Assembly: GCA_022820665.1 (NCBI GenBank)
Contig: JAJEFB010000026.1
Coordinates: forward strand, 62,001 to 126,000
Length of the DNA: 64,000 nucleotides
DNA from: Anaerolineae bacterium
GTDB lineage: Bacteria; Chloroflexota; Anaerolineae; Aggregatilineales; Phototrophicaceae
Direction of reading: 5' to 3'
Both the position numbers and the translations under genes were made by a program. This document shows, in pieces, positions 1 to 64,000 of this stretch. The notes beneath the pieces were generated by a model that was not told where the DNA came from, searched no databases, and saw only the letters and a list, made by a program, of their open reading frames with translations. Numbering within the stretch: the first letter of the stretch is position 1; the number at the start of each line of letters is the position of its first letter.

Positions 1-291
1 GACCTGGGTGCCGAAGCAGTCAAGCCCGGTGAGCATGGAGGCGTAGGCGGGCGTTGTGGGGATGTGCGCGCTGAAGGTGTTTTCGAAGAGGGTTCCGGAT
101 CCGGCGAAGCGATCGATATGCGGTGTGGTAAGCCGATCGTAACCATAGCTACTCATGTGATCGGCACGTATGGAATCAATAGCGATCAGTAAGACATTCG
201 GTTGTTTTGGCACCTTTTCGTCCTTTTCGGAAGAATCGTAGTTCAATAAAGTCTGGCCTGTCCCGGTACGCCAACCAGGCTGTCGCGCCAT
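1..291 (-). CDS. Sulfatase/alkaline phosphatase superfamily protein, 5' part only
   Basis: The first 97 residues of a protein that runs off the left edge of the window, read from ATG at 291. Residues 32-39 (NVLLIAID) carry the first metal-binding Asp of the alkaline phosphatase superfamily, followed by the usual ADH...YGY stretch and a TPHID motif, all typical of sulfatase N-termini. At the place where sulfatases have C/S-x-P-x-R this protein has T79-T-P-A-Y83, followed by the conserved TG at 88-89. Thr replaces the Cys/Ser that becomes formylglycine, and Tyr replaces the Arg. By family knowledge this fits a phosphatase-, phosphodiesterase- or mutase-like Thr nucleophile, or an inactive sulfatase, more than a true arylsulfatase. 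It is divergent from the LacI gene, with a LacI-type palindrome between them. The start lacks a clear ribosome binding site and is the only plausible ATG. Confidence 0.8.
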   Translation of the reverse strand, partial: MARQPGWRTGTGQTLLNYDSSEKDEKVPKQPNVLLIAIDSIRADHMSSYGYDRLTTPHIDRFAGSGTLFENTFSAHIPTTPAYASMLTGLDCFGTQV

Positions 292-345
292 TGTAAAGGA
301 CTGCGCGAACTATAGCAGGGCATTATAAACAGTTTCTCGCTTTAA

Positions 346-359
346 TGCAAACGGTTGCA
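346..359. promoter_or_regulatory. LacI-family operator palindrome
   Basis: TGCAAACGGTTGCA matches the LacI/GalR-family operator pattern TGNAANCGNTTNCA at every fixed position. It lies between the divergent sulfatase-like gene and the LacI gene and overlaps the -35 box of the LacI-gene promoter, so autoregulation by the adjacent LacI protein is likely (inference). Confidence 0.8.
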
Positions 360-383
360 CAATTTCCGATTTGTGGTTATAGT
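355..383 (+). promoter_or_regulatory. Sigma70-type promoter of the LacI gene
   Basis: TTGCAC at 355-360, a 17-bp spacer, then TATAGT at 378-383. The -35 box shares five bases with the LacI-type operator at 346-359, as expected for repression by blocking RNA polymerase. Confidence 0.6.
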
Positions 384-504
384 CACTGTGATTGCAGCCA
401 TGGCAGAGGCGAGAAAGCCATGTCGGACGATGTTTGCGCTGACGAAGGCGACGCCCTGGAAATTCATCGACCGGTCTCGCGGGTTGTTTTTGAGGAAGAT
501 TATT

Positions 505-1512
505 TTGGCGACTATTCGTGATGTAGCCAACCGCGCCAACGTGTCGGTGTCCACGGCGTCGCGCATACTGTCAAATTCCACCAAGGAAAAGTACGCCGAC
601 GAGACCCGCGAGCGGGTGCGCGAGGCGAGTACGGAATTGGGCTATCGTCCGAACTTCGCCGCGCGGGCGCTGGTATCGGGCAAGACGCGCATCATCGCGG
701 CGGTTTTCCCAAGGTTTTATGATACGCCTTTCACAGCGCTGGCGTCACTGCAGATCTTGTCTGGCATAGAAGCTTATTGCAGCGACGAGGGTTATCATTT
801 GCTCATTTCGTCGCCGAAGATCGAAAACGGCGTACTGGACCGCAACTTCGCCGATTTGCTTTCCGGCGGTTATCTGGATGGCGTGATTATGGATGGCCAT
901 TCCGACATTACGCCCATCATGGAGTTTATGTCCGGGTTGGATTTGCCGCTGGTGATCCTGGGCACATATCCTTATCAACATTATCTGCGCAGTGACAACC
1001 TGCTGGGCGGTCGCCTGATGATGGAGCATTTGATCGAATTGGGACATCGTGAGATTGGTCTCATCGCTTTGCGCGCCATTGAAGATCGTATGCTGGGCGT
1101 GCGCCTGACGGCGGAAGACCACGGTCTGGATATTCGCGCGTTGCCTTGTGAATACGGCAACTTCTCCGAAGCTAGCGGCGAAGTGGCTGCGGAGAAGTTG
1201 ATAAGGGACAATCCTGGTCTGACCGCGATGGTCGCATTTAATGATCGGATGGCGATGGGCGCGATACGACGCCTGCACGAACTAGGTTATCAGGTGCCGG
1301 GGCAGATCAGTGTGGTTGGCCACGATGACTTGCCGCGCTCGCGCGATTTCAATCCGCCCCTGACAACAGTCAATCACGATCTTTCGGAATGGGGTGGTTT
1401 GGCGATGAATATGCTGTTAACGCTGATGCATGGCGAATGCCCGGAGCCGATCACGATGGCGCCTCGGTTGGTGGTACGTCAGTCGACCGCTGCCGCGCTA
1501 GGTCAATCGTAG
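505..1512 (+). CDS. LacI-family transcriptional regulator
   Basis: A 335-residue sugar-responsive repressor. The N-terminal helix-turn-helix (ATIRDVANRANVSVSTASR, residues 2-20) binds the operator and is followed by a hinge and a periplasmic-binding-protein-like effector domain. I place the start at TTG 505, because LacI proteins begin directly at this helix and AGGAAG at 493-498 gives good spacing. Longer upstream readings add an unrelated 50 residues. A matching operator lies about 150 bp upstream. The gene precedes a peptide-type ABC importer and is divergent from a sulfatase-like gene, so it probably controls one or both. LacI control of a Dpp-type importer suggests the cargo may be an oligosaccharide, since some Opp/Dpp systems carry sugars (inference). 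Confidence 0.92.
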   Translation: MATIRDVANRANVSVSTASRILSNSTKEKYADETRERVREASTELGYRPNFAARALVSGKTRIIAAVFPRFYDTPFTALASLQILSGIEAYCSDEGYHLLISSPKIENGVLDRNFADLLSGGYLDGVIMDGHSDITPIMEFMSGLDLPLVILGTYPYQHYLRSDNLLGGRLMMEHLIELGHREIGLIALRAIEDRMLGVRLTAEDHGLDIRALPCEYGNFSEASGEVAAEKLIRDNPGLTAMVAFNDRMAMGAIRRLHELGYQVPGQISVVGHDDLPRSRDFNPPLTTVNHDLSEWGGLAMNMLLTLMHGECPEPITMAPRLVVRQSTAAALGQS

Positions 1513-1574
1513 GGAGTAGGAGTATCGCAATGATGCTCTTTAAGAACATTTATCCATATTCAAGGAGCGTTACT

Positions 1575-3509
1575 ATGCTAAGGAAACTTGTACTTTTGTT
1601 TTTGTTGGCGCTGCTGGCAGTGCCAACGCTGGTCGGTTTCGCGCAGGAGCCAGATGGTCTTCCCGTCGATGTCCCGCGTGAAGACCTCTGGGTCTTTGAC
1701 CAGATTTTCCGCTGGGGCACGGTAGGCAACTACAATGTCTGGCGTATCGGCGGTTCGACGCCCTTCCACCATGCCTTGATGCTCGAGACCTTCTGGAATC
1801 GCGATCAGGAAACTGGCGAGTTCATTCACGCGCTGGCGGACGGGGACCCGGTTTACAACGATGACTTCAGCGAAATGTCGGTTAACTTGCGCCAAGGCGT
1901 CATGTGGAGCGATGGCGAAGAATTTGATGCCGATGACGTCGTTTACACGATCGAAACCATCAAAGCCGTGCCGGAACTTGGCCAAGGCGGCTGGCATCCG
2001 CAATTGGTCGACTTTGATGTACAAGTCGAAAAGACGGGTGACTTCAGCGTTCACTTCACCTTGAACCGTTCCAATCCGCGTTTCCACACGCTCTTCGAGT
2101 CGCGCTGGAATGGCGTCTACATGATGCCCTCCCATGTCGTTTCCGCCGCGGCTGAGGCAGTCGGCGGTACTGAGAATCTCGGTTCCTGGGAATGGGCAGC
2201 GGAGGATGTGGTTGTCTTGGGCAACTATCTGCCGGTCGAGGCTGACCCGAATGGTTACTGGGAGCTGTTCAGGCGCCGCGATGATCCGGAAAATTCGTTG
2301 GCGGGTATTATCACCGGCGGTTCCGGTCCTCCTTATGCCTTGAGCATCTTCTACGGCAACGAGAACATCCGAAAAGCCATCGCCATGTCCCGCAACGAGC
2401 TGGACGTGTACTTTGATGTCGATATCGAATCCTTCGAGTTCACATTGGACAACGCGTCCAAGGCTCGCAGTTGGTATACCGACTTCCCCTGGGCATATCC
2501 CAATGAAGTCAGTTCACGTCAGTTGGCGATGAACATGGAAGGCGACCCCATGTTGGCCAACAAGGATGTGCGCTGGGCGCTGGCGCTGGCCATCGATATC
2601 GTTGAGTTGCAGACCGAGTATATCGGCGGCGTCGCCAAGGTAACGCCCTTCCCGGTCCCGCCGACTGCCAAGCTCTATAACTTGTACCACGGTCCGATGA
2701 CGGAATGGCTGACTAACCTGCAAATCGACCTCGGCGATGGCGAGATGTACAACCCCTACGATCCCACCGTGCCCGATCAGATCGCGGCTTGGGCGGAAGA
2801 GCAGGGCTTCGCCGTGCCGGGCGAGCCGCATGAGGTCTTCGGCTCCGGCTGGTGGAAGTACGATACCGATGCGGCCGAGAAGCTGCTGATCAAGGCTGGT
2901 TTGAGCCGCGGCGGCGATGGCCAATGGCTAACGCCCGATGGCGAGCCCTGGGTGCTGGATCTGCAATCGGACCCCAGTGAGAATGACGCCTATCGTATGG
3001 GCCAGGCGGCTTTCGATATGTGGACCGATTTCGGCGTCGAGGTCAACTTCAGCACGCTGGATCGCAATACCTGGGACCAGAACCATTTCGTTGGCAGTTA
3101 CGAGGTCAGCACGCCTTGGACCAGCTTCGCGCTGGCCTCAGGCGATATGTGGCCCCAGATCCGCGGCCGCCATTCCCGCTATTACGCTCCCGTGGGCGAA
3201 GACTACCGCCCGTTGGGTGGCGACGGGGTTCGCCGCCTGCGCGACGATAGGCTTGATGAATTGATCGACGCCATGGAGTCGGTCAACCCGGTTTCGCAAG
3301 AGGCGGAGAACATCGAGATCAACACCCAGCTCTTGCAGCATTGGGTCGAGAACATGTTCGATATCACCTGCATCGCCTTCAAGAAATTCGTCACTTGGGA
3401 CGAAACCTACTGGACGGGCTTCCCGACTGCGGAAAACCCGAACTATCAACCCTTGTACTGGTTCCAGGGTGGCAAGTACGCTATCCAGAACCTGCACCCA
3501 ACCAGCTAG
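1575..3509 (+). CDS. ABC importer substrate-binding protein, family 5 (peptide/oligosaccharide)
   Basis: A 644-residue secreted binding protein of the SBP_bac_5 (DppA/OppA) family. Residues 1-24 form a signal peptide with a long Leu-rich core ending at an AQE motif. I see no lipobox Cys, so membrane anchoring is not evident. The SDGEEFDADDVVYTIE motif in the first third is the family hallmark, where substrates pass between two lobes. ATG 1575 is chosen because AAGGAG sits 7 bp upstream and the signal peptide begins there; ATGs farther upstream are in frame but poorer. It is the first gene of a five-gene importer operon (through 7599). The following hairpin probably sets its higher expression. 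Substrate unknown. Confidence 0.92.
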   Translation: MLRKLVLLFLLALLAVPTLVGFAQEPDGLPVDVPREDLWVFDQIFRWGTVGNYNVWRIGGSTPFHHALMLETFWNRDQETGEFIHALADGDPVYNDDFSEMSVNLRQGVMWSDGEEFDADDVVYTIETIKAVPELGQGGWHPQLVDFDVQVEKTGDFSVHFTLNRSNPRFHTLFESRWNGVYMMPSHVVSAAAEAVGGTENLGSWEWAAEDVVVLGNYLPVEADPNGYWELFRRRDDPENSLAGIITGGSGPPYALSIFYGNENIRKAIAMSRNELDVYFDVDIESFEFTLDNASKARSWYTDFPWAYPNEVSSRQLAMNMEGDPMLANKDVRWALALAIDIVELQTEYIGGVAKVTPFPVPPTAKLYNLYHGPMTEWLTNLQIDLGDGEMYNPYDPTVPDQIAAWAEEQGFAVPGEPHEVFGSGWWKYDTDAAEKLLIKAGLSRGGDGQWLTPDGEPWVLDLQSDPSENDAYRMGQAAFDMWTDFGVEVNFSTLDRNTWDQNHFVGSYEVSTPWTSFALASGDMWPQIRGRHSRYYAPVGEDYRPLGGDGVRRLRDDRLDELIDAMESVNPVSQEAENIEINTQLLQHWVENMFDITCIAFKKFVTWDETYWTGFPTAENPNYQPLYWFQGGKYAIQNLHPTS

Positions 3510-3524
3510 TTTGATTTACAATGT

Positions 3525-3550
3525 GTGTGGGGGGAGCTATCCTCCCACAC
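3525..3550 (+). terminator. Intra-operon hairpin after the binding-protein gene
   Basis: Arms GTGTGGGGGGA (3525-3535) and TCCTCCCACAC (3540-3550) pair over 11 bp with one G-U pair and a GCTA loop. No T-run follows, so it is more likely an mRNA-stabilising or attenuating hairpin than a full terminator. Such hairpins are common between binding-protein and permease genes. Confidence 0.55.
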
Positions 3551-3611
3551 GCTTTCTCAAATGTCGATTCGTTGATTCGAGCTTAATTGAGGTTCTGGCG
3601 GCGGCATAAAT

Positions 3612-4610
3612 ATGCAATTATTGAAGAGCTACATTCTTCCGCGTATCGCCCAATGGGTTGTCGTCATTTTCGTCGGCGTTACCGTCACGTTTCTGATTCC
3701 TCGCTTTTCGCCGATCAATCCGGTTGATGACATGATCGGCCGCATGACGGCCTTCCAGACGATTGATCCGCAAGCGGTCGTGGCCATGCGCGCCACGATG
3801 GAAGACCTCTATGGCTTGGACGGCAGCCTGCTGGAACAATACGTAGCTTTTTGGCAGCGCCTGTTAAAGGGAGACTTGGGTCCGTCGTTTCAAAACTTCC
3901 CTACGCCAGTCAACGATTTTATCGCGGCGGGCTTGCCCTGGACGGTGGGCTTGTTGACTACTACAACGCTTATATCCTGGCTGCTGGGCATCTTCGTCGG
4001 CTCGCTTGTGGGTTATTTCCAGCACCGGCGCTGGGCGCAGGTGTTAGAGCGACTTGTCATCGTCATCTATCCCATGCCCTATCTCATTACCGCGCTCATA
4101 CTTTTGATCGTGTTCGCCTTTTATATACCGCTATTCCCCATGGTTGGCGGCGCGCAGGGCAGCCCGGCGTTGACTTGGCAATATATCAGCAGCATCTTGC
4201 GCTTCGGATTCTTGCCGGCGCTGTCGATAGTGATCGGCGGATTTGCCTTCCGATTTATCATGGCGAAGGCGCTTGCCACCACCGAAATCGCCAGCGACTA
4301 CGTACAATATGCCGAGTTGGCGGCGGTGCCCAAGCGCAGAATTGTCTTATCTTACGTTATTCGCAACACGATGCTGCCGCATGTCAATGATCTTGCGCTG
4401 TCGCTGGGCGCGATGTTCGAAGGCGCCTTGATTGTTGAAGTGATGTTCGGCTACCCGGGTTTGGGGTCGAAGCTCTTCACAGCGATCAGCAATGCGGATT
4501 ACAACATCATCATGGGCATCACGCTCATGTCAATCGTCGGCATCGCGACTGGCTCGCTGATTGTCGACTTGCTGTATCCGATATTTGATCCGCGCGTCCG
4601 TTTGAGATAG
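3612..4610 (+). CDS. ABC importer permease, DppB/OppB type
   Basis: A 332-residue inner-membrane permease. The N-terminal helix (about residues 15-33) is followed by the soluble loop with the YGLDGS-type motif typical of DppB, then the BPD_transp_1 domain with about five more membrane segments. The coupling (EAA) loop reads around YAELAAVPKRRIVLSYVIRN, ending in MLPH. It pairs with the DppC-type gene 10 bp downstream to form the channel of the importer. A 102-bp gap containing a hairpin separates it from the binding-protein gene. Confidence 0.92.
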   Translation: MQLLKSYILPRIAQWVVVIFVGVTVTFLIPRFSPINPVDDMIGRMTAFQTIDPQAVVAMRATMEDLYGLDGSLLEQYVAFWQRLLKGDLGPSFQNFPTPVNDFIAAGLPWTVGLLTTTTLISWLLGIFVGSLVGYFQHRRWAQVLERLVIVIYPMPYLITALILLIVFAFYIPLFPMVGGAQGSPALTWQYISSILRFGFLPALSIVIGGFAFRFIMAKALATTEIASDYVQYAELAAVPKRRIVLSYVIRNTMLPHVNDLALSLGAMFEGALIVEVMFGYPGLGSKLFTAISNADYNIIMGITLMSIVGIATGSLIVDLLYPIFDPRVRLR

Positions 4611-4620
4611 GACCGCAGCC

Positions 4621-5580
4621 ATGCTTACGACTATTCGAGATTTATTCCGCTTCAGCCTGTCTTTCCGCTTCGGCTCGCTTATCCTGCTCCTCGTCGCTGT
4701 CTTGATCGCGACGTCGTTCTTCGCCCCCTATCCGCCAGAGAAGCGCCGGGTAGTCCCGCGGAAGATGAGGGGAAAACCTCCTTCAGTTGAATATGTGCTT
4801 GGCACGACTGCGCTCGGGCAAGATGTCTTCTGGATGTTGACTGCCGGCGTGAAAAACACGCTCATTATTGCCAGCATCGCTGTCGTGATCGGGCGCGGCA
4901 TCGGCGTATTGCTGGGTATGATTTCCGGTTACCTTGGCGGCGCCGCCGACCGCATCATTCAGTCTATCGTCGAGAGCGTCATCGTTATCCCGCGATTACC
5001 CTTGCTTATCCTCGTAGCTGTGATATTGAAGGGCGAACTGACCTTCGTAACGCTCGGCATACTTATCGGCGCTCTCGACTGGGCATATCCTTCAAAGCGA
5101 TATCGCGCGCAGGTTTTAAGCCTTCGCGAGCGCGATTTCACGCACACCGCGGTCTTCAGCGGCATGAATACGGTGAAGATCGTCATTCAGGAGCACTTGC
5201 CCTTCATCATCCCCTACATGCTGGCGGATGTTGTCAGCGGTTTCCTTTTTTCCATCGGCATTGAAGTCACGCTCTCGTACCTGGGCTTGAACGATCTCAA
5301 TAGTTTGAGTCTGGGCACCATGATCTACTGGGCCAATGAATGGAGTTCGATATTCGCTGGCAAGCCCTGGGTGATGATCGCGCCGGTGACCGCTTCGATT
5401 ATCATGGTAGTTGGCTTCTACTTGGTTTCCATTGGCATCAGCGAGTATCTCGACCCGCGCAAGCGTCTCGTCCGCTTGCAGGCGCACCAAGCCGACCTTG
5501 CGCTTGAATTGGAACGCGAAGGCGCCAGAACCCCCGGCGGCGCTTTTTCAGCTTCGCTTCGAAAAGAGCAGGATGAGTAA
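4621..5580 (+). CDS. ABC importer permease, DppC/OppC type
   Basis: A 319-residue permease. One N-terminal helix (about 12-34) precedes the GTTALGQDVF motif that marks DppC/OppC proteins, followed by the BPD_transp_1 domain and its coupling loop near residues 160-190. The C-terminal tail after residue 285 is charged, extended and has no membrane segment. It shares one base with the next gene (TAATG at 5578-5582), indicating translational coupling with the ATPases. It partners the permease at 3612-4610. Confidence 0.92.
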   Translation: MLTTIRDLFRFSLSFRFGSLILLLVAVLIATSFFAPYPPEKRRVVPRKMRGKPPSVEYVLGTTALGQDVFWMLTAGVKNTLIIASIAVVIGRGIGVLLGMISGYLGGAADRIIQSIVESVIVIPRLPLLILVAVILKGELTFVTLGILIGALDWAYPSKRYRAQVLSLRERDFTHTAVFSGMNTVKIVIQEHLPFIIPYMLADVVSGFLFSIGIEVTLSYLGLNDLNSLSLGTMIYWANEWSSIFAGKPWVMIAPVTASIIMVVGFYLVSIGISEYLDPRKRLVRLQAHQADLALELEREGARTPGGAFSASLRKEQDE

Positions 5581-6584
5581 TGGGCGCGATAATCGAAACG
5601 AAGAACTTGCGGGCCTATTACATCACCAAGGCTTATGGCGTGGAGCGAACAGTCAAAGCCGTCGACGACATATCCCTGGAAATTCAGGAAGGGGAAGTCT
5701 ATGGCATCGCCGGCGAATCCGGCTGCGGCAAGTCGACCCTGCTCAGGATTCTACTGGGCGCCTATCAGCCGCCCCTGACAGTTGTTGGCGGGGACGTGGC
5801 TTATCATCTGCAAGGCGAAACCATCCATACCGCTGATATGACGGAGGAGCAAAAGCACGATCTTCGCTGGCGCACGATTTCCTACATTCCGCAGGGATCG
5901 ATGCATGTCTTGAATCCGGTGCGGCGTATCCGTGACAGTTTCCATGATTTCATTAGCGCCCATCGCGATGTGACGAAGTCGGAATCTTTTCGGCTGACGG
6001 CGGATTACCTGCGCGATTTGGGATTGCCTGAGAAGGTGATGGCATCCTACCCGCATCAACTTTCGGGCGGCATGCGCCAGCGCGTCACGATCGCGCTGGC
6101 GACTATCCTTTGGCCCAAGCTGATTTTTGCCGATGAACCAACTACGGCGCTGGATGTGGTCGTGCAGCGCGGCGTTATTCAAATGCTGAAGGATGTGCAG
6201 CAGAAAGAGGGCAGTACACTGGTCTTGATCACGCACGATATCGGCGTACACGCCAATCTGGCGCACCGCATAGCCATTTTGTACGCGGGCAAATTGGTTG
6301 AAGAAGCCGATACCCGAACGATCTTGACCAACCCGCGGCATCCCTACACCAAATACTTGATCGAATCCTTGCCAAATCTGGATTCGCGCGAGGAGCGCAT
6401 GAGCATTCCCGGGCGTCCGCCGGCGCTGGATCGCCCGCCAAGCGGTTGCCGGTTCCATGAGCGCTGTCCACTTGTCAGGGATATCTGCAAGACGATTGAT
6501 CCACAGATGATTCAAGTTGAGCCTGGGCATCGTACCGCTTGTCACGTCGTTGAAGAGGAATTGAGCCATGAGCCAGTCGCCTAG
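5580..6584 (+). CDS. ABC importer ATPase, DppD/OppD type
   Basis: A 334-residue ATPase of the peptide/nickel importer family. Walker A is GESGCGKST (45-53), the signature is LSGGMRQRV near residue 161, and Walker B is [12 protein letters not shown], followed by the switch His in LITHD. The C-terminal oligo_HPY extension holds a Cys cluster (CRFHERCP...C) seen in OppD/DppD proteins. It overlaps the upstream permease by one base and the downstream ATPase by 17, so the two ATPases are probably made in equal amounts and form the heterodimer that drives the importer. Confidence 0.94.
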   Translation: MGAIIETKNLRAYYITKAYGVERTVKAVDDISLEIQEGEVYGIAGESGCGKSTLLRILLGAYQPPLTVVGGDVAYHLQGETIHTADMTEEQKHDLRWRTISYIPQGSMHVLNPVRRIRDSFHDFISAHRDVTKSESFRLTADYLRDLGLPEKVMASYPHQLSGGMRQRVTIALATILWPKLIFADEPTTALDVVVQRGVIQMLKDVQQKEGSTLVLITHDIGVHANLAHRIAILYAGKLVEEADTRTILTNPRHPYTKYLIESLPNLDSREERMSIPGRPPALDRPPSGCRFHERCPLVRDICKTIDPQMIQVEPGHRTACHVVEEELSHEPVA

Positions 6585-7599
6585 CAGGCCGCTTTTGCAA
6601 ATCGAGGAATTGAGCAAGATATTTCATATCCGACAGGGCTTCAGCTCGCAAGAATTCCATGCGGTGGATCATGCATCCATCGTCATCGAATCGGACAAGC
6701 CGGAGATCTTCGCTATCGTAGGGGAAAGCGGCAGCGGCAAGACCACATTGGCGAAGATGGTGCTTGGCATGGAGGTCGCTTCACAGGGAATTCTTCGCTA
6801 CAGGGATCGCGTCATCAATGATCTGAGCAATAAAGAGATGAAGACCTGGTTCTACAACGAAGTTCAGCCAGTTTTTCAAGATCCCTTCGCTGCATTCAGT
6901 CCGCTCAAGCGGATTGACCGCTATCTTTATGAAACGGTCTACAACTACAAGATGGTGGAGGACAAAAAAGAAGCGCCACGTTACATCAACGAGGTTTTGA
7001 GTGAGGTGGGCCTCACGCTCGCTGAGATCGCCGGAAGATACCCGAACGAACTATCGGGCGGGCAGGCGCAGCGCGTGGCAATCGCCCGCGCGCTGATAAC
7101 GAAACCATCCTTGATCGTCGCCGATGAGCCGGTATCAATGCTGGACGCCTCGCTGCGAATGTCGATAGTAAATATGTTCCGCAAGCTGAAAGAAGACAAC
7201 GAAGTCAGTGTCATTTACATCACGCACGACCTCGCTACCGCTTATTATGCCGGCGATCGCATTGCGGTGATGTTGCGTGGCTGGATCGTTGAATTGGGTC
7301 CGACCGAACAGGTGCTTGGCAATCCGCTGCATCCCTACACGCAGAACCTCAAGACATCAATTCCAAGCATCAACGTTGGTGAGACTTGGAAAGACAAGAT
7401 TGATCTGGCAGTGATTGAAGCGGACGAGTACACGCGAACCGGCTGCAAATTTGCGGGGCGCTGCCCGGCGGTGATGGATATCTGCCAGGACAATATTCCG
7501 CCGAACGTGGTCCATGGAGGGCGCACGGTCAAGTGCTTCCTTTATGACGAGAATGTGGATCCTGCAAAGAAGACCTATTTGACCCCTGCGGCAACATGA
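6568..7599 (+). CDS. ABC importer ATPase, DppF/OppF type
   Basis: A 343-residue ATPase, second of the pair. Walker A is GESGSGKTT (52-60), the signature is LSGGQAQRV, Walker B is [12 protein letters not shown] and the switch His lies in YITHD. A C-terminal Cys-containing oligo_HPY tail (CKFAGRCP) is present. It overlaps the DppD-type gene by 17 bases. It completes the importer beginning at 1575: binding protein, two permeases and two ATPases, with no part missing. Confidence 0.94.
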   Translation: MSQSPSRPLLQIEELSKIFHIRQGFSSQEFHAVDHASIVIESDKPEIFAIVGESGSGKTTLAKMVLGMEVASQGILRYRDRVINDLSNKEMKTWFYNEVQPVFQDPFAAFSPLKRIDRYLYETVYNYKMVEDKKEAPRYINEVLSEVGLTLAEIAGRYPNELSGGQAQRVAIARALITKPSLIVADEPVSMLDASLRMSIVNMFRKLKEDNEVSVIYITHDLATAYYAGDRIAVMLRGWIVELGPTEQVLGNPLHPYTQNLKTSIPSINVGETWKDKIDLAVIEADEYTRTGCKFAGRCPAVMDICQDNIPPNVVHGGRTVKCFLYDENVDPAKKTYLTPAAT

Positions 7600-7660
7600 G
7601 CCATATTCCTTAGTCGCAACTGACGCTTCAATTGGCTTGCGTTAATTCGGATGTCCCCAG

Positions 7661-8614
7661 ATGGTCGCGCGAATCATTGACCAGATCAAATACTGCCTTC
7701 AGTCAGTCCTTGTCAGTCACAGCCTGTGGCAGCGGATTAACCGCCCGGTATATCATCCAATCACCAAGCATATTCTGCGACAACTCAAACGGGATCGAAA
7801 GGGTCCTTCAGTAATCGCGGTTGCGCTGCTGGCGGCATTGCTGTTGTTTCTGGCGGTCGCGCACATATATGCCAGCGTCGGCTCGGGTGTGATTTGGTTG
7901 ATGCCGCTGTGGTTGATGCTCTATAGCCTCATTTGCTCGACGCGATGGATTTATCGCATCGTCGCGCTGATCTCGCGTCAGGGGCGCGACGGGGTATTGG
8001 ACGAAGTGAGTGTGATCCCGCCCGGCAGAATCTTTATCTATCTGGCCATATGCAAGGTGGTTTTACACGAGGAAGACGCATTGGCCTGGTTAACGCTGCT
8101 GCGGAAGATCGCGGGCGGTGTGTTGTTTCTCGCTCTGGCTTTGGCCGTGCTGGTCACGCTTAACAGTTTGGAGGATATTGATACGAGTCAACTATTGTTG
8201 CTGCTTGCTGAGTTGGCGTTCTTTTCATTTCTGATAGTGCACGAACATAAGCAGTCTGTCGTGTTGGCCTGTTTGCTGCCGATGGCGCTCAGTCGCAGGC
8301 TGAAAGGCCAGATCGATGGAACAAGCCTGGTGATGGTGTGTTATGTATTGCTGCAGATCCTTAGTTTCTTGATAGCGATAGCTGTTCCCGCGACGCTTCA
8401 GGCGTTTGTCTGGCGTTACAAGCTATCTGTAGACATTGCGGCGATTGGGCTGGCGATGACGCTGGCATTGTTCTTGTTTATCCGCGAGATGTTCATTTGG
8501 TCCTTGTGGCGGACAGTGCTCCATCAAACCAACGCTGAGAGCAGCGTCTTGCGCCATTCGACACATGCGGGCAAGGCGATTGGCGTGAAAGCGCTCGGCA
8601 GCAGGGTCTACTAG
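7661..8614 (+). CDS. Hypothetical membrane protein
   Basis: A 317-residue protein I do not recognise. About 45 basic and polar residues at the N-terminus (YHPITKHILRQLKRDRKG) are followed by hydrophobic segments near residues 50-72, 75-92, 150-170, 175-195, 225-250 and 255-275, i.e. roughly six membrane spans. There is no signal peptide and no catalytic motif that I can see. It follows the importer ATPase after 61 bp on the same strand and precedes the GMC small subunit by 90 bp. It could be an ABC-2-like or accessory membrane component, but nothing in the sequence proves a role. ATG 7661 has no clear ribosome binding site. Confidence 0.7.
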   Translation: MVARIIDQIKYCLQSVLVSHSLWQRINRPVYHPITKHILRQLKRDRKGPSVIAVALLAALLLFLAVAHIYASVGSGVIWLMPLWLMLYSLICSTRWIYRIVALISRQGRDGVLDEVSVIPPGRIFIYLAICKVVLHEEDALAWLTLLRKIAGGVLFLALALAVLVTLNSLEDIDTSQLLLLLAELAFFSFLIVHEHKQSVVLACLLPMALSRRLKGQIDGTSLVMVCYVLLQILSFLIAIAVPATLQAFVWRYKLSVDIAAIGLAMTLALFLFIREMFIWSLWRTVLHQTNAESSVLRHSTHAGKAIGVKALGSRVY

Positions 8615-8704
8615 AGCTTGGATGACTTATGTGGGTGCGCTTCTTAAAGCAGCGTCGATATAGCAAAGGATATGGTAGAAAAAAAGACTCGCGGGAGATG
8701 AACT

Positions 8705-9115
8705 GTGCTTGAACCAAGACAGGTGTTGACGCTGCAAGCTTTGGTAGACACCATAATTCCGGAAGATGACTATCCGGGCGGCTGGGAATCTGGCGTCGGG
8801 GACTACCTGCTGCGTCAACTGGAAAGCGACCTGAGAAATTGTCTGACAGCGTATCGAGACTGGCTGGATGCGCTCGAAATAGAAGCCGAAAGAGTGTTTC
8901 GACGTCCGTTTGCCAGCCTCGACCTGGAGTCGAGAACGGCTTTGCTCGAAGCCATTGAACAAGGCGATATTAAGTCGGCTTGGTCCGTCGATCGAGCAAC
9001 GTTTTTCGCTCAGATTGTTGAACACTGTACCGAAGGCTTTTATGCCGATCCGGGCAACGGAGCCAATCGTGACGGGATCGCCTGGGCCATGGTGGGTTTC
9101 GAGGTGACGGCATGA
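8705..9115 (+). CDS. Gluconate 2-dehydrogenase subunit 3-like protein
   Basis: A 136-residue small subunit of the type that accompanies membrane or periplasmic GMC dehydrogenases (gluconate_2-dh3 family). The opening segment, QVLTLQALVDTIIPEDDYPG, is the family hallmark, here with GVGDYLLRQL after it. Many relatives carry a Tat signal; this one begins almost at the domain, so it has no export signal of its own. The GTG start at 8705 is supported by GGGAG at 8693-8697. Its last four bases overlap the GMC gene start (ATGA), so the two proteins are almost certainly partners in one oxidoreductase. Confidence 0.85.
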   Translation: MLEPRQVLTLQALVDTIIPEDDYPGGWESGVGDYLLRQLESDLRNCLTAYRDWLDALEIEAERVFRRPFASLDLESRTALLEAIEQGDIKSAWSVDRATFFAQIVEHCTEGFYADPGNGANRDGIAWAMVGFEVTA

Positions 9116-10731
9116 GCCAATACGATGTGATCGTGGTCGGTTCCGGCGCCGGTGGCGGCGTGACGGCCGCAGTGCTCGCGGAAGCGGGCAAATCGGTATT
9201 GCTATTGGAACGCGGCCGAGAGCTTTCCACCGAGGCCATCGGGCGCGACCACTTGCGCAACCAACGCGTGTCGCTATACGGGCACAACGCCGGACCGGAT
9301 ATCGACGGCAATCCACGCACGAGCGACGATGGCCGGGTCATTCGTCCGCACGAGCCAGGTTACCTGAACAACGCCGCCTGCCTGGGCAGCGGCACGCGCG
9401 TCTATGCCGCACAGGCTTGGCGCTATATGCCACAGGACTTCCGCATGGCCAGCATCTACGGTGTTCCCGAGGACAGTTCCCTGGCAGATTGGCCAATTTC
9501 CTACGACGATCTTGCGCCCTATTACGAGAAAGTGGAGTGGGAGCTGGGCGTCTGTGGCGATGACCGGACGATGTACCATCTACCCAAATACAAGAAGCCG
9601 TATCCTATGCCGGCCTTGCCCTTGCCGGGGAAATCGCGCGTACATTTGAAAGGACTGGAAGCGCTGGGTTGGCGGGGGCTGCGTATGCCCAGATTGATCA
9701 ATTCTATCCCGTACAACGATCGGCCTGCCTGCGCCTATTGTCAGCATTGTTTTGGGTTCGGTTGCCCGAACGATTCCAAAAACGGCAGCCACAATACGAC
9801 GATTCCGCGCGCGTTGCGCTCGGGAAACTGTGAACTGCGTTCCCAGGTGATGGCTCGGGAGCTGTTGACCAGCGATGCCGGCTCGGTCAATGGACTGTCT
9901 GTTGTAGCGGCCGACGGGACCGAAGAGGTCATAACAGCCGGGGTCGTGGTTTTGAGCTGCGGCGCGGTTGAAACCGCGCGCCTCTTGCTCAATTCGGCCA
10001 CCAGGCGCGAGCCCAATGGCATCGGCAACAACAGCGATCAGGTGGGGCGGCATCTGCAGGGGCACTATTATCCGGGGGCGTCAGGGCTTTTTCCAGACGA
10101 GATCTATGATGGCTTGGGACCGGGCGCGTCGATCGCGACCTGCGATTTCAATCACGACAACGGCGACATCATCGGCGGGGGTATGTTGACCGATTCCGAT
10201 GTCTGCACGCCGATTGTCGTCTGGAAAAGCCAGTACCCGCCCGATGCGCCGCGATGGGGAATCGAAGCGAAACGATTCATGCGAGAAAACTTCCGACGCA
10301 TCAACGACATCAACGGACCCGTACACGAGATTCCTCATCCAGACGGGCGGGTGACGATCAACTCGAAAGTAAGAGATCGCTACGGAATACCAGTGGCGCA
10401 TCTTTCGGGTACGACTCATCCGGAAACGGTTCGCACCGCGAGTTTCATACACGAACGCGCGCGCGAATGGCTGCGCGCGTCAGGCGCGATCAAGGTTTGG
10501 GGGGCAGCGCCGGTCCTGCGTCTCTCCGGTGGACAGCACCAAGCCGGAACCTGTCGTATGGGCGAGGATCCCGCGACCTCGGTTGTGGACAAATGGTGCC
10601 GCGTACACAGTCAGGATAACCTTTTTGTTGCCGATGCTTCGCCGCATGTGACCAACGGTGGTTTCAATCCGGCGGAAACGATTATGGCGCTGGCATGGCG
10701 AACGGCGGAAAATATCGTTAATTCTTGGTAG
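9112..10731 (+). CDS. GMC-family FAD-dependent oxidoreductase
   Basis: A 539-residue flavoprotein that probably oxidises an alcohol group on a sugar or polyol. The N-terminal Rossmann motif GSGAGGG (about 11-17) and the ERG segment near residue 40 bind FAD. A Cys-rich stretch around 203-215 (CAYCQHCFGFGC) resembles that of gluconate/2-keto-gluconate dehydrogenase large subunits. The C-terminus has HQAGTCRMG and the GGFNPAETIMALA segment with the conserved active-site Asn. No signal peptide is present, matching the missing signal in the small subunit, and no cytochrome subunit is adjacent. The electron acceptor is therefore open. It is convergent with the sulfatase gene. Confidence 0.9.
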   Translation: MSQYDVIVVGSGAGGGVTAAVLAEAGKSVLLLERGRELSTEAIGRDHLRNQRVSLYGHNAGPDIDGNPRTSDDGRVIRPHEPGYLNNAACLGSGTRVYAAQAWRYMPQDFRMASIYGVPEDSSLADWPISYDDLAPYYEKVEWELGVCGDDRTMYHLPKYKKPYPMPALPLPGKSRVHLKGLEALGWRGLRMPRLINSIPYNDRPACAYCQHCFGFGCPNDSKNGSHNTTIPRALRSGNCELRSQVMARELLTSDAGSVNGLSVVAADGTEEVITAGVVVLSCGAVETARLLLNSATRREPNGIGNNSDQVGRHLQGHYYPGASGLFPDEIYDGLGPGASIATCDFNHDNGDIIGGGMLTDSDVCTPIVVWKSQYPPDAPRWGIEAKRFMRENFRRINDINGPVHEIPHPDGRVTINSKVRDRYGIPVAHLSGTTHPETVRTASFIHERAREWLRASGAIKVWGAAPVLRLSGGQHQAGTCRMGEDPATSVVDKWCRVHSQDNLFVADASPHVTNGGFNPAETIMALAWRTAENIVNSW

Positions 10732-10757
10732 GATTGCGCTTTCTGCTTGGGGTCGCG

Positions 10758-12098
10758 CTACCATTTGATGGGCATTGTTCCGGTTTCGTCCAGCGGGTAG
10801 CCCCACTTGTCGACGTAATCTCGGCCGGACAGAAACTCGTCTCCCATCTCGTCGAGTTTTCCTTGCAGCAGGTTGTCCAAGTCGCGTTGAATTTTTGCGA
10901 CTTCCTGACGGTCGGCCAGATTCTCCAGTTGATAGGGATCAGCCTCGTTATCAAAGAGCAGCCAAGGTCCATCCAGTTTGCGGCAGTAAGTATATCGAGC
11001 GCTGCGGATGCCGCGGTATTCGACGCCGCCTCTGCCCCGGTGCCATTCGCCGAAAGGGTGGAAGCAGGCGAGAAGGGCGCCTTCATCATCACTTGCGGGG
11101 TTATCTATATTCGGCGAGAAATTCCGTCCGTCCACGCCTTCGGGGATTGGCAAATCACAGATGCCCAGGAGCGTCGGCATGATGTCATGCGCGTTGAGAA
11201 AACAGTCGACGCTTCGCCCCGCGCGGCCATACTTTGCCGGATAGCGCAAAAGAAAGGGCACGCGAATCGACTCCTCAAAAGGTTTCTGCTTGCGCTGCAT
11301 ACCCTGTGAACCGAGCATATCGCCATGGTCGGAGGCGAATACAAGCGCGGTATCCTCGCCGTGGCCGCAGTCATCAAGGGTCTTGAAGATATCGTCAACG
11401 CTCTTGTCGATGGCGGTGCAGTGCGCGTAGTAGCCGGCTATCCATTCACGAGCGTCAGCAGCCAAGTCCTGGGGTACATTGGGACGCAACTGTATATCTT
11501 GCGGACGGTACATGTCACGATATTCCTGCGGCGCGGTCTCATAGGGATCATGCGGCGGACCCCAGGACAGCGCCAGCAAGAAAGGTTGATCGGCATCTTG
11601 GGAGCGGATGAAAGCTTGCGCGTCCTCGGTCTGCGCGACGACGTCATAGCCGTCCCAAAAGCGTATTGTCGGATCATCATTGGCGTAATATGCCGACCGG
11701 TTATAGTCGTGGCTGCATTCCAGCGCCTTGAAGTAATCGAATCCCAGGCGTCGCTCGGGGGGAATGTAGTTGCGGCGACCGCCGCTATTCACGTGCCACT
11801 TGCCTATGTAAGCCGTGTTGTATCCTTCTTTCTTGAAAGCATCGCCCAGCCCGACCGGGTCGCTGCTGATCGGCACGTCATTTATGATGACGCCATGCGT
11901 CAGCGGATATTGGCCGGTGAGAAAGCTGGCGCGCCAGGGACAGCAAACGGAGTAACCGGATATGGCATGCCTGAAATTGAGGCTTTCACCGGCCAGCCGG
12001 TCGATGTTTGGGGTCTTGACTTGCGCATTGCCGGCGTATCCCAGCGCTTGCAGACGCCACTGGTCGGTCAACAGGAAAACGACATTGGGTTTGGACAT
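10758..12098 (-). CDS. Sulfatase (formylglycine type)
   Basis: A 446-residue sulfatase. NVVFLLTDQWR near the N-terminus supplies a metal ligand, and residues 52-56 read C-C-P-W-R, the C-x-P-x-R site where Cys52 is converted to formylglycine. The following ASFLTGQYP matches the family. Later motifs include KWHV near residue 100 and the metal site FASDHGDMLG. The length fits one-domain arylsulfatases or choline-sulfatase/N-sulfoglucosamine-type enzymes. No signal peptide is seen, so a cytoplasmic place is suggested, acting on an imported sulfate ester. It is the last gene of the minus-strand set starting at 15847, separated by 121 bp from the reductase gene. GGAA-rich ribosome binding sequence precedes the ATG. 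Confidence 0.92.
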   Translation of the reverse strand: MSKPNVVFLLTDQWRLQALGYAGNAQVKTPNIDRLAGESLNFRHAISGYSVCCPWRASFLTGQYPLTHGVIINDVPISSDPVGLGDAFKKEGYNTAYIGKWHVNSGGRRNYIPPERRLGFDYFKALECSHDYNRSAYYANDDPTIRFWDGYDVVAQTEDAQAFIRSQDADQPFLLALSWGPPHDPYETAPQEYRDMYRPQDIQLRPNVPQDLAADAREWIAGYYAHCTAIDKSVDDIFKTLDDCGHGEDTALVFASDHGDMLGSQGMQRKQKPFEESIRVPFLLRYPAKYGRAGRSVDCFLNAHDIMPTLLGICDLPIPEGVDGRNFSPNIDNPASDDEGALLACFHPFGEWHRGRGGVEYRGIRSARYTYCRKLDGPWLLFDNEADPYQLENLADRQEVAKIQRDLDNLLQGKLDEMGDEFLSGRDYVDKWGYPLDETGTMPIKW

Positions 12099-12219
12099 AG
12101 GCTTCCATTCCGTTGTATATGAACGTGTTACTCGAAAGTTGATGTGACTGGCAAGCTCATAATATCGCCTTCGGCTTCATCATGGTTGATCTCCTCTAAT
12201 TGCTATGCATTACTCAATA

Positions 12220-13209
12220 CTACAACTTTGACCGCCAAAATTCGGCTAAGTCTAAACTACGAAACTCGTCCCATTCGCGCCTGAATGCCGCCAAGCCTTC
12301 ATCGACATTGAATGCGCGACGTCCCAGAGCCTTCGCAGTTTTTTCTGTGCTGGCGATCGTGCGAAAGGGAATGCCGATGTGACGATGCGCATCCAGGACT
12401 GCGGGATCGGTGACCGTCGTGTTGATCAGCGCGGGATCGGCGTCAAATGCCTTCGCGATCTCGTGCGCCAGGTCGACGCGGTTGATGGATTCGCTGCCGA
12501 AGCAGTGGAAGATGCCATTGCAATCATGCTGCGCCAGGCGCAAGAGCATATCCGCGCAGTCGGAAGCCAAAGTCGGATGCGCGACATCGTTGACCTTGGG
12601 TCCGGTCCAGACTGTCGCTGGCAGTCCCGCTGCCAACCGGTAAATCACGTAGACAGAAAAGTCGAATCCCAAGCCGTTGTCCGTCCGCGCCAGCGAGGGC
12701 GCCGCGTAATTCAAGCCGTAGATGCCCGCCAGCCTGCCGATGCCGTAATTCAGGTCCTCCATCACGCTCAGTTCGCGCTCGGAGGCGAACTTCATGATGC
12801 CGTAGAAGTTCACTGGACAGGGTGGCGAGCTTTCGTCCACCAGATCGGCGCGGCCATCGAAGACCCAGTCGGAAGAGACAAATACCAAGCGCGCCTTCAC
12901 GTCGCGGCAGGCTTCCGCCAGGGCGCGCGTGCCATCGACCATGATCGACCAGGACAGCTCCCGATTCGTATCCATGAAGATCTGATCGAGGATGGCGGCG
13001 GTGTGAATAACCGCATCTGGCTGGTACTTGAGGATGGAAGCGCGAACGCCCTCATGATCGGCGAAATCCAGGGGATCAAGCTGGTAATCCACGTTCCATT
13101 CCGGCTCTGGACCGTATTGCGAGGCAATGATTTCTATTCCACGTCCCCGCGCCAAGCGGATGACGTTGCTGCCGACCAGACCCGTGCCGCCGGTGACATA
13201 GAGTCGCAT
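12220..13209 (-). CDS. RmlD-like extended SDR, NAD(P)-dependent sugar reductase/epimerase
   Basis: A 329-residue extended short-chain dehydrogenase. TGGTGLVG (6-13) is the nucleotide-binding loop, VIHTAA near residue 70 is the family segment, and the active site is S113 with YGIMK (about 137-141). The overall order resembles dTDP-4-dehydrorhamnose reductase (RmlD) or WcaG-type epimerases, but the surrounding genes are catabolic rather than for surface polysaccharide. It is 30 bp downstream of the RraA-like gene and probably in the same operon. The substrate is unknown. Confidence 0.85.
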   Translation of the reverse strand: MRLYVTGGTGLVGSNVIRLARGRGIEIIASQYGPEPEWNVDYQLDPLDFADHEGVRASILKYQPDAVIHTAAILDQIFMDTNRELSWSIMVDGTRALAEACRDVKARLVFVSSDWVFDGRADLVDESSPPCPVNFYGIMKFASERELSVMEDLNYGIGRLAGIYGLNYAAPSLARTDNGLGFDFSVYVIYRLAAGLPATVWTGPKVNDVAHPTLASDCADMLLRLAQHDCNGIFHCFGSESINRVDLAHEIAKAFDADPALINTTVTDPAVLDAHRHIGIPFRTIASTEKTAKALGRRAFNVDEGLAAFRREWDEFRSLDLAEFWRSKL

Positions 13210-13239
13210 ACTTCTTTCCAGGATGATTCCTAAATGAGA

Positions 13240-13953
13240 TCAGGACTTAGACAGGCGCTTTCCCAAATTGGCGACGAGGCGCGACATTTCTGCAAAAGCC
13301 TCGCGCATGTCCCCCAGGCTCGCGGCTCCACTTTGTGCCAGGTCAATGACGACCGCTTCAGCGGCGGCGTATTCGGCGCAGGCATCCGCTAGATCCGCCG
13401 CGATTTCGAGCGGAATGGTCGTTACGCCGTTGGCGTCACCATGCAGCAAGTCGTTCGGATAGACGTCGATGCCGCCAACTTGCACTGGCAGGTGCAGATC
13501 GAGCAAGTGCATATATCCGTGCGCGCAGACCACGCCATCGTAAAAGACTGGGAAGCCAATGCGCTCGATCTGCTCGAGATCTCTGCCCGGTCCGTTCGTA
13601 ACCAAACCGGCCGCGCCAAAGGCTTTGAAGGTGTTGCTGAAAACATCGCCGAAATTCGCGGCGGCGCCTGTCGTATCGAGATTCTGTAAGACGATCGCTG
13701 CCGGACCAGACAACTCGTCGAAGCGGCTTATCAGGTCCGGTATTTTAGGGACATCGTGATCTGGAGGTTCGGCAAAGGTGCGGCAGGTCGCGGTGGAGGC
13801 GAAACCCACCATCGGCGGCAGATCCGGGAACGCCGCCTTAATCTCCCGGGTCATGAAGCCTTGATTGCGGGGACGAACCTCAAACAGTTCAATGACATTG
13901 CAGATGGTGGCTGTGTCGAATTGTCTCAGCTTTTCTAATACTTTTGCCTGCAT
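13240..13953 (-). CDS. RraA-like / HMG (CHA) aldolase family protein
   Basis: A 237-residue member of the RraA family, which includes class II pyruvate aldolases cleaving 4-hydroxy-4-methyl-2-oxoglutarate-type acids and ribonuclease inhibitors. The family core is present: FGDVFSNTFKAFGAAGLVTNG followed by GRD, where Arg and Asp are the substrate and metal ligands, and PVFYDG. The usual DG-x-x-RD is changed to NGPGRD. It lies between the reductase and the ComA-like gene, which favours an aldolase role in breaking down an oxo-acid over RNase regulation. Ribosome binding sequence GGAGCGAAGG precedes ATG 13953. Confidence 0.85.
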   Translation of the reverse strand: MQAKVLEKLRQFDTATICNVIELFEVRPRNQGFMTREIKAAFPDLPPMVGFASTATCRTFAEPPDHDVPKIPDLISRFDELSGPAAIVLQNLDTTGAAANFGDVFSNTFKAFGAAGLVTNGPGRDLEQIERIGFPVFYDGVVCAHGYMHLLDLHLPVQVGGIDVYPNDLLHGDANGVTTIPLEIAADLADACAEYAAAEAVVIDLAQSGAASLGDMREAFAEMSRLVANLGKRLSKS

Positions 13954-13995
13954 ATTGGCCTTCGCTCCTTGATTTGAACGGATGTCGGGACCAGT

Positions 13996-14817
13996 TTACC
14001 GTTGACTGCCTTTCTTGGCTTCTGCGCGCATCGTTTCGACATATAGCGCCTGACTCGGCATCACGTTGGATACATTGCAGTTTTCGCCAAACATCGCGAA
14101 GTAGCTGGTCAGATTATCGTACCAAAGCATGGGTCCTTCTTTGGGCGAGGTTGCTTCAAAAACAAGTTTCTCCAAGCCGAGTTCGTCCACGACTTTGCCG
14201 ATTTCTTCGGCTGCCCATTGGCCTTGCAGGTCGAATTCTTCATGGTCAATCATGACGATGAAGGCGCCGTCTTCCAGGGCAGGCGCGACGCCTTGCAGAA
14301 TTTCATCGGCAGAGGAGGGCCGTGGCGGCAGACTCTTGTCCCAATGCCAGATCGGGTGATGTTCTTGAATGATACGCATGTTGTTTTCCAGGGCAAATTT
14401 TCGCCAGGCTTTCCACTGCGCAGGGCTGATTTCGTCGGTGGTATTCATAAATTCGATGACGCCGTAACCCAGTTCGCGCGCGGCGACAATCGCCTCTTCG
14501 ACCACGCCATTGTGGTATGCCGTCATGAAGAAGCCGTGATCAAGATAAGGCTCGACGCCGTAGTGCTGATAAGCGGCGATCTTGCGTTTGAGCCAGTCGT
14601 GTGGGCTGAAAATGACTTGCGATGTAACGATCTTGACATAATCCAGTCGCTGCCCGGCGACCTCGAGGAAGTCTTCCAGTTCGGTCAAGCCCATGCGCTC
14701 GATATAGTGGGGCGCTTCATCGTAGCCGACATCTTTCAGCCAGGTCTGCCGCAATTGACGCGGCTTTTCGAAATAGGGCGCCTTGAATACGTCTTTCATG
14801 GAAAGCGTCGACATCAT
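13996..14817 (-). CDS. Phosphosulfolactate synthase (ComA)-like TIM-barrel protein
   Basis: A protein of about 273 residues matching the ComA family pattern along its length: the PRQLRQTWLKDVG opening, the TELEDFLEVAGQRLDYVKI segment with Lys62, KIAAYQHYGVEPYLDHGFF, the ELGYGVIEFMNTTDEIS block and the final LVFEATS...FGENCNVSNVMP. True ComA joins sulfite to phosphoenolpyruvate to give phosphosulfolactate for coenzyme M; bacterial relatives include spore YitD and stress-linked homologues. Nothing else of coenzyme M synthesis is present here. With an RraA-like aldolase, a dehydrogenase and a sulfatase around it, a carbon-carbon or carbon-sulfur cleaving role in a catabolic path is possible (inference). 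ATG 14817 is chosen as the family starts there; in-frame starts at 14848 and 14868 exist, the last overlapping the upstream gene. Confidence 0.8.
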   Translation of the reverse strand: MMSTLSMKDVFKAPYFEKPRQLRQTWLKDVGYDEAPHYIERMGLTELEDFLEVAGQRLDYVKIVTSQVIFSPHDWLKRKIAAYQHYGVEPYLDHGFFMTAYHNGVVEEAIVAARELGYGVIEFMNTTDEISPAQWKAWRKFALENNMRIIQEHHPIWHWDKSLPPRPSSADEILQGVAPALEDGAFIVMIDHEEFDLQGQWAAEEIGKVVDELGLEKLVFEATSPKEGPMLWYDNLTSYFAMFGENCNVSNVMPSQALYVETMRAEAKKGSQR

Positions 14818-14854
14818 TTCTCTCTCTTTCGGAGCCTTGGCCTCCGCCATTGGC

Positions 14855-15847
14855 TCAGGACCAGTCAAGTATTATCCCCATCGCGTCAAGATTCCATTCC
14901 GCCAGCAGGTCGTAGGCTGCCCCAATTTCGCCCCAATGAAAGCGATGGCTTATCAATGGGGCGACAGTGACGCGCCCAGTTTGGAGCAGCTTCAGGGCAG
15001 TTCGCTGTTCATCGCGCAGGGTCCACCAGCCTGGCGCCGAAGAGGGTCGAGCGGCGGTGTCAATATGCGCGCCTATCAGGGTGATTCCCTTTTTGTGCAC
15101 CCGCTTGTAGAAATCGAATGATTCGGTCGCTCCCCGGGAACTGCCGAGCAAGGCAATCCTGCCGCCAAAGGCGGTTATGTCGCAGGCGGTCATTAGCGCT
15201 GCGGGATTCCCGGTGGCTTCGACCACAACCTGGAACCTTTCTTCAAGGGCGCCTGCCGCTATTGTATCTTTTGCAGTGCTTTCAGCCGAGACAATATCGT
15301 CAGCGCCCAACTTATGCGCCAGTCTCAAGCGGCTCTGGTGATTGTCGACGGCGACCGCAGGCATGGCGCCCGCAACGCGGGCAACCTGCAATGCCAGCTG
15401 GCCCACCAATCCCGCGCCGAGCACGGCAACCGCTTCACCCAGCTCGAGGCGCGTTTTGCGTACCGCTTGCAGCGAGGTCGCCAGGAGTTGAAAAAAGGTC
15501 GCGTGCTCATCGTCCAGGTCAGGCGCCAGCTGATGGCAGAGCGCCTCCTTGACGAGCGCATGGCTGGCATGGCGAGATTTGCTCGCGACCCGGTCGCCGA
15601 TTTTAAGGTTGCGGACTGCCGCGCCGATCTGGACAATCTCGCCGACATGGCTGTAACCGACAGACTTTGGGTATTGAACCGCGAGACCTGGCAGATTCAA
15701 CATGATCGCGCGCTCGGTCCCTGGGCTGATCAAGGTCTTGGTCGTCCGAACCAATACTTCGTCGGGCGCCGGGGAGGGCAACTCGTCGGGCTCCAGTCGA
15801 ATGATGCCGGGTTGGATTACGAAGGCGCGCTGAGTTTTGCTTGTCAT
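14855..15847 (-). CDS. Zinc-type (MDR) alcohol dehydrogenase family protein
   Basis: A medium-chain dehydrogenase of about 330 residues. The N-terminal GroES-like fold has SPGTERAIM, VGYSHVGEIVQIG and KIGDRVAS; the Rossmann domain has VLGAGLVGQLALQVARVAG and VAVDNH. The Cys/His zinc ligands of classical alcohol dehydrogenases are not evident in the usual places, resembling the group found with sugar and polyol catabolism and Bacteriochlorophyll BchC-like proteins. ATG 15847 is selected because homologues start near here; no strong ribosome binding site is visible and an in-frame ATG lies upstream. It is the first gene of the minus-strand set and is divergent from the proline racemase gene. 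Confidence 0.82.
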   Translation of the reverse strand: MTSKTQRAFVIQPGIIRLEPDELPSPAPDEVLVRTTKTLISPGTERAIMLNLPGLAVQYPKSVGYSHVGEIVQIGAAVRNLKIGDRVASKSRHASHALVKEALCHQLAPDLDDEHATFFQLLATSLQAVRKTRLELGEAVAVLGAGLVGQLALQVARVAGAMPAVAVDNHQSRLRLAHKLGADDIVSAESTAKDTIAAGALEERFQVVVEATGNPAALMTACDITAFGGRIALLGSSRGATESFDFYKRVHKKGITLIGAHIDTAARPSSAPGWWTLRDEQRTALKLLQTGRVTVAPLISHRFHWGEIGAAYDLLAEWNLDAMGIILDWS

Positions 15848-15997
15848 TTCATATCTGTGAACGCTGTCGCCGTCCAATCTTAACATGTCGGACTGAATGC
15901 CGCACCTGGCATGTCGAAAAATCGCAGAGTGCAAGATTCGGCGTCGAATGGTATATTTGTACATCACAGTTCGGCATATGGAATTGATGCCAGTTCT

Positions 15998-17026
15998 ATG
16001 CGGACATCAAAGGTGGTTCAAATTGTTTCCTGCCATGCCGAGGGCGAGGTTGGCAATGTGATTGTCGGGGGCGTAGCTCCGCCGCCGGGGGAAACTATCT
16101 GGGAGCAAGCGCGTTGGATTGATGCGGATCAGAGCCTGCGCCGCTTCGTCTTGAACGAGCCGCGCGGCGGCGTCTTCAAGCATGTCAGCTTGCTGGTGCC
16201 GCCAAAACATCCTGACGCGGCCTTTGGCTTCATCGTCATGGAGCCCGAGCATACGCCGCCAATGTCCGGTTCCAACTCCATTTGCGTCGCGACCGTGCTG
16301 CTGGACACCGGCATGATTGAGACGCGAGAACCGGAAACGACGTTTTTGCTGGAAGCGCCGGCGGGATTGCTGCGCGTCCGCGCTTATTGCGCGGGTGGCA
16401 AGGCAAAGAGCATCGAAATCGACAACGTGCCGTCCTTTGCCGACCTGCTGGACGTCAAGCTCGAGCTTGAGGGACATGGAACGCTGACTGTCGATACGGC
16501 TTACGGGGGGGACAGTTTCGTTCTGGTTGATGCCCGTTCCTTGGGATTCGCGGTACTGCCCGATGAGGCGCTGGATCTGGCGAAAATGGGACGGAAGATC
16601 ACCCTTGCCGCGAATGAGCAAATTGGCTTCCAGCATCCCCAACAAGAGGCTTGGAATCACATTTCCTTCTGCCAATTTACTTTGCCGGTCGAGCGACAAG
16701 GAAATGTCTTGTCCGGGCGCAACACCGTGGCTATCGATCCGGGCAAACTGGATCGGTCGCCTTGTGGAACCGGCTGTTCAGCGCGGATGGCTGTATTACA
16801 CGCGCGGGGGGAAATGGCGCCGGGCGATCACTTCGCCGCGCGCTCGATTATCGGATCCCGATTCGATTGTCAAATCAAGGATGTAATCACTGTTGCCGGC
16901 CGTGCTGCGATTATCCCAAGCATTCGTGGACGAGCCTGGATTACCGGTACGCAGCAACTGATGCTCGATCCGGACGACCCCTGGCCGCAGGGTTATCGCC
17001 TCACCGATACCTGGCCCAAGATGTGA
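15998..17026 (+). CDS. Proline racemase superfamily protein with Ser/Cys active site (probable 4-hydroxyproline epimerase)
   Basis: A 342-residue protein of the proline racemase superfamily, which inverts or dehydrates proline and hydroxyproline by a two-base mechanism. The first catalytic site, normally MCGH, reads M-S90-G-S here; the second is DRSPC256GTG. A Ser/Cys pair has been reported in 4-hydroxyproline epimerases, while Thr/Cys marks trans-3-hydroxyproline dehydratase and Cys/Cys marks racemases. I therefore favour 4-hydroxyproline epimerase, though substrate is not proven. ATG 15998 matches the usual N-terminus ([16 protein letters not shown]). No hydroxyproline oxidase or deaminase lies next to it. 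It is divergent from the MDR gene and convergent with the GH127 operon. Confidence 0.85.
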
Positions 17027-17120
17027 CTGTCTATGTAAACTGCGGCGCTCATGTGACAAGCAGACGTATTATTTTGCGCGAGCGCGACATTCCTGGAATC
17101 TTTTGCTTGCCGCCGAGCGG

Positions 17121-19013
17121 CTATTTCAGTCGGTTTAGCCAAACAGTCATCTGGCCGTCGCCGCGATGTCCCCAGGCGTAATAGGGGATTGCGGTGAAGT
17201 CCAGGGAGCGCCCTTGGGTGTCCAGCGCGCTGCCGTGAACGATTGTGAGGCCGCCAAGCAAATCCGGCGAATGCTCGGCGCGCAATTGACTGGATTCATC
17301 CAGCGCCAGATCGAGCAAGGAGGCATCGTTGTCCGCCCCTTCAAGCGCGTAGACAAGCGGTCCACGTTCCAGCGCCACTTTGTCCTGCAACTCGGCTACT
17401 GCGGGATGCGCGACAACCGGGCGAATAGGCATCGGCAGGCTCAAGCGGACGCGCGCACTGCCCTCCCAGCGGCGAGAAACAATCGCGTAACCCTCTTGTA
17501 TCTCAACTGGAATATCTTCGCCGTCGACGGATAATTTGACTGGATCGGCGGTCTCGTCAAGGTAGCGATAGAGATCGCTGGGCAGCGGCTTTCCATGCGG
17601 GCTAGATTGCGCGAAAGATGGAATGCGCAGCTTAAGGGAGAAGGCGCTTGGCTTCGAGACGGCGATATTGATTAGGACTGCGCCGTCCCAGGGGTAGTCC
17701 GTGGTCTGCGTGATGCTGAGGTCTGTTCCGTTCAGTTCAAATGCTGCCTCGCTCTCCACATAAAGATTGACATAAAGCGCTTGATCGCGCAGTCCGTAGA
17801 TATATCCGGAAAGAGAAGGCAGTAGACGGACGACGTTCGTCGGACAGCAGGATGTCTCGTACCAGGGCTGACGGCTCATCGCATTTTCGCGATTGAAAGG
17901 ATACTCGCCGTCACATGCCAGGGGATTCACGTAATAGAAGGAAGTCCCGTCCATACCGACGCCGGACAAGAATCCATTGTACAACGCGCGTTCCAGAACG
18001 TCGATGTATTTCGCATCGCCGGTCAGCAAGAAAAGGCGATGATTCCAGAGGATGTTGGCTTGGGCGGCGCAGGTTTCATTGTAGGCGGTCAAATTCGGCA
18101 ACTCATAGTTATCGCCGAAGGCTTCGCCTTCGTGGCGAGCGCCGATGCCGCCGGTCAATGCCAGTTTCTTGCCAACAACGTTTTCCCAGAGGGCAGTCAC
18201 AGCCGATGTATAGGCGGCATTACCGGTTAGCGCTGCAATATCGGTCATGCCAGCGTACATATAGCCGGCTCGGACGGCGTGGCCAACCGCTTCGGTTTGA
18301 TCGATCACGGGCAAGTGATCCTGGCAGTAGGGACCGTAAAGCTCCCGCCCATTGGCGCGGCCTCGTTCATCGAGGAAGAATCTTGCCAATTCAAGATACT
18401 TACGGTCGCCGGTAACGCGATACAGACGGACTAGTCCAATCTCGATCTCCTGGTGCCCGGGAACATCCCGTAATTTGTTCGCGCCAAAAACGGAGTCAAT
18501 CAAATCGGCGTTTTTGAGCGCGACCTCAAGGAATTTGCGCTTGCCGGTGGCTTGGTAGTAGGCGACTGCGGCTTCGTACATGTGGCCGACATTGTATAGT
18601 TCGTGGTTGACTACTAGGTTTGACCAGCGTTCGGGACCACAAGGTTCAGGCGGATTCGACGGATCAATAGTACGCGCGGTGTAGAGGTAGCCGTCGTCTT
18701 CCTGGGCGGCAGCGAACTTGTCTATCAGCTTGTCGACGTACGATTCCAGCTCGTGGTTCGGCGCAATCTGCAGGGCGTAGGCGGCGCCTTCCACCACTTT
18801 GAAGACATCGGAGTCGTCATAGAAGATGCCTTTGTGCGGACCTCCCATCAGACCGCCCGCTTTGGCGAAATTGTCGATGCGCCCGGTTTCTTCGCATTTC
18901 TCGAAGTCGTAAGGGATGGTCACGTTCACTGCGGTATCAATTCGCGGCTTCCAGAACTTGTCCTGAATCGTCACGCTGGTGAATGGCACGGGAGTGATGG
19001 GATAATCGCTCAT
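17121..19013 (-). CDS. GH127 family glycoside hydrolase (beta-L-arabinofuranosidase-like)
   Basis: A 630-residue enzyme of the DUF1680/GH127 family. Characterised members such as HypBA1 release L-arabinofuranose using a Zn-bound Cys nucleophile. The zinc-site Glu and Cys appear in NETCAAQANI, and the Cys pair with the nucleophile appears in ETSCCPTNVVR. The N-terminal IQDKFWKPRI segment and the (alpha/alpha)6 barrel length are normal. No signal peptide is present, so it acts in the cytoplasm on imported oligosaccharides. It overlaps the preceding GH127 gene by four bases (ATGA), pointing to translational coupling. It is the last gene of the LacI-controlled operon. Confidence 0.93.
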   Translation of the reverse strand: MSDYPITPVPFTSVTIQDKFWKPRIDTAVNVTIPYDFEKCEETGRIDNFAKAGGLMGGPHKGIFYDDSDVFKVVEGAAYALQIAPNHELESYVDKLIDKFAAAQEDDGYLYTARTIDPSNPPEPCGPERWSNLVVNHELYNVGHMYEAAVAYYQATGKRKFLEVALKNADLIDSVFGANKLRDVPGHQEIEIGLVRLYRVTGDRKYLELARFFLDERGRANGRELYGPYCQDHLPVIDQTEAVGHAVRAGYMYAGMTDIAALTGNAAYTSAVTALWENVVGKKLALTGGIGARHEGEAFGDNYELPNLTAYNETCAAQANILWNHRLFLLTGDAKYIDVLERALYNGFLSGVGMDGTSFYYVNPLACDGEYPFNRENAMSRQPWYETSCCPTNVVRLLPSLSGYIYGLRDQALYVNLYVESEAAFELNGTDLSITQTTDYPWDGAVLINIAVSKPSAFSLKLRIPSFAQSSPHGKPLPSDLYRYLDETADPVKLSVDGEDIPVEIQEGYAIVSRRWEGSARVRLSLPMPIRPVVAHPAVAELQDKVALERGPLVYALEGADNDASLLDLALDESSQLRAEHSPDLLGGLTIVHGSALDTQGRSLDFTAIPYYAWGHRGDGQMTVWLNRLK

Positions 19014-20905
19014 GCTTCATCCTCTTCGGTCTGCGCAATGGGAAATGCCGCGATTCTCAGTTGAGTGGAACCAAAGGGAATCAGCGTGAGCTGCTCAATT
19101 GCCTCGTCAGCGGGATGCGGACCAACGTCAATATCGGCGGCGGAATTGTCTTTCAGGGTCCAGCCAGGCAGGCGCTTTGCCTTCGCCTTCAATGTGACCG
19201 GAGGCTGATCCGTGGCGAAGGGAACCTCCGAGGGCGCCGCTTCCGTCACTGTCAGACCGGCAAGCACGGTTTCCTCATCGGGAATCAAGCCGACATTCCA
19301 GACCGATTTGGGAACTATCTCCCAGTCCGCGTGAGGGATTTCGCCGGCGATCTGCTTCCAGTCTTCGTCAATTGTCGAGCCAAAAAGCAGCGGACCGCGA
19401 TAGACAGACAGCAGTCCTTTGTGTCCGGCACTCAGGCGAACGTCCATCGGCAGCTTGAGCAAGACGCTGTCGCCCGATTGCCATGTTCTTCTCACTTGGT
19501 GGAAGTTGCCCGGGCAGCGCAGCGCGGATGTCTCGCCGCAGACTGTCAGCGTCGCTTCCTGCGCCCAATCCGGGATGCGCAGTCTCAGGTCAAATTCGCA
19601 GGGGGCGTCCAACTCGAAGGCAAAATGGATTTCTCCCTTGAAGGGATAGTCCGTCGTTTCAGTTACCCTAATGGCGATGTCCTCCGCGACTGTCGTCTTG
19701 ACTTGGCAGGGCGCGTAAGCGACCGCCGCCAATCCACCGTCGGGTGTCGCCATGAAAAGGCTCTTGGTGAATTTGGGCCAGGCTTGGTGCATGTTGGCGG
19801 TGCAGCAGCCGAAATGCGGCTCCAAGCCGAAGATATTGGATTCGTCGCTGTTGTCGGTCCAGTTGCGTTCCGCGACCGTCGCCAACGCTTGATTGACTTG
19901 CTGATCGTATTGATGAGCCCACATATCGGCGCTGAAGGTGGCGGGGAAGGCGTTGTAGGCGACGCGCTCCAGTTGGTCGCCGAAGAAGGGATCGCCCAGA
20001 ATGCGCGTCAGTTCTTCCAGCGAGAACATGTATTCGGCTACGGCACAAAGCTCGGTGCCGCTGACGGGCGATGTGCCGTTGAGGTGCTCGTCGCAGCTGA
20101 ATACGCCGTTGGGCTGGCCGTGGTGCCGCAGCAGGTTTTCGATGCCCAGGCGCGAGGCCATGCGATGCCAGGGTTTGCCGGTCTGCGCGTAGAAGACGCC
20201 GCCGGCTTTGACCCCCATCGCGTTGTTGGGACCGTGCGTCATCATCCCGTGATTCCACTCTTCCAGCGGCAGCACATGGCGCAGGCTGTAGTTGGCTTGC
20301 AGTTCGGGCCAGTCGAGCGTCCTGTCGATCAGTTCTTGCCCCAAGTCCAGTAGGAATCCATCGCCAGTGAAGTTGTAGAGCCAATGAACCGTCAGCAAAT
20401 TGTCCATCGCGCGCGCCCAGCCCCACAGGTACAGCGGCTTTACAGGCAGGGCGCGCAACTGATAACGGAAGTAGTTGGTCATCAAGCGTAGGACGCGCTC
20501 GTCTTCGCTGACTTCGTAGTGCATCGTCAGCACCTTGAGCATAATCATGCGCGGCCACCAGTCGGGATCCCGGGGACCGAAGTAGCCGCGCTCATCTTGA
20601 CTGTTCAGGGTCCATTCGATCCAGGGCTTGACCTTCTTCAGCAGGCGCTCGTCCTCGAGCAAATGAGCCAGGGGCAGCAAGCCGTCGAGATAATAGGGAC
20701 CGCGTTCCCAGGATTCGCCGTCACCGCCCAGCCAGCCGCTGTCTGGACCCAAGTCGGGCCAGAACTCATCGAGGTGGCCCGTGAGACCATTCGCCTGTAC
20801 TCTTAGCTGGTTGAGGAGCCAGCCGCGTGGCTTGATAGCGCCCAGCGGCAGGGCTTGAAATGCGGCAGGATAGAGGGGTTCGCGGTTTTGCGGCAGTTTG
20901 TCCAT
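19010..20905 (-). CDS. GH127 family glycoside hydrolase, divergent paralogue
   Basis: A 631-residue DUF1680/GH127-type protein, clearly different from its neighbour: it opens with PLGAIKPRGWLLNQL, has GTELCAVAEYMFSLE for the zinc Glu/Cys and HFGCCTANMHQAWPKF for the Cys pair, so the metal and nucleophile residues are kept. It lacks a signal peptide. Two GH127 enzymes back to back suggest attack on two linkages or two ends of one arabinose-containing glycan, for instance plant or glycoprotein arabinans (inference). The gene is 24 bp downstream of the permease gene in the same operon. Confidence 0.9.
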   Translation of the reverse strand: MDKLPQNREPLYPAAFQALPLGAIKPRGWLLNQLRVQANGLTGHLDEFWPDLGPDSGWLGGDGESWERGPYYLDGLLPLAHLLEDERLLKKVKPWIEWTLNSQDERGYFGPRDPDWWPRMIMLKVLTMHYEVSEDERVLRLMTNYFRYQLRALPVKPLYLWGWARAMDNLLTVHWLYNFTGDGFLLDLGQELIDRTLDWPELQANYSLRHVLPLEEWNHGMMTHGPNNAMGVKAGGVFYAQTGKPWHRMASRLGIENLLRHHGQPNGVFSCDEHLNGTSPVSGTELCAVAEYMFSLEELTRILGDPFFGDQLERVAYNAFPATFSADMWAHQYDQQVNQALATVAERNWTDNSDESNIFGLEPHFGCCTANMHQAWPKFTKSLFMATPDGGLAAVAYAPCQVKTTVAEDIAIRVTETTDYPFKGEIHFAFELDAPCEFDLRLRIPDWAQEATLTVCGETSALRCPGNFHQVRRTWQSGDSVLLKLPMDVRLSAGHKGLLSVYRGPLLFGSTIDEDWKQIAGEIPHADWEIVPKSVWNVGLIPDEETVLAGLTVTEAAPSEVPFATDQPPVTLKAKAKRLPGWTLKDNSAADIDVGPHPADEAIEQLTLIPFGSTQLRIAAFPIAQTEEDEA

Positions 20906-20929
20906 GAGTTGTCCTTGGGATGAGCCCGA

Positions 20930-21838
20930 TCAGTTATTGACCGCGCCGCCTATCAGCCCATTGATGTAATAGCGCTGCAAGAGCAGGAAAACCACCAGAC
21001 AGGGAAAGATAGCGACGATGATGCCCGCCTGCAGCGCGCCCCAATCCACCGTGCCATATATGCCGCTGCGGACCAGGGTCAAGAAGACCGGCAGCGTGAA
21101 CTTGTCCTGGTCGGACATGAAAATCAGCGCGGCGAGGAATTCATTCCATGAATTGATGAATGCGTAAATCGCTACTGTCACTATCCCGGGCAGGACCAGC
21201 CGCAGCATCATCCGATACAGCAGGCTCAGCGAGCTGCAGCCATCCAGCAGCGCTGCTTCCTCGATTTCTCGCGGCACCGCCAGGAAGCTGTTGCGCATCA
21301 AGAAAATGCCAAAGGGCAGTTGGAAAGTGATGTAAACCAGGGCAAGCCCGACGAGCGTGTCGTTGAGCTCAAAGCGCACCAGCATTACGAAGAGTGGAAT
21401 CAATATCGATTGGAAGGGAATCATCAAAGTTGACAGCACCATGATGAAGAGCGCGTTCTTGCCCGGAAAGTTGAAGCGCGCGAAACCGTAGCCGCCGAGC
21501 GTGCTCAAGACCAGGCTGCCAAACACGGTCATCAGCGCAACGATCGCGCTATTTCCCACATGCCCGACGACGCCGTAATTGCCAAAGGATGTCAGCTTGG
21601 TATAGCTGTCGAAGACTATCCGCGTCGGCAGATAAGTCGGCGGAATCGCCAGCGCCTCCGACGGCACTTTCAGCGAGTTGAGCAGCGACCATGCAATGGG
21701 AAACAGAAATAGAATCGCCAGCACGGTGAGGAGAAAATACTTAATAGCCAGCAGCGCCTGCCGGCGGATGCGCCTCTTCTGCTGCTGGGTCAGCCCGCTG
21801 ATGCCGGCTGGTCGCTCGCGCAAGGGTGCCGCTGTCAT
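20930..21838 (-). CDS. Sugar ABC importer permease, MalG type (CUT1)
   Basis: A 302-residue permease with about six membrane segments, the first near residues 33-55. The coupling loop is EIEEAALLDGCSSLSLLYRMMLRLVLPG (helix EAA...G...LP), which docks to the ATPase. The C-terminal GLIGGAVNN tail is typical of MalG proteins. It directly abuts the MalF-type gene (stop and start adjacent at 21838/21839). No ATPase gene lies in the operon, as in many CUT1 systems that share one MsmK-like ATPase. Confidence 0.93.
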   Translation of the reverse strand: MTAAPLRERPAGISGLTQQQKRRIRRQALLAIKYFLLTVLAILFLFPIAWSLLNSLKVPSEALAIPPTYLPTRIVFDSYTKLTSFGNYGVVGHVGNSAIVALMTVFGSLVLSTLGGYGFARFNFPGKNALFIMVLSTLMIPFQSILIPLFVMLVRFELNDTLVGLALVYITFQLPFGIFLMRNSFLAVPREIEEAALLDGCSSLSLLYRMMLRLVLPGIVTVAIYAFINSWNEFLAALIFMSDQDKFTLPVFLTLVRSGIYGTVDWGALQAGIIVAIFPCLVVFLLLQRYYINGLIGGAVNN

Positions 21839-22771
21839 CTAATATCTCTCTCGCAAGACATAATACTGAACGCTGGTTAGCGCCACCAAGATGCCAAGCA
21901 GCACGATCGACATCGCAGCGCCATAGCCCATCTTCCAGTAAGTAAAGGAATTGTTGAATATCCAGTAGACGATAGAAATTGTGCTGTTGCGCGGTCCGCC
22001 CCGCGTGATGATATAGAATTGGTCAAAAGCCAGCACAGAGCCAATCACGGACAGGATGAGCGCCAAGGCAATCGTGCGGCGCATCAGCGGCAGCGTGATG
22101 TACAGGAGCTTGCGGAAGTAGCCCGCGCCATCCACATCAGCCGACTCATAGAGCTCGTCCGGGATGCTCTGCAAGCCCGCCAGCAGCAGGATCATGGTGA
22201 AGCCGACCGTCTTCCAAACGACCGACAGAATGATGACATTCATGGCGGTGGTCGGTTTCGCCAAGAATAGCTGCGGTTTTGCTATCAAATGCAAATCCAG
22301 CAAGATCTTGTTGAAGATGCCGACGCGCTGATCCAGCATCCAGATCCACAACAGGCTCGAGACCCCCAAGCCTATCACCACCGGCAGAAAGAATATTGTG
22401 CGGAAGATGCCAATGAAGCGGATATTGTGCCGTACCAGCGACGCCAGGATGAAGCCCAGGATGAATATCGGCGGCGTGACCAAAATTGTGTAGCGAAAGG
22501 TGAAATCCAGGCTCTTGAGGTATTGCCGATCTTTCGCCAACTCAGTGTAATTGGTCGTGCCGATCCAGGATTGCTCGCCGATGAGAGGCCAATCGTGGAA
22601 GGACATGAATACCGTCATCGCCAACGGGATGATGAAGAAGACGGTCACGAAGAGCACCGTCGGTAGGACGAAGAGTAGCCCGGTCAGCTTGCGGCGCTGT
22701 TCCCAGCTGAGAGATTCGAGTCGGAGTGTCATGCGCAGAGCGATATCCTTCTCGCGAGCGGCGGCGGACAA
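21839..22771 (-). CDS. Sugar ABC importer permease, MalF type (CUT1)
   Basis: A 310-residue permease. Membrane segments start near residue 30 (GLLFVLPTVLFVTVFFIIPL), and the coupling loop is around ELYESADVDGAGYFRKLLYITLPLM, the EAA motif of CUT1 MalF proteins. Translation may start at TTG 22771 or at ATG 22732, which removes 13 residues; neither has a strong ribosome binding site. It lies 57 bp after the binding-protein gene and abuts the MalG-type gene. Confidence 0.91.
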   Translation of the reverse strand: MSAAAREKDIALRMTLRLESLSWEQRRKLTGLLFVLPTVLFVTVFFIIPLAMTVFMSFHDWPLIGEQSWIGTTNYTELAKDRQYLKSLDFTFRYTILVTPPIFILGFILASLVRHNIRFIGIFRTIFFLPVVIGLGVSSLLWIWMLDQRVGIFNKILLDLHLIAKPQLFLAKPTTAMNVIILSVVWKTVGFTMILLLAGLQSIPDELYESADVDGAGYFRKLLYITLPLMRRTIALALILSVIGSVLAFDQFYIITRGGPRNSTISIVYWIFNNSFTYWKMGYGAAMSIVLLGILVALTSVQYYVLRERY

Positions 22772-22828
22772 GAGCGCCTGTCGACACTAGCGTAACGCTA
22801 AATCGACAGACGCTCAAGCTATAGGCGC

Positions 22829-24079
22829 TTAGCCTTCAATGATCTGCGTGAAGCGCTCTTGCCCCAGCTGCAGGGCGCCGTCAATGTCGCCATCGAGGAT
22901 CGCGATCTGGATCATCTCCAGCCAGGGACCGTTGGGGTCGTTGAAGAGGTCGTTGTAGACCAGCGAATAGGGCGACTTGCCCACCGCCAGCGCGCTTGCC
23001 GCCGTGAGCACCAGCGGGTCATCCTTCGAATACTCATTTTCGAGCATGGAAACGCGCACGGTTGTCCGGTTTCTGGCGGCGTAGAGCTCAAGCTGGGTCT
23101 CGTCGCTCATCATCCACTCAAGGAACTCCCAAGCTTCCTCAGGATATTGCGTGCCGCTGCCGATCGCGATGACATCGCCGCCGCCGAATGAAGCCGCGCC
23201 GCCGTCTTTGCCTGGAATGTGAAAGGCGCCCAGGTTCAACTCGGGATGATCGTTGCGGTAGACGTTGATGCCAAAAGCGCCCGTGCCAGCAATGCCGATG
23301 GTGCCGGTGCCGAATGCGCTGACGAAGCTGCCGCCATCATCAATGCTTGCGCTTTCCGGGATGAGCCCCTCTTCCCACATCAGCCGATAGTATTCCAGCG
23401 CCTCGCGCACGATCGGGTCAGTCGCGATGGTGGCTTCGCTGTAGTCTTCGCTGAGCACATCGCCGCCGCTGGCCCAAATGAAGGGCAGGTAAGTGAAAGC
23501 ATTGCAGCCCGCGCAGGCGGCGGCGAAATAGTAGCCGTAGGTTTCATCGTCGATTGCCGAGATGGCGCGCGCCGCCTCCAGCAGCTCGTCCCAAGTCGTC
23601 GGCGGCGTCTCTGGATCCAAGCCTGCCGCCTCGAAGAGTCCCTTGTTGTACATCATGAACGAGCCTTCGATGAGGAAGGGCACGGCATACTTCCGCCCTT
23701 GGTATGTGCCTAGCTCCGAATGCGCCGGCAGCAAGTCATCGGCGTAGGGCAGCGCGTCCACCCAGTCCGTGATATCCAGCAGTTGACCAGCCGCGGCGAA
23801 GGCTGGCGCGTAGATCAGGTCGATGCTGGCGATATCAGGCGATTCGCCGGCGGCGATGGCTGCGCCCATCTTGGTGACAAACTCATTTGGCGGGATGACG
23901 GTCAATTCAATCTGGTTGCCGCCCCTGTCATTCCACGCGTCGACCAGCTCCTGCACCTGGTCGCCGATGTTGCGCACCCACATTGTCATGGTGACGCCTT
24001 CGTCTTGCGCCGAAAGCGGCAGCGCGCCGATACAGAGCGCCATGATCAAGACTGCGAAAACTATTCTTCGGGATGTCAT
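22829..24079 (-). CDS. Sugar ABC importer substrate-binding protein (CUT1, family 1)
   Basis: A 416-residue secreted binding protein of the SBP_bac_1 family. MTSRR starts a signal peptide whose hydrophobic core (VFAVLIMALCIGALPLSA) ends before QDEG; no lipobox Cys follows. ATG 24079 is chosen over upstream in-frame ATGs because AAGGAG lies nine bases before it and the signal peptide begins there. The WDELLEAARAI and AWEFLEWMM segments are usual for this family. It is about 100 bp downstream of the LacI gene, first of the importer genes, and probably delivers an arabinose-containing oligosaccharide, judged by the two GH127 genes (inference). Confidence 0.92.
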   Translation of the reverse strand: MTSRRIVFAVLIMALCIGALPLSAQDEGVTMTMWVRNIGDQVQELVDAWNDRGGNQIELTVIPPNEFVTKMGAAIAAGESPDIASIDLIYAPAFAAAGQLLDITDWVDALPYADDLLPAHSELGTYQGRKYAVPFLIEGSFMMYNKGLFEAAGLDPETPPTTWDELLEAARAISAIDDETYGYYFAAACAGCNAFTYLPFIWASGGDVLSEDYSEATIATDPIVREALEYYRLMWEEGLIPESASIDDGGSFVSAFGTGTIGIAGTGAFGINVYRNDHPELNLGAFHIPGKDGGAASFGGGDVIAIGSGTQYPEEAWEFLEWMMSDETQLELYAARNRTTVRVSMLENEYSKDDPLVLTAASALAVGKSPYSLVYNDLFNDPNGPWLEMIQIAILDGDIDGALQLGQERFTQIIEG

Positions 24080-24176
24080 TTTCTTCATCTCCTTCTTGAT
24101 ATTGATGGTCTGGCAAAAACTGTCAACTCGCCTCAGTTTCTCCAATCAATCCTCCTTTCACGAATCTGGCGCAAGA

Positions 24177-25223
24177 TTATTCCACGGTCGCGCGCACGAA
24201 ATCCCGGGCATAGACTTCGACGCCCTCGGGCGCGCCACAAGACTGCCGGACGATGAGTTCACCGGGGATTAATTGCTCGGCGTATTCGCGATTATCAGCT
24301 TGGAGTTGACGCAGCAAATTTTCCGCCGCGACCTGCCCCATGGGGAAGAGCGGCAGGGATACCGTGGTAATTGTCGGGTTTGAAATACGCGAGATGTCAT
24401 TGTTGTCATAACCGACGATGGCGATATCATCCGGCACCTTCAGGCCGGCGTCGATTACCGCCAGCAGAGCGCCATAAGCCAACTCGTCATTGGCTGCAAC
24501 AATGGCGCTGGGCATCTCATCAGCGGCTAGAATTCGTTGCGCGCATTGATAGCCGCTGGGAATGCGCCACTCGCCTTGAGCGATCCAGCCGTCTCGAATG
24601 CCAAGCCCGGCGGCGTGCATGGTATCCAGGTAAGCATCCAGCCGCTGCGAGGAAGAAAAGTAGTTGGCGTCGCCGGCGATATAGGCGACCTTCTCGTGCC
24701 CCAGCGCCAAGAGATGTTTCACCGCCAGCGCGCTGTTGTGCGCTTCGTCCGGGATGATGCTGTGCGGATCGGACTCGTGAAACAGGCGGTGGACGATGAC
24801 GTAGGGCTTGTTGTTGAGCATGTCCAGGCGTTCCCGCACGGGATGCCAGGTCTCGACGAATACAAAGGCGTCCACCGAATGGCCCATCAGGTCCTTGACA
24901 ACATCCGCTCGCGAATGTTTTTCCCAAGGGATATTGACCACCAAAGTGAAATAGCCTTTCTTGTGCAGGACATCTTGAATGCCGCGTACAATGACAGGCG
25001 CCCATTGCGAAGAAAAATTGTCGAGGATGACGCCAATCAGGGATGAGCGTTCGGTGCGCAAGCTGCGGGCGGCGCGATTCGGCGAATAGCCGACATCTTC
25101 CGCGACTTTAAGAATTGCTTCGCGAGTCTGCGGGCTGACGGGATAATCACTGTTGCTCATTACGCGCGAAACGGTTGCGATGGAGACATCGGCAATTCGC
25201 GCGACTTCTCGTATCGTGACCAA
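24177..25223 (-). CDS. LacI-family transcriptional regulator
   Basis: A 348-residue repressor starting V-T-I-R-E-V-A-R-I-A-D-V-S, the DNA-binding helix-turn-helix, followed by the sugar-responsive domain. TTG 25223 is selected because LacI proteins start exactly there; the alternative TTG at 25247 adds eight residues. Neither has a good ribosome binding site. It heads the operon for the CUT1 importer and GH127 enzymes, and three LacI-type palindromes lie in its own promoter, so autoregulation with loss of repression by an arabinose-type sugar is the simple model (inference). Confidence 0.92.
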   Translation of the reverse strand: MVTIREVARIADVSIATVSRVMSNSDYPVSPQTREAILKVAEDVGYSPNRAARSLRTERSSLIGVILDNFSSQWAPVIVRGIQDVLHKKGYFTLVVNIPWEKHSRADVVKDLMGHSVDAFVFVETWHPVRERLDMLNNKPYVIVHRLFHESDPHSIIPDEAHNSALAVKHLLALGHEKVAYIAGDANYFSSSQRLDAYLDTMHAAGLGIRDGWIAQGEWRIPSGYQCAQRILAADEMPSAIVAANDELAYGALLAVIDAGLKVPDDIAIVGYDNNDISRISNPTITTVSLPLFPMGQVAAENLLRQLQADNREYAEQLIPGELIVRQSCGAPEGVEVYARDFVRATVE

Positions 25224-25250
25224 GATAATAGCCGCTATCAAGCACAAAAT

Positions 25251-25264
25251 AGAAAACGTTTACT
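25251..25264. promoter_or_regulatory. LacI-type operator 1 of the GH127 operon
   Basis: AGAAAACGTTTACT, centred on CG with the AAACGTTT core. It lies at or just after the expected transcription start of the LacI gene, 32 bp from operator 2 (about three helical turns). Confidence 0.7.
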
Positions 25265-25274
25265 ACCGTGCGAG

Positions 25275-25303
25275 ACTATAGTGGAAAACGTTTGCAGTGT
25301 CAA
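25275..25303 (-). promoter_or_regulatory. Near-consensus sigma70 promoter of the LacI/GH127 operon
   Basis: On the minus strand TTGACA (25303-25298) is followed by a 17-bp spacer and TATAGT (25280-25275). The -35 box is perfect and the -10 has one or two changes. Operator 2 fills the spacer. The expected start of transcription is near 25268. Confidence 0.8.
25283..25296. promoter_or_regulatory. LacI-type operator 2, within the promoter spacer
   Basis: GGAAAACGTTTGCA matches the LacI-family consensus TGNAANCGNTTNCA except for the first base. It sits between the -35 and -10 boxes, an ideal place to block polymerase. Confidence 0.75.
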
Positions 25304-25316
25304 GCAAATCGTTTGC
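25304..25316. promoter_or_regulatory. LacI-type half-site pair 3, altered spacing
   Basis: GCAAATCGTTTGC has the same half-sites (GCAAA/TTTGC) as operator 2 but a three-base centre instead of two. It is just upstream of the -35 box, about 20 bp from operator 2. Possibly a weaker site. Confidence 0.5.
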
Positions 25317-25352
25317 CAAGGACCGATAAATGACCTGTAATCCAGAGGCTAT

Positions 25353-26099
25353 CTATAGCAGATTCGGCGGGACAGCCAACTGCCGAAAGGCGGCTGCCGC
25401 CGCGTCCAGATGCGCTTTGCCCTCGCGCAAAGAGATTTGCAGATGCCCGGGAACCAGCGCGTCAAATTCGACTTTTTCCATCTTGAACATGCTGTCGGCA
25501 TAGGCGTCGATGCGGCAGTCGTGGATGTTCTGCCAGACGACCTTGCCGCCCCAGAACACCAGATCCGCGCCGAGCAAGTAAGTACGATCGCCGCCGTGCA
25601 TGAGAAAGCTGAGATGGCCATCGCAATGCCCCGGCGTCTCGAAAGTCTCCAGTTCCAGGTTGCCTACTTTGATCACGTCGCCCTCGACAAGCTCTACGTC
25701 GACCGGGCAGGGTTGTAGAAAAAAGTCTTCAGGGAAGAAGTTGGCCGCCTTGGCGACATCAAGGGCGACTGCTTTTTCGTCGGCATTGCGGATCACTGGC
25801 GCGGCAAATGCCGATGAATAGACCTCGACATCGAGCCGCTTTTGCGCTTCCGCCGCCGCGCCGATGTGATCGCAATGATAATGGGTCAGAATCAGCTTGC
25901 GGATTTTGCCGGGGTCGAGACCGTCGTCGCGGATGTGACCGAGGATGGTATCGAAGTCCCTATCCATGCCCATGCCGGGATCAACTAAAGCCAGTTCATC
26001 GCCGCTGTTGAGGACAAAAACGTGGCAGTCGAGCCTTCCTGAAAGCCCATAACCGAAATAGCCGCCGCCAACAACATGTAGATCGCTTGTCATTTTCAT
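25353..26099 (-). CDS. Metallo-beta-lactamase fold hydrolase
   Basis: A 248-residue metallo-hydrolase. The metal site is LTHYHCDHIG (H-x-H-x-D-H), with a further His in TPGHCDGH and the Asp in LGADLVFW, giving the two-zinc set of glyoxalase-II-like enzymes. There is no signal peptide. ATG 26099 is supported by GGAG eight bases upstream; the next ATG is two codons in. It stands alone between the LacI promoter and a transposable element. Substrate unknown; lactone or thioester hydrolysis is typical of the family. Confidence 0.88.
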   Translation of the reverse strand: MKMTSDLHVVGGGYFGYGLSGRLDCHVFVLNSGDELALVDPGMGMDRDFDTILGHIRDDGLDPGKIRKLILTHYHCDHIGAAAEAQKRLDVEVYSSAFAAPVIRNADEKAVALDVAKAANFFPEDFFLQPCPVDVELVEGDVIKVGNLELETFETPGHCDGHLSFLMHGGDRTYLLGADLVFWGGKVVWQNIHDCRIDAYADSMFKMEKVEFDALVPGHLQISLREGKAHLDAAAAAFRQLAVPPNLL

Positions 26100-26178
26100 A
26101 GGGCTTCTCCAAGGCTTTTGAGCACTCTTCAAATAGAACCAATTTGACGACTGTAGTCAAGCAGTTGGCTAGCTAGCG

Positions 26179-26196
26179 CAGGGCAATCGCTTCAAA
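26179..26196 (+). repeat. Left terminal inverted repeat
   Basis: CAGGGCAATCGCTTCAAA, identical to the complement of 26885-26902. Similarity continues weakly (TTGTTTTT versus ATCATTTT) for another eight bases. Confidence 0.85.
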
Positions 26197-26266
26197 TTGT
26201 TTTTTCACCACAAAGACACGAAGCGCCGCGTAGCTCTGTGTCCCCTACAGACCTCGATCAGCTGGT

Positions 26267-26298
26267 TGTGTCGAAGGGCTGTGTCGAAGGGCTGTGTC
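26267..26298 (+). repeat. 13-bp tandem repeat, about 2.5 copies
   Basis: TGTGTCGAAGGGC occurs twice in tandem (26267-26279, 26280-26292), followed by TGTGTC. It lies inside the transposable element near its left end. Confidence 0.7.
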
Positions 26299-26422
26299 TA
26301 CGCGCCCTACACGACCTACGCGTCCCTCAATGGTTGGAAAACCTCAACGCGCGAATATTGAGCCGCCCTCTATCAGAACATCTGTGCTATCATATCCGCA
26401 AGCACATCGAAGCGAGGACCCC

Positions 26423-26857
26423 ATGCCCAAAACCAGAAACTTCTCAGACCGTGAAAAACCCAACGCCATAGACCTGCTTGATATCCATAACGACATCAAC
26501 GCCGTCCACCTGCTTGCAGGCATCCATCATCGGTCGCCGCGCCGCCGACAAAACGCAACTTTGTCCGAAAAAAGTTGTTCTTTGTCCGCAAAACGGACAA
26601 TGTCGGAAAAACTTATAACCAAGAAACAACTGCCCGATAGCCCCGCGCCTACTCCCAACGCCGCCATTCAACGCCCAGCCAACCCGATCCGCCCAACCGC
26701 GCCCGCTTCATCGCCGGACTCTAAAAAATCCCCTCCGAAAAAAACAGACTGTATCTATACGGTGTCAATATACTTGCGCAATTTAGAGCTAGAACTAGGA
26801 CATTTCAAGGGTAGTCAAAGGGGGCATTTCAAGGGCAAAAGCCGTCATTTTGGATGA
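26423..26857 (+). CDS. Doubtful hypothetical protein inside the transposable element
   Basis: An open frame of 144 codons from ATG 26423, with GAGG at 26414-26417 as a possible ribosome binding site. The frame stays open upstream to 26294. The product is basic and rich in Pro, Ser and Lys, without hydrophobic core patterns, and resembles no transposase or other family known to me. It ends in HFKGSQRGHFKGKSRHFG, reflecting DNA repeats of CATTTCAAGGG. Probably a chance reading or a decayed passenger. Confidence 0.2.
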   Translation: MPKTRNFSDREKPNAIDLLDIHNDINAVHLLAGIHHRSPRRRQNATLSEKSCSLSAKRTMSEKLITKKQLPDSPAPTPNAAIQRPANPIRPTAPASSPDSKKSPPKKTDCIYTVSIYLRNLELELGHFKGSQRGHFKGKSRHFG

Positions 26858-26884
26858 TTTATGGGGCGATCGACACAAAATGAT

Positions 26885-26902
26885 TTTGAAGCGATTGCCC
26901 TG
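26885..26902 (-). repeat. Right terminal inverted repeat
   Basis: Perfect inverted copy of 26179-26196, followed at once by the second copy of the CTAGCTAGCG target duplication. Confidence 0.85.
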
Positions 26903-26976
26903 CTAGCTAGCGCGAATTCATTAGCGGGCTGACGTGTTATACTGGCGCGAAGATTTTCCACGGACGGGAGAGAGAT

Positions 26977-27747
26977 ATGATCTTGGGCATTGACCACATT
27001 GTCATCGCCGGACCGGACCTGGACAAGCTAACAACGGTCTTTGATTCGCATGGGTTCACTGTTGTCGGCGGCGGCAAACACCCGATCGGCTCCTATAACA
27101 ACTTGATCGGTTTGCAAGATGGCGCCTACATTGAACTGCTGTCCTTTTACGAAGACAGCCCCCAACATTATTGGTGGGATGCCGTTCACGAACGCGGCGG
27201 CGGTTTGATTGACTTCTGTATGGGGACGGACGATGTTCGCGCGGATTATGCGCTGTTCAAAGCGCAAGGCGTCGAAATGAGTCCGCTGGTCAGCTTGAGT
27301 CGCGTTCGCGTCGATGGCTATCAGCTTTCCTGGCTCAACAACGAGGTTTACGGTCCCTATCAAGGTTTAATCCCTTTTGTGATTGAAGACGAGACGCCGC
27401 GGGAAGAACGTGTGCCGAAGGAAAAAACTCATGAGAACGGTGTCAAGAGCATTGATACCATCACGCTTGCCGCGCGCGATCTGGAAGCGGCGCGACGGAT
27501 CATGGGAGCGGTATTGGGACACGCAGGCGAGCCGGTTAACGACGAAAACCTCAATGCCTCTGGCGTCGCCTTTCAAGCCGGTCCGCATCGACTGGAATAC
27601 CTGAGGCCGAATGACAACAGCAGCCCGCTTCATGGGCACATTGAAGCCAACATGCCAGTGCCATATCGAGTTCGCTTCAAGACCGACGGCGAATCCGGGA
27701 CTATCTCGCCAGAAGACGCTGCTGGCGTGAGGATTGCCCTGATCTAG
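26977..27747 (+). CDS. Glyoxalase-like (VOC) domain protein
   Basis: A 256-residue protein beginning ILGIDHIVIAGPDLDKL, the first beta-alpha-beta unit of the vicinal-oxygen-chelate fold, with a second unit at about residues 152-175 (IDTITLAARDLEAARRIMG). This two-module layout matches the Glyoxalase_3-type family, whose substrates are mostly unknown. Putative metal residues are His6 and Glu46 (AYIELLSF). The ribosome binding sequence GGGAGAGAG precedes ATG 26977. Its own promoter region borders the transposable element, which ends only 74 bp upstream. Confidence 0.85.
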   Translation: MILGIDHIVIAGPDLDKLTTVFDSHGFTVVGGGKHPIGSYNNLIGLQDGAYIELLSFYEDSPQHYWWDAVHERGGGLIDFCMGTDDVRADYALFKAQGVEMSPLVSLSRVRVDGYQLSWLNNEVYGPYQGLIPFVIEDETPREERVPKEKTHENGVKSIDTITLAARDLEAARRIMGAVLGHAGEPVNDENLNASGVAFQAGPHRLEYLRPNDNSSPLHGHIEANMPVPYRVRFKTDGESGTISPEDAAGVRIALI

Positions 27748-27796
27748 CATCTTCGATTTCCACTATCAGCAAGCGGCTTGGCATTAAGCCTTTACT

Positions 27797-27825
27797 TTGG
27801 CGACGTTTGTGAAAGGCGTTATACT
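27797..27825 (+). promoter_or_regulatory. Sigma70-type promoter before the flavin-type gene
   Basis: TTGGCG (27797-27802), 17-bp spacer, TATACT (27820-27825), placed 80 bp before ATG 27907. Confidence 0.55.
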
Positions 27826-27906
27826 TGGCTCAAATAAGCTGTCCGCTTACGGCAATTGTCCGGCGGCGTGAATACTGACTGCTTGTGTTTGGAGGACAAG
27901 AGACTT

Positions 27907-28422
27907 ATGAGCGAAGAACGAAAATATCCCGAATGGATGGGCAAGATGCGCGGGCTGTATCCGCCGGAGATCAAGGAGTTTCTGGATGGCGCGGTGGTAG
28001 CGCGCATCGCCACAATCGATAGCAAGGGCGACCCCTATATCACCCCGGTCTGGCAAGAATGGGACGGCGAGGCGATGTGGGTCATCCCGCGCGCCAAGAC
28101 GATCTTCGCGCAGCATCTGATGCGCAATCCGCGCTGTTCGGTTTCCTGCGCCATGGACGTCAGTCCCTATACCCGCGTCCTGTTCCGTGGCGGCGCGGAA
28201 ATTGTCGAGGGACCGGCTCTGATGCACGGCGAGTGGCTGGAAATCGCTCGTCGCATGGCTGTACGATATCTGGGCGAGCGCGGTCCGGAGTATCTCGAGC
28301 CGTCGAGGGTCCGACCACGCTATCTGGTGAAAATCGTGCCGGAAAAGACGATTTCCTGGGAAGGCGTCGAATGGGCGGCGAAATACCTCGATGACCCAGA
28401 CGCCCCGGCAGCCCCGCACTAA
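27907..28422 (+). CDS. Pyridoxamine 5'-phosphate oxidase-like flavin-binding protein
   Basis: A 171-residue protein of the split-barrel PNPOx-like family. VARIATIDSKGDPYITPVWQEWDGEAMWV is its typical first part, where the flavin or F420 cofactor is bound, followed by the NPRCSVSCAMD segment. Relatives include F420-dependent and heme-degradation-like proteins. I cannot tell which cofactor is used. ATG 27907 fits GGAGG at 27891-27895; upstream in-frame codons to 27856 have no support. It precedes the CUT2 importer by 56 bp and may be co-transcribed. Confidence 0.85.
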   Translation: MSEERKYPEWMGKMRGLYPPEIKEFLDGAVVARIATIDSKGDPYITPVWQEWDGEAMWVIPRAKTIFAQHLMRNPRCSVSCAMDVSPYTRVLFRGGAEIVEGPALMHGEWLEIARRMAVRYLGERGPEYLEPSRVRPRYLVKIVPEKTISWEGVEWAAKYLDDPDAPAAPH

Positions 28423-28478
28423 GTTGCATCATTGAACCGTCCGTGCAGGGCGCTTGCCGCACAGTTTGACAGTCAGGA

Positions 28479-29462
28479 ATGCAAATGAGCCTGGCCAAGC
28501 CATACGAAGACGGAACGGGTTTCAGCGCTTGGCGACTGCGCAAGCTAGTCGTGGATTATGGCGTATATATGGCGCTGGCTGTCTTGCTTGTTGCCGCCGT
28601 ATTCTTGACGCCGAAATTGTACGAGGTCAACACGATTGCGGTGGTCATGCGGCAAGCGTCGCAGTTGGGCATTGTGGCGATTGGGCAGACGATGATTTTG
28701 CTGGTCGCCGGACTTGACTTGTCGGTCGGCGGCATTTTTATCATGACCTCGATAGTGGTGGCGGATGTTACCAACGGTCGCAACGAGATGGTACTGCCAG
28801 CAATCCTGATCTCGCTGGGCATTGGCGCGCTGATTGGCGCTGGCAACGGTGTTCTGGTGACGAAGCGCCGGGTGCCCCCGTTTGTGGCGACGCTGGGGAT
28901 GCTGGTGCTGGTCAAAGGCGCCACGCAAGCCTACACGAAAGGCGTGCCCGGCGGCTTCGTGCCGGAGATAATGGGCATCGTCAATCAGTCCTGGTTTGTG
29001 CTTTCGATTCCGCTGCTATTGTGGTTGGGGCTGAACGCGTTCTTCATTTTCGTTTTGCGGCGCACTGCCTATGGTCGCAAGGTCTACGCAGTGGGCAGCA
29101 ATATCGAGGCGGCGCGCCTTTCGGGCATCTCAGTCGACGCCATCCGCATTTCCGTATATATCCTGGGTAGCTGCCTGGCGGTGGTTTCCGGCGTCGTGCT
29201 GACCGGCTATGTCGGCTATGTAGATCGCTTTATCGGCACGGGACTGGAACTGGATTCGATTGCGGCGGCGATCGTCGGCGGGACTGCCTTTGTGGGTGGC
29301 CGCGGCGGCTTGCTGGGGACGATCGCCGGTGTGCTGATAATTCAGTTGTTGAGTACGATGGCGGTGCTGATGGGCTTGGATATCGAAGTGCAGTTCATCA
29401 TTAAGGGCTTGGTGATTCTGGGCGCAGTTACCTTGTACAGCCTCGCCAGTATCGAAGAGTAA
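28479..29462 (+). CDS. Sugar ABC importer permease, RbsC type (CUT2)
   Basis: A 327-residue BPD_transp_2 permease with 8-10 membrane segments. LGIVAIGQTMILLVAGLDLSVG is the hallmark of RbsC/AraH/XylH proteins. GRKVYAVGSNIEAARLSGI is the coupling loop, and VGGTAFVGGRGG the conserved late loop. It is one of two permeases in this operon (the other is 32309-33283), so a heterodimeric channel is likely. The order permease, binding protein, ATPase, permease is seen in some CUT2 systems. Confidence 0.92.
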   Translation: MQMSLAKPYEDGTGFSAWRLRKLVVDYGVYMALAVLLVAAVFLTPKLYEVNTIAVVMRQASQLGIVAIGQTMILLVAGLDLSVGGIFIMTSIVVADVTNGRNEMVLPAILISLGIGALIGAGNGVLVTKRRVPPFVATLGMLVLVKGATQAYTKGVPGGFVPEIMGIVNQSWFVLSIPLLLWLGLNAFFIFVLRRTAYGRKVYAVGSNIEAARLSGISVDAIRISVYILGSCLAVVSGVVLTGYVGYVDRFIGTGLELDSIAAAIVGGTAFVGGRGGLLGTIAGVLIIQLLSTMAVLMGLDIEVQFIIKGLVILGAVTLYSLASIEE

Positions 29463-29569
29463 GGATTCGGAGAGAAAAGGGGGGACGATTGGGACAATCT
29501 AAACTTTAGGAAGCAGGTCATGCGCGATGACGCGTTTCGACTTATAGAAAACTTTAGGAGGAAAACGCA

Positions 29570-30712
29570 ATGTTGAGGAAATTGACTTACGGGTTGCTCG
29601 TATTGTCTCTGCTGCTAGGCACGTCACTTGTGTCGCTTGGCCAAGATGACGGCATGATGGAGTTCGAAATCACGCAGGAGATGATTGATGCTTCGCCGTA
29701 TTTGCAAAGTGTACTTTCACGCCTGGATCAAGTCTATGACACCAGCGATTTCGCCAAGGATCCACCCTATCGCATCGCCTTTGCGGCGCAGGGCACCAGC
29801 AACGCCTGGTCGGCGCTGATGGATGCGCATGCCTATTGGTACGTTGAGGAACTGGGCGAAGATGTCGTCTCTGAATTGCTCTACGGCGACGCGCAGGCCA
29901 GCGCCGATGTTCAGGTGCCGCAGGTGGAAGACCTGCTGGCGCAAGAACCGGATGCGCTGATTCTTGTTCCGATGGGCGCGGCCGCATTGTCGGCGCCGGT
30001 CGAGCGCGCCATGATGCAGGGCGTTCCCGTTGTGCTTTGCGCCAGCGCGGTGGAGACCGATAACTTCGTCACCGAGGTCGGGACCAATCTCTACACCGTC
30101 GGCGCAAACCTGGCGATGTACTTGATCAACACGGTCGGCGCTGATGGCGATTTCCTGATGATGACGGGTATCCCGGGCGTGACGACCTCGGTCATCATGG
30201 AAGAAGGCGCCCTGGCCGTATTTGATTCCTACGGCATTGAACTGCTCGACAACCAACCGGGCTTCTGGTCGCCAGCCGAAGGCAAGAAGATCATGGAGAC
30301 CTAGCTGGCGCAGCACGGCGACGGGATTGATGGTATTTGGACCGGCGGCGCGCAGATGGCGCAAGGCATCATCAGCGCCTATGAGGATGCCGGCATGGAA
30401 ATCCCGCCGATCGCGGGCGGGGAAATGCAGAATGGCTTCTTGCGTTCGGCGATGGATCACGGCTTCGAATTCTACGCCTGGATGTACCCCAACGCGATGA
30501 TCACAGTCTGCCTGGACGCCGCCATTCAGATTCTGCAAGGCGAGCCTACCTCGCGCTTCATTGACTTCGTCGACACCATGCCCGAAGCCCGTCCCTTCAC
30601 CGATGCCGAGGCTGAGGATTACTACAGACCGAGATGGAGCGACGACGTGCATGGTCCGATCACCATGCCGGATGAGAAACTTGCGGAGCTTGGTTTCCTC
30701 GTTGAAGAGTAG
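29570..30712 (+). pseudogene. CUT2 sugar-binding protein gene interrupted by an in-frame TAG
   Basis: One continuous frame of 381 codons encodes a periplasmic-binding-protein-like (Peripla_BP_4, RbsB-type) sugar-binding protein, but codon 245 (30302-30304) is TAG. The first part (29570-30304, 244 aa) has a signal peptide ending before QDDG and the first lobe; the second (30305-30712) supplies the rest (GIWTGGAQMAQGI through FLVEE). Both sides keep the frame and family pattern, so a single TGG or CAG to TAG change is enough to explain it. Trp is likely because relatives often have a K-x-M-E-x-W-L pattern here (recollection, unchecked). A very strong AGGAGG ribosome binding site precedes ATG 29570. 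It could be a recent null mutation, a sequence error, or readthrough. Confidence 0.85.
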
Positions 30713-30738
30713 GGTATCCGCAGAACCTTAAGGCACTC

Positions 30739-30778
30739 GCGGTATCCGGGGAGGCTGCCCTCTCTGGATACCGCTTTT
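30739..30778 (+). terminator. Strong hairpin followed by TTTT, inside the CUT2 operon
   Basis: Arms 30739-30754 and 30759-30774 pair over 16 bp (two G-U pairs) with a CTGC loop, then TTTT. It sits between the binding-protein gene and the ATPase gene and can act as a partial terminator that keeps binding-protein mRNA in excess. Confidence 0.75.
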
Positions 30779-30800
30779 CCGTCGACTGACGGAGCGATGC

Positions 30801-32312
30801 ATGAGCGAATACATCCTGGAGATGCTTAACATCTCCAAATCATTTGCCGGCGTACATGCGCTGAAGGACGTATCAATGCGCTGCAAGCCGGGCAAGATAT
30901 ACGGGCTTGTGGGCGAGAATGGCGCCGGCAAGTCGACCTTGATGAAGATCCTCGCGGGCGCCTACAAGGCGGATGCTGGCGAGATCATCTACAAGGGCGA
31001 ACAGCGCGAAGGGGCGTCTGCTGGCGAGGTCATCGACAGCGGCATCAGCATCATCTATCAGGAACTGGCGCTTGTGCCGCAGATGTCCGTGGCGGAGAAC
31101 ATCTTCCTCGGGCGCGAGCCGCGTTATGCGCTTGGGCTGCTGAACTTGAAAGAACTACACCAGGGCGCGGCCGAATTGCTGGCGCGCTTGGGAATCTCGC
31201 TAGATACGCGTTTGCCAGTCAGGGAATTGACCGTTGCGCAGCGTCAACTTGTCGAAATCGCCAAGGCGCTTTCCCAGAATGCCGATCTCATCGTCATGGA
31301 CGAGCCATCGGCGATCCTGGCGGGCAGCGAACTCGATCAATTGTTTAGCATCATCGAGTCGCTGGTGGTGCAGGGCGTCACCATCATCTACATCTCTCAT
31401 CGGCTGGACGAGGTCTTTCGCATCGCCGACGAGGTGACGGTGCTGAAGGATGGCGAGTTGGTAGATACCCGTCCCATCGATCAATTGGATCGCTCCACTT
31501 TGGTTGAACTGATGGTCGGGCGGCCGCTGGATGAAATTTTCCCGCAGACGGAACACGAGCAGGGTCAATTGCTGCTTGTTGCCGAGAATATTTCCACCGA
31601 AACCATACTGGAAGACGCCAGCCTGGAACTTTACGAGGGCGAAATACTGGGCATTGCCGGCATGGTCGGCTCGGGGCGGACGGAACTGGCGCGCGCTCTA
31701 TTCGGCGCAGATCCCTTGACGAGCGGGCAGATCACGCTGGCTGGCGCCAAAGGCGCGAGTTGGATCAATCCGGCGCAGGCGATTGCTTCGGGCTTGGTTC
31801 TGGTGCCGGAAGATCGCAAGTCGCACGGGCTTTTCACTTCACTGTCCGTGCGTATCAACGTCACGCTGCCCATTCTGTCGCGCCTCACGCGTTTTGGCGT
31901 GCTGCAAAGCCTGGCGGAGGACGAAATTGTTGCAGAGGCGAAAGAGCGGCTGTCCATCGTTATGGCTTCCGCTGATCAGGAAGCGCAATACCTCAGCGGG
32001 GGCAATCAGCAGAAGGTTGTGCTAGCGAAGTGGCTGGAAACGGATCCGGCCATAGTCATCCTGGATGAGCCAACTCGCGGCGTCGACGTCGGCGCTAAAT
32101 TCGAAATCTACAAGCTGATGCGCCAACTGAACGATCGCGGCATCGCGATTGTGATGATCTCGTCAGAACTGCCCGAGGTGATCGGCATGAGCGATCGGAT
32201 TCTGGTCATGAACGATGGACGCATTGTGGGCGAAGTCGCGCAGGAGGAGGCGACCGAGGCAGGCATCATTGAACTCGCCACGATGGCTGACGCGGGAGCG
32301 GAGCCTTCATGA
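30801..32312 (+). CDS. Sugar ABC importer ATPase, RbsA/MglA type (two-domain)
   Basis: A 503-residue ATPase with two nucleotide-binding domains. Domain 1 has Walker A GENGAGKST (38-46), a signature region LTVAQRQLVEIAKAL and Walker B LIVMDEPSAIL. Domain 2 has the degenerate Walker A GMVGSGRTEL, the signature LSGGNQQKVVLAKWL and Walker B VILDEPTRGVD. A weak first signature and weak second Walker A are normal for CUT2 ATPases. It overlaps the next permease by four bases. The importer is complete apart from the interrupted binding protein. Confidence 0.94.
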   Translation: MSEYILEMLNISKSFAGVHALKDVSMRCKPGKIYGLVGENGAGKSTLMKILAGAYKADAGEIIYKGEQREGASAGEVIDSGISIIYQELALVPQMSVAENIFLGREPRYALGLLNLKELHQGAAELLARLGISLDTRLPVRELTVAQRQLVEIAKALSQNADLIVMDEPSAILAGSELDQLFSIIESLVVQGVTIIYISHRLDEVFRIADEVTVLKDGELVDTRPIDQLDRSTLVELMVGRPLDEIFPQTEHEQGQLLLVAENISTETILEDASLELYEGEILGIAGMVGSGRTELARALFGADPLTSGQITLAGAKGASWINPAQAIASGLVLVPEDRKSHGLFTSLSVRINVTLPILSRLTRFGVLQSLAEDEIVAEAKERLSIVMASADQEAQYLSGGNQQKVVLAKWLETDPAIVILDEPTRGVDVGAKFEIYKLMRQLNDRGIAIVMISSELPEVIGMSDRILVMNDGRIVGEVAQEEATEAGIIELATMADAGAEPS

Positions 32313-33283
32313 ACGTCTCGGCGCGACTATTCGGCGGGCTGTCCGGTTCCCAGCGGCTGTTTCTGCGACGCTACGGTCCGATCTTTGCCGTCTATGGTTT
32401 TATTGTCGTTCTCATCATCATCGGCGCCACGCAGTCCGAGCGCTTTCTCACCGCGCGCAACCTGACCAATGTCGCGCGACAGTCCGCTTTCCTGGGGATC
32501 GTCGCGCTGGGGCAGATGCTCGTCATATTGACGGCGGGAATTGATCTCTCGGTTGGGTCGCTGGTCAAGGTGTCTATTCTGGTTTCGGCGATCATAATGA
32601 ATGGCGAAAGCAGCAATTTGTTTGTTGCGATCGTCGCTACCCTCGGGTTGGGTGTGCTAGTGGGATTGATTCATGGCTTTTTGATCAATGAGTTGCGAAT
32701 CGCGCCTTTTATCGTCACGCTGGCGTCTATGGTGATTTTGCGCGGGATCGGCTTGAGCATTTCTACATCACCGGTTGGCAAAGCCAGTCGAGAATTCATC
32801 ATGTTTTATGTGCAGAAGATCGGACCGGTGCCGATAATCGCGTTTATGTTCGCCGTGATGCTGGTACTGACCGCGCTGCTGCTGCGTTATACCGTTTTTG
32901 GCAAATATCTCTTCGCAATAGGCGGCAACGAAGAAGTTGCTCATCTGTCGGGGGTCCCTGTAAAACTGGCGCGCTATGGCGTCTATGTGATTTGTTCTGT
33001 CACAGCATCAATTACGGGACTGCTTTGGCTTTCGCGCATGGGAGTCGGCGATCCTGCCATCGGCGACGGCATTGAATTGCAGACGATAACCGCGGTGATC
33101 ATCGGTGGCACCAGTCTATTTGGAGGGCGCGCCAGCGTCGCCGGCACCCTCGGGGGAGTGCTGCTGCTGGGTGTGACGGCGAATCTGCTGGTCATGCTCG
33201 GTGTGAACCAGTTCATTCAGGGTTTGATCCAAGGCATCATCATTGTCGCCGCTGTGGCCATTTACAAACAAGAAGGGGATTAG
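32309..33283 (+). CDS. Sugar ABC importer permease, RbsC type (CUT2)
   Basis: A 324-residue BPD_transp_2 permease. LGIVALGQMLVILTAGIDLSVGSLVK is the family hallmark; GKYLFAIGGNEEVAHLSGV is the coupling loop and IIGGTSLFGGRASVAGT the late loop. It overlaps the ATPase stop by four bases. It is only partly similar to the permease at 28479-29462, which it should accompany as a heterodimer. Confidence 0.93.
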   Translation: MNVSARLFGGLSGSQRLFLRRYGPIFAVYGFIVVLIIIGATQSERFLTARNLTNVARQSAFLGIVALGQMLVILTAGIDLSVGSLVKVSILVSAIIMNGESSNLFVAIVATLGLGVLVGLIHGFLINELRIAPFIVTLASMVILRGIGLSISTSPVGKASREFIMFYVQKIGPVPIIAFMFAVMLVLTALLLRYTVFGKYLFAIGGNEEVAHLSGVPVKLARYGVYVICSVTASITGLLWLSRMGVGDPAIGDGIELQTITAVIIGGTSLFGGRASVAGTLGGVLLLGVTANLLVMLGVNQFIQGLIQGIIIVAAVAIYKQEGD

Positions 33284-33285
33284 GC

Positions 33286-34449
33286 TTGACGACTCAAATA
33301 CGCGCTTCACGTCCGTCCATCAACGCGCTCCAGCCAAGCTTGATTCGTAAAGTGGCTAACGCCGCGATTGGAAAAACGGATGTCATACCCTTGTGGTTTG
33401 GTGAACCCGACAAGCCAACACCGCAATTCATACGGGAAGCGGCCAAGGACGCGATCGACGAGGGGCAGACTTTTTATCAGCCCAATTTGGGGATCGTCGA
33501 ATTGCGCGAGGCTCTGGCAACCTATACAAACGGCTTGTACGGGACAGCGCTCAGACTCGACAATATCGCGGTTACGCCCTCGGGTATGACTGCATTGTCG
33601 GTCGTCCTGCAGTGCATTGTGGCCGAGGGCGATACCGTAGTGATTCCCTCGCCGGTCTGGCCCAACTTGCCTTCCGCCGCCCGGATTCTTGGCGCCGAGA
33701 TAGCGCGTGTTTCCTTGCGCCCCGCGGCGGAGAAATGGCAGCTTGATTTGGATGAGTTGTTCGATGCCTGTAGCGCGAATACACGCGCCATGTTGATCAA
33801 TTCGCCCAACAATCCGACCGGCTGGATGCTCGAGGACAATGAACAGCAGGAGATTCTGGACTTTTGCCGGGAGCGAGACATTTGGCTGATCGCCGACGAA
33901 GTATATAATCGCATCGTCTATGATCGCAGTTGCGCGCCGAGCTTCATAGACAAGGTCACCGATGAAGACAAATACCTGATCATCAATAGCTTTTCAAAAT
34001 CCTGGGCGATGACAGGCTGGCGATTGGGCTGGATTACAATGCCTGCTTCGCTGATATCGGCGGTGGAAATGGTGACCGAGTACAATTTCTCCTGTATCTT
34101 CTCGCCGACGCAGATCGCCGGGATAACCGCGCTTAGGGAAGGCGAGGACTTCATTCGCTCTTCGACAGCGCGCTATCGGGCGGCATTGGACCTGCTGATC
34201 GATTCCTTGTCCGAATTGCCGCGCGTCAGCTTGCCGGCGCCACAGGCGACTTTCTATGCCTTTTTCACCGTCGAAGGCATGAGAGACAGTTATTCCTTCG
34301 CGCTGGATGTCTTGCGGGAGACGGGCGTCGGCTTGGCGCCGGGCGCCGCCTTTGGTCCGCAAGGAGAAGGCTACCTGCGCTTGTGTTTTGCCGTCGAGCT
34401 CGAATTGTTAGAGCGGGCGCTTTGCCAAATGAAACCGCTGCTGATTTGA
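33286..34449 (+). CDS. Class I/II PLP-dependent aminotransferase
   Basis: A 387-residue fold-type I aminotransferase. LWFGEPDKPTP and FYQPNLGIVELREAL open the substrate area, NSPNNPTGWML holds the conserved Asn-Pro-x-Gly, IADEVYNRI the Asp that contacts the PLP nitrogen, and NSFSKSWAMTGWRLGW the Schiff-base Lys and the substrate-carboxylate Arg region. The amino donor is unknown. TTG 33286 is the start: AAGGGG lies eight bases before it and only two bases separate it from the permease stop, so it belongs to the CUT2 operon. It may convert an amino-bearing product of the imported compound. Confidence 0.9.
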   Translation: MTTQIRASRPSINALQPSLIRKVANAAIGKTDVIPLWFGEPDKPTPQFIREAAKDAIDEGQTFYQPNLGIVELREALATYTNGLYGTALRLDNIAVTPSGMTALSVVLQCIVAEGDTVVIPSPVWPNLPSAARILGAEIARVSLRPAAEKWQLDLDELFDACSANTRAMLINSPNNPTGWMLEDNEQQEILDFCRERDIWLIADEVYNRIVYDRSCAPSFIDKVTDEDKYLIINSFSKSWAMTGWRLGWITMPASLISAVEMVTEYNFSCIFSPTQIAGITALREGEDFIRSSTARYRAALDLLIDSLSELPRVSLPAPQATFYAFFTVEGMRDSYSFALDVLRETGVGLAPGAAFGPQGEGYLRLCFAVELELLERALCQMKPLLI

Positions 34450-34465
34450 CCCGGCGGGCTTTGGA

Positions 34466-35539
34466 TCACTCCCAAGCTGCGACCAAGAGCCGCAGCCAGT
34501 TCTTGTACATGATGTTTTCGATATCCCGGTTGCTGTAGCCGCGCTTGGCGAGCTTGGCTGGAAGTTGCTGCAAATCGGCAATCGTGTCGAGATCGCAAGG
34601 GGACTGGTCGCGACCGAAGCCGCCGTCCAGATCCGTACCGATAGCGGCATGGCTGCTGTTCCCTGCCAGTTGACAGACGTGGTCGATATGGTCGATGACA
34701 TGGTCTATGAAAACGTCTTCATTGCTGCTGCCCTTGATGAAGCCCGGTTTCAGCATCCAGATGTCAAATGCCGCGCCGATGACCCCATTCCGCTTGATGA
34801 TCAGTTTTAGTTGCTCGTCGCTGAATTGACGCTGGTGCAGCACGAGCGCGCGGCAGTTGTTGTGGCTAGCCAGCGCCATGCCATCGTAGACGCTCACAGC
34901 CTCCCAAAACGCTCCATCGGAAAAATGCGTCAAATCGAGCAGCATGCCAAGGCGCGTCATCTCTTCCAATAGCGGTTTGCCGAGCTTCGCGAGTCCTAGT
35001 TCAGTGCCGGTTCCACCGGCATATCGTCCTGTACCGTAGTGGGTGGGTCCCAGCAGACGCAGCCCGGCATCCCACCAGTCTTGCAGTTGTCCCGGGTCGC
35101 GTATGGGATCGGCGCCTTCCATGCTGAGCACGAAGCCCAGAGGCGGCGCATTGTTGACGTCGCCATCGTGATCTTCCCAGGTCTCCCATTCTTCGATATG
35201 AGCCGTCAATCCGGCTTTGTCGACCAGGATACGCACATGCCCGTCGCGCTCCAAGGCGCGATAGTAGGCGAGCTGACCCTGCGCGATTCCGTAGGCTTGG
35301 GCTTGTGATCCGTAGTCCAGATGCGGCACGGCTGTACCGGTGGAACGCGCGAGCATGGTGGCAAAGCTGACCGCGACGCGCCCGCGCCGCATCTCCGGCA
35401 GCGCAACTGTGTTTTGGGCGCGACCTTTGCCGGGTACACGCCCTTCCTGCGCGCGAATGGTGTAGACAGAATCGAGCAGGTTTCGGTTCCAGCCCAAGGC
35501 GTTCCAGGACAGATCAAGATGCGCGTCAACAATCAGCAT
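34466..35539 (-). CDS. Membrane dipeptidase family (peptidase M19) protein
   Basis: A 357-residue zinc dipeptidase-like enzyme of the renal dipeptidase family. VDAHLDLSW gives the first zinc His and Asp; LSMEGADPI provides the bridging Glu; LDLTHFSDGAFWE and ASHNNCRAL give further His ligands; AIGTDLDGGFG near residue 300 is the last family motif. Family members cleave dipeptides, including those with D-residues, and beta-lactam-like bonds. No signal peptide is visible, so cytoplasmic. Ribosome binding sequence AGGAA precedes ATG 35539. It is convergent with the aminotransferase and is followed upstream by a D-amino-acid type enzyme. Confidence 0.92.
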   Translation of the reverse strand: MLIVDAHLDLSWNALGWNRNLLDSVYTIRAQEGRVPGKGRAQNTVALPEMRRGRVAVSFATMLARSTGTAVPHLDYGSQAQAYGIAQGQLAYYRALERDGHVRILVDKAGLTAHIEEWETWEDHDGDVNNAPPLGFVLSMEGADPIRDPGQLQDWWDAGLRLLGPTHYGTGRYAGGTGTELGLAKLGKPLLEEMTRLGMLLDLTHFSDGAFWEAVSVYDGMALASHNNCRALVLHQRQFSDEQLKLIIKRNGVIGAAFDIWMLKPGFIKGSSNEDVFIDHVIDHIDHVCQLAGNSSHAAIGTDLDGGFGRDQSPCDLDTIADLQQLPAKLAKRGYSNRDIENIMYKNWLRLLVAAWE

Positions 35540-35587
35540 GTGCCCATTCCTCTTTTTGCTTATCCGACAGTGAATTGAATGAAGCGA

Positions 35588-36643
35588 TCACCAGACCATT
35601 CCGCGGGCGGCCACATCCCAGACTTCTTCGATCCGGTCCCCGCGCAGGCCAAAAAGTTGGTTATGCAGATTGCTTACGACGCAGGTATGCACGGGAATGA
35701 TATGCAGGATATCGCCAACCTGCGGCTGACTGTCGCAGGCGGTGAAATCGACGTAGCCGTGTTCTTCGTTGACCTTGTATATTCGCGCGTCGGGATACTC
35801 TGTGATGTAGCCGAAGCAGCCGTCCACCATCTCCGAGTGTATAGTTTTGCTGCCGCCGTCGAGGATCACGCGGTTTGGCTCGTTGGCGCTGACCACAGTG
35901 ACTCGGACGCGCATGGCGCACTTGTCGAAGGTCGTCATGCCGCCGGCGACGCTGCCCCAATCCCAGAAGATGTAGGTGCCGACGCGCATTTCGGTCAATT
36001 CCGGAATCAAGTGTGATTCCAATATTGCGCCGCTGCCACCCCCGCTAACGGTTGCTACCTCGATTTCCGAATCATTCAGCAACTTTAAGGTCTTTTGTAG
36101 CCGCGGCCGAATGGCGGCGTCGGATGGATAGATCATCAAGCCCGCGAAGCGCAGATTATTGCTTGCGACGATTTGCCGCGCCAATGCCAGGGCTTCTTCC
36201 GACGTTGTGCCAGTGCGGTTATTGAGCGAGACCAGCTCCACCATCACGCTGATCGTGGCGCCGGCGTCATGCATGGCTGTGGCGATGCCATCCAATACGG
36301 CTTGGCTATCCACCGTGACTGACACATCGGCGCGCTTTGCCAACTGCGCAAGGCGTCTCGTCTTGGCGGCGCCAACGATATTGTAAGGAATCTGAATGTC
36401 TTTGATGCCGGCATCCGCAAAGACTTCCGCCTCGCTCACTTTTTGGCAAGCGATGCCGACTGCGCCAGCTTCCAGTTGGCGGCGCGCGATATCCGGAATC
36501 TTGTGCGTTTTGATATGCGGACGGAACTGAATGCCAAGATCGTCGCAGCGTTTCTGCATAGCCCCGATATTGCGCTCCATCCGATCAAGATCAATCAAGA
36601 CGCTGGGTGTTTCGAGGTCGTATATGGTCCTCATTGCCATCAT
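35588..36643 (-). CDS. D-threonine aldolase / D-serine dehydratase-like PLP enzyme (alanine-racemase fold)
   Basis: A 351-residue fold-type III PLP enzyme. The N-terminal barrel begins YDLETPSVLIDLDRMERNI, with RPHIKTHK holding the PLP Lys. The C-terminal domain keeps GGSKTIHSE and the late His-x-Cys pair as HIIPVHTC, the zinc site of D-threonine aldolase and eukaryotic-type D-serine dehydratase. It splits or deaminates a D-hydroxy-amino acid. ATG 36643 is chosen because AGGA is seven bases upstream; the longer frame to 36709 has no support. Next to the M19 dipeptidase, a role in use of D-amino-acid peptides, such as from cell walls, is likely (inference). Confidence 0.88.
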   Translation of the reverse strand: MMAMRTIYDLETPSVLIDLDRMERNIGAMQKRCDDLGIQFRPHIKTHKIPDIARRQLEAGAVGIACQKVSEAEVFADAGIKDIQIPYNIVGAAKTRRLAQLAKRADVSVTVDSQAVLDGIATAMHDAGATISVMVELVSLNNRTGTTSEEALALARQIVASNNLRFAGLMIYPSDAAIRPRLQKTLKLLNDSEIEVATVSGGGSGAILESHLIPELTEMRVGTYIFWDWGSVAGGMTTFDKCAMRVRVTVVSANEPNRVILDGGSKTIHSEMVDGCFGYITEYPDARIYKVNEEHGYVDFTACDSQPQVGDILHIIPVHTCVVSNLHNQLFGLRGDRIEEVWDVAARGMVW

Positions 36644-36750
36644 TCTTTCGTCCTGCGAGACATGGATTATTTGTGGACTGAGCTTATCCGAGCGCAGGGC
36701 AAAATGCAACGGGCGCAGTCATTGCGGCAGAGTAATCGCACTAGATTTTT

Positions 36751-36832
36751 TTAACCACCGAGGACACCGAGACCACCGAGAAAAAGCCAAGGGTATAGTA
36801 GTTCTCCAAGTTCTTTGCGCAATTGTGGTGAA
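36751..36832. repeat. Small palindromic-ended repeat of the TTAACCACNGAG type
   Basis: Starts TTAACCACCGAGGACACCGAG, with a loose tandem pattern of CACCGAG units, and ends TTGTGGTGAA, an inverted near-copy of the start. I recall this type of short element being scattered in many environmental genomes. A similar half (TTTTTTCACCACAAAGACACGAAG) lies at 26198-26222 inside the transposable element. Confidence 0.5.
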
Positions 36833-36886
36833 ATGAGTTGATTTAATTTCAACGGAATTCGATACAGTACCATTGAGGCTGAAAAT

Positions 36887-36915
36887 TTGACAAGCCATTC
36901 GCGACGTGTTAATTT
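36887..36915 (+). promoter_or_regulatory. Sigma70-type promoter of the second peptide importer
   Basis: TTGACA (36887-36892), 17-bp spacer, TAATTT (36910-36915). The predicted start falls on the palindrome that follows. Confidence 0.6.
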
Positions 36916-36920
36916 CTGAA

Positions 36921-36945
36921 TGCTGTTCCATGGTGTTGAACAGCG
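36921..36945. promoter_or_regulatory. Inverted repeat, possible IclR operator
   Basis: GCTGTTC (36922-36928) and GAACAGC (36938-36944) are a perfect inverted pair with a nine-base spacer, extending to nine-base arms with one mismatch. Position at the predicted transcription start suggests a repressor site; the IclR gene in the same operon (41205) is the obvious candidate. Confidence 0.5.
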
Positions 36946-37024
36946 TTCTATATGATGGGAAGCGCATTCCTATTTTCTCGCGCCGTTGTTTTCAAGCAAG
37001 ATTCTGGGGCAACCATACCGCGCA

Positions 37025-38020
37025 ATGTTGAATTATTTGCTACGCCGCCTGCTATATATGGTTATTGTCTTGTTTCTGGTTTCCATCCTGTCCTTCTACA
37101 TTATCAATTTACCGCCAGGCAGCTGGATACAGAATTACGCACTTGAGTTGGAAGCCTCGGGCGATATCGTCGACCAGGAAGAACTCGATTTTCTAAACAA
37201 GCGCTACGGCTTGGACCTACCTTTGCACGAGCAGTATTTCCGATGGGTTCTGCCGCTGATTAGCAAAGGCGATTTTGGAGAGTCCTTTGAGTGGGGGCAG
37301 CCGGTATGGCCGCTGATCGAGGAACGCCTTTTCCTGACGATGACCATCTCCATCGCCTCGATCATCTTTGTATACGTCGTGTCGGTGCCTATAGCGCTGT
37401 ATTCGGCGATCAATCAATACTCAATCGGCGACTACTTTTTCTCATTCATGGGCTTGATCGGCTTGGCAACACCGAACTTCCTGATCGCTCTCGTATTCAT
37501 GATCATCATGTTGCGAGTATTCGGTGTGACGCCTGGCGGATTGTTCTCGCCGGAGTATTTGCGCGAACCCTGGAGCCTGGCAAAGTTCTGGGACATGTTG
37601 ACTCATTTGCCGGTGCCGGTAATCGTCATCGGCACGGCGGGCACCGCGAGTTTGATACGCATTCTGCGCGCGCAATTGCTCGACGAGTTTCAAAAGCAAT
37701 ATGTGCTGACCGCTCGGTCAAAGGGACTGCGCGAGCGCTTCCTTATCATCAAATACCCGCTGCGCATGGCTTTTAATCCGATCGTCAGCGGCATCGGCAG
37801 TTTGTTGCCGCAGATCGTTTCTGGATCCGCAATCGTTTCTATCGTGCTGGGCTTGCCGACAACCGGTCCTCTTCTGCTGAGGGCGCTTATTGCCCAGGAT
37901 ACCTATGCCGCGGCGAGTATGCTGCTGATGCTAAGCGTCTTGACTGTGCTGGGCGTATTCCTGTCGGATATGCTGCTAATGTGGTTGGATCCGCGCATAC
38001 GCTACGAGAGAGCCAACTGA
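37025..38020 (+). CDS. ABC importer permease, DppB/OppB type (second system)
   Basis: A 331-residue permease. The N-terminal helix (LLRRLLYMVIVLFLVSILSFYII) is followed by the loop with KRYGLDLPLHEQY, the DppB hallmark, then the BPD_transp_1 domain. The coupling loop is around AQLLDEFQKQYVLTARSKGLRERFLIIKYPLR. ATG 37025 starts the family sequence; the upstream codons to 36986 are not expected. It overlaps the DppC-type gene by one base (TGATG). It begins an operon that runs to at least 42943. Confidence 0.9.
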   Translation: MLNYLLRRLLYMVIVLFLVSILSFYIINLPPGSWIQNYALELEASGDIVDQEELDFLNKRYGLDLPLHEQYFRWVLPLISKGDFGESFEWGQPVWPLIEERLFLTMTISIASIIFVYVVSVPIALYSAINQYSIGDYFFSFMGLIGLATPNFLIALVFMIIMLRVFGVTPGGLFSPEYLREPWSLAKFWDMLTHLPVPVIVIGTAGTASLIRILRAQLLDEFQKQYVLTARSKGLRERFLIIKYPLRMAFNPIVSGIGSLLPQIVSGSAIVSIVLGLPTTGPLLLRALIAQDTYAAASMLLMLSVLTVLGVFLSDMLLMWLDPRIRYERAN

Positions 38021-39153
38021 TGTCTACGCGGTCGACAGTTGCGGAACTTGCCTCCCCGGCCGAGCTGCACTATGAAATTCTCTCGCAGCAGCAATTGATT
38101 TGGCGCAAGTTCAAACGCCATCGGGTTGCCTACTTCTGCATGATCTTTCTTGTACTCTTCTATGTATTGGCGATCTTCGCCGAGTTCTTCGCTCCCTATG
38201 GTCCCTTCAAGCGCTACACCGATTATCTTTATGCGCCCCCCACGCCGATTCACTTCATTGATGAAAACGGCGCCTTCAATCTGCGCCCCTTCGTCTACAA
38301 GATTTCCAGCGAATTGGACCTGAATACCTTTCAGCGGACCTATGTAGAGGACACCAGCGAAAAATACTTTCTACAATTCTTTACCAAGGGCGAGCCTTAT
38401 CGCCTCTTGGGCTTTATCGATACCGACATACACCTCTTTGGCGTCGTCGAACCTGGCGTTTTCTTCCCGTCGGGAACCGACGGTTTGGGGCGCGATCTTT
38501 TCAGCAGGATGTTGCTGGGCGCCCGCACCTCGCTCTTTGTAGGACTGATGGGTCTGGCTGTTGGCTTCGCGCTGGGCTTGTTTTTTGGCGGGCTGTCTGG
38601 ATATTACGGTGGCGGTATCGACATGTTGATTCAGCGCTTGATAGAGTTCCTGCAATCGCTGCCTACCTTGCCTCTTTGGATGGCTTTGGCGGCTTTGGTT
38701 CCCCCGGAATGGACGCCTATTCAGGTCTATTTTGGCATTTCGCTGGTATTGGCTATTGTGGGCTGGACCGGCTTGGCGAGGGTCGTGCGGGGCAAGCTGA
38801 TTAGCTTGCGAGAGGAAGACTATGTGCTGGCGGCGAAGTTGTCCGGCTTAAGCGAGCGAGCCATCATCACGCGGCACTTGCTGCCCGGTTTTCTGAGTTA
38901 TTTGATCGTGCATCTGACCTTGGCCATCCCACATATGATCCTGGGCGAGACTGCGCTCAGTTTTTTGGGACTGGGCATTCAGCCCCCCGCGGTGAGTTTG
39001 GGAACGCTCTTGCAAGACTCGCAGAATGTTCAGACGGTGACGATCAATCCCTGGTTGCTATTGCCGGGCGGGCTGGTGGTGGTCATCGTCATCGCCTTTA
39101 ATTTCCTGGGCGACGGTCTGCGCGATGCGGCCGACCCCTACAAGCATTTATAG
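38020..39153 (+). CDS. ABC importer permease, DppC/OppC type, with a long periplasmic insert
   Basis: A 377-residue permease, longer than the usual 280-300. After the first helix (about 42-64) comes an insert of roughly 90 residues before the GTDGLGRDLFSRML motif of DppC proteins, rich in aromatic and charged residues. Such inserts are seen in a subset of DppC/OppC proteins near glycoside-utilising importers. The BPD_transp_1 domain and coupling loop (EEDYVLAAKLSGLSERAIITRHLLPG) are normal. It overlaps the DppB-type gene start-to-stop and precedes the ATPase by eight bases. Confidence 0.9.
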   Translation: MSTRSTVAELASPAELHYEILSQQQLIWRKFKRHRVAYFCMIFLVLFYVLAIFAEFFAPYGPFKRYTDYLYAPPTPIHFIDENGAFNLRPFVYKISSELDLNTFQRTYVEDTSEKYFLQFFTKGEPYRLLGFIDTDIHLFGVVEPGVFFPSGTDGLGRDLFSRMLLGARTSLFVGLMGLAVGFALGLFFGGLSGYYGGGIDMLIQRLIEFLQSLPTLPLWMALAALVPPEWTPIQVYFGISLVLAIVGWTGLARVVRGKLISLREEDYVLAAKLSGLSERAIITRHLLPGFLSYLIVHLTLAIPHMILGETALSFLGLGIQPPAVSLGTLLQDSQNVQTVTINPWLLLPGGLVVVIVIAFNFLGDGLRDAADPYKHL

Positions 39154-39161
39154 GACATGCG

Positions 39162-40208
39162 ATGGACGACGTGCTGCTGGATGTCCAAAACCTGAAAACT
39201 CACTTGCCCCTGGAAGAGGGCTTGTTAAAGGCGGTGGACGGCATCAGCTTCGCAATTCGACGTGGCGAGACGATCGGACTGGTTGGCGAATCCGGCTGTG
39301 GCAAGAGCATGGCGGTACGCTCAATCATGCGGCTCGCGCCGAACTTCGCGGATATTTCCGGTCGTGTAATCTATCATCCCCAGGAAGGCGACCCGGTCGA
39401 TATCGTGCGACTGGACGCTCACGGCGAGCGCATACGCGATATTCGTGGCGGCGAGATTGCGATGATCTTTCAAGAGCCGATGACGTCATTCTCGCCTTTA
39501 CACACTATTGGAAACCAGATTACAGAAGCAATCCGCGTACACCGGACGCAGGACCGCAAGGAAGCGCGCAAGATCGCTATTGACTTGTTGGGTCGCGTCG
39601 GCATGTCTAATCCGTCACAGCGGATGTCCGAACACCCACATCAACTGTCAGGCGGGATGCGCCAGCGAGCGATGATTGCCATGGCTTTATCCTGCGAGCC
39701 TTCGTTGCTGATCGCCGATGAACCAACGACGGCGCTTGATGTGACGGTACAGGCGCAGGTGCTTCAGCTGATGCGGGATCTGCAGGACGAGTTCGGCATG
39801 TCCATACTATATATCACACACGATCTGGGCGTGATTGCGCGCATGGTCCAGCATGTGGCTGTTATGTATTTGGGCAAAATCGTCGAATTCACAGATGTTG
39901 ACAGCCTCTTTTATCAAGCCAAACATCCATACACGTCCGCGCTGATCAAGTCGATTCCCAAGATCGGCAAGAAATCGCGCCGGCGATTGGAGTCGATCCA
40001 GGGCGCGGTGCCGGTGCCGATTAACCGTCCGCCCGGCTGTGGATTTTTCCCGCGCTGTTCGGTCGCGATTCCCGGACTGTGCGATCGTGTGGATCCGCCT
40101 TTGGTTCAGGTCGCGCCTGGTCATGCCGCGGCTTGTTATGTATATCCCGAAGTGGCGGAAGCGGCAAACGTGTCTGAACTTGAAGGGCAGGGCAATGGAA
40201 CGCGATGA
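39162..40208 (+). CDS. ABC importer ATPase, DppD/OppD type (second system)
   Basis: A 348-residue ATPase. Walker A is GESGCGKSM (42-50), the signature is [15 protein letters not shown], Walker B is [12 protein letters not shown] and the switch His lies in YITHD. The C-terminal Cys motif ([14 protein letters not shown]) is of the oligo_HPY type. It overlaps the next ATPase by 14 bases. It is part of the importer 37025-41208, whose binding protein is encoded farther on, at 43063. Confidence 0.94.
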
Positions 40209-41208
40209 CGTAATCCTGCGAGTCAAGTCGCTCAAGAAATACTTTCCAATTGAGAAGGGTTTGCTGCGTCGGACCGTCGGGCATGTCAAAGCTGTCGACG
40301 ATGTCAGCTTCGAAATCTCTAAGGGCGAAGTTCTGGGCTTGGTCGGGGAATCCGGCTGTGGCAAGACGACCCTCGGCCGCTGTATCCTGCGCGCTATTGA
40401 TCCGACTTCGGGCCAAGTCATTCTGCGGACACATGAGGATGATACAGTTGATATTACGCGGTTGGACAAAAAGCAACTGCGCGCATTGCGCAAGGAAATG
40501 CAACTGGTGTTTCAAGATCCCTTTTCGTCGCTTTCTCCGCGCATGACCGTGCTTGATATCATCGGCGAGCCGCTTTGGGCGCAGGGTGTACGTGGCAAGG
40601 CATTGGAATCCCAGGTCAAAGAATTGGCATCGCTGGTCGGCTTGAACACGGGCCATCTCAATCGCTACCCGAATGCGTTCAGCGGTGGGCAGCGTCAGCG
40701 TATCGGCATCGCGCGCGCTTTAGCCACCAATCCCAACTTAATTGTCGCCGACGAACCTGTTTCGGCTCTGGATGTTTCGATACAGGCGCAAATCCTCAAT
40801 CTCTTGCAAGACTTACAAGAAAAGCTCGGGCTGACTTATCTTTTTATCGCTCACGATTTAAGCGTCGTGGAACATATCGCCGATCGCGTTGCCGTCATGT
40901 ATGTTGGCAAGATCATTGAACTGGCGGAAACCGAGAAGCTCTATTTGACCCCGCAGCATCCCTATACTGAAGCGCTTCTATCGGCAGTGCCAAAGCCGGA
41001 TCCCCGCCTGCAGGAAGCGCAGATCATCCTGAGCGGCGAAGTTGCGAATCCGGCGGATCCGCCTAGCGGCTGTTACTTCCACCCGCGCTGCAAATATGCC
41101 GAAGACAGGTGCAAGCAAGAGACCCCGGCACTGCGCGAAGTCTTGCCGGGACACTATGTATCCTGCCATTTCGCGGAAGAACTTGAGCTGGAAGGCGTGT
41201 CCTTATGA
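40195..41208 (+). CDS. ABC importer ATPase, DppF/OppF type (second system)
   Basis: A 337-residue ATPase. Walker A is GESGCGKTT (51-59), signature [15 protein letters not shown], Walker [13 protein letters not shown], switch His in FIAHD. The C-terminal tail has the [14 protein letters not shown] cluster. ATG 40195 is the family start ([17 protein letters not shown]); the longer frame to 40039 overlaps the upstream gene too far. It overlaps the IclR gene by four bases (ATGA). Confidence 0.94.
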
Positions 41209-42002
41209 TCCAGTCTGTACTAAAAGCCATCGACATAATGACCGTCTTTAGCACCGAAGAACCCTGCTTGACATTGGCTCAGATTAGCGAACGACTGCCC
41301 ATGCCAAAAAGCACGATACACCATTTGCTTGCGACGTTGATATCACGTGGTTTCATCGAGAAAGTGAATGACGATTCCTATGCGCTCGGCACGGCAATTG
41401 TCAGCTTGTCGCAAGCCGTTCGAGTTAATGCGGAACTGCGCGATCGCGCCGCGCCCTTACTTCGCGAATTAGCGGAGATCGCCAAAGAATCGGTTTATCT
41501 TACTTATTTCGATGGCAGTTATATTTTGTATATCTACGCGGTGGAATCGTCGAAGCGTTTAATGGCGCGCACGGCGGTCGGCGAGCAGGTCCACCTGCAT
41601 TGCACAGCCAACGGCAAGTCGATCCTGGCAGCGCTTTCGCCCGATCGGGTCGATGACATCATTCGTCGAACTGGCATGCCGCGATTCACACACACAACCT
41701 TAACGAATAGCGAGGACTTACACATCGAACTCGCGTCATCGCGACAACGCGGCTATGCCGTCGATCGCGAGGAGCACGAGTTGGGCACTTTCTGTTTGGG
41801 CGCGGTCATCCGCAATGCAGCTGGCGAACCTATCGGCGGCTGCAGTTTGTCCGGCGCCGACGAGAGCATTGTCCATGATGGCTCCAATGGCTTGGCGGCG
41901 GATTTGCTCTATGTCGCTCAAGAGATTTCGAGGCGAATGGGATACGTACCGGCCACCCCGTCGCTATTGGCGCCGAAATCGGCTCATTTTGTTCATCATT
42001 GA
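41205..42002 (+). CDS. IclR-family transcriptional regulator
   Basis: A 265-residue IclR protein. The N-terminal winged helix ([41 protein letters not shown]) binds DNA, and the C-terminal IclR effector domain, with [12 protein letters not shown] and [20 protein letters not shown], binds a small molecule. The start overlaps the DppF-type gene stop (ATGA). Being inside the importer operon, it probably controls it through the palindrome at 36921-36945, using a product of the imported compound as signal (inference). Confidence 0.93.
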
Positions 42003-42019
42003 CACTTTGGAATTGTCGC

Positions 42020-42943
42020 ATGTCAAACCTGACAACACCCAGAGGCGTTTTCCCGGCGATGATTACACCGCTTAAGATGGATATGTCTATTGATTGGGAT
42101 GGCGTCGATCATCTTACTGACTGGTATATTGATTCGGGCGTGACGGGGCTATTTGCAGTCGGGCAGTCTAGCGAGATGTTCGCGCTTAGTGATGAAGAGC
42201 GGCTTCGCCTGGCGGAGCGTGTTGTCAGACGGTCTAACGGACGAGTGCCGGTCGTCGCCAGCGGCACTTTTGATCAATCGATCGCGGCGCAAGTGAAGTT
42301 CGTCCGGCAGATAGCGGACCTCGGAGTCGCGCAAGTGGTCGTCATCGCTAGCATGATGGCGCAGCCGGACGACGATGACACCGTCTGGCGGAGCAATGTA
42401 TCTCAACTACTGGAGGCCACGGGAGATATTCCTCTGGGGCTCTACGAATGCCCTCAGCCGTATCATCGGCTCGTTTCAGCGGACTTGGTAGCTTGGGCGG
42501 CCGGGACCGGGCGCTTCTGTCTGTTCAAAGAGACTTCAAGGTCTTTGAGCCAGCTAGGCGCGAAAATCGAAGCGGCAGGTGGCGCCGGCTTATGCATTTA
42601 CAATGCCGATGCCACGACCCTGCTGGAATCGATGAAACTAGGCGCGTCGGGCTATTGCGGTATCGCGGCGAACTTCTATCCGGAGCCACTGGTTTGGCTT
42701 TGCAAGCACTTTCTCGGTGCAGAGGCCGAGAACGTGCAAACGTTGATACGCATGGCAGATCCCACGATTCATCACCGCTACCCGGTTTCAGCCAAGTATT
42801 ATCGTCGCCAGTCGGGCTTTGATATGACTACAGTGAGCCGCGTGAGCAATGCAACGCTGACAAACTATGACCAGCGCATTCTTGATAGTATCGCCAGGCA
42901 GATGAATTCCCTGAAACTGAGGGACAGGAACCTAACAGCGTAG
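42020..42943 (+). CDS. Dihydrodipicolinate synthase / N-acetylneuraminate lyase family aldolase
   Basis: A 307-residue class I aldolase TIM barrel. GVFPAMITPLKMDMSIDWDG is the start, VGQSSEMFALSDEERLRL corresponds to the GTTGE loop, LYECPQPYHR to the YN-x-P/Tyr site, and GRFCLFKETS carries the Schiff-base Lys. These enzymes cleave or make 2-oxo-acids from pyruvate: DHDPS, Neu5Ac lyase, KDG aldolase. In an importer operon next to Asp-box proteins it is more likely catabolic than lysine biosynthetic. ATG 42020 matches the family; no strong ribosome binding site is seen. Confidence 0.9.
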   Translation: MSNLTTPRGVFPAMITPLKMDMSIDWDGVDHLTDWYIDSGVTGLFAVGQSSEMFALSDEERLRLAERVVRRSNGRVPVVASGTFDQSIAAQVKFVRQIADLGVAQVVVIASMMAQPDDDDTVWRSNVSQLLEATGDIPLGLYECPQPYHRLVSADLVAWAAGTGRFCLFKETSRSLSQLGAKIEAAGGAGLCIYNADATTLLESMKLGASGYCGIAANFYPEPLVWLCKHFLGAEAENVQTLIRMADPTIHHRYPVSAKYYRRQSGFDMTTVSRVSNATLTNYDQRILDSIARQMNSLKLRDRNLTA

Positions 42944-43062
42944 CGGGCATTAGCGCTCGCTTCCTGACAGGGGCGTCAACAGACTGAAAAGGAGGTGGCC
43001 GTTTTTTACATACCAGCTATCAACATTTCAAAGTCCATTAACTGATAGGGAGGAAAAAGCAA

Positions 43063-45057
43063 ATGTTTGGCAAGCAACTGAAAGTTTCCTGGGCAATCTG
43101 CCTGATTGTCGTTATGGGTCTGATGTCCTTCACGTCGGTCGCGCAAGATGGCGGATTCTCGACGGCGGACAATTACCGTGTTTGGTCGCTGGATGAGTAC
43201 GAAGCCTCGACCGGAAATAGTATCGCCATGTTCAACGAAGCGCCCATGCTGGCGGAGATGGTAGCCGCGGGCGACCTGCCGCCAGTCGAGGAACGCCTGC
43301 CGGATCGCGGCGAGATCATGGTCGTTCAACCGCGCGAGGCCATCGGCGCGTATGGTGGCGAGATCACTTTTAACGCAACCAATCCGACCTCTTTCGGCAA
43401 TACTGGCTTCACCGCCTGGGACCAGCACTTGACTGGATTCTCAACCAATTGGGAGATCGTATTCCCGGAGATTGCCAAGAGCGTGGAATTGTCAGACGAC
43501 TTGACCACGGCGACAGTCACATTGCGCCGGGGGATGAAATGGAGCGACGGCGCTCCTGTCACCGCCGATGACGTCATGTTCTGGTACGAAGACATTATGT
43601 TGCACGAGGAACTGCCGAATATGCCGGGAGCGCTCTCGCCCGGCGGAACGCCTATAGTAATTGCAAAAGTCGACGACTACACCGTCACCTTCACCGCCGC
43701 TGCGGCCAATCCGGCCTTTCCAATTGTGGTTGCCCGCAGTGGTCAAGGCTTCCCGCTGGCGCCGCGCCATTACCTGCAACAGTGGCACGCTGATTACAAT
43801 GAGGACGCGGCCGCTTTGGCAGAGTCTGAAGGTTATGATAGTTGGGCAGGCGCTTTTCAATTCCATATGAACGGACAGACAGGACAAAACGACTTCGACC
43901 CGGACTTGCCGGTAATCAAGCCGTGGAAACTTGACCAGGTGGATGAATTTGGCAACAAGTTCTATGTTCGCAACCCGTACTATTGGAAAGTGGACACGGA
44001 AGGCAATCAACTGCCTTATATTGACGGCCAGGTACGGCTGCTGCTTGGGGAACCGGAAGTGGTCATCCTAAACGTTCAAGCCGGGGCTATCGACTACGGC
44101 TTTTACAACCTCGAAGTGAGCGATCTGCCGGTGCTGAAGGCGGGCGAGGCCGATGGCGATTATACGACGATCTTGTGGCCCGCCGATCAGGGCGCGATGA
44201 GCAAATACCAACTGAATATCACGGTCAGCGATCCGGTCCTGAACGAGATCTTCAACGACTTGCGTTTCCGCCAGGCTTTGTCGCTTGCCATCAACCGGTC
44301 CGAGATTAACGATGTCCTGTTCTTCGGACAAGCGGTGCCGAGGGCTTGGGGTGTTTCGTCGGCGTCAGTCTTCTATGAAGACTGGATGGGCGGACACTAT
44401 GCTGACTATGATCCCGACCAAGCCAATGCCTTGCTTGATGAGATGGGATTGACCATGGGCGATGATGGCGTGCGCCAGCGCCCTGATGGCGCGCCACTTT
44501 CAATCGTGCTTTGGGACGCGATCAACCGCATCCCGATGTCCGAGTTGGTGGCTGAATACTGGGAAGATGTCGGCGTCGATGTCGAAATCAACCCAAGTAC
44601 GCGCGAAGCCTTCAAGCAAGCCTTGCTCGCGAACGAGGTACATGCATCGGTTTGGTTCGCTGATGTTGTATCGGAGAAGGATCTTTATCAGCGGCCGATC
44701 TGGCTGCGCCCGCCCTACGGCATTGATTCTACGCCAGTAGGCGGCGGCTTGGCTTGGCGGCAATGGTGGCTCACCGATGGCGCGGAGGGCGAGGAACCGC
44801 CCGAGTACCAGCAAGAACAGATGCGCATGGTCGATGAATGGCAACTGACACAGATCGGCTCGGAAAGGTATCTGGAGCTTGGTACGCAGTTGGTCGCCAA
44901 TACCGTCAGGAACATCTACCATTTTGGTACTGTTGGCGAGGCGCCTGAAGTCTTCATCCGTTCCAACCGGTTGCACAACTTCACGCCGGTCGAAGGCGTC
45001 GTATACATCAGCCATCTCGAAAGCGGTCACTCCGACCAGTGGTACGTCAGCGAATAA
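43063..45057 (+). CDS. ABC importer substrate-binding protein, family 5 (second system)
   Basis: A 664-residue secreted binding protein. A signal peptide (residues about 1-26) ends in VAQDGG with no lipobox Cys. The motif MKWSDGAPVTADDVMFWYED is the SBP_bac_5 hallmark, and FRQALSLAINRSEIND appears later, as in oligosaccharide-binding members of this family. GGGAGG lies before ATG 43063. It follows the lyase by 119 bp in the same direction and supplies the binding protein missing beside the permeases and ATPases at 37025-41208. Confidence 0.93.
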   Translation: MFGKQLKVSWAICLIVVMGLMSFTSVAQDGGFSTADNYRVWSLDEYEASTGNSIAMFNEAPMLAEMVAAGDLPPVEERLPDRGEIMVVQPREAIGAYGGEITFNATNPTSFGNTGFTAWDQHLTGFSTNWEIVFPEIAKSVELSDDLTTATVTLRRGMKWSDGAPVTADDVMFWYEDIMLHEELPNMPGALSPGGTPIVIAKVDDYTVTFTAAAANPAFPIVVARSGQGFPLAPRHYLQQWHADYNEDAAALAESEGYDSWAGAFQFHMNGQTGQNDFDPDLPVIKPWKLDQVDEFGNKFYVRNPYYWKVDTEGNQLPYIDGQVRLLLGEPEVVILNVQAGAIDYGFYNLEVSDLPVLKAGEADGDYTTILWPADQGAMSKYQLNITVSDPVLNEIFNDLRFRQALSLAINRSEINDVLFFGQAVPRAWGVSSASVFYEDWMGGHYADYDPDQANALLDEMGLTMGDDGVRQRPDGAPLSIVLWDAINRIPMSELVAEYWEDVGVDVEINPSTREAFKQALLANEVHASVWFADVVSEKDLYQRPIWLRPPYGIDSTPVGGGLAWRQWWLTDGAEGEEPPEYQQEQMRMVDEWQLTQIGSERYLELGTQLVANTVRNIYHFGTVGEAPEVFIRSNRLHNFTPVEGVVYISHLESGHSDQWYVSE

Positions 45058-45073
45058 GCGCTAAGCTTTTTTG

Positions 45074-45105
45074 ATGGGGTCCGCGCTCGTTGCGCGGGAC
45101 CTCAT
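45074..45105 (+). terminator. Hairpin after the binding-protein gene
   Basis: An imperfect stem (ATGGGGTCC-GCGC with GCGC-G-GGACCTCAT, one bulged base and one G-U pair) 17 bp after the stop codon at 45057, followed by TTTCCTTGATT. It is a likely attenuator or weak terminator. Confidence 0.55.
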
Positions 45106-45122
45106 TTCCTTGATTATCATTT

Positions 45123-45157
45123 TGGCTGAGGCAGGATGGTGAATCCTGCCTCAGCCA
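45123..45157. terminator. Perfect 15-bp stem-loop
   Basis: Arms 45123-45137 and 45143-45157 are perfectly complementary over 15 bp around a GGTGA loop. No T-run follows on either strand. It ends 13 bases before ATG 45171, so it could also mask translation of the next gene. Confidence 0.7.
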
Positions 45158-45170
45158 GAAAGAGCGCGCA

Positions 45171-46358
45171 ATGAAATGGTCGCAAGTCAAATATCAGCCG
45201 GAGCGGACGCTAACCTATCTGGGCAGTCCAAGTGTTGTTCGTCTCGATGACGGCGCTTTGCTGGTCTCTCATGATTACTTTGGTTTGAAAGGCTGCCCCA
45301 AAAACCATGAAGCAGAGGAAAGCCTGACCAGTATCTACCGCTCAGAAGATGATGGCGAGACCTGGGTCAATATCACGCATATCATGAACTGCTATTGGAG
45401 TGGCTTGTTTATTCATGATGGCGCGGTTTACATCCTGGGTACATCACAGCAATACGGTTCGATTGTGATTCGACGCAGCGTAGACGGCGGATTTACCTGG
45501 ACGCACCCGGCTGACGAAGGCAGCGGACTGCTCTTCAGAGGCGGCGCCTATCGCGTGCCACCCAGCTATCATTGCGCTCCCGTGCCGGTGGTCTGCCACG
45601 AGGGACGCCTGTACCGCGCCTTTGAAGACTGCGACCCGCCGGGCTGGGGCAACTTTCAAGCCGGCGTAATTTCCGCGCCGGCGGATGCCGACTTGCTGGA
45701 TGCCGCCAATTGGACCATGAGCAACAAGTTGCCATGTAATCCCGAGTGGATACGAAGCGAGTGGGAACCGGCGGACGCCGAGGCGCCAGGCTGGAGAGAA
45801 GGCAATATCGTGGCGGCGCCCGATGGCCAACTCTGGAATATCATGACTTACGAGGCGGGTTCTATTGTGGAAGAGGTTGCGACTCGTCTAAAAATTGAAG
45901 ACGAGGGCAAGACACTCGCTTTCGATCCTGAAAGCGGTTATGTCAACTTCCCGGGCAGCAAAGCCAAATTCACAATCCGACGCGATCCGCAAACGGGCAA
46001 GTATCTGTCTTTGGTTAACAACCTGGCGGATCCTGAATTGTTGCGCGAGATGGCTGAGGGAGACCTTAAAACCCAGGGTCACCGCAGCAAGCACCCCATG
46101 CGGCAGCGCAATGTGCTTTCCTTGAGCGTGTCGGACGACTTGTGGAATTGGCGCCTCGTCAAAACGCTCATGCGCGACGACACAGGTTTGGAGCCGGCGG
46201 CATCTATTCTGTTGACTGGTTTCCAATACGTCGATTGGCAGTTCGATGGCGATGACCTGATCTATGTGGTGCGCGCAGCCTATCGCGGTACGCGCAACTT
46301 CCACGATTCCAACAGGATCATTTTCCGCCGATTAAACAAATTCCGCGATCTTCTTTAG
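45171..46358 (+). CDS. Sialidase-superfamily (BNR/Asp-box) protein, copy 1
   Basis: A 395-residue beta-propeller protein. Asp-boxes (S-x-D-x-G-x-T-W) are seen at YRSEDDGETW and RRSVDGGFTW. A conserved block runs ERTLTYLGSPSVVRLDDG, with Arg that might be of sialidase type, and a later FQYVDWQFDGDDLIYVVRAAYRG. No signal peptide, so cytoplasmic. Such proteins are often annotated as exo-alpha-sialidase without proof, and I cannot see the full Arg triad. It is closely related to the next gene. Its neighbour, a DHDPS/Neu5Ac-lyase-family protein, fits a sugar-acid pathway (inference). Confidence 0.8.
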   Translation: MKWSQVKYQPERTLTYLGSPSVVRLDDGALLVSHDYFGLKGCPKNHEAEESLTSIYRSEDDGETWVNITHIMNCYWSGLFIHDGAVYILGTSQQYGSIVIRRSVDGGFTWTHPADEGSGLLFRGGAYRVPPSYHCAPVPVVCHEGRLYRAFEDCDPPGWGNFQAGVISAPADADLLDAANWTMSNKLPCNPEWIRSEWEPADAEAPGWREGNIVAAPDGQLWNIMTYEAGSIVEEVATRLKIEDEGKTLAFDPESGYVNFPGSKAKFTIRRDPQTGKYLSLVNNLADPELLREMAEGDLKTQGHRSKHPMRQRNVLSLSVSDDLWNWRLVKTLMRDDTGLEPAASILLTGFQYVDWQFDGDDLIYVVRAAYRGTRNFHDSNRIIFRRLNKFRDLL

Positions 46359-46377
46359 CCTGGGAGAGCAAGAGCAG

Positions 46378-47505
46378 ATGGCCTGGCGCGAAGTCAAATA
46401 CCAACCCGAGCGAACCTTAACCTACCTGGGAAGCCCGAGCATCGTTCGTCTGGCGGACGGCGCGCTGGTGGCTTCGCACGATTATTTTGGCTTGAAGGGA
46501 TGTCCCAAGAATCACGAGGCTGAAGAAAGTTTGACGAGCATCTATCGGTCAGAGAACGATGGCATGACCTGGGTCAACGTGACGCATATCATGAACTGCT
46601 ATTGGAGCAGCTTGTTTCTGCATCGCGGCGCTTTGTACATTCTTGGCACATCACAGCAATACGGCTCGATCGTGATCCGTCGCAGCGATGATGGCGGTTT
46701 CACCTGGACACATCCCGCGGATGCCGACTCCGGATTGCTCTTTCGTGGTGGTCCCTATCGCGACGCGCCGAATTATCATTGCGCGCCGGTGCCCGTGCTG
46801 GAGCACAAAGGTCGACTGTACAAGGCTTTCGAAGATGCTGACCCGCCAGTTCATGGACCGAGCTTTCACTCTTGCGTGATCTCCGCCCCTGCCGAGGCGA
46901 ACTTGCTAGACGCCTCGAACTGGACGATCAGCAACAAAATTCCATTTGATCCTGACTGGGCGCCGGCTCAATGGGATCGGCCGGAACGGCCCTGTTGGCT
47001 GGAGGGCAATGTGGTGCGGGCGCCGGACGGGGAACTCTGGAATATCTTGCGGCTAAACGCGAGTCCTATGGTTAACCGAGCCGTGATCGTAAAGATTGAG
47101 GACGGCGGCCGAGCAATTTCATTTGATCCGGAGACCGGGTTCATCGATTTCCCGGGCGGCGGCACCAAGTTCAATATTCGCTACGATGCGCAAACGGGCT
47201 TTTATCTCGCCTTGGTCAACAATGTTACAAATCCTGAATGGACCAGGCAGCGAAACATCTTGTCCCTAAGCGTTTCGCGTGATTTACGTCACTGGCGGCT
47301 CGTCAAAACCTTGATGGCGGACGAGAGCGGGTTGTCTGCGGAAGACTCGATACGCCTTACGGGATTTCAGTACGTCGATTGGCAGTTCGACGGCGACGAT
47401 ATCATCTATCTCGTGCGAGCCGCCTATCGCGGCGCTATCCGCTATCACGACTCGAACCGGATTATCTTCCGCAAGCTGGAAGGTTTTCGCTCGTTCATTA
47501 CTTGA
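46378..47505 (+). CDS. Sialidase-superfamily (BNR/Asp-box) protein, copy 2
   Basis: A 375-residue tandem paralogue of the gene just upstream. Almost the whole N-terminal half is alike: VKYQPERTLTYLGSPS, HDYFGLKGCPKNHEAEESL and YILGTSQQYGSIVIRRS are shared, and so is the closing FQYVDWQFDGDD. It lacks the 20-residue loop that copy 1 has after LVNNLADPE, so the two differ in one surface region. GGGAGAG before ATG 46378. It is 19 bp from copy 1 and convergent with the GH32-like gene. No signal peptide is seen. Confidence 0.8.
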   Translation: MAWREVKYQPERTLTYLGSPSIVRLADGALVASHDYFGLKGCPKNHEAEESLTSIYRSENDGMTWVNVTHIMNCYWSSLFLHRGALYILGTSQQYGSIVIRRSDDGGFTWTHPADADSGLLFRGGPYRDAPNYHCAPVPVLEHKGRLYKAFEDADPPVHGPSFHSCVISAPAEANLLDASNWTISNKIPFDPDWAPAQWDRPERPCWLEGNVVRAPDGELWNILRLNASPMVNRAVIVKIEDGGRAISFDPETGFIDFPGGGTKFNIRYDAQTGFYLALVNNVTNPEWTRQRNILSLSVSRDLRHWRLVKTLMADESGLSAEDSIRLTGFQYVDWQFDGDDIIYLVRAAYRGAIRYHDSNRIIFRKLEGFRSFIT

Positions 47506-47520
47506 GCATGTGCCGGTTGG

Positions 47521-49155
47521 TCAGGTGGAATCAGCGCCCTTATCCCAGATACTGCGCATTTGCCAGGCGTCGAGCCTCGCGACCGTCGTCGACAGACCCT
47601 GAGATCGTAGTGAGACGCCAAGGCTATCCTCGCGGCCGGGATAGACCCGCGTCGCCAGGCACTGTCTGCCATTGACGAATACCTCGACCACGCTGCGATC
47701 GATGAAGACGCGCAATTGCAGGGGCTCGTCGGGCGCGATATACACTGGCGCGGATTCCGGCGCGCGCGAAAGCGCATCCGGCAATGTCGACGAATACGAT
47801 GTGTCAATTGTGATCATGCTTTCGTAACGCTGCGGAAACTTTTGCATGGCGGCCGAACTGGCGTTCATAGCCGCCGTTTTGGAAAGCCGCTGTCTATAGC
47901 GGCGCCCGCGATGTTTGTAAAAGGCGACGCGCGTAAATTCTTCTCGATCGGGCGCGCGCAATACGTTCAATTCGACCATGGGCGCGTCGCCGGGGTCAAG
48001 CTCGAGCGACAGTTCCAGCGCGTTGCCCTGAATATCGTCCAACAAGATTTCCCGGTTAGCGGGCAGCTCGATAGGTCCCAACTGTCGATGGTCATAACGC
48101 AGGGACTCGATATCGCCGGCGGGCTCCATGAGCAAGCGCTTATCCTCATCAAGGGTAAGCAGGCGCGGCAGGGTCATGATCTGGTTCCAGCCGCGGGTAG
48201 GCATGCCTTGGTTCATGTTGAAGATGACAATGACGCCACCCTTGCCGTCGGGTGTGGCCGAGGGCGCGTGGACGCCTGATGGCGTCGATGGTCCGAAGTT
48301 GAACAAGCCGCCATCGGTGACGACGAATTTGTCGCGATCCTTGTCATAATCGCCCAGCAGGTATTGCCCGCCGGTCATATGGCTGTACATGAGAAAGATA
48401 TGCTTGTCATCGCCGATCGGCCAGAAATAAGGGCAAGCGCCGTCGTCGCCGACCACGGTGTAATGGTCATCTTCAATGAAGGGATGCAAGTAGTCCCAAT
48501 GCTGCAGATCGGCGGAGCGGAACAAAAAATTGGCTCGGATCTGTTTGCGGTCCGGTCCATTGGGCAGCCAGCCACCCGAAAGCGCGTAATAATGATCGCC
48601 CTTCCGCCAAATACAGGGATCAAAGACGGTATAGGGCAAGGGATCATCTTCTGATTCCGACAGCGGGATTACGGCGCCATCGCCCACTTTCTCCCAATTG
48701 AGCAGAAGCGGATCAGATGCGATGGCGACCATATTGCCCAGCTTCGTGCCGTGATACATCGCGATGACGCGGTCGTCTTCCACCAGCGCGGAACCCGAAT
48801 AGCAGCACTCTTCTGGATGGGGATAGATCGCGTAGGGCAAATCTCGCCAGTGGATCAAGTCGTCGCTGACGGCGTGCCCCCAATGCTGGCGCGTATCTTC
48901 GGGAGGATAGGCTTGGTAGAACAGGTGCCAGCGCCCTTGCCAAAAGCAGAGTCCATTCGGGTCGTTCAAGGTGCTTTCCGGGTTGACGTAGTGATACAGC
49001 GGACGGTGCGGGTCGGCGGCGAGTGTCGCGCGTGACTCCGTGAAGCGCCCCATCATCGGGTTGGCTGCTAGTTGCGCCTCTTGCTCTGCCAAGCTGTCGG
49101 CAAACTGATACTGCCGTACTATAGAACGATTATCCGGATTACCGTCTGTGCCCAC
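47521..49155 (-). CDS. GH32-like beta-fructosidase family protein with altered active-site motifs
   Basis: A 544-residue protein with the five-bladed GH32 domain and a C-terminal beta-sandwich (LRVFIDRSVVEVFVNG). The nucleophile motif is kept: TLNDPNG with Asp65. The RDP motif is VFDP (177-180), keeping Asp179 but losing Arg. The EC motif, W-E-C-P-D in classical invertases, is G-A240-C-P-Y, so the acid/base Glu is missing at that spot. It could use another residue, act on another linkage, or be non-catalytic. GTG 49155 is the start used. Last gene of the chaperonin operon, 53 bp after the SDR gene. No signal peptide. Confidence 0.85.
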   Translation of the reverse strand: MGTDGNPDNRSIVRQYQFADSLAEQEAQLAANPMMGRFTESRATLAADPHRPLYHYVNPESTLNDPNGLCFWQGRWHLFYQAYPPEDTRQHWGHAVSDDLIHWRDLPYAIYPHPEECCYSGSALVEDDRVIAMYHGTKLGNMVAIASDPLLLNWEKVGDGAVIPLSESEDDPLPYTVFDPCIWRKGDHYYALSGGWLPNGPDRKQIRANFLFRSADLQHWDYLHPFIEDDHYTVVGDDGACPYFWPIGDDKHIFLMYSHMTGGQYLLGDYDKDRDKFVVTDGGLFNFGPSTPSGVHAPSATPDGKGGVIVIFNMNQGMPTRGWNQIMTLPRLLTLDEDKRLLMEPAGDIESLRYDHRQLGPIELPANREILLDDIQGNALELSLELDPGDAPMVELNVLRAPDREEFTRVAFYKHRGRRYRQRLSKTAAMNASSAAMQKFPQRYESMITIDTSYSSTLPDALSRAPESAPVYIAPDEPLQLRVFIDRSVVEVFVNGRQCLATRVYPGREDSLGVSLRSQGLSTTVARLDAWQMRSIWDKGADST

Positions 49156-49208
49156 GATCCTGATCTCTCTTCTCTATTCATAAGGACTAAGGTTTGACTT
49201 TCTCGAAC

Positions 49209-49964
49209 CTATCTCGTCGTATAACCGCCGTCGACAACGATGCCGGTGCCCGTGATATAGCTGGCGTCGTCGGATGCCAGGAAGGCGGCAACGCTGGCGA
49301 TTTCTTCCGGCTGTCCCCGCCGCGCCAGCGGGACATTTTGCAGGAAAGCCTCATGCACTTCCGCTGGCACCTCCCGGTTCGCTGGTGTATCAATCGTACC
49401 GGGAAGAATCGCAACGACACGGATGTATGGCGCCAGCTCCAGCGACAGCGCGCGTGTCAATGACAGGACACCGCCTTTGGACGCTTGATAAGCGGCGCTG
49501 CCGGTCAAGCCGACGATGCTGTGCACGGAGGCCGTATTCAAGATGACCCCGTTCTTGCTCTTCAGAAGCTGTGGTATGGCCAGCTTGCTGGCTTGCCACA
49601 CCGGGCGCAGCGTAACATCAATTGTCCGCTGCCAGTCGTCGGCAGTCGTTTCCAGCGCGGTAGCGCCCCGCGCCCAGAAGGCGTTGTTGTGCAGAATGTC
49701 CAGCCCGCCGTAGGTTGTTACGGCGCAGTCGATCATTCTAATCAGGTCGTTTTCCAGGCTCACATCGGCTTCTACAAAGCGCGCCTCTCCACCGGAGCTG
49801 CGGATTTCGCCGGCGCAGTCTTGTCCTCCAGGGACATCAATATCGGCGATGACAACATGCGCGCCTTCGCGGGCAAAACGCAATGCCGTAGCGCGGCCGA
49901 TACCTGAGGCTCCGCCGGTGATGATGGCAACTCTGCCCTCTAGCCTCATCGTGAGATTCGTCAA
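49209..49964 (-). CDS. Short-chain dehydrogenase/reductase
   Basis: A 251-residue classical SDR. The cofactor loop is TGGASGIGRA, LHNNAF corresponds to the NNAG motif, the catalytic Ser lies in NTASVHS and the Tyr-Lys pair in AAYQASK, with GTGIVVDGGYT at the end. TTG 49964 is the likely start, since a strong GGGGAGGGGG sequence precedes it; ATG 49949 is a second choice. It belongs to the chaperonin/sugar operon and could oxidise a sugar or lactol. Confidence 0.92.
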   Translation of the reverse strand: MTNLTMRLEGRVAIITGGASGIGRATALRFAREGAHVVIADIDVPGGQDCAGEIRSSGGEARFVEADVSLENDLIRMIDCAVTTYGGLDILHNNAFWARGATALETTADDWQRTIDVTLRPVWQASKLAIPQLLKSKNGVILNTASVHSIVGLTGSAAYQASKGGVLSLTRALSLELAPYIRVVAILPGTIDTPANREVPAEVHEAFLQNVPLARRGQPEEIASVAAFLASDDASYITGTGIVVDGGYTTR

Positions 49965-49991
49965 GCGCCCCCTCCCCTTGCAAGTTTGAAC

Positions 49992-50858
49992 TTAGGACGC
50001 CTGTCCCGGGTACGACTCGAAGCGCCAATTGTCCCCATCCTCGCGCGCATAGCCGAGTCCGGGGAAGGGAAAATGGAAGCCATGAATGAGCGCGTTCCGC
50101 TCAGCGGCGCGTCGCAACAGCGCCCGGCGCGTTTCGATGCCTGTTTCCGGCAATTCATCCCAAGCAGGGTGCCAGCTGGTGTTTTCGATATGAATGGGGA
50201 GATCCATGGTGTCGGCGACACAGATCAGCGACCTGTCCTCTGAACTCACCTCGACGGAAATATGGTTGCGCGTATGACCGGGCGTGGCCAGCGTACGCAC
50301 GCCGGGCGCAATCTCCTCACCCGCATCGATCAGTTCCAGTTGAGGCTCGATAGCTCTTAGGCAATGCCGGGCGAAGCGAATGTCTTCGGCATGAGCCATC
50401 TTGCTGATCTCGTCATCGCCAAGGTTGACCCAGTACTCCCATTCTCCGCGTACCATCACATGTTTGGCTTTGGGGAAGATCATGGAATCGTCTTGGGCGA
50501 CGCTGCCGCAGACGTGATCGCGATGACCGTGCGTCAGGATGATGAAGTTGATATCGCCGGGGCTGTATCCGGCGCTTTCCAGGCCGGGCGTCAACTGTCC
50601 CAGGTGCGGATCAAAAAACGGTCCGCCGCCACTGTCGATCAAGATTCGGGCTTCGCCCGTATCGATCAAGAGGCAATTGCATTGCAACTCGTAATGGTCA
50701 GGAGAGATGCCATGCGACTTGAAGGCAAGCGCCAATTGCTCATCTGATGATCCGGCAAAAAATGTCGGCAGCAATTCAGCGTTGATGGGCTGAATGCCGT
50801 CACTGATTGAGACGCATTTGTATTGACCGATATCGAAGGTAAAAGTTCTGGCTGTCAC
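49992..50858 (-). CDS. Metallo-beta-lactamase fold hydrolase (lactonase-like)
   Basis: A 288-residue two-zinc hydrolase. LTHGHRDHVCG is the H-x-H-x-D-H site, TPGHTRNH and VADTMDLP give further His/Asp ligands, and GFHFPFPGLGY the last His. The overall layout resembles AHL-lactonase-like and other class B-type hydrolases. GTG 50858 is supported by AAGGAG seven bases upstream. Following an SDR-type sugar oxidation, lactone ring opening would be a sensible job (inference). 27 bp separate it from the SDR gene. Confidence 0.9.
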   Translation of the reverse strand: MTARTFTFDIGQYKCVSISDGIQPINAELLPTFFAGSSDEQLALAFKSHGISPDHYELQCNCLLIDTGEARILIDSGGGPFFDPHLGQLTPGLESAGYSPGDINFIILTHGHRDHVCGSVAQDDSMIFPKAKHVMVRGEWEYWVNLGDDEISKMAHAEDIRFARHCLRAIEPQLELIDAGEEIAPGVRTLATPGHTRNHISVEVSSEDRSLICVADTMDLPIHIENTSWHPAWDELPETGIETRRALLRRAAERNALIHGFHFPFPGLGYAREDGDNWRFESYPGQAS

Positions 50859-50912
50859 AAAAGCGCTCCTTCTGAGGCGGCGGGGATTGTCTTCTTGCTC
50901 TATTGCGCTGCC

Positions 50913-51863
50913 CTAAAGTTCATACTGAACAATCCCTTTGCCAGTCAAACCGAGGAACATGGCTTCGCCGCCGGGATCAGGAACCAAAATCGCGGTGGGC
51001 GGGACTTCCGTCCTAATAAGAAAATCCCAGTTTTGCCCGGCATCGCGGGAACTCAAAACGCCATCTTCCGCCAGCGCATAAATCTCGGCATGACCATCAG
51101 ACTTGTACAGAATCTGCAATTGATTGACCGATCCGGGTAGCGCGTCGGGGGACGTTCGATCCCAGCTTGCGCCTTCGTCGCAAGAAATGAAAAGACCCTT
51201 GTCTTCGGTTCCAGCCAAGAGCAAAGGCTCGTCTTTGCCGGCTGTGTATGCCAGGCTCAATACCGGCGCGAATTCGCTTGGGAATCCGATTTCTCGCCAA
51301 GCGCGCCCGCCGTTAGCGCTGCGGTACAAGCCCGTTTCGGTACCGGCGAAGATGGTCTCGTCTTCCCCCAAATGTGGCGAGGCTGCCAGACAAAGGACGC
51401 CTAGGTCGAACAAGCCGAAGTTCCAAGGCTGCCAGTTTACGCCGCGGTCGGTCGAAGAGAATACGCCGTCTTCCATTGCTCCGGCGAGCATCAGCCCGTC
51501 CTGCGCGAAATTTGGAGAGATAGCCAACGTCGTGAAGAGTGGAGGAGGCGCGGGGAACTTGGCGGCGAACCAGGTATCGCCCCCGTCGCTGGATCGCAGA
51601 ATGCCCCCCTTGACCGCGGCAAACACTGTGCGGTCCTGGCCAAATGCCGGCGACACCGCAAGCGCCGTCGCAGCCATTTGGTAGACTGGTTCGTCAGTAA
51701 TACGCAGCAGTTTCCAGTCCCTGCCGCCATCGGTTGAGCGGTGCAAGCCCTCCGATGTAGCGGCGAAGCAAAAGCCGTCTTTGGCGAAGCCTGGCGACGC
51801 TGCCAGCGCGTAGGCAGATTCGTCGAGCCCGGTGAATTCCAAGCTGATTACTTCAGCACGCAT
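50913..51863 (-). CDS. Six-repeat Asp-box beta-propeller protein (YCF48/VPS10-like)
   Basis: A 316-residue protein made of six repeats of about 45-50 residues. Each has a form such as SPxFxxD...FAAxxxGLxRSTDGGRDW with an Asp-box at the end, so a six-bladed propeller is likely. There is no signal peptide, unlike most Ycf48-like assembly factors. It begins nine bases after the stop of the chaperonin gene and has AGGAAG before ATG 51863. A propeller might be a client or an adaptor of the chaperonin, since propellers are classic chaperonin clients (inference). Confidence 0.85.
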   Translation of the reverse strand: MRAEVISLEFTGLDESAYALAASPGFAKDGFCFAATSEGLHRSTDGGRDWKLLRITDEPVYQMAATALAVSPAFGQDRTVFAAVKGGILRSSDGGDTWFAAKFPAPPPLFTTLAISPNFAQDGLMLAGAMEDGVFSSTDRGVNWQPWNFGLFDLGVLCLAASPHLGEDETIFAGTETGLYRSANGGRAWREIGFPSEFAPVLSLAYTAGKDEPLLLAGTEDKGLFISCDEGASWDRTSPDALPGSVNQLQILYKSDGHAEIYALAEDGVLSSRDAGQNWDFLIRTEVPPTAILVPDPGGEAMFLGLTGKGIVQYEL

Positions 51864-51871
51864 GTGTCTTC

Positions 51872-53524
51872 CTACCCGGGTTGACGCGCGATTTCCGGCG
51901 TCTGGTGATGCGCAATGACATCAATGGTCAGCATCATCCCGGCTGTTAGCACCGCATTGCGCAAGGCGGCTTTCATCACGGCGGCGCTGTCAACAAGCTC
52001 GCCACCGTTGGTAATCGCCCCGCTTATGACATCAAAGCCAAAACCATTGTCCAGGTCTGAGAGCTTTGCTATGACCTCGCCCGGTTCGTACCCGGCATTT
52101 TCGTAAATGGCGCGCGCGGGCTCTGCCAGGGCATCGAATAGGATGCGATGGGCTGCGCGCTCGTCGGGGTCATCGCCGGCTTGTGATTTGCTTTCCAGGA
52201 CGCTGCGGCAGTTCATGTAAGCCATGCCGCCGCCCGGCAAGACACCGTCGCTGACCGCGGCGCGCATCGCGCTGGCGGTCTTTTCCGCCAATGTCTTTTG
52301 TTGATCGATCTCGATTTCGGACACGCCGCCGATCCACAAGGTTGCCGAGCCGCCCATCAGTCGACCAATTCGCTTTTGAAGCGCTTCTCGCATTAGCGGA
52401 TCGTCGCTTTGTTCCAGCCAGCCTTGCAGGCGGCTAATATGTTGGCGCAACTTGCGCGGATCGCCTTTGCCGCCGATGACGCCGAAATTGTGGGCGCTCG
52501 CCCAGCCGCGCCGCGCCCGTCCGAAGTGCCCATAGGTCACGTCTTTAAGACCGTCTCCCGCCGCCTCAACAAGCGTTTTGGCGCCGGTCGCTATTGCAAT
52601 ATCCTCGAAGGCAGCCGCGCGATCATCGGCGTTCATGCCTGGTCCCTTTACCGCCATGACCTGGAAGTTCTTGAGTTTGCCATTCGCCATCATTAAGCCG
52701 GCCATCGCTTCGGCGGAGAGATCGGCGGCCACCAAAATCAGCTTTTCGATCTCTTGGTCGACGGCGATTTCAAGCATCGGCATGATGTGTCGCGGATCGT
52801 TGACTTTTGAATCCACGAGCACCAGGGCAGGCTCTTCGTAAACCGTCTGCAATTCGCTACGGTTGACGATCATATCGCGGGAAAACAGGCCGCTGTCCCA
52901 AGCCATGCCTTCAATGTATTCGCGCCGCAAAATTCGGCTGTGATCTTTACGAATATCAAGCCGTCCGTAGGCGCCGATGATATCGAAGATCTCTCCCAGC
53001 AATTTCGCAAGGTCTGGGTCGTGACAGATTGATTCGGCAACTTGCGCCAACCTGTGCTTGCCTTCGACAGTGTAGGTCTGTTCGTCGAGCGCGACGAGCG
53101 ACTTTTCCAAGGCTCTTTCCAGATGATGTCGCAAGCGCATGGCGTTCCCGCCGGACGCCAGGTAATGCAAGCCGCCGTTGTATATCGCTTGCAGCAACAC
53201 TGCCGCCGTAGCGGAACCGTCGCCCATACGCTCGTTCTGTCGGCAAATCAAGGCGCGCGCCAGCATGGCGCCGACATCGGCATCACGGCGGTGCAATTCT
53301 ATGACGCGACGGGCAATGATGCCGCCATCATCGAGCACTTCAGGCGTATCTTTGTTTTCAATGAGGGAAGTGACGGCTACTGTTCGCGCGGTTGGACCCA
53401 ACGTCGGTCGAATCGCAGACACAAGGGTATTGAGGCCGCGCTTTATGTTCTCCTGCGCTTGGGGCTGGAAAACCAGACCGGGTCGATAGGTTTTGCGAGA
53501 ATGAAATGGAGGCTTTTCGCTCAT
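51872..53524 (-). CDS. Divergent GroEL-like chaperonin (Cpn60 family)
   Basis: A 550-residue group I chaperonin homologue. The ATP-site motifs LGPTART (42-48), DDGG (65-68) and GDGSATA (101-107) align with LGPKGRN, KDG and GDGTTTA of GroEL, keeping Asp52- and Asp87-equivalents. The C-terminal PGGG segment near 430 and the last equatorial helices are present. At the site of the catalytic Asp398 the aligned residue is Lys415 (AEKTASAMRAAVSDG versus VEDALHATRAAVEEG). The Gly-Gly-Met tail is missing. No GroES gene is adjacent. It sits within a sugar importer operon, so it is a dedicated paralogue, not the housekeeping chaperonin. ATG 53524 is chosen; TTG 53542 adds six residues. Confidence 0.88.
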   Translation of the reverse strand: MSEKPPFHSRKTYRPGLVFQPQAQENIKRGLNTLVSAIRPTLGPTARTVAVTSLIENKDTPEVLDDGGIIARRVIELHRRDADVGAMLARALICRQNERMGDGSATAAVLLQAIYNGGLHYLASGGNAMRLRHHLERALEKSLVALDEQTYTVEGKHRLAQVAESICHDPDLAKLLGEIFDIIGAYGRLDIRKDHSRILRREYIEGMAWDSGLFSRDMIVNRSELQTVYEEPALVLVDSKVNDPRHIMPMLEIAVDQEIEKLILVAADLSAEAMAGLMMANGKLKNFQVMAVKGPGMNADDRAAAFEDIAIATGAKTLVEAAGDGLKDVTYGHFGRARRGWASAHNFGVIGGKGDPRKLRQHISRLQGWLEQSDDPLMREALQKRIGRLMGGSATLWIGGVSEIEIDQQKTLAEKTASAMRAAVSDGVLPGGGMAYMNCRSVLESKSQAGDDPDERAAHRILFDALAEPARAIYENAGYEPGEVIAKLSDLDNGFGFDVISGAITNGGELVDSAAVMKAALRNAVLTAGMMLTIDVIAHHQTPEIARQPG

Positions 53525-53642
53525 GCGATCATCCACGGGCAAGACGTGAAGACCAGCAACCAGGGCAGCTTATGAAGCCCAACAGTGAGCGAGGACGGAT
53601 CAACTGTGCCGAGATCAATGGCTTGTCGCGCGCTCGCCATCA

Positions 53643-54527
53643 TTAGCCCTTGATCGCGCCGCGCATGATGCCTTCGATTAAATAGCGCTGTCCGAAGAGA
53701 AAAATAATGATTACGGGGACGAGCGATACGACCACACCCGCGAGCACGACCGAGATGCTGCCGGTCATCATATAACCCTGCAACTGAAAGATGCCAATGG
53801 TGATCGGGTAATTCTCGTGCTGCAAGAAAATCAGCGGGCGGAAGAACTCGTTCCAATGGAAGTTAAAGCTCAAAATAGCCAGTACTGCCAACCCCGGCTT
53901 GACCAATGGCAAATAGACGCGATAGAAAAGCTGCCATTGGTTGGCGCCGTCGATGAGCGCCGATTCCTCAAGTTCAATGGGAATTGTCAAATAATACTGC
54001 CGCAGCAAGAAAGCGCCAAAAGCGGTTGGCGTGGCTGGGAGGATCAGCGACCAGACGGTGTCAAACAATCCAAGGCTGCGGACCAAAATGAAAACGGGTA
54101 TGACTGTTGCCTGAATGGGAATCATCATCGTCGCCAGGACGATCCAGAAGAGAAGGTCACGCCCTTTGAACTCCAGACGGGCAAAGGCATATCCCGCCAG
54201 CGATGCAGTAATCAGTTGACCCAGCACGGTGCCCCAGGTGATTATCGTGCTATTGAGGATCTGCCGGGCGAAAGGCACGGTCTCAAAAACCTGGGCATAG
54301 TTTTCCCAGGCGAAATCAGTCGGCAGCCATTTCGGCGGCACGGTGAATGAATCAACCCCGGCACGCAGCGAAGTCGAAATCGTCCACATGATCGGCGCCA
54401 GAACAACGCCGCTCATAATTGCCAGTATCATCAGGGGTATCCAGCGACCCAACTGATGGGAAACGACCTGCCGTCTGTGCTCGGCAGTCGATACATCGCC
54501 GGGCATTCGTGTCACGCTTGTCGACAT
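53643..54527 (-). CDS. Sugar ABC importer permease, MalG type (CUT1, second system)
   Basis: A 294-residue permease with six membrane segments, the first near residues 30-52. The coupling loop reads IELEESALIDGANQWQLFYRVYLPLVKPG, the CUT1 EAA motif, and the C-terminus ends GIMRGAIKG. ATG 54527 is preferred to the TTG one codon earlier because GGAG lies seven bases before it. It lies 20 bp after the MalF-type gene and 118 bp before the chaperonin gene. No ATPase gene is in the operon. Confidence 0.93.
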   Translation of the reverse strand: MSTSVTRMPGDVSTAEHRRQVVSHQLGRWIPLMILAIMSGVVLAPIMWTISTSLRAGVDSFTVPPKWLPTDFAWENYAQVFETVPFARQILNSTIITWGTVLGQLITASLAGYAFARLEFKGRDLLFWIVLATMMIPIQATVIPVFILVRSLGLFDTVWSLILPATPTAFGAFLLRQYYLTIPIELEESALIDGANQWQLFYRVYLPLVKPGLAVLAILSFNFHWNEFFRPLIFLQHENYPITIGIFQLQGYMMTGSISVVLAGVVVSLVPVIIIFLFGQRYLIEGIMRGAIKG

Positions 54528-54547
54528 CAATCAGCTCCCATGCCCGC

Positions 54548-55498
54548 CTACTGATAAAATACTCGGTTGCGCCAGAGCCACATCTGGACAATCGCCATGA
54601 CCAGGATCATCAAGAAGACCACGATCGCGATGGCAGATCCATAACCGAATTCAATGTGCTTGAAGGCGTGCTCGTACATCACCATCACCAGCGTGCGGCT
54701 GGCATTGCCGGGTCCGCCGCGCGTCATGATGTAAGGCTCATCAAATACCTGAAGAGCGCCAATCACGCCTGTTACCGTCGCGAACAAAATCTGTGGACTG
54801 AGCAAGGGAATCGTCACCGACCACAGTCTGCGCAGCCCTTGCGCGCCATCGACGTCCGCAGCGTCCAAGACTTCCTGCGACAAATTGGACAATCCGCCCA
54901 GGAAAATCAAGAAAGTGAACCCCATATTGCGCCAGGCCGAAATGATGGCGATAGAGATCATCACCAGATCGGAGGAGGTCAGCCAGGGAATTTGCGGGAT
55001 GCCGAGCAGCGTCAAGTAATAGTTGAGCGGTCCGAATTCCTTGTGAAAAATGTAGCCCATGAAGACGGCGACTGACGCGCCTGACATCAGCAGGGGCAAG
55101 AAAAACGCCGTGCGAAAATAATAGCGCAACCATACGCGGTTGATGCGATGCACAGCCAGCGCCAGGATCAAACCAATAGAAACCTGACTGCAAACAGCCA
55201 AAACTGTGAACTTTACGGTATTGACCAAGCCGATGATGACACGTCTGTCTTCCAGCAGGCGCTCGAAGTTCTCCAGGCCGACAAAGTCCGGGGGCTTGAA
55301 AATATTCCATTGAAACAGACTGAGACCAAATGAAACGAATACCGGTCCCGCCGTGAAAATAAAGATACCGAGCAGTGTCGGCAATAAAAACAAATAACCC
55401 AACACAGCGCGTCGTCGGCGCAGGCCGTCCATGGTGTCTTGCATCAACCAGTGAAAGATGCCGCCACCGGTCGCGGCTGTCGTTTCACGAGATGTCAT
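54548..55498 (-). CDS. Sugar ABC importer permease, MalF type (CUT1, second system)
   Basis: A 316-residue permease. LGYLFLLPTLLGIFIFTAGPVFVS is the first membrane segment; the coupling loop is EVLDAADVDGAQGLRRLWSVTIPLLSP. GGPGNASRTL is the short external loop common in sugar MalF proteins. It is 77 bp after the binding-protein gene and partners the MalG-type permease. Confidence 0.93.
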   Translation of the reverse strand: MTSRETTAATGGGIFHWLMQDTMDGLRRRRAVLGYLFLLPTLLGIFIFTAGPVFVSFGLSLFQWNIFKPPDFVGLENFERLLEDRRVIIGLVNTVKFTVLAVCSQVSIGLILALAVHRINRVWLRYYFRTAFFLPLLMSGASVAVFMGYIFHKEFGPLNYYLTLLGIPQIPWLTSSDLVMISIAIISAWRNMGFTFLIFLGGLSNLSQEVLDAADVDGAQGLRRLWSVTIPLLSPQILFATVTGVIGALQVFDEPYIMTRGGPGNASRTLVMVMYEHAFKHIEFGYGSAIAIVVFLMILVMAIVQMWLWRNRVFYQ

Positions 55499-55575
55499 TC
55501 GTCTGCCTCAGCATAAGTTAGAAGGGGTAGAGCCAATACGAGTCGTACTGGCTCTACATCATCGCAGTTGCTTGC

Positions 55576-57006
55576 TTATTCTTGGTAGTACTTCCGACCT
55601 TCGCGATTGGTCAACGATTCCAGCTCGGCTTGCATTTCGTCAAGCGCTTGCTGCGGGCCCATCTCACCGGACATGGCGAAGCCTGTATAAGTGGTGAAGA
55701 TGGTGGTCATCGGGTTGGACCAGGGCGGCGCCGGGATGGGGGACGTGGACGGATGGTCATCCAGCGTGCCGTAGAAGACATCGCTGTTGGCGGGACCCGT
55801 CGATTCGAAGGCGTCCTTTTGGCTATAAGAGCGGCGCGACGGTGTGGTGATGATCACCGGATTGAAGAATATGCTGCTCTGGAAGCCTTCGTGGCTGACT
55901 TCAATCTTCATGAAATCCCAGGCTTCATCGGGCGCGGTCGAGGTAGTGCTCAGCCAGTGGCCGCCGGTGCCAAACTGATGTTTTTGGTTGCGCCAATTCG
56001 GCCAATATTGAACATCGAAGTCGCCTTTTGCCATGCCCTCGTTGCCGAGGCGCCCAGCCCAGAAGCCGCCAGCCGGCGTCATGCAGAGCAAGCCGGTAGC
56101 ATAAAAGCCGGTGAGCGTCTGGCCCGTGCCCATGGCGATATCGGGCGTGACGCCTTCCTGCCACAAGTCGACGACCAGTTCCAGCGCTTCGACAACTTCG
56201 GAGGAATTGGCGACAGGATCGCGCCAGCGGAAGCCGCCGCCACGCCCGTCGGCTGCCATATCGCCCTCGTAGTAGCCGTCCCAGACCCATTCGCCGCCGG
56301 GCGCGCGCTCTTCGGTATAGAGGTTGCCGCCAGCGACAAAGATCCAGGGCATCCAGCTTCCCCAGAGACGGTTGGTCCAGGCGTAGCCGAAGACTTCAGT
56401 ATTGCCGGAGTCGTCTTTCTTGGTTGTGCCGCGGGCGATCTCGACGAAGTCGTCCTTCGTCCACTCTTCTCCCGGCACTTCAAAGCCGTTCTCCGCCAAT
56501 ACGTTGGTATTGAAGTACATGTTCGCGGCGTTGAAGTCGCGCGGCGGTTCGTACAAGCTGCCCTCGTACATCATGGCTTCGGTCAATGAGGGATGCACAT
56601 CGGAGAAGAAATCGGTCCAGAAGTCCTGGTCGGGATCGCTGGTGATGCGGTCATCAAGCGGCGCCGCCAAACCTTGACCGGCGAATAGCTGGCATGCCTC
56701 GGTCGCGGCATAGCCGACATCAATCGACTCGCCAGCTGCCACCAGCGCCAGAATCTTGGCAGCCACCTCTTCGTGGTCAATACCCGTAAGCACGACCCAC
56801 TCGACATTCACGTTGGGATTCCGCGCCATCTGAATGTCGGCGACCGGCTGCAGCGTATTGTCATCGAGACCAGCGGTCTGCACTTTGATGGTCACCATAT
56901 CCTGCGCGATTACACGAACCGGCAAACCGGACATCACCAAGCCTGTGCTGCCGGCGGCCGCCAACTTCAGTAAATCGCGGCGACTCATTTTCTTTTCTGC
57001 GCTCAT
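55576..57006 (-). CDS. Sugar ABC importer substrate-binding protein with Tat signal
   Basis: A 476-residue family-1 binding protein. The N-terminus has MSRRDLLKLAAAGSTGLVMSG, a twin-arginine motif and hydrophobic core, so it is exported folded by the Tat system, unlike the Sec-type signals of the other four binding proteins here. The long middle part, with many Trp and Gly residues around EWVWDGYYEGDMAADGRGGGFRW, suits sugar binding. AGGAGG precedes ATG 57006. It is the first gene of the eight-gene operon ending at 47521. Predicted to deliver a fructose- or sucrose-like oligosaccharide to the GH32-like enzyme (inference). Confidence 0.91.
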   Translation of the reverse strand: MSAEKKMSRRDLLKLAAAGSTGLVMSGLPVRVIAQDMVTIKVQTAGLDDNTLQPVADIQMARNPNVNVEWVVLTGIDHEEVAAKILALVAAGESIDVGYAATEACQLFAGQGLAAPLDDRITSDPDQDFWTDFFSDVHPSLTEAMMYEGSLYEPPRDFNAANMYFNTNVLAENGFEVPGEEWTKDDFVEIARGTTKKDDSGNTEVFGYAWTNRLWGSWMPWIFVAGGNLYTEERAPGGEWVWDGYYEGDMAADGRGGGFRWRDPVANSSEVVEALELVVDLWQEGVTPDIAMGTGQTLTGFYATGLLCMTPAGGFWAGRLGNEGMAKGDFDVQYWPNWRNQKHQFGTGGHWLSTTSTAPDEAWDFMKIEVSHEGFQSSIFFNPVIITTPSRRSYSQKDAFESTGPANSDVFYGTLDDHPSTSPIPAPPWSNPMTTIFTTYTGFAMSGEMGPQQALDEMQAELESLTNREGRKYYQE

Positions 57007-57257
57007 GTTTCCTCCTGAAAATTTAGTTTTTGACTTTGTGGATAAATTGGTTCATCATTGTCTTGGGCATCACCTCCTCGTTTTCAGAATCATGTCCAAA
57101 TGGTCGCTGAGTCTCGACTACAGTGTCGGATTTCAGCTTGATTGATACCGGACAACGACTAATTTCCAGTCTGTCGCCGTCGAGCGAGATAACTTTCGAA
57201 AGACTACAATTCTTTTGGCGATTCGTCACGAAAAGCAGCGAATCCATGTATCGGCTA

Positions 57258-57286
57258 ACCATAACATTATTTTGTTCCTCACGCAA
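57258..57286 (-). promoter_or_regulatory. Possible promoter of the chaperonin/sugar operon
   Basis: On the minus strand TTGCGT (57286-57281), 17-bp spacer, TATGGT (57263-57258). The -10 is moderate. The -35 is one arm of the palindrome at 57281-57296. Confidence 0.45.
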
Positions 57287-57296
57287 ACCATTGCGT
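57281..57296. promoter_or_regulatory. Palindrome, LacI-like half-sites with altered centre
   Basis: ACGCAAACCATTGCGT: arms ACGCAA and TTGCGT with an ACCA centre. LacI-type operators usually have GCAA-NCGN-TTGC, so only the central CG is missing. No regulator gene lies in this operon. Confidence 0.5.
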
Positions 57297-57382
57297 TAAA
57301 AAACTACGCATCAATTTGGACAGATAACAGCCCGGAAAATGTCTCTCTCGCGCGGGCGGTGAAAAGATGCCTGAAAGTCCTC

Positions 57383-58483
57383 TCAAATGACCAGAATATC
57401 TCGCGGAAAGCTGGTCAAGCTTTCGCAGCCGTCTTCCGTGATGAGGACGTCATCCTCAATGCGAACGCCGATTTCGCCCATACGATATATGCCCGGTTCG
57501 ATGGTGAAGACCATGCCCGGTTCCAAGGGGCGCTGGTTGCCCTCGACGATGTAAGGCGCTTCGTGCGCTTGCAGCCCAAGTCCGTGGCCCGTGCGGTGCC
57601 GCATCAGCGATTCGTATCCGGCGTCTATAAAAACTTGCCGCGCCGCAATATCAACGGATTCGGCAGTAACGCCGGGCTTTGCGGCACGTCGTCCGGCTTC
57701 ATTCGCGGCTTGCACCACTGCATAGAAGTCGCGGTGCTCGTCGCTGACCTCGCCGAGGAAAACCGTGCGCGTGATATCGGCGCAGTAACCGCCGAAACTC
57801 GCGCCAAAATCGAAAATCAGCGGATCGCCTCGCTCCATGCGATAGTCCAGAGGACCGGAATGGGGCAGCGCTGTATTGCCGCCGGCATGCAGGATGATGT
57901 CGAAGGACAGCCCCTCGCCGCCCATTTCTCTCATGCGCTCGTCCAGGATGGCTGCAAGTTCGATCTCACTCATGCCGGCGCGGGCTTCGCCGAGCGTTGC
58001 CCGCAGGGCGTTCTCGGAGATTTGTATGGCGCGTCGGAGCGCGGCGACTTCTCCGGCATCCTTGATCATGCGCAGTTCTTCCAGCGCTTCCGAGGCGTCG
58101 ATCACCAGCGCGTCGGGCGCCGCGGAGCGGATGGCTTCGCCTTCAAAAAAGCGCATGAACAAGCCCTCGACGCCGATGGTCTTGCCCGGCGCGCCAAGGT
58201 CGCAAAGCGCGTCGCGGAAGGCAGTTTGGTAACCACTCGCATCGCTGTATGCAAATAATCGAGCTTGTACCGCATGTCGCTCAAAAAGGGGAATCTCCAA
58301 TTCGGGGATGACGGCCACCGGCTCGGCATCTATAGCCAGGAAAATGACAATAGGGCGTTCCAGGACAAAGTGCACTGCGTCGAAAAGGTAACGATGGTTG
58401 GGTCCCGGGATCAGCGCGACTATGTCCAGTCCGGCATTTCGCATGATCGCGTACATTTTATCGAAACGGATCTGGTTACTCAT
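57383..58483 (-). CDS. M24-family Xaa-Pro aminopeptidase-like peptidase
   Basis: A 366-residue pita-bread metallopeptidase. A creatinase-like N-domain (residues 1-130) precedes the catalytic domain, where metal ligands are seen in FDFGASFGGYCADITR (two Asp), RTGHGLGLQAHE (His), IEPGIY (Glu) and RIEDDVLI (Glu). Family members remove N-terminal residues before Pro or cleave creatine-like amides. No signal peptide. It is 42 bp after the permease gene. In a cluster with HyuA/HyuB it may help process N-substituted amino acids or small peptides. Confidence 0.92.
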   Translation of the reverse strand: MSNQIRFDKMYAIMRNAGLDIVALIPGPNHRYLFDAVHFVLERPIVIFLAIDAEPVAVIPELEIPLFERHAVQARLFAYSDASGYQTAFRDALCDLGAPGKTIGVEGLFMRFFEGEAIRSAAPDALVIDASEALEELRMIKDAGEVAALRRAIQISENALRATLGEARAGMSEIELAAILDERMREMGGEGLSFDIILHAGGNTALPHSGPLDYRMERGDPLIFDFGASFGGYCADITRTVFLGEVSDEHRDFYAVVQAANEAGRRAAKPGVTAESVDIAARQVFIDAGYESLMRHRTGHGLGLQAHEAPYIVEGNQRPLEPGMVFTIEPGIYRMGEIGVRIEDDVLITEDGCESLTSFPRDILVI

Positions 58484-58525
58484 CAGGAAATGACCTCTCG
58501 TGCTGAAGCAGCAATTGCAGTTGCG

Positions 58526-59368
58526 TTAGCGGTTTGGGTTGCGCGCATCGTTCAATCCGTCGCCGAGCAAGGTGATGCCGACCACGACCAGCGTGATCGC
58601 CACAGCCGGGAAGGCGCCGATCCACCATTCGGTCAGAAAATAGATGCGTCCCCATGCGACCATCGCGCCCCATTCCGGCGTCGGGGCGCTCGCGCCCAAG
58701 CCGATAAAGCTCAAGCTGGCGAGCAGCAATACAGCCAGACCCAGATCGAGGCTGATGCGCACAATGATGGCATAAACGGCGTTTGGCAAAATGTGTCGGA
58801 AGATGATCGCCGGCGACGACGCGCCCATCGCCCTGGCCGCGGTCACGAATTCCATTTCGCTAAGCTGGATCGTGATGCCTCGCAGCAGGCGCGCATAAAC
58901 GGGCCACCAGACCGCCGCCGCGGCGATGATGGCGCTGCGCAGGCCGGGACCGAGCGCCGCGCTGACAGCCAGCGCTAGGATCAAGCTGGGAAAAGCCAGG
59001 ACCAGATCGACCAGGGTCATGATGACACGATCGCTCCAGCCGCGCCAGAAGCCGGCCACCGTGCCCAGGACGACGCCGACAAGGCAGGCGACGCCGATGA
59101 TCAGCGAGGCGGCGACCAGAGAAATGCGCGCGCCGTAGACGACGCGGCTGTATACATCGCGGCCGAGTTCATCAGTGCCAAAAAAGTGCTCGGCGCTAGG
59201 CGGCGCGTATAACTCACGGATGGAAGTCTTGGTCGGATCGTGACTGGCGAAGATCTCGGGCAGCAGCGCAAAGAGAACGAAGGGCAGGATCAGCAATCCG
59301 CCGGTGGTCAAACCGGGGTTCCTTCTACAGAACTTTGTCAGCTTGGCGACAACGTGGTCATCTCCCAC
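58526..59368 (-). CDS. Lone ABC importer permease, DppC/OppC type
   Basis: A 280-residue DppC-type permease. The first helix (20-40) is followed by FFGTDELGRDVYSRVVYGAR, the family hallmark, and the coupling loop MEFVTAARAMGASSPAIIFRHILPNAV. No DppB, ATPase or binding-protein gene lies within the window near it. Its partners are probably upstream of HyuA, beyond 64000, or elsewhere. GTG 59368 is the start used. It is 36 bp after the HyuB stop. Confidence 0.9.
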   Translation of the reverse strand: MGDDHVVAKLTKFCRRNPGLTTGGLLILPFVLFALLPEIFASHDPTKTSIRELYAPPSAEHFFGTDELGRDVYSRVVYGARISLVAASLIIGVACLVGVVLGTVAGFWRGWSDRVIMTLVDLVLAFPSLILALAVSAALGPGLRSAIIAAAAVWWPVYARLLRGITIQLSEMEFVTAARAMGASSPAIIFRHILPNAVYAIIVRISLDLGLAVLLLASLSFIGLGASAPTPEWGAMVAWGRIYFLTEWWIGAFPAVAITLVVVGITLLGDGLNDARNPNR

Positions 59369-59404
59369 CGATGTATCCCTTTCTTTGGTCGGCGCGTACG
59401 CGCT

Positions 59405-61138
59405 TCAACTGCTGTTTGCCAGTTGGCGCCGCTTTTCCTCGGATGCTCCCCTGTTCACTTGCAAGGTCTGCGCTTCCAGGATGACGCCATAGACCGTCTC
59501 AGCTTGCTCCAGGGAAACCAAGCCATCGCGCACGTCCGATTGCACATCTTCAAATGCGCGTTCCAGGGGCGAACCGTAACCGCCGCCGGCAGCCGTATCG
59601 AATCCGACTGTCATATCGCTGTCGGTTATGGGCAGCGCGCTGGCGACCTCGACTTTCTCGGCGCGCGTTAGAGCGGCACCGTCGCGCAGTATTTCGGCGG
59701 ATATGCCGCCGCCGCCCCCATGCAAACCGAATGGCGGAACGTGTTGACCGGCAGCGTGAACGGCGACAGTCGCTGACCCGTCGAAGCTGGGCAGCAGTCC
59801 CAATTCCATGCGCTGCGCCAGTCCGCCGCGCTGCTGCCCGGCGCCACCCGAATCGGTGATAAATTCGCGGCAGCGCGTCAAGATCGGTACCGTGATTTCG
59901 AATAGCTCAACCGGAACTGCGCCGGCGAGCGCCGGTACCTGGACAGTCGAAATCCCGTTTGAGCGGGCATTGGCTCCCATGCCGCCGGCGCTGAACAAAT
60001 AGCAGTGCTCCACCGCCCCGTCCTCCGCGGCAGTAGTGAAAACGCGCGTGCTCACCAGAAATCCGGAGCCGGCGATCACGCGATCGGGCAAGACTTCTGC
60101 CAAAGCCCGCAGAACAGCGCCAAATATATGCGCGCCGATACGATGACGTTGGTTGCAGGAGGCGGGCCGCTGCGCGTTCAGGATGCAGCCGGGCGGCGCG
60201 CTGGCATGGATCGGTCGATAGCAGCCGTCATTTCCCGGAACATCCGGCAATAGGGTGGCTTTCAGGGCGTAGGATATTTGTCCATGTGTAAAAGTGAATG
60301 TCACGTTGATGCCCCCGCGAGGCTGCTGTGGCGATGTGCCGCTGAAGTCGATATCGATTTCCTCGCCGCGCACTTCAAGCGCGCAGACTAATTTCAGGGG
60401 TTGATCCAACTCGTCAACGATCACTTGGGATCGGTAAACGCCGTCAGGCAGCGCGCTGATCGCCTTTCTCATCGCAGCTTCGGAGCGGCGGTGAATCTCG
60501 CGGGAAACCGCTCGCAGATCCGGGAGGTCATACTCGTCGAGCAGCGCCAGGCAGCGGTCGGCGCCGGTCTGGTTGGCGGCGGCTTGCGCGTGGATGTCGC
60601 CGATGACGGCGGTCGGCAGGCGAACATTGGCAGCTACGAAATCGAGCACGGTCTGGTTCAACACACCGCCTTGATAGAGCCGCACCAGCGGGATCAGCAA
60701 GCCTTCTTCGTAGCTGTCGGTGACGCGATTGGTGTCGATGGAGCCGCCGACATCGGCGTGGTGCGCGATGCTGGCGGCGAAGCCTACGAGAATGTCATTT
60801 TTGAAAAATGGCGTGATCACAGTGATATCGGGATGGTGGCCCGCATTCTGCCAGGGATCATTTGAAATGAAGACATCACCCGGCGCAATGTTGTCCCGTC
60901 CGAACTGTTCCAGCACGATGCTGCATGTGTAGGGCATCGTTCGATTGAAGATAGGCAAGCTGCGATGCGCATGCGCGATGCACTGCGCATCGGCGTCGAC
61001 AAGCACGCAGCCGTAGTCGTTTGAGGCGGTTATGGTGGTGGAGAAAGCCGTCCGAGCCAGCGTCGTCGACATTTGGTCGGCGACGGTGATCAATCGCTGC
61101 CAAAGGATTTCCAGTGTCAGTGGATCGATTTCGCTCAT
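59405..61138 (-). CDS. hyuB: Hydantoinase B / acetone carboxylase alpha-like subunit (HyuB)
   Basis: A 577-residue HyuB protein starting DPLTLEILWQRLITVADQMSTTLARTAFSTTI, the standard HyuB opening with NDYGCVLVDADAQCIAHAHRSLP after it and FISNDPW as a conserved site. HyuB works with HyuA in ATP-dependent opening of 5-oxoproline, N-methylhydantoin or similar rings, or in acetophenone-type carboxylation. ATG 61138 overlaps the racemase stop by four bases. The longer frame to 61243 would overlap the racemase gene and is rejected. It is coupled with HyuA by order. Confidence 0.92.
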   Translation of the reverse strand: MSEIDPLTLEILWQRLITVADQMSTTLARTAFSTTITASNDYGCVLVDADAQCIAHAHRSLPIFNRTMPYTCSIVLEQFGRDNIAPGDVFISNDPWQNAGHHPDITVITPFFKNDILVGFAASIAHHADVGGSIDTNRVTDSYEEGLLIPLVRLYQGGVLNQTVLDFVAANVRLPTAVIGDIHAQAAANQTGADRCLALLDEYDLPDLRAVSREIHRRSEAAMRKAISALPDGVYRSQVIVDELDQPLKLVCALEVRGEEIDIDFSGTSPQQPRGGINVTFTFTHGQISYALKATLLPDVPGNDGCYRPIHASAPPGCILNAQRPASCNQRHRIGAHIFGAVLRALAEVLPDRVIAGSGFLVSTRVFTTAAEDGAVEHCYLFSAGGMGANARSNGISTVQVPALAGAVPVELFEITVPILTRCREFITDSGGAGQQRGGLAQRMELGLLPSFDGSATVAVHAAGQHVPPFGLHGGGGGISAEILRDGAALTRAEKVEVASALPITDSDMTVGFDTAAGGGYGSPLERAFEDVQSDVRDGLVSLEQAETVYGVILEAQTLQVNRGASEEKRRQLANSS

Positions 61139-61932
61139 GTTGACCCCAGCTCTTTCTTGATCAAGGTCCTTGGTTCCAGTTCGCATGTCTGAAACAAAGC
61201 CCATTCTTCGATTTCTTGTCGCGGCGGCGCTTCGCTGCCCCATTTTCGGCTGGGCCGCCAGCCGAAGCGCTGCGCCGCTTCCGCCAGGAATTCCGCGTAT
61301 TTGAAGGGCGCCAGCGCCGAATCAATGACTGGTACGCCCAGTTCCTCTTGCAAGGTTTGATGAAAGCCGACTTCGGCGCTGCAACCCAGGATGATGACTT
61401 CGGCGCCATCGTCTTCAACGGCGCGTCTGCCCTCGCGCAGCATGGCTTCCATGGCGCGACTGGCTTGCGCTTGAAAGTCGAGCACGTTCATGTTCAGCGG
61501 GCGCATTGAGCGCAAGCGAAGACCATAACCGTAGCTGTGAATATTTTCGCTCATCTTGGCGATCGCCTTGCTGGCTCCCACCAGCACGGAAAAGCTGTTT
61601 CCCAGATGTGACGCAATCGCCAAGGACGATTGGCAGGGCGCGGTCACAATGGCTCTGCCAGATACTTCACGCGCCTCGCGCAGCGCCAGATCATAAAAGC
61701 AGCCGATCACAAAGCCATCATAGTGGTCGGCGAAGCGATAGACCGCCGTCACGATATCAGCCATGACAAGCGCTTCGTAAGCGTGGTAGCGCAGGTGGCG
61801 CGGCTGCGGTCCCGGGGGCAAAGACAAGATGTCTATTTCCGTATCGGGTCGCCTGGAAGCGGCGAAGGCGGCCTTCAAGGCGTCGGTGTAGAGTTTGTCT
61901 TCTACGATTGGGTCTATCCACAAGATTCTCAT
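61135..61932 (-). CDS. Asp/Glu/hydantoin racemase family protein
   Basis: A 265-residue cofactor-free racemase-like protein. The two catalytic Cys expected for hydantoin and Asp/Glu racemases are seen in VIGCFYDLALREAREVSG and VIILGCSAEVG. ATG 61932 is chosen: GGGAGGA is six to seven bases before it and MRILWIDP is the usual start; the longer frame to 61980 overlaps HyuA. It sits between HyuA and HyuB, which fits a hydantoin racemase making the correct isomer for the hydantoinase. Confidence 0.88.
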   Translation of the reverse strand: MRILWIDPIVEDKLYTDALKAAFAASRRPDTEIDILSLPPGPQPRHLRYHAYEALVMADIVTAVYRFADHYDGFVIGCFYDLALREAREVSGRAIVTAPCQSSLAIASHLGNSFSVLVGASKAIAKMSENIHSYGYGLRLRSMRPLNMNVLDFQAQASRAMEAMLREGRRAVEDDGAEVIILGCSAEVGFHQTLQEELGVPVIDSALAPFKYAEFLAEAAQRFGWRPSRKWGSEAPPRQEIEEWALFQTCELEPRTLIKKELGST

Positions 61933-61957
61933 GCCGGGTCCTCCCTTATCCGCGCGC

Positions 61958-64000
61958 TCATCGCAGACGCAAGCGCACATTTGCGTATCGGTCTACGAAT
62001 GCCTTCATGCCCGGGCGCAGGACAATCGTCGATTCGCGCTCTTCTATGATCGCGGGACCGGCGATTGTCATGCCCCTGCCCAGCCGGTAGCGGTCATAAG
62101 TCGGCGTGTCGACGAATCCCCCCGCTTCAGCAAAATACGCTTGCCGCTGGCATTTGAAGGCCGGGGCGGGGTCCAAGCCGGCCTCGGCAAGCGTTTGCTG
62201 TTTGATGGGCGCGCGCGCGCCGGATACCCGGCTGCGCCAGGTCAAAAGTTCGATGGGCGTGTGCTCCGGCACGTAATGATAAAGTCCTCTATAAGTCGCG
62301 TTAAATCGCTCAATAAAAGCGGAAACATCCATTTCGCTCAGGTCATGGGGCAGGGGAACCTGGATCTCATGAAGTTGCCCTTGGAAGCGACCGTCAACGC
62401 TTCGTTCGATTTTCACATCCTGTTCGCCGATGCCGGCATCACGCAGCATCTGCAAGCCCTGAGCTTCCATATCACTGAAGAGATCCTTCACGACCGACCA
62501 ATCTGCGTTTGCCAGCATAGTTGGATAGGAATGAGCGAAGTCAAAGGCGACCGGCGCGATCAACAAGCCGATTGCAGACGCGACGCCGGCGCCGGGCGCA
62601 ACGACGACTTCAGGACTGCCCAAAATCGAGGCGACGCCCGCGGCGTGCACAGGTCCTGCGCCGCCGAAACAGATCATGGCATAGTTGCGCGGATCGCGCG
62701 CCTTTTCCAGAATGTGGATGCGCGCTGACGCCGCCATATTCTCGTTGACCAGCCTGTGAATGGCGTCAGCGGCTTCGACGGGGGTCCAGGAAAAACTCTC
62801 GGCGATCGCTCCTAGCGCGCCTTCCGCCGCCGCCACATCGAGCGCCATTTCGCCACCAAGAAAATAATCGGGATTGAGATAGCCCAAGACGAGATCCGCA
62901 TCGGTCACAGTCGGCAGATTGCCGCCGAAGCCATAGGCTGCCGGTCCCGGGCTTGAGCCCGCGCTTTGTGGGCCGACCTTGAGCAAACCCAGATCATCCA
63001 CCCAGGCGATAGAGCCGCCCCCGGCGCCGCTTTCCAGGATATCAACTGTGGGAAATTGCAGCGGGTAGCCGCTGCCCTTGGAGAATCGGTTGACCCGGGC
63101 TACTTCCAGATTGGAGGCAATCGCCGGTTTTCCGTCGTGAACCAACGCTACTTTTGCGGTTGTACCCCCCATGTCGAAGGAAATGAGATCGGAATGACCC
63201 GCCAATTCGCCGAAATAGGCCGCGGCGAGCGCCCCCGCGGCCGGTCCCGATTCGACCAGACGAATGGGTTGTTCGGCAGCCGCGGAAGCCAGCGCTGTGC
63301 TGCCCGACGAGAGCATCAGATAAAAGTTCCCTTTGAATTTGGACGCGATAAGTTCCTCGCGCATGGTCTGTAGATACCGGGACATCAGCGGCAAAACATA
63401 GGCGTTGGCCACGGCCGTCGATGTCCGCTCATATTCACGAATCTCCGGCGCGATATCACTGGAGAGGGTCAGCGGGACATCGAGCCAGCATTCACGAACC
63501 AGTTCCGCGATGCGTCGTTCGTTGCTCGGATTGCGGTAGGAATGCAGGCAGGACACGGCGATCGCGTCGACGCCTTGCGCCTTGAAATCGGCCACCGCAT
63601 GACGCACGTCTTCTGCGCAGACGGGCTTCAGTATCCTGCCATCGCGGTCGACGCGTTCGCCGACGCCGCGCCGCAAGTAGCGAGGGCTGAGCGGAGGCGG
63701 ATATTGCAAGAAGAGATCGTAAATTGCGTAGCGCTGCTCCGTTCTCATTTCCAAAATGTCGCGGAAGCCCGCGGTTGTCAATAAACCGACCAGCGCGCCG
63801 CGATGCTGGATGAGCGAGTTTGCCACCAATGTTGTGGCATGAAATAAGTTGAGCAACTGATCGTGGCCGATACCGGGTGTTTCCAGCAGCTCTCCCAAAC
63901 CGCGCAATGCGGCGGCTTCGGGACGATCCGGCGTCGTCAATACCTTGAAGATGTCGAGCTTTCCCGTGTCTGTATCGAGCAAAGCGAAATCGGTAAAAGT
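61958..64000 (-). CDS. hyuA: Hydantoinase A / oxoprolinase-like subunit (HyuA), 5' end cut by the window
   Basis: At least 680 residues, open to the right edge; the first visible codons read T-F-T-D-F, the end of the GGTFTD phosphate-binding loop that lies about ten residues from the usual start, so little is missing. SFDMGGTTAKVALVHDG is the second ATP-binding site, GAGGGSIAWVD and VGPQSAGSSPGPAAYG are the family core, and CFGGAGPVHA is the late motif. It activates an amide or enol with ATP for HyuB. It is the first gene visible of the hyuA-racemase-hyuB-dppC-M24 set, and the racemase starts 25 bp after its stop. Confidence 0.93.
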   Translation of the reverse strand, partial: TFTDFALLDTDTGKLDIFKVLTTPDRPEAAALRGLGELLETPGIGHDQLLNLFHATTLVANSLIQHRGALVGLLTTAGFRDILEMRTEQRYAIYDLFLQYPPPLSPRYLRRGVGERVDRDGRILKPVCAEDVRHAVADFKAQGVDAIAVSCLHSYRNPSNERRIAELVRECWLDVPLTLSSDIAPEIREYERTSTAVANAYVLPLMSRYLQTMREELIASKFKGNFYLMLSSGSTALASAAAEQPIRLVESGPAAGALAAAYFGELAGHSDLISFDMGGTTAKVALVHDGKPAIASNLEVARVNRFSKGSGYPLQFPTVDILESGAGGGSIAWVDDLGLLKVGPQSAGSSPGPAAYGFGGNLPTVTDADLVLGYLNPDYFLGGEMALDVAAAEGALGAIAESFSWTPVEAADAIHRLVNENMAASARIHILEKARDPRNYAMICFGGAGPVHAAGVASILGSPEVVVAPGAGVASAIGLLIAPVAFDFAHSYPTMLANADWSVVKDLFSDMEAQGLQMLRDAGIGEQDVKIERSVDGRFQGQLHEIQVPLPHDLSEMDVSAFIERFNATYRGLYHYVPEHTPIELLTWRSRVSGARAPIKQQTLAEAGLDPAPAFKCQRQAYFAEAGGFVDTPTYDRYRLGRGMTIAGPAIIEERESTIVLRPGMKAFVDRYANVRLRLR

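Follow-up and report, generated by a model that had tools for sequence, protein, structure and literature searches.

We read the sequence between a metallo-beta-lactamase-fold gene and a VOC gene, within the 64,000-nucleotide stretch of DNA analyzed here (the window), as an ISAs1-type MITE that inserted between the two genes and whose interior is a decayed mobile insertion cassette with a helix-turn-helix gene. We give this reading a probability of roughly 0.9. The features on which it rests are listed in Table 1.

Table 1. Features of the element and its surroundings, with positions in the window
Feature	Position	Strand	Remark
Non-autonomous ISAs1-type element (MITE), 724 bp	26179..26902	.	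18-bp inverted ends without mismatch; flanking 10-bp repeat; numerous related copies in genome
Left target-site duplication CTAGCTAGCG	26169..26178	.	identical to 26903-26912
Right target-site duplication CTAGCTAGCG	26903..26912	.	identical to 26169-26178
Left inverted end CAGGGCAATCGCTTCAAA	26179..26196	+	
Right inverted end	26885..26902	-	exact reverse complement of left end
Promoter-like remnant GAACATCTGTGCTATCAT of captured gene: LexA-box-like site overlapping -10-like TATCAT	26376..26393	+	putative function
Hybrid 144-codon frame: N-terminal part of helix-turn-helix protein, then out-of-frame sequence	26423..26857	+	57% identical to G012 protein
Nested palindrome TTTGTCCG...CTTTGTCCG-CAAAA-CGGACAATGTCGG	26559..26611	+	inside captured reading frame
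Block in common with older ~735-bp subfamily	26674..26799	+	79% to consensus positions 271-392; order differs there (mosaic)
Metallo-beta-lactamase-fold gene, outside element	25353..26099	-	Pfam Lactamase_B, E 9.3e-23
VOC/glyoxalase-like gene, outside element	26977..27747	+	Pfam Glyoxalase_3, E 1.3e-32

An earlier note on this DNA had claimed a 724-bp element with perfect 18-bp inverted ends, a 10-bp target duplication, and no transposase, located less than 75 bp from the VOC gene start, and these claims were borne out. Both ends are exact, CTAGCTAGCG is present on both sides, and the interval given in that note, 26169-26912, comprises the element and both repeats. No transposase-like open reading frame was found inside the element, its 144-codon frame had no match in Pfam, and 74 bp separate the end of the element from the VOC ATG at 26977. 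When up to three mismatches are permitted, the 18-mer is expected 0.10 times in shuffled windows and was seen twice, exactly at the two ends, which excludes a chance origin of the pair. The inverted arms become 27 nt long at 89% identity once mismatches are allowed. Edge bases common to element and flank allow a 12-bp reading of the direct repeat (GCTAGCTAGCGC) as well; ends read as CAG...CTG give the 10-bp duplication, which is the most frequent size among family members (19 of 26 pairs). An RNA family search of the element region gave no match, and single-strand folding of the element, in which the inverted ends pair, had modest extra stability (z -2.5). Tandem GTGTCGAAGGGCTGTGTC-type repeats are found near the left end (window positions 26264-26302), and similar repeats occur in many genomes of the genus.

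The ends are multicopy in the host assembly (4.56 Mb, 53 contigs). The earlier note had proposed a genome search for them, and with up to two mismatches the 18-bp end occurs 127 times, compared with once for a reversed-pattern control. There are 72 stretches similar to the 724-bp element. Scoring of the sequence stretches taken around the listed ends yielded 26 end pairs with a matching direct repeat of 8-12 bp at no more than two mismatches (10 exact; 19 of 10 bp), a few of which may be nested or due to chance. The elements with paired ends span 247-841 bp. Two subfamilies are conspicuous: the close relatives of the window element, which share blocks of about 85-94% identity, and an older group about 735 bp long, with 15 copies that are 80-94% identical to the subfamily consensus. 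The nearest sister copies of the window element are about 93% identical to it, over the best-matching part only. Exact GAACATTTGTTC sites, which are LexA-box-like, recur in MITEs of the older subfamily (for example, at G000:C25:32447 and G000:C40:37905).

The ISAs1-family transposase with the same ends that the earlier note had suggested looking for was found in the host genome, where it is split, and complete in two congeners. The host match scored 297.9 bits in the HMM search (cut-off, 70). Its gene is near-complete and split across contig ends, and it may not be intact; repeated IS are usually split over contig ends in assemblies of this type. Taken together, the two halves account for a complete congener IS, to which they are 88-90% identical, and the ends of the host IS pieces have one to four mismatches to the MITE end. 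Two contigs start with the same IS end and have differing flanks, and therefore at least two IS copies are likely. The complete congener IS are L190 (1245 bp, with a 400-residue frame, ends CAGGGCAATCGCATCAAA, and a 10-bp duplication, AATCTGTGCC) and L186 (1234 bp, with a 9-bp duplication, AATTAGATG). The end of the window element differs from that of L190 at 1 of 18 positions, and its 10-bp duplication fits the sizes found in these partner IS. Of 31 genomes in the genus, only 6 had a transposase match, whereas MITE matches, some of them to short internal repeats only, were present in 25 of 41 relatives; many MITE copies may therefore be stranded.

Common ends would also be expected if the element were an ordinary deletion derivative of an ISAs1 IS, consisting of the IS ends and remnants of the transposase. 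However, nothing detectable is common to the MITE and either complete IS past the terminal 18-23 bp, and the interior matches a helix-turn-helix cassette instead. We regard a deletion derivative as extremely improbable.

Elements in congeners point to a decayed passenger gene as the interior of the element, which the earlier note had missed. Element positions 129-514 match L172, a 1078-bp element of congener G016, at 81% over 408 bp, and the first 41 bp of the window element match the L172 left end at 98% identity. In L172 the same ends enclose a gene of 219 codons that is intact and has both a plausible ribosome site and a promoter-like site. Because the L172 duplication has 2 mismatches in 10, the reading of L172 as a cassette leans on its ends and on two further elements with the same ends, L171 (G016; 1130 bp, gene broken) and L169 (G020; 965 bp, gene shortened). 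The latter two (L169:546-1510 and L171:482-1611) occupy a single orthologous site, share their 10-bp target, and have flanks that are 85-94% identical. One target occupied in two species indicates that this insertion predates the species split. These comparisons argue that L172-type elements are mobile insertion cassettes without a transposase and that the interior of the window element is the promoter and 5' part of a helix-turn-helix gene, internally deleted. The gene is intact in L172 but not in the window copy, where it is cut and frameshifted. The window copy appears to be a mosaic, decayed derivative because the promoter and 5' part are kept, most of the 3' half is lost, and a block of the older subfamily is fused to what is left.

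Free-standing intact versions of the gene are present in G012 and G041, with 75-86% identity to the G012 protein, and inverted ends were sought around these copies and not found. More distant homologues occur throughout the genus, including a 237-codon one in the host genome. Helix-turn-helix residues of the passenger protein (T-G...TL-WR) are invariant, and a C-terminal stretch that looks helical is conserved. The protein gave no match above the cut-off in Pfam, PHROG, or NCBIfam, only a weak helix-turn-helix resemblance, and no phage relative was found. G012 and G041 also have dozens of dispersed 5' fragments of the gene, about 350-450 bp long (L225-L244), around which no ISAs1 or other inverted ends were found.

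The similarity of the hybrid frame to the intact 221-aa G012 protein covers residues 1-109. It is conceivable that a hybrid frame of 144-185 codons is a working gene, in which case the element would be a living cassette for the spread of a truncated helix-turn-helix protein, such as a binder of the TTGTCCG palindrome. Six sister copies have the frame open, and in simulations with the observed substitutions stops were expected in 2.4 of the six copies and were absent from all of them in just 5.4% of runs; remnants of a promoter and a ribosome site are present as well. However, dN/dS among the six sister copies is mostly 0.6-1.0 (0.37-1.03 over all pairs), compared with about 0.5 for longer genes, and copies L081 and L141 are frameshifted. 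Furthermore, the second half of the hybrid sequence does not follow the reading frame of the intact gene, and the helix-turn-helix is cut, by an insert of about 100 bp in the sister copies or by a deletion in the window copy. A working gene is thus very unlikely. The hybrid frame probably evolves close to neutrally and is not a gene, with some room for weak selection because six open copies arise by random mutation about 5% of the time. A protein conserved across both MITE subfamilies was a separate candidate and was rejected, as the subfamilies differ in block order and in the frames in which the blocks are read.

Two sequence motifs in the captured DNA may be regulatory. The LexA-box-like sequence in the captured promoter is GAACATCTGTGC. 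The intact genes of L172, L245, L246, and L260 are preceded by a promoter-like site of the same position and sequence type, and a GAACATATGTTT site is located upstream of the lexA-like gene of the host genome. Exact GAACANNTGTTC palindromes occur at 19 places in the genome, compared with 6 for the control, many of them in the older-subfamily elements that were read. It is possible that the LexA-box-like sites are a regulatory site spread by the transposon.

The second motif, the nested TTGTCCG/CGGACAA palindrome, occurs at about 26 genomic places, most of them within element copies; the control gave none. It is also present in the gene copies of congeners. In diverged homologues the same stretch codes for a similar peptide (LSEK..SSD.KRTEN) from differently spaced DNA. 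At L166:816-869 the module is located between different inverted arms (CTGTAGTGGTCC...) and therefore occurs in more than one kind of repeat. The module is multicopy in G020, with eight copies of equal score, L165-L168 among them. Proteins may bind to the LexA-like box and the TTGTCCG palindrome. One could go further and propose that the intact ancestor was a transposase-less cassette that moved a DNA-damage-responsive helix-turn-helix regulator, promoted from the LexA box and with its own binding palindromes in the gene, and that the LexA-like boxes and TTGTCCG palindromes dispersed over the genome by its MITE descendants may titrate or rewire the regulator. We consider this extension unlikely.

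The earlier note had also suggested that the insertion may alter VOC expression. Its proximity to the VOC start makes it conceivable that the insertion changed expression of the VOC or metallo-beta-lactamase-fold gene by separating or adding promoter sequence, but the conserved upstream sequence of each neighbor is intact on its own side. The CGAATTCATT...TATACTGG stretch before the VOC gene, which is conserved in L144-L146, is entirely downstream of the insertion, and the TTGACT-17-TCTATT site before the metallo-beta-lactamase-fold gene is entirely on the opposite side. A promoter scan of the element revealed no promoter-like site pointing at the VOC gene. These results weigh against the suggestion, and an effect on either neighbor is improbable.

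The best named relatives of the host are Chloroflexota metagenome-assembled genomes, apparently sponge associated, judging from their isolate names. The earlier note had asked whether the site is empty in relatives. Three congeners of other species (L144, L145, and L146) keep the same gene pair without the element, with flanks about 84-89% identical. For the two empty sites that align most closely, the match to the window is interrupted at the boundaries of the duplication; the left-hand piece of L144 stops 9 bases earlier. The empty sites are 4 bases longer than the window with one duplication removed, a difference attributable to an ordinary indel at 84-89% identity. Thus, the insertion either is younger than the divergence from these species or has been lost in them. 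The perfect ends and duplication are consistent with a fairly young insertion, and the earlier description of the transposition as recent agrees with them and with the absence from congeners. However, "recent" has to be taken loosely: identity to the nearest sister copies reaches only about 93%, which is too low for a burst within the last few generations.

The multicopy ends, the partner transposase, and the empty site support the overall reading of a transposed non-autonomous ISAs1-type element that the earlier note had offered. In the mechanism that we propose from the anatomy, a transposase made elsewhere in the genome would recognize the CAGGGCAATCGCTTCAAA ends, and the element would have inserted between the divergent metallo-beta-lactamase-fold and VOC genes with duplication of 10 bp of target. 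Its interior would come from a mobile insertion cassette in which the same ends surrounded a helix-turn-helix gene with its own promoter, as in G016. An internal deletion would have removed most of the 3' half of the gene, with fusion to a block of the older MITE subfamily. The promoter, the 5' part of the gene, and the nested palindrome would be carried along as passenger DNA, and the protein is probably not under selection. The insertion appears to have spared the conserved sequence upstream of both neighbors and was probably close to neutral.

The kind of element, MITE or mobile insertion cassette, is already known; what is new is the gene origin of the interior and the documented path from cassette to MITE. 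A series from free-standing gene to ISAs1-bounded intact cassette to many decayed MITEs can be traced within one genus, which suggests that the interiors of bacterial MITEs can derive from captured host-type genes and not only from IS. Genome annotation should treat the open frames within such repeats with caution, as they are probably not genes. Should the box and the palindrome prove to bind proteins, the family would represent transposons that spread regulatory sites. A description of ISAs1 MITEs in sponge-type Chloroflexota was not found in the literature.

Rickettsia palindromic elements are palindromic repeats located within reading frames. The window palindrome is likewise inside a reading frame. 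However, it coincides with a protein stretch (LSEK..S..KRT) kept in diverged homologues, and an independent insertion is therefore not indicated.

Like the ISAs1 family IS (NCBIfam NF033564; L190 and L186), the window element has ends that start with CAG(A/G)GCAATCG and a duplication in the 9-10 bp range. Unlike L190 and L186, it has no transposase and no internal similarity to them, and it is 724 bp long rather than 1234-1245 bp. Mobile insertion cassettes and MITEs are IS derivatives that lack their own transposase and can be activated by a cognate one (PMC3129680). L172 resembles the mobile insertion cassettes so termed (PMC3129680) in that IS-type ends enclose an unrelated gene and no transposase, whereas most of the gene is gone from the window copy, which appears to be a derivative rather than a working cassette. 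The window family resembles prokaryotic MITEs as reviewed (PMC10969869) in its lack of a transposase, short inverted ends, direct repeats, and many copies. However, prokaryotic MITEs are usually shorter than 500 bp (PMC10969869), and many of the 247-841 bp copies are longer. In addition, the interior of the window family appears to be the remnant of a captured gene and not IS remnants.
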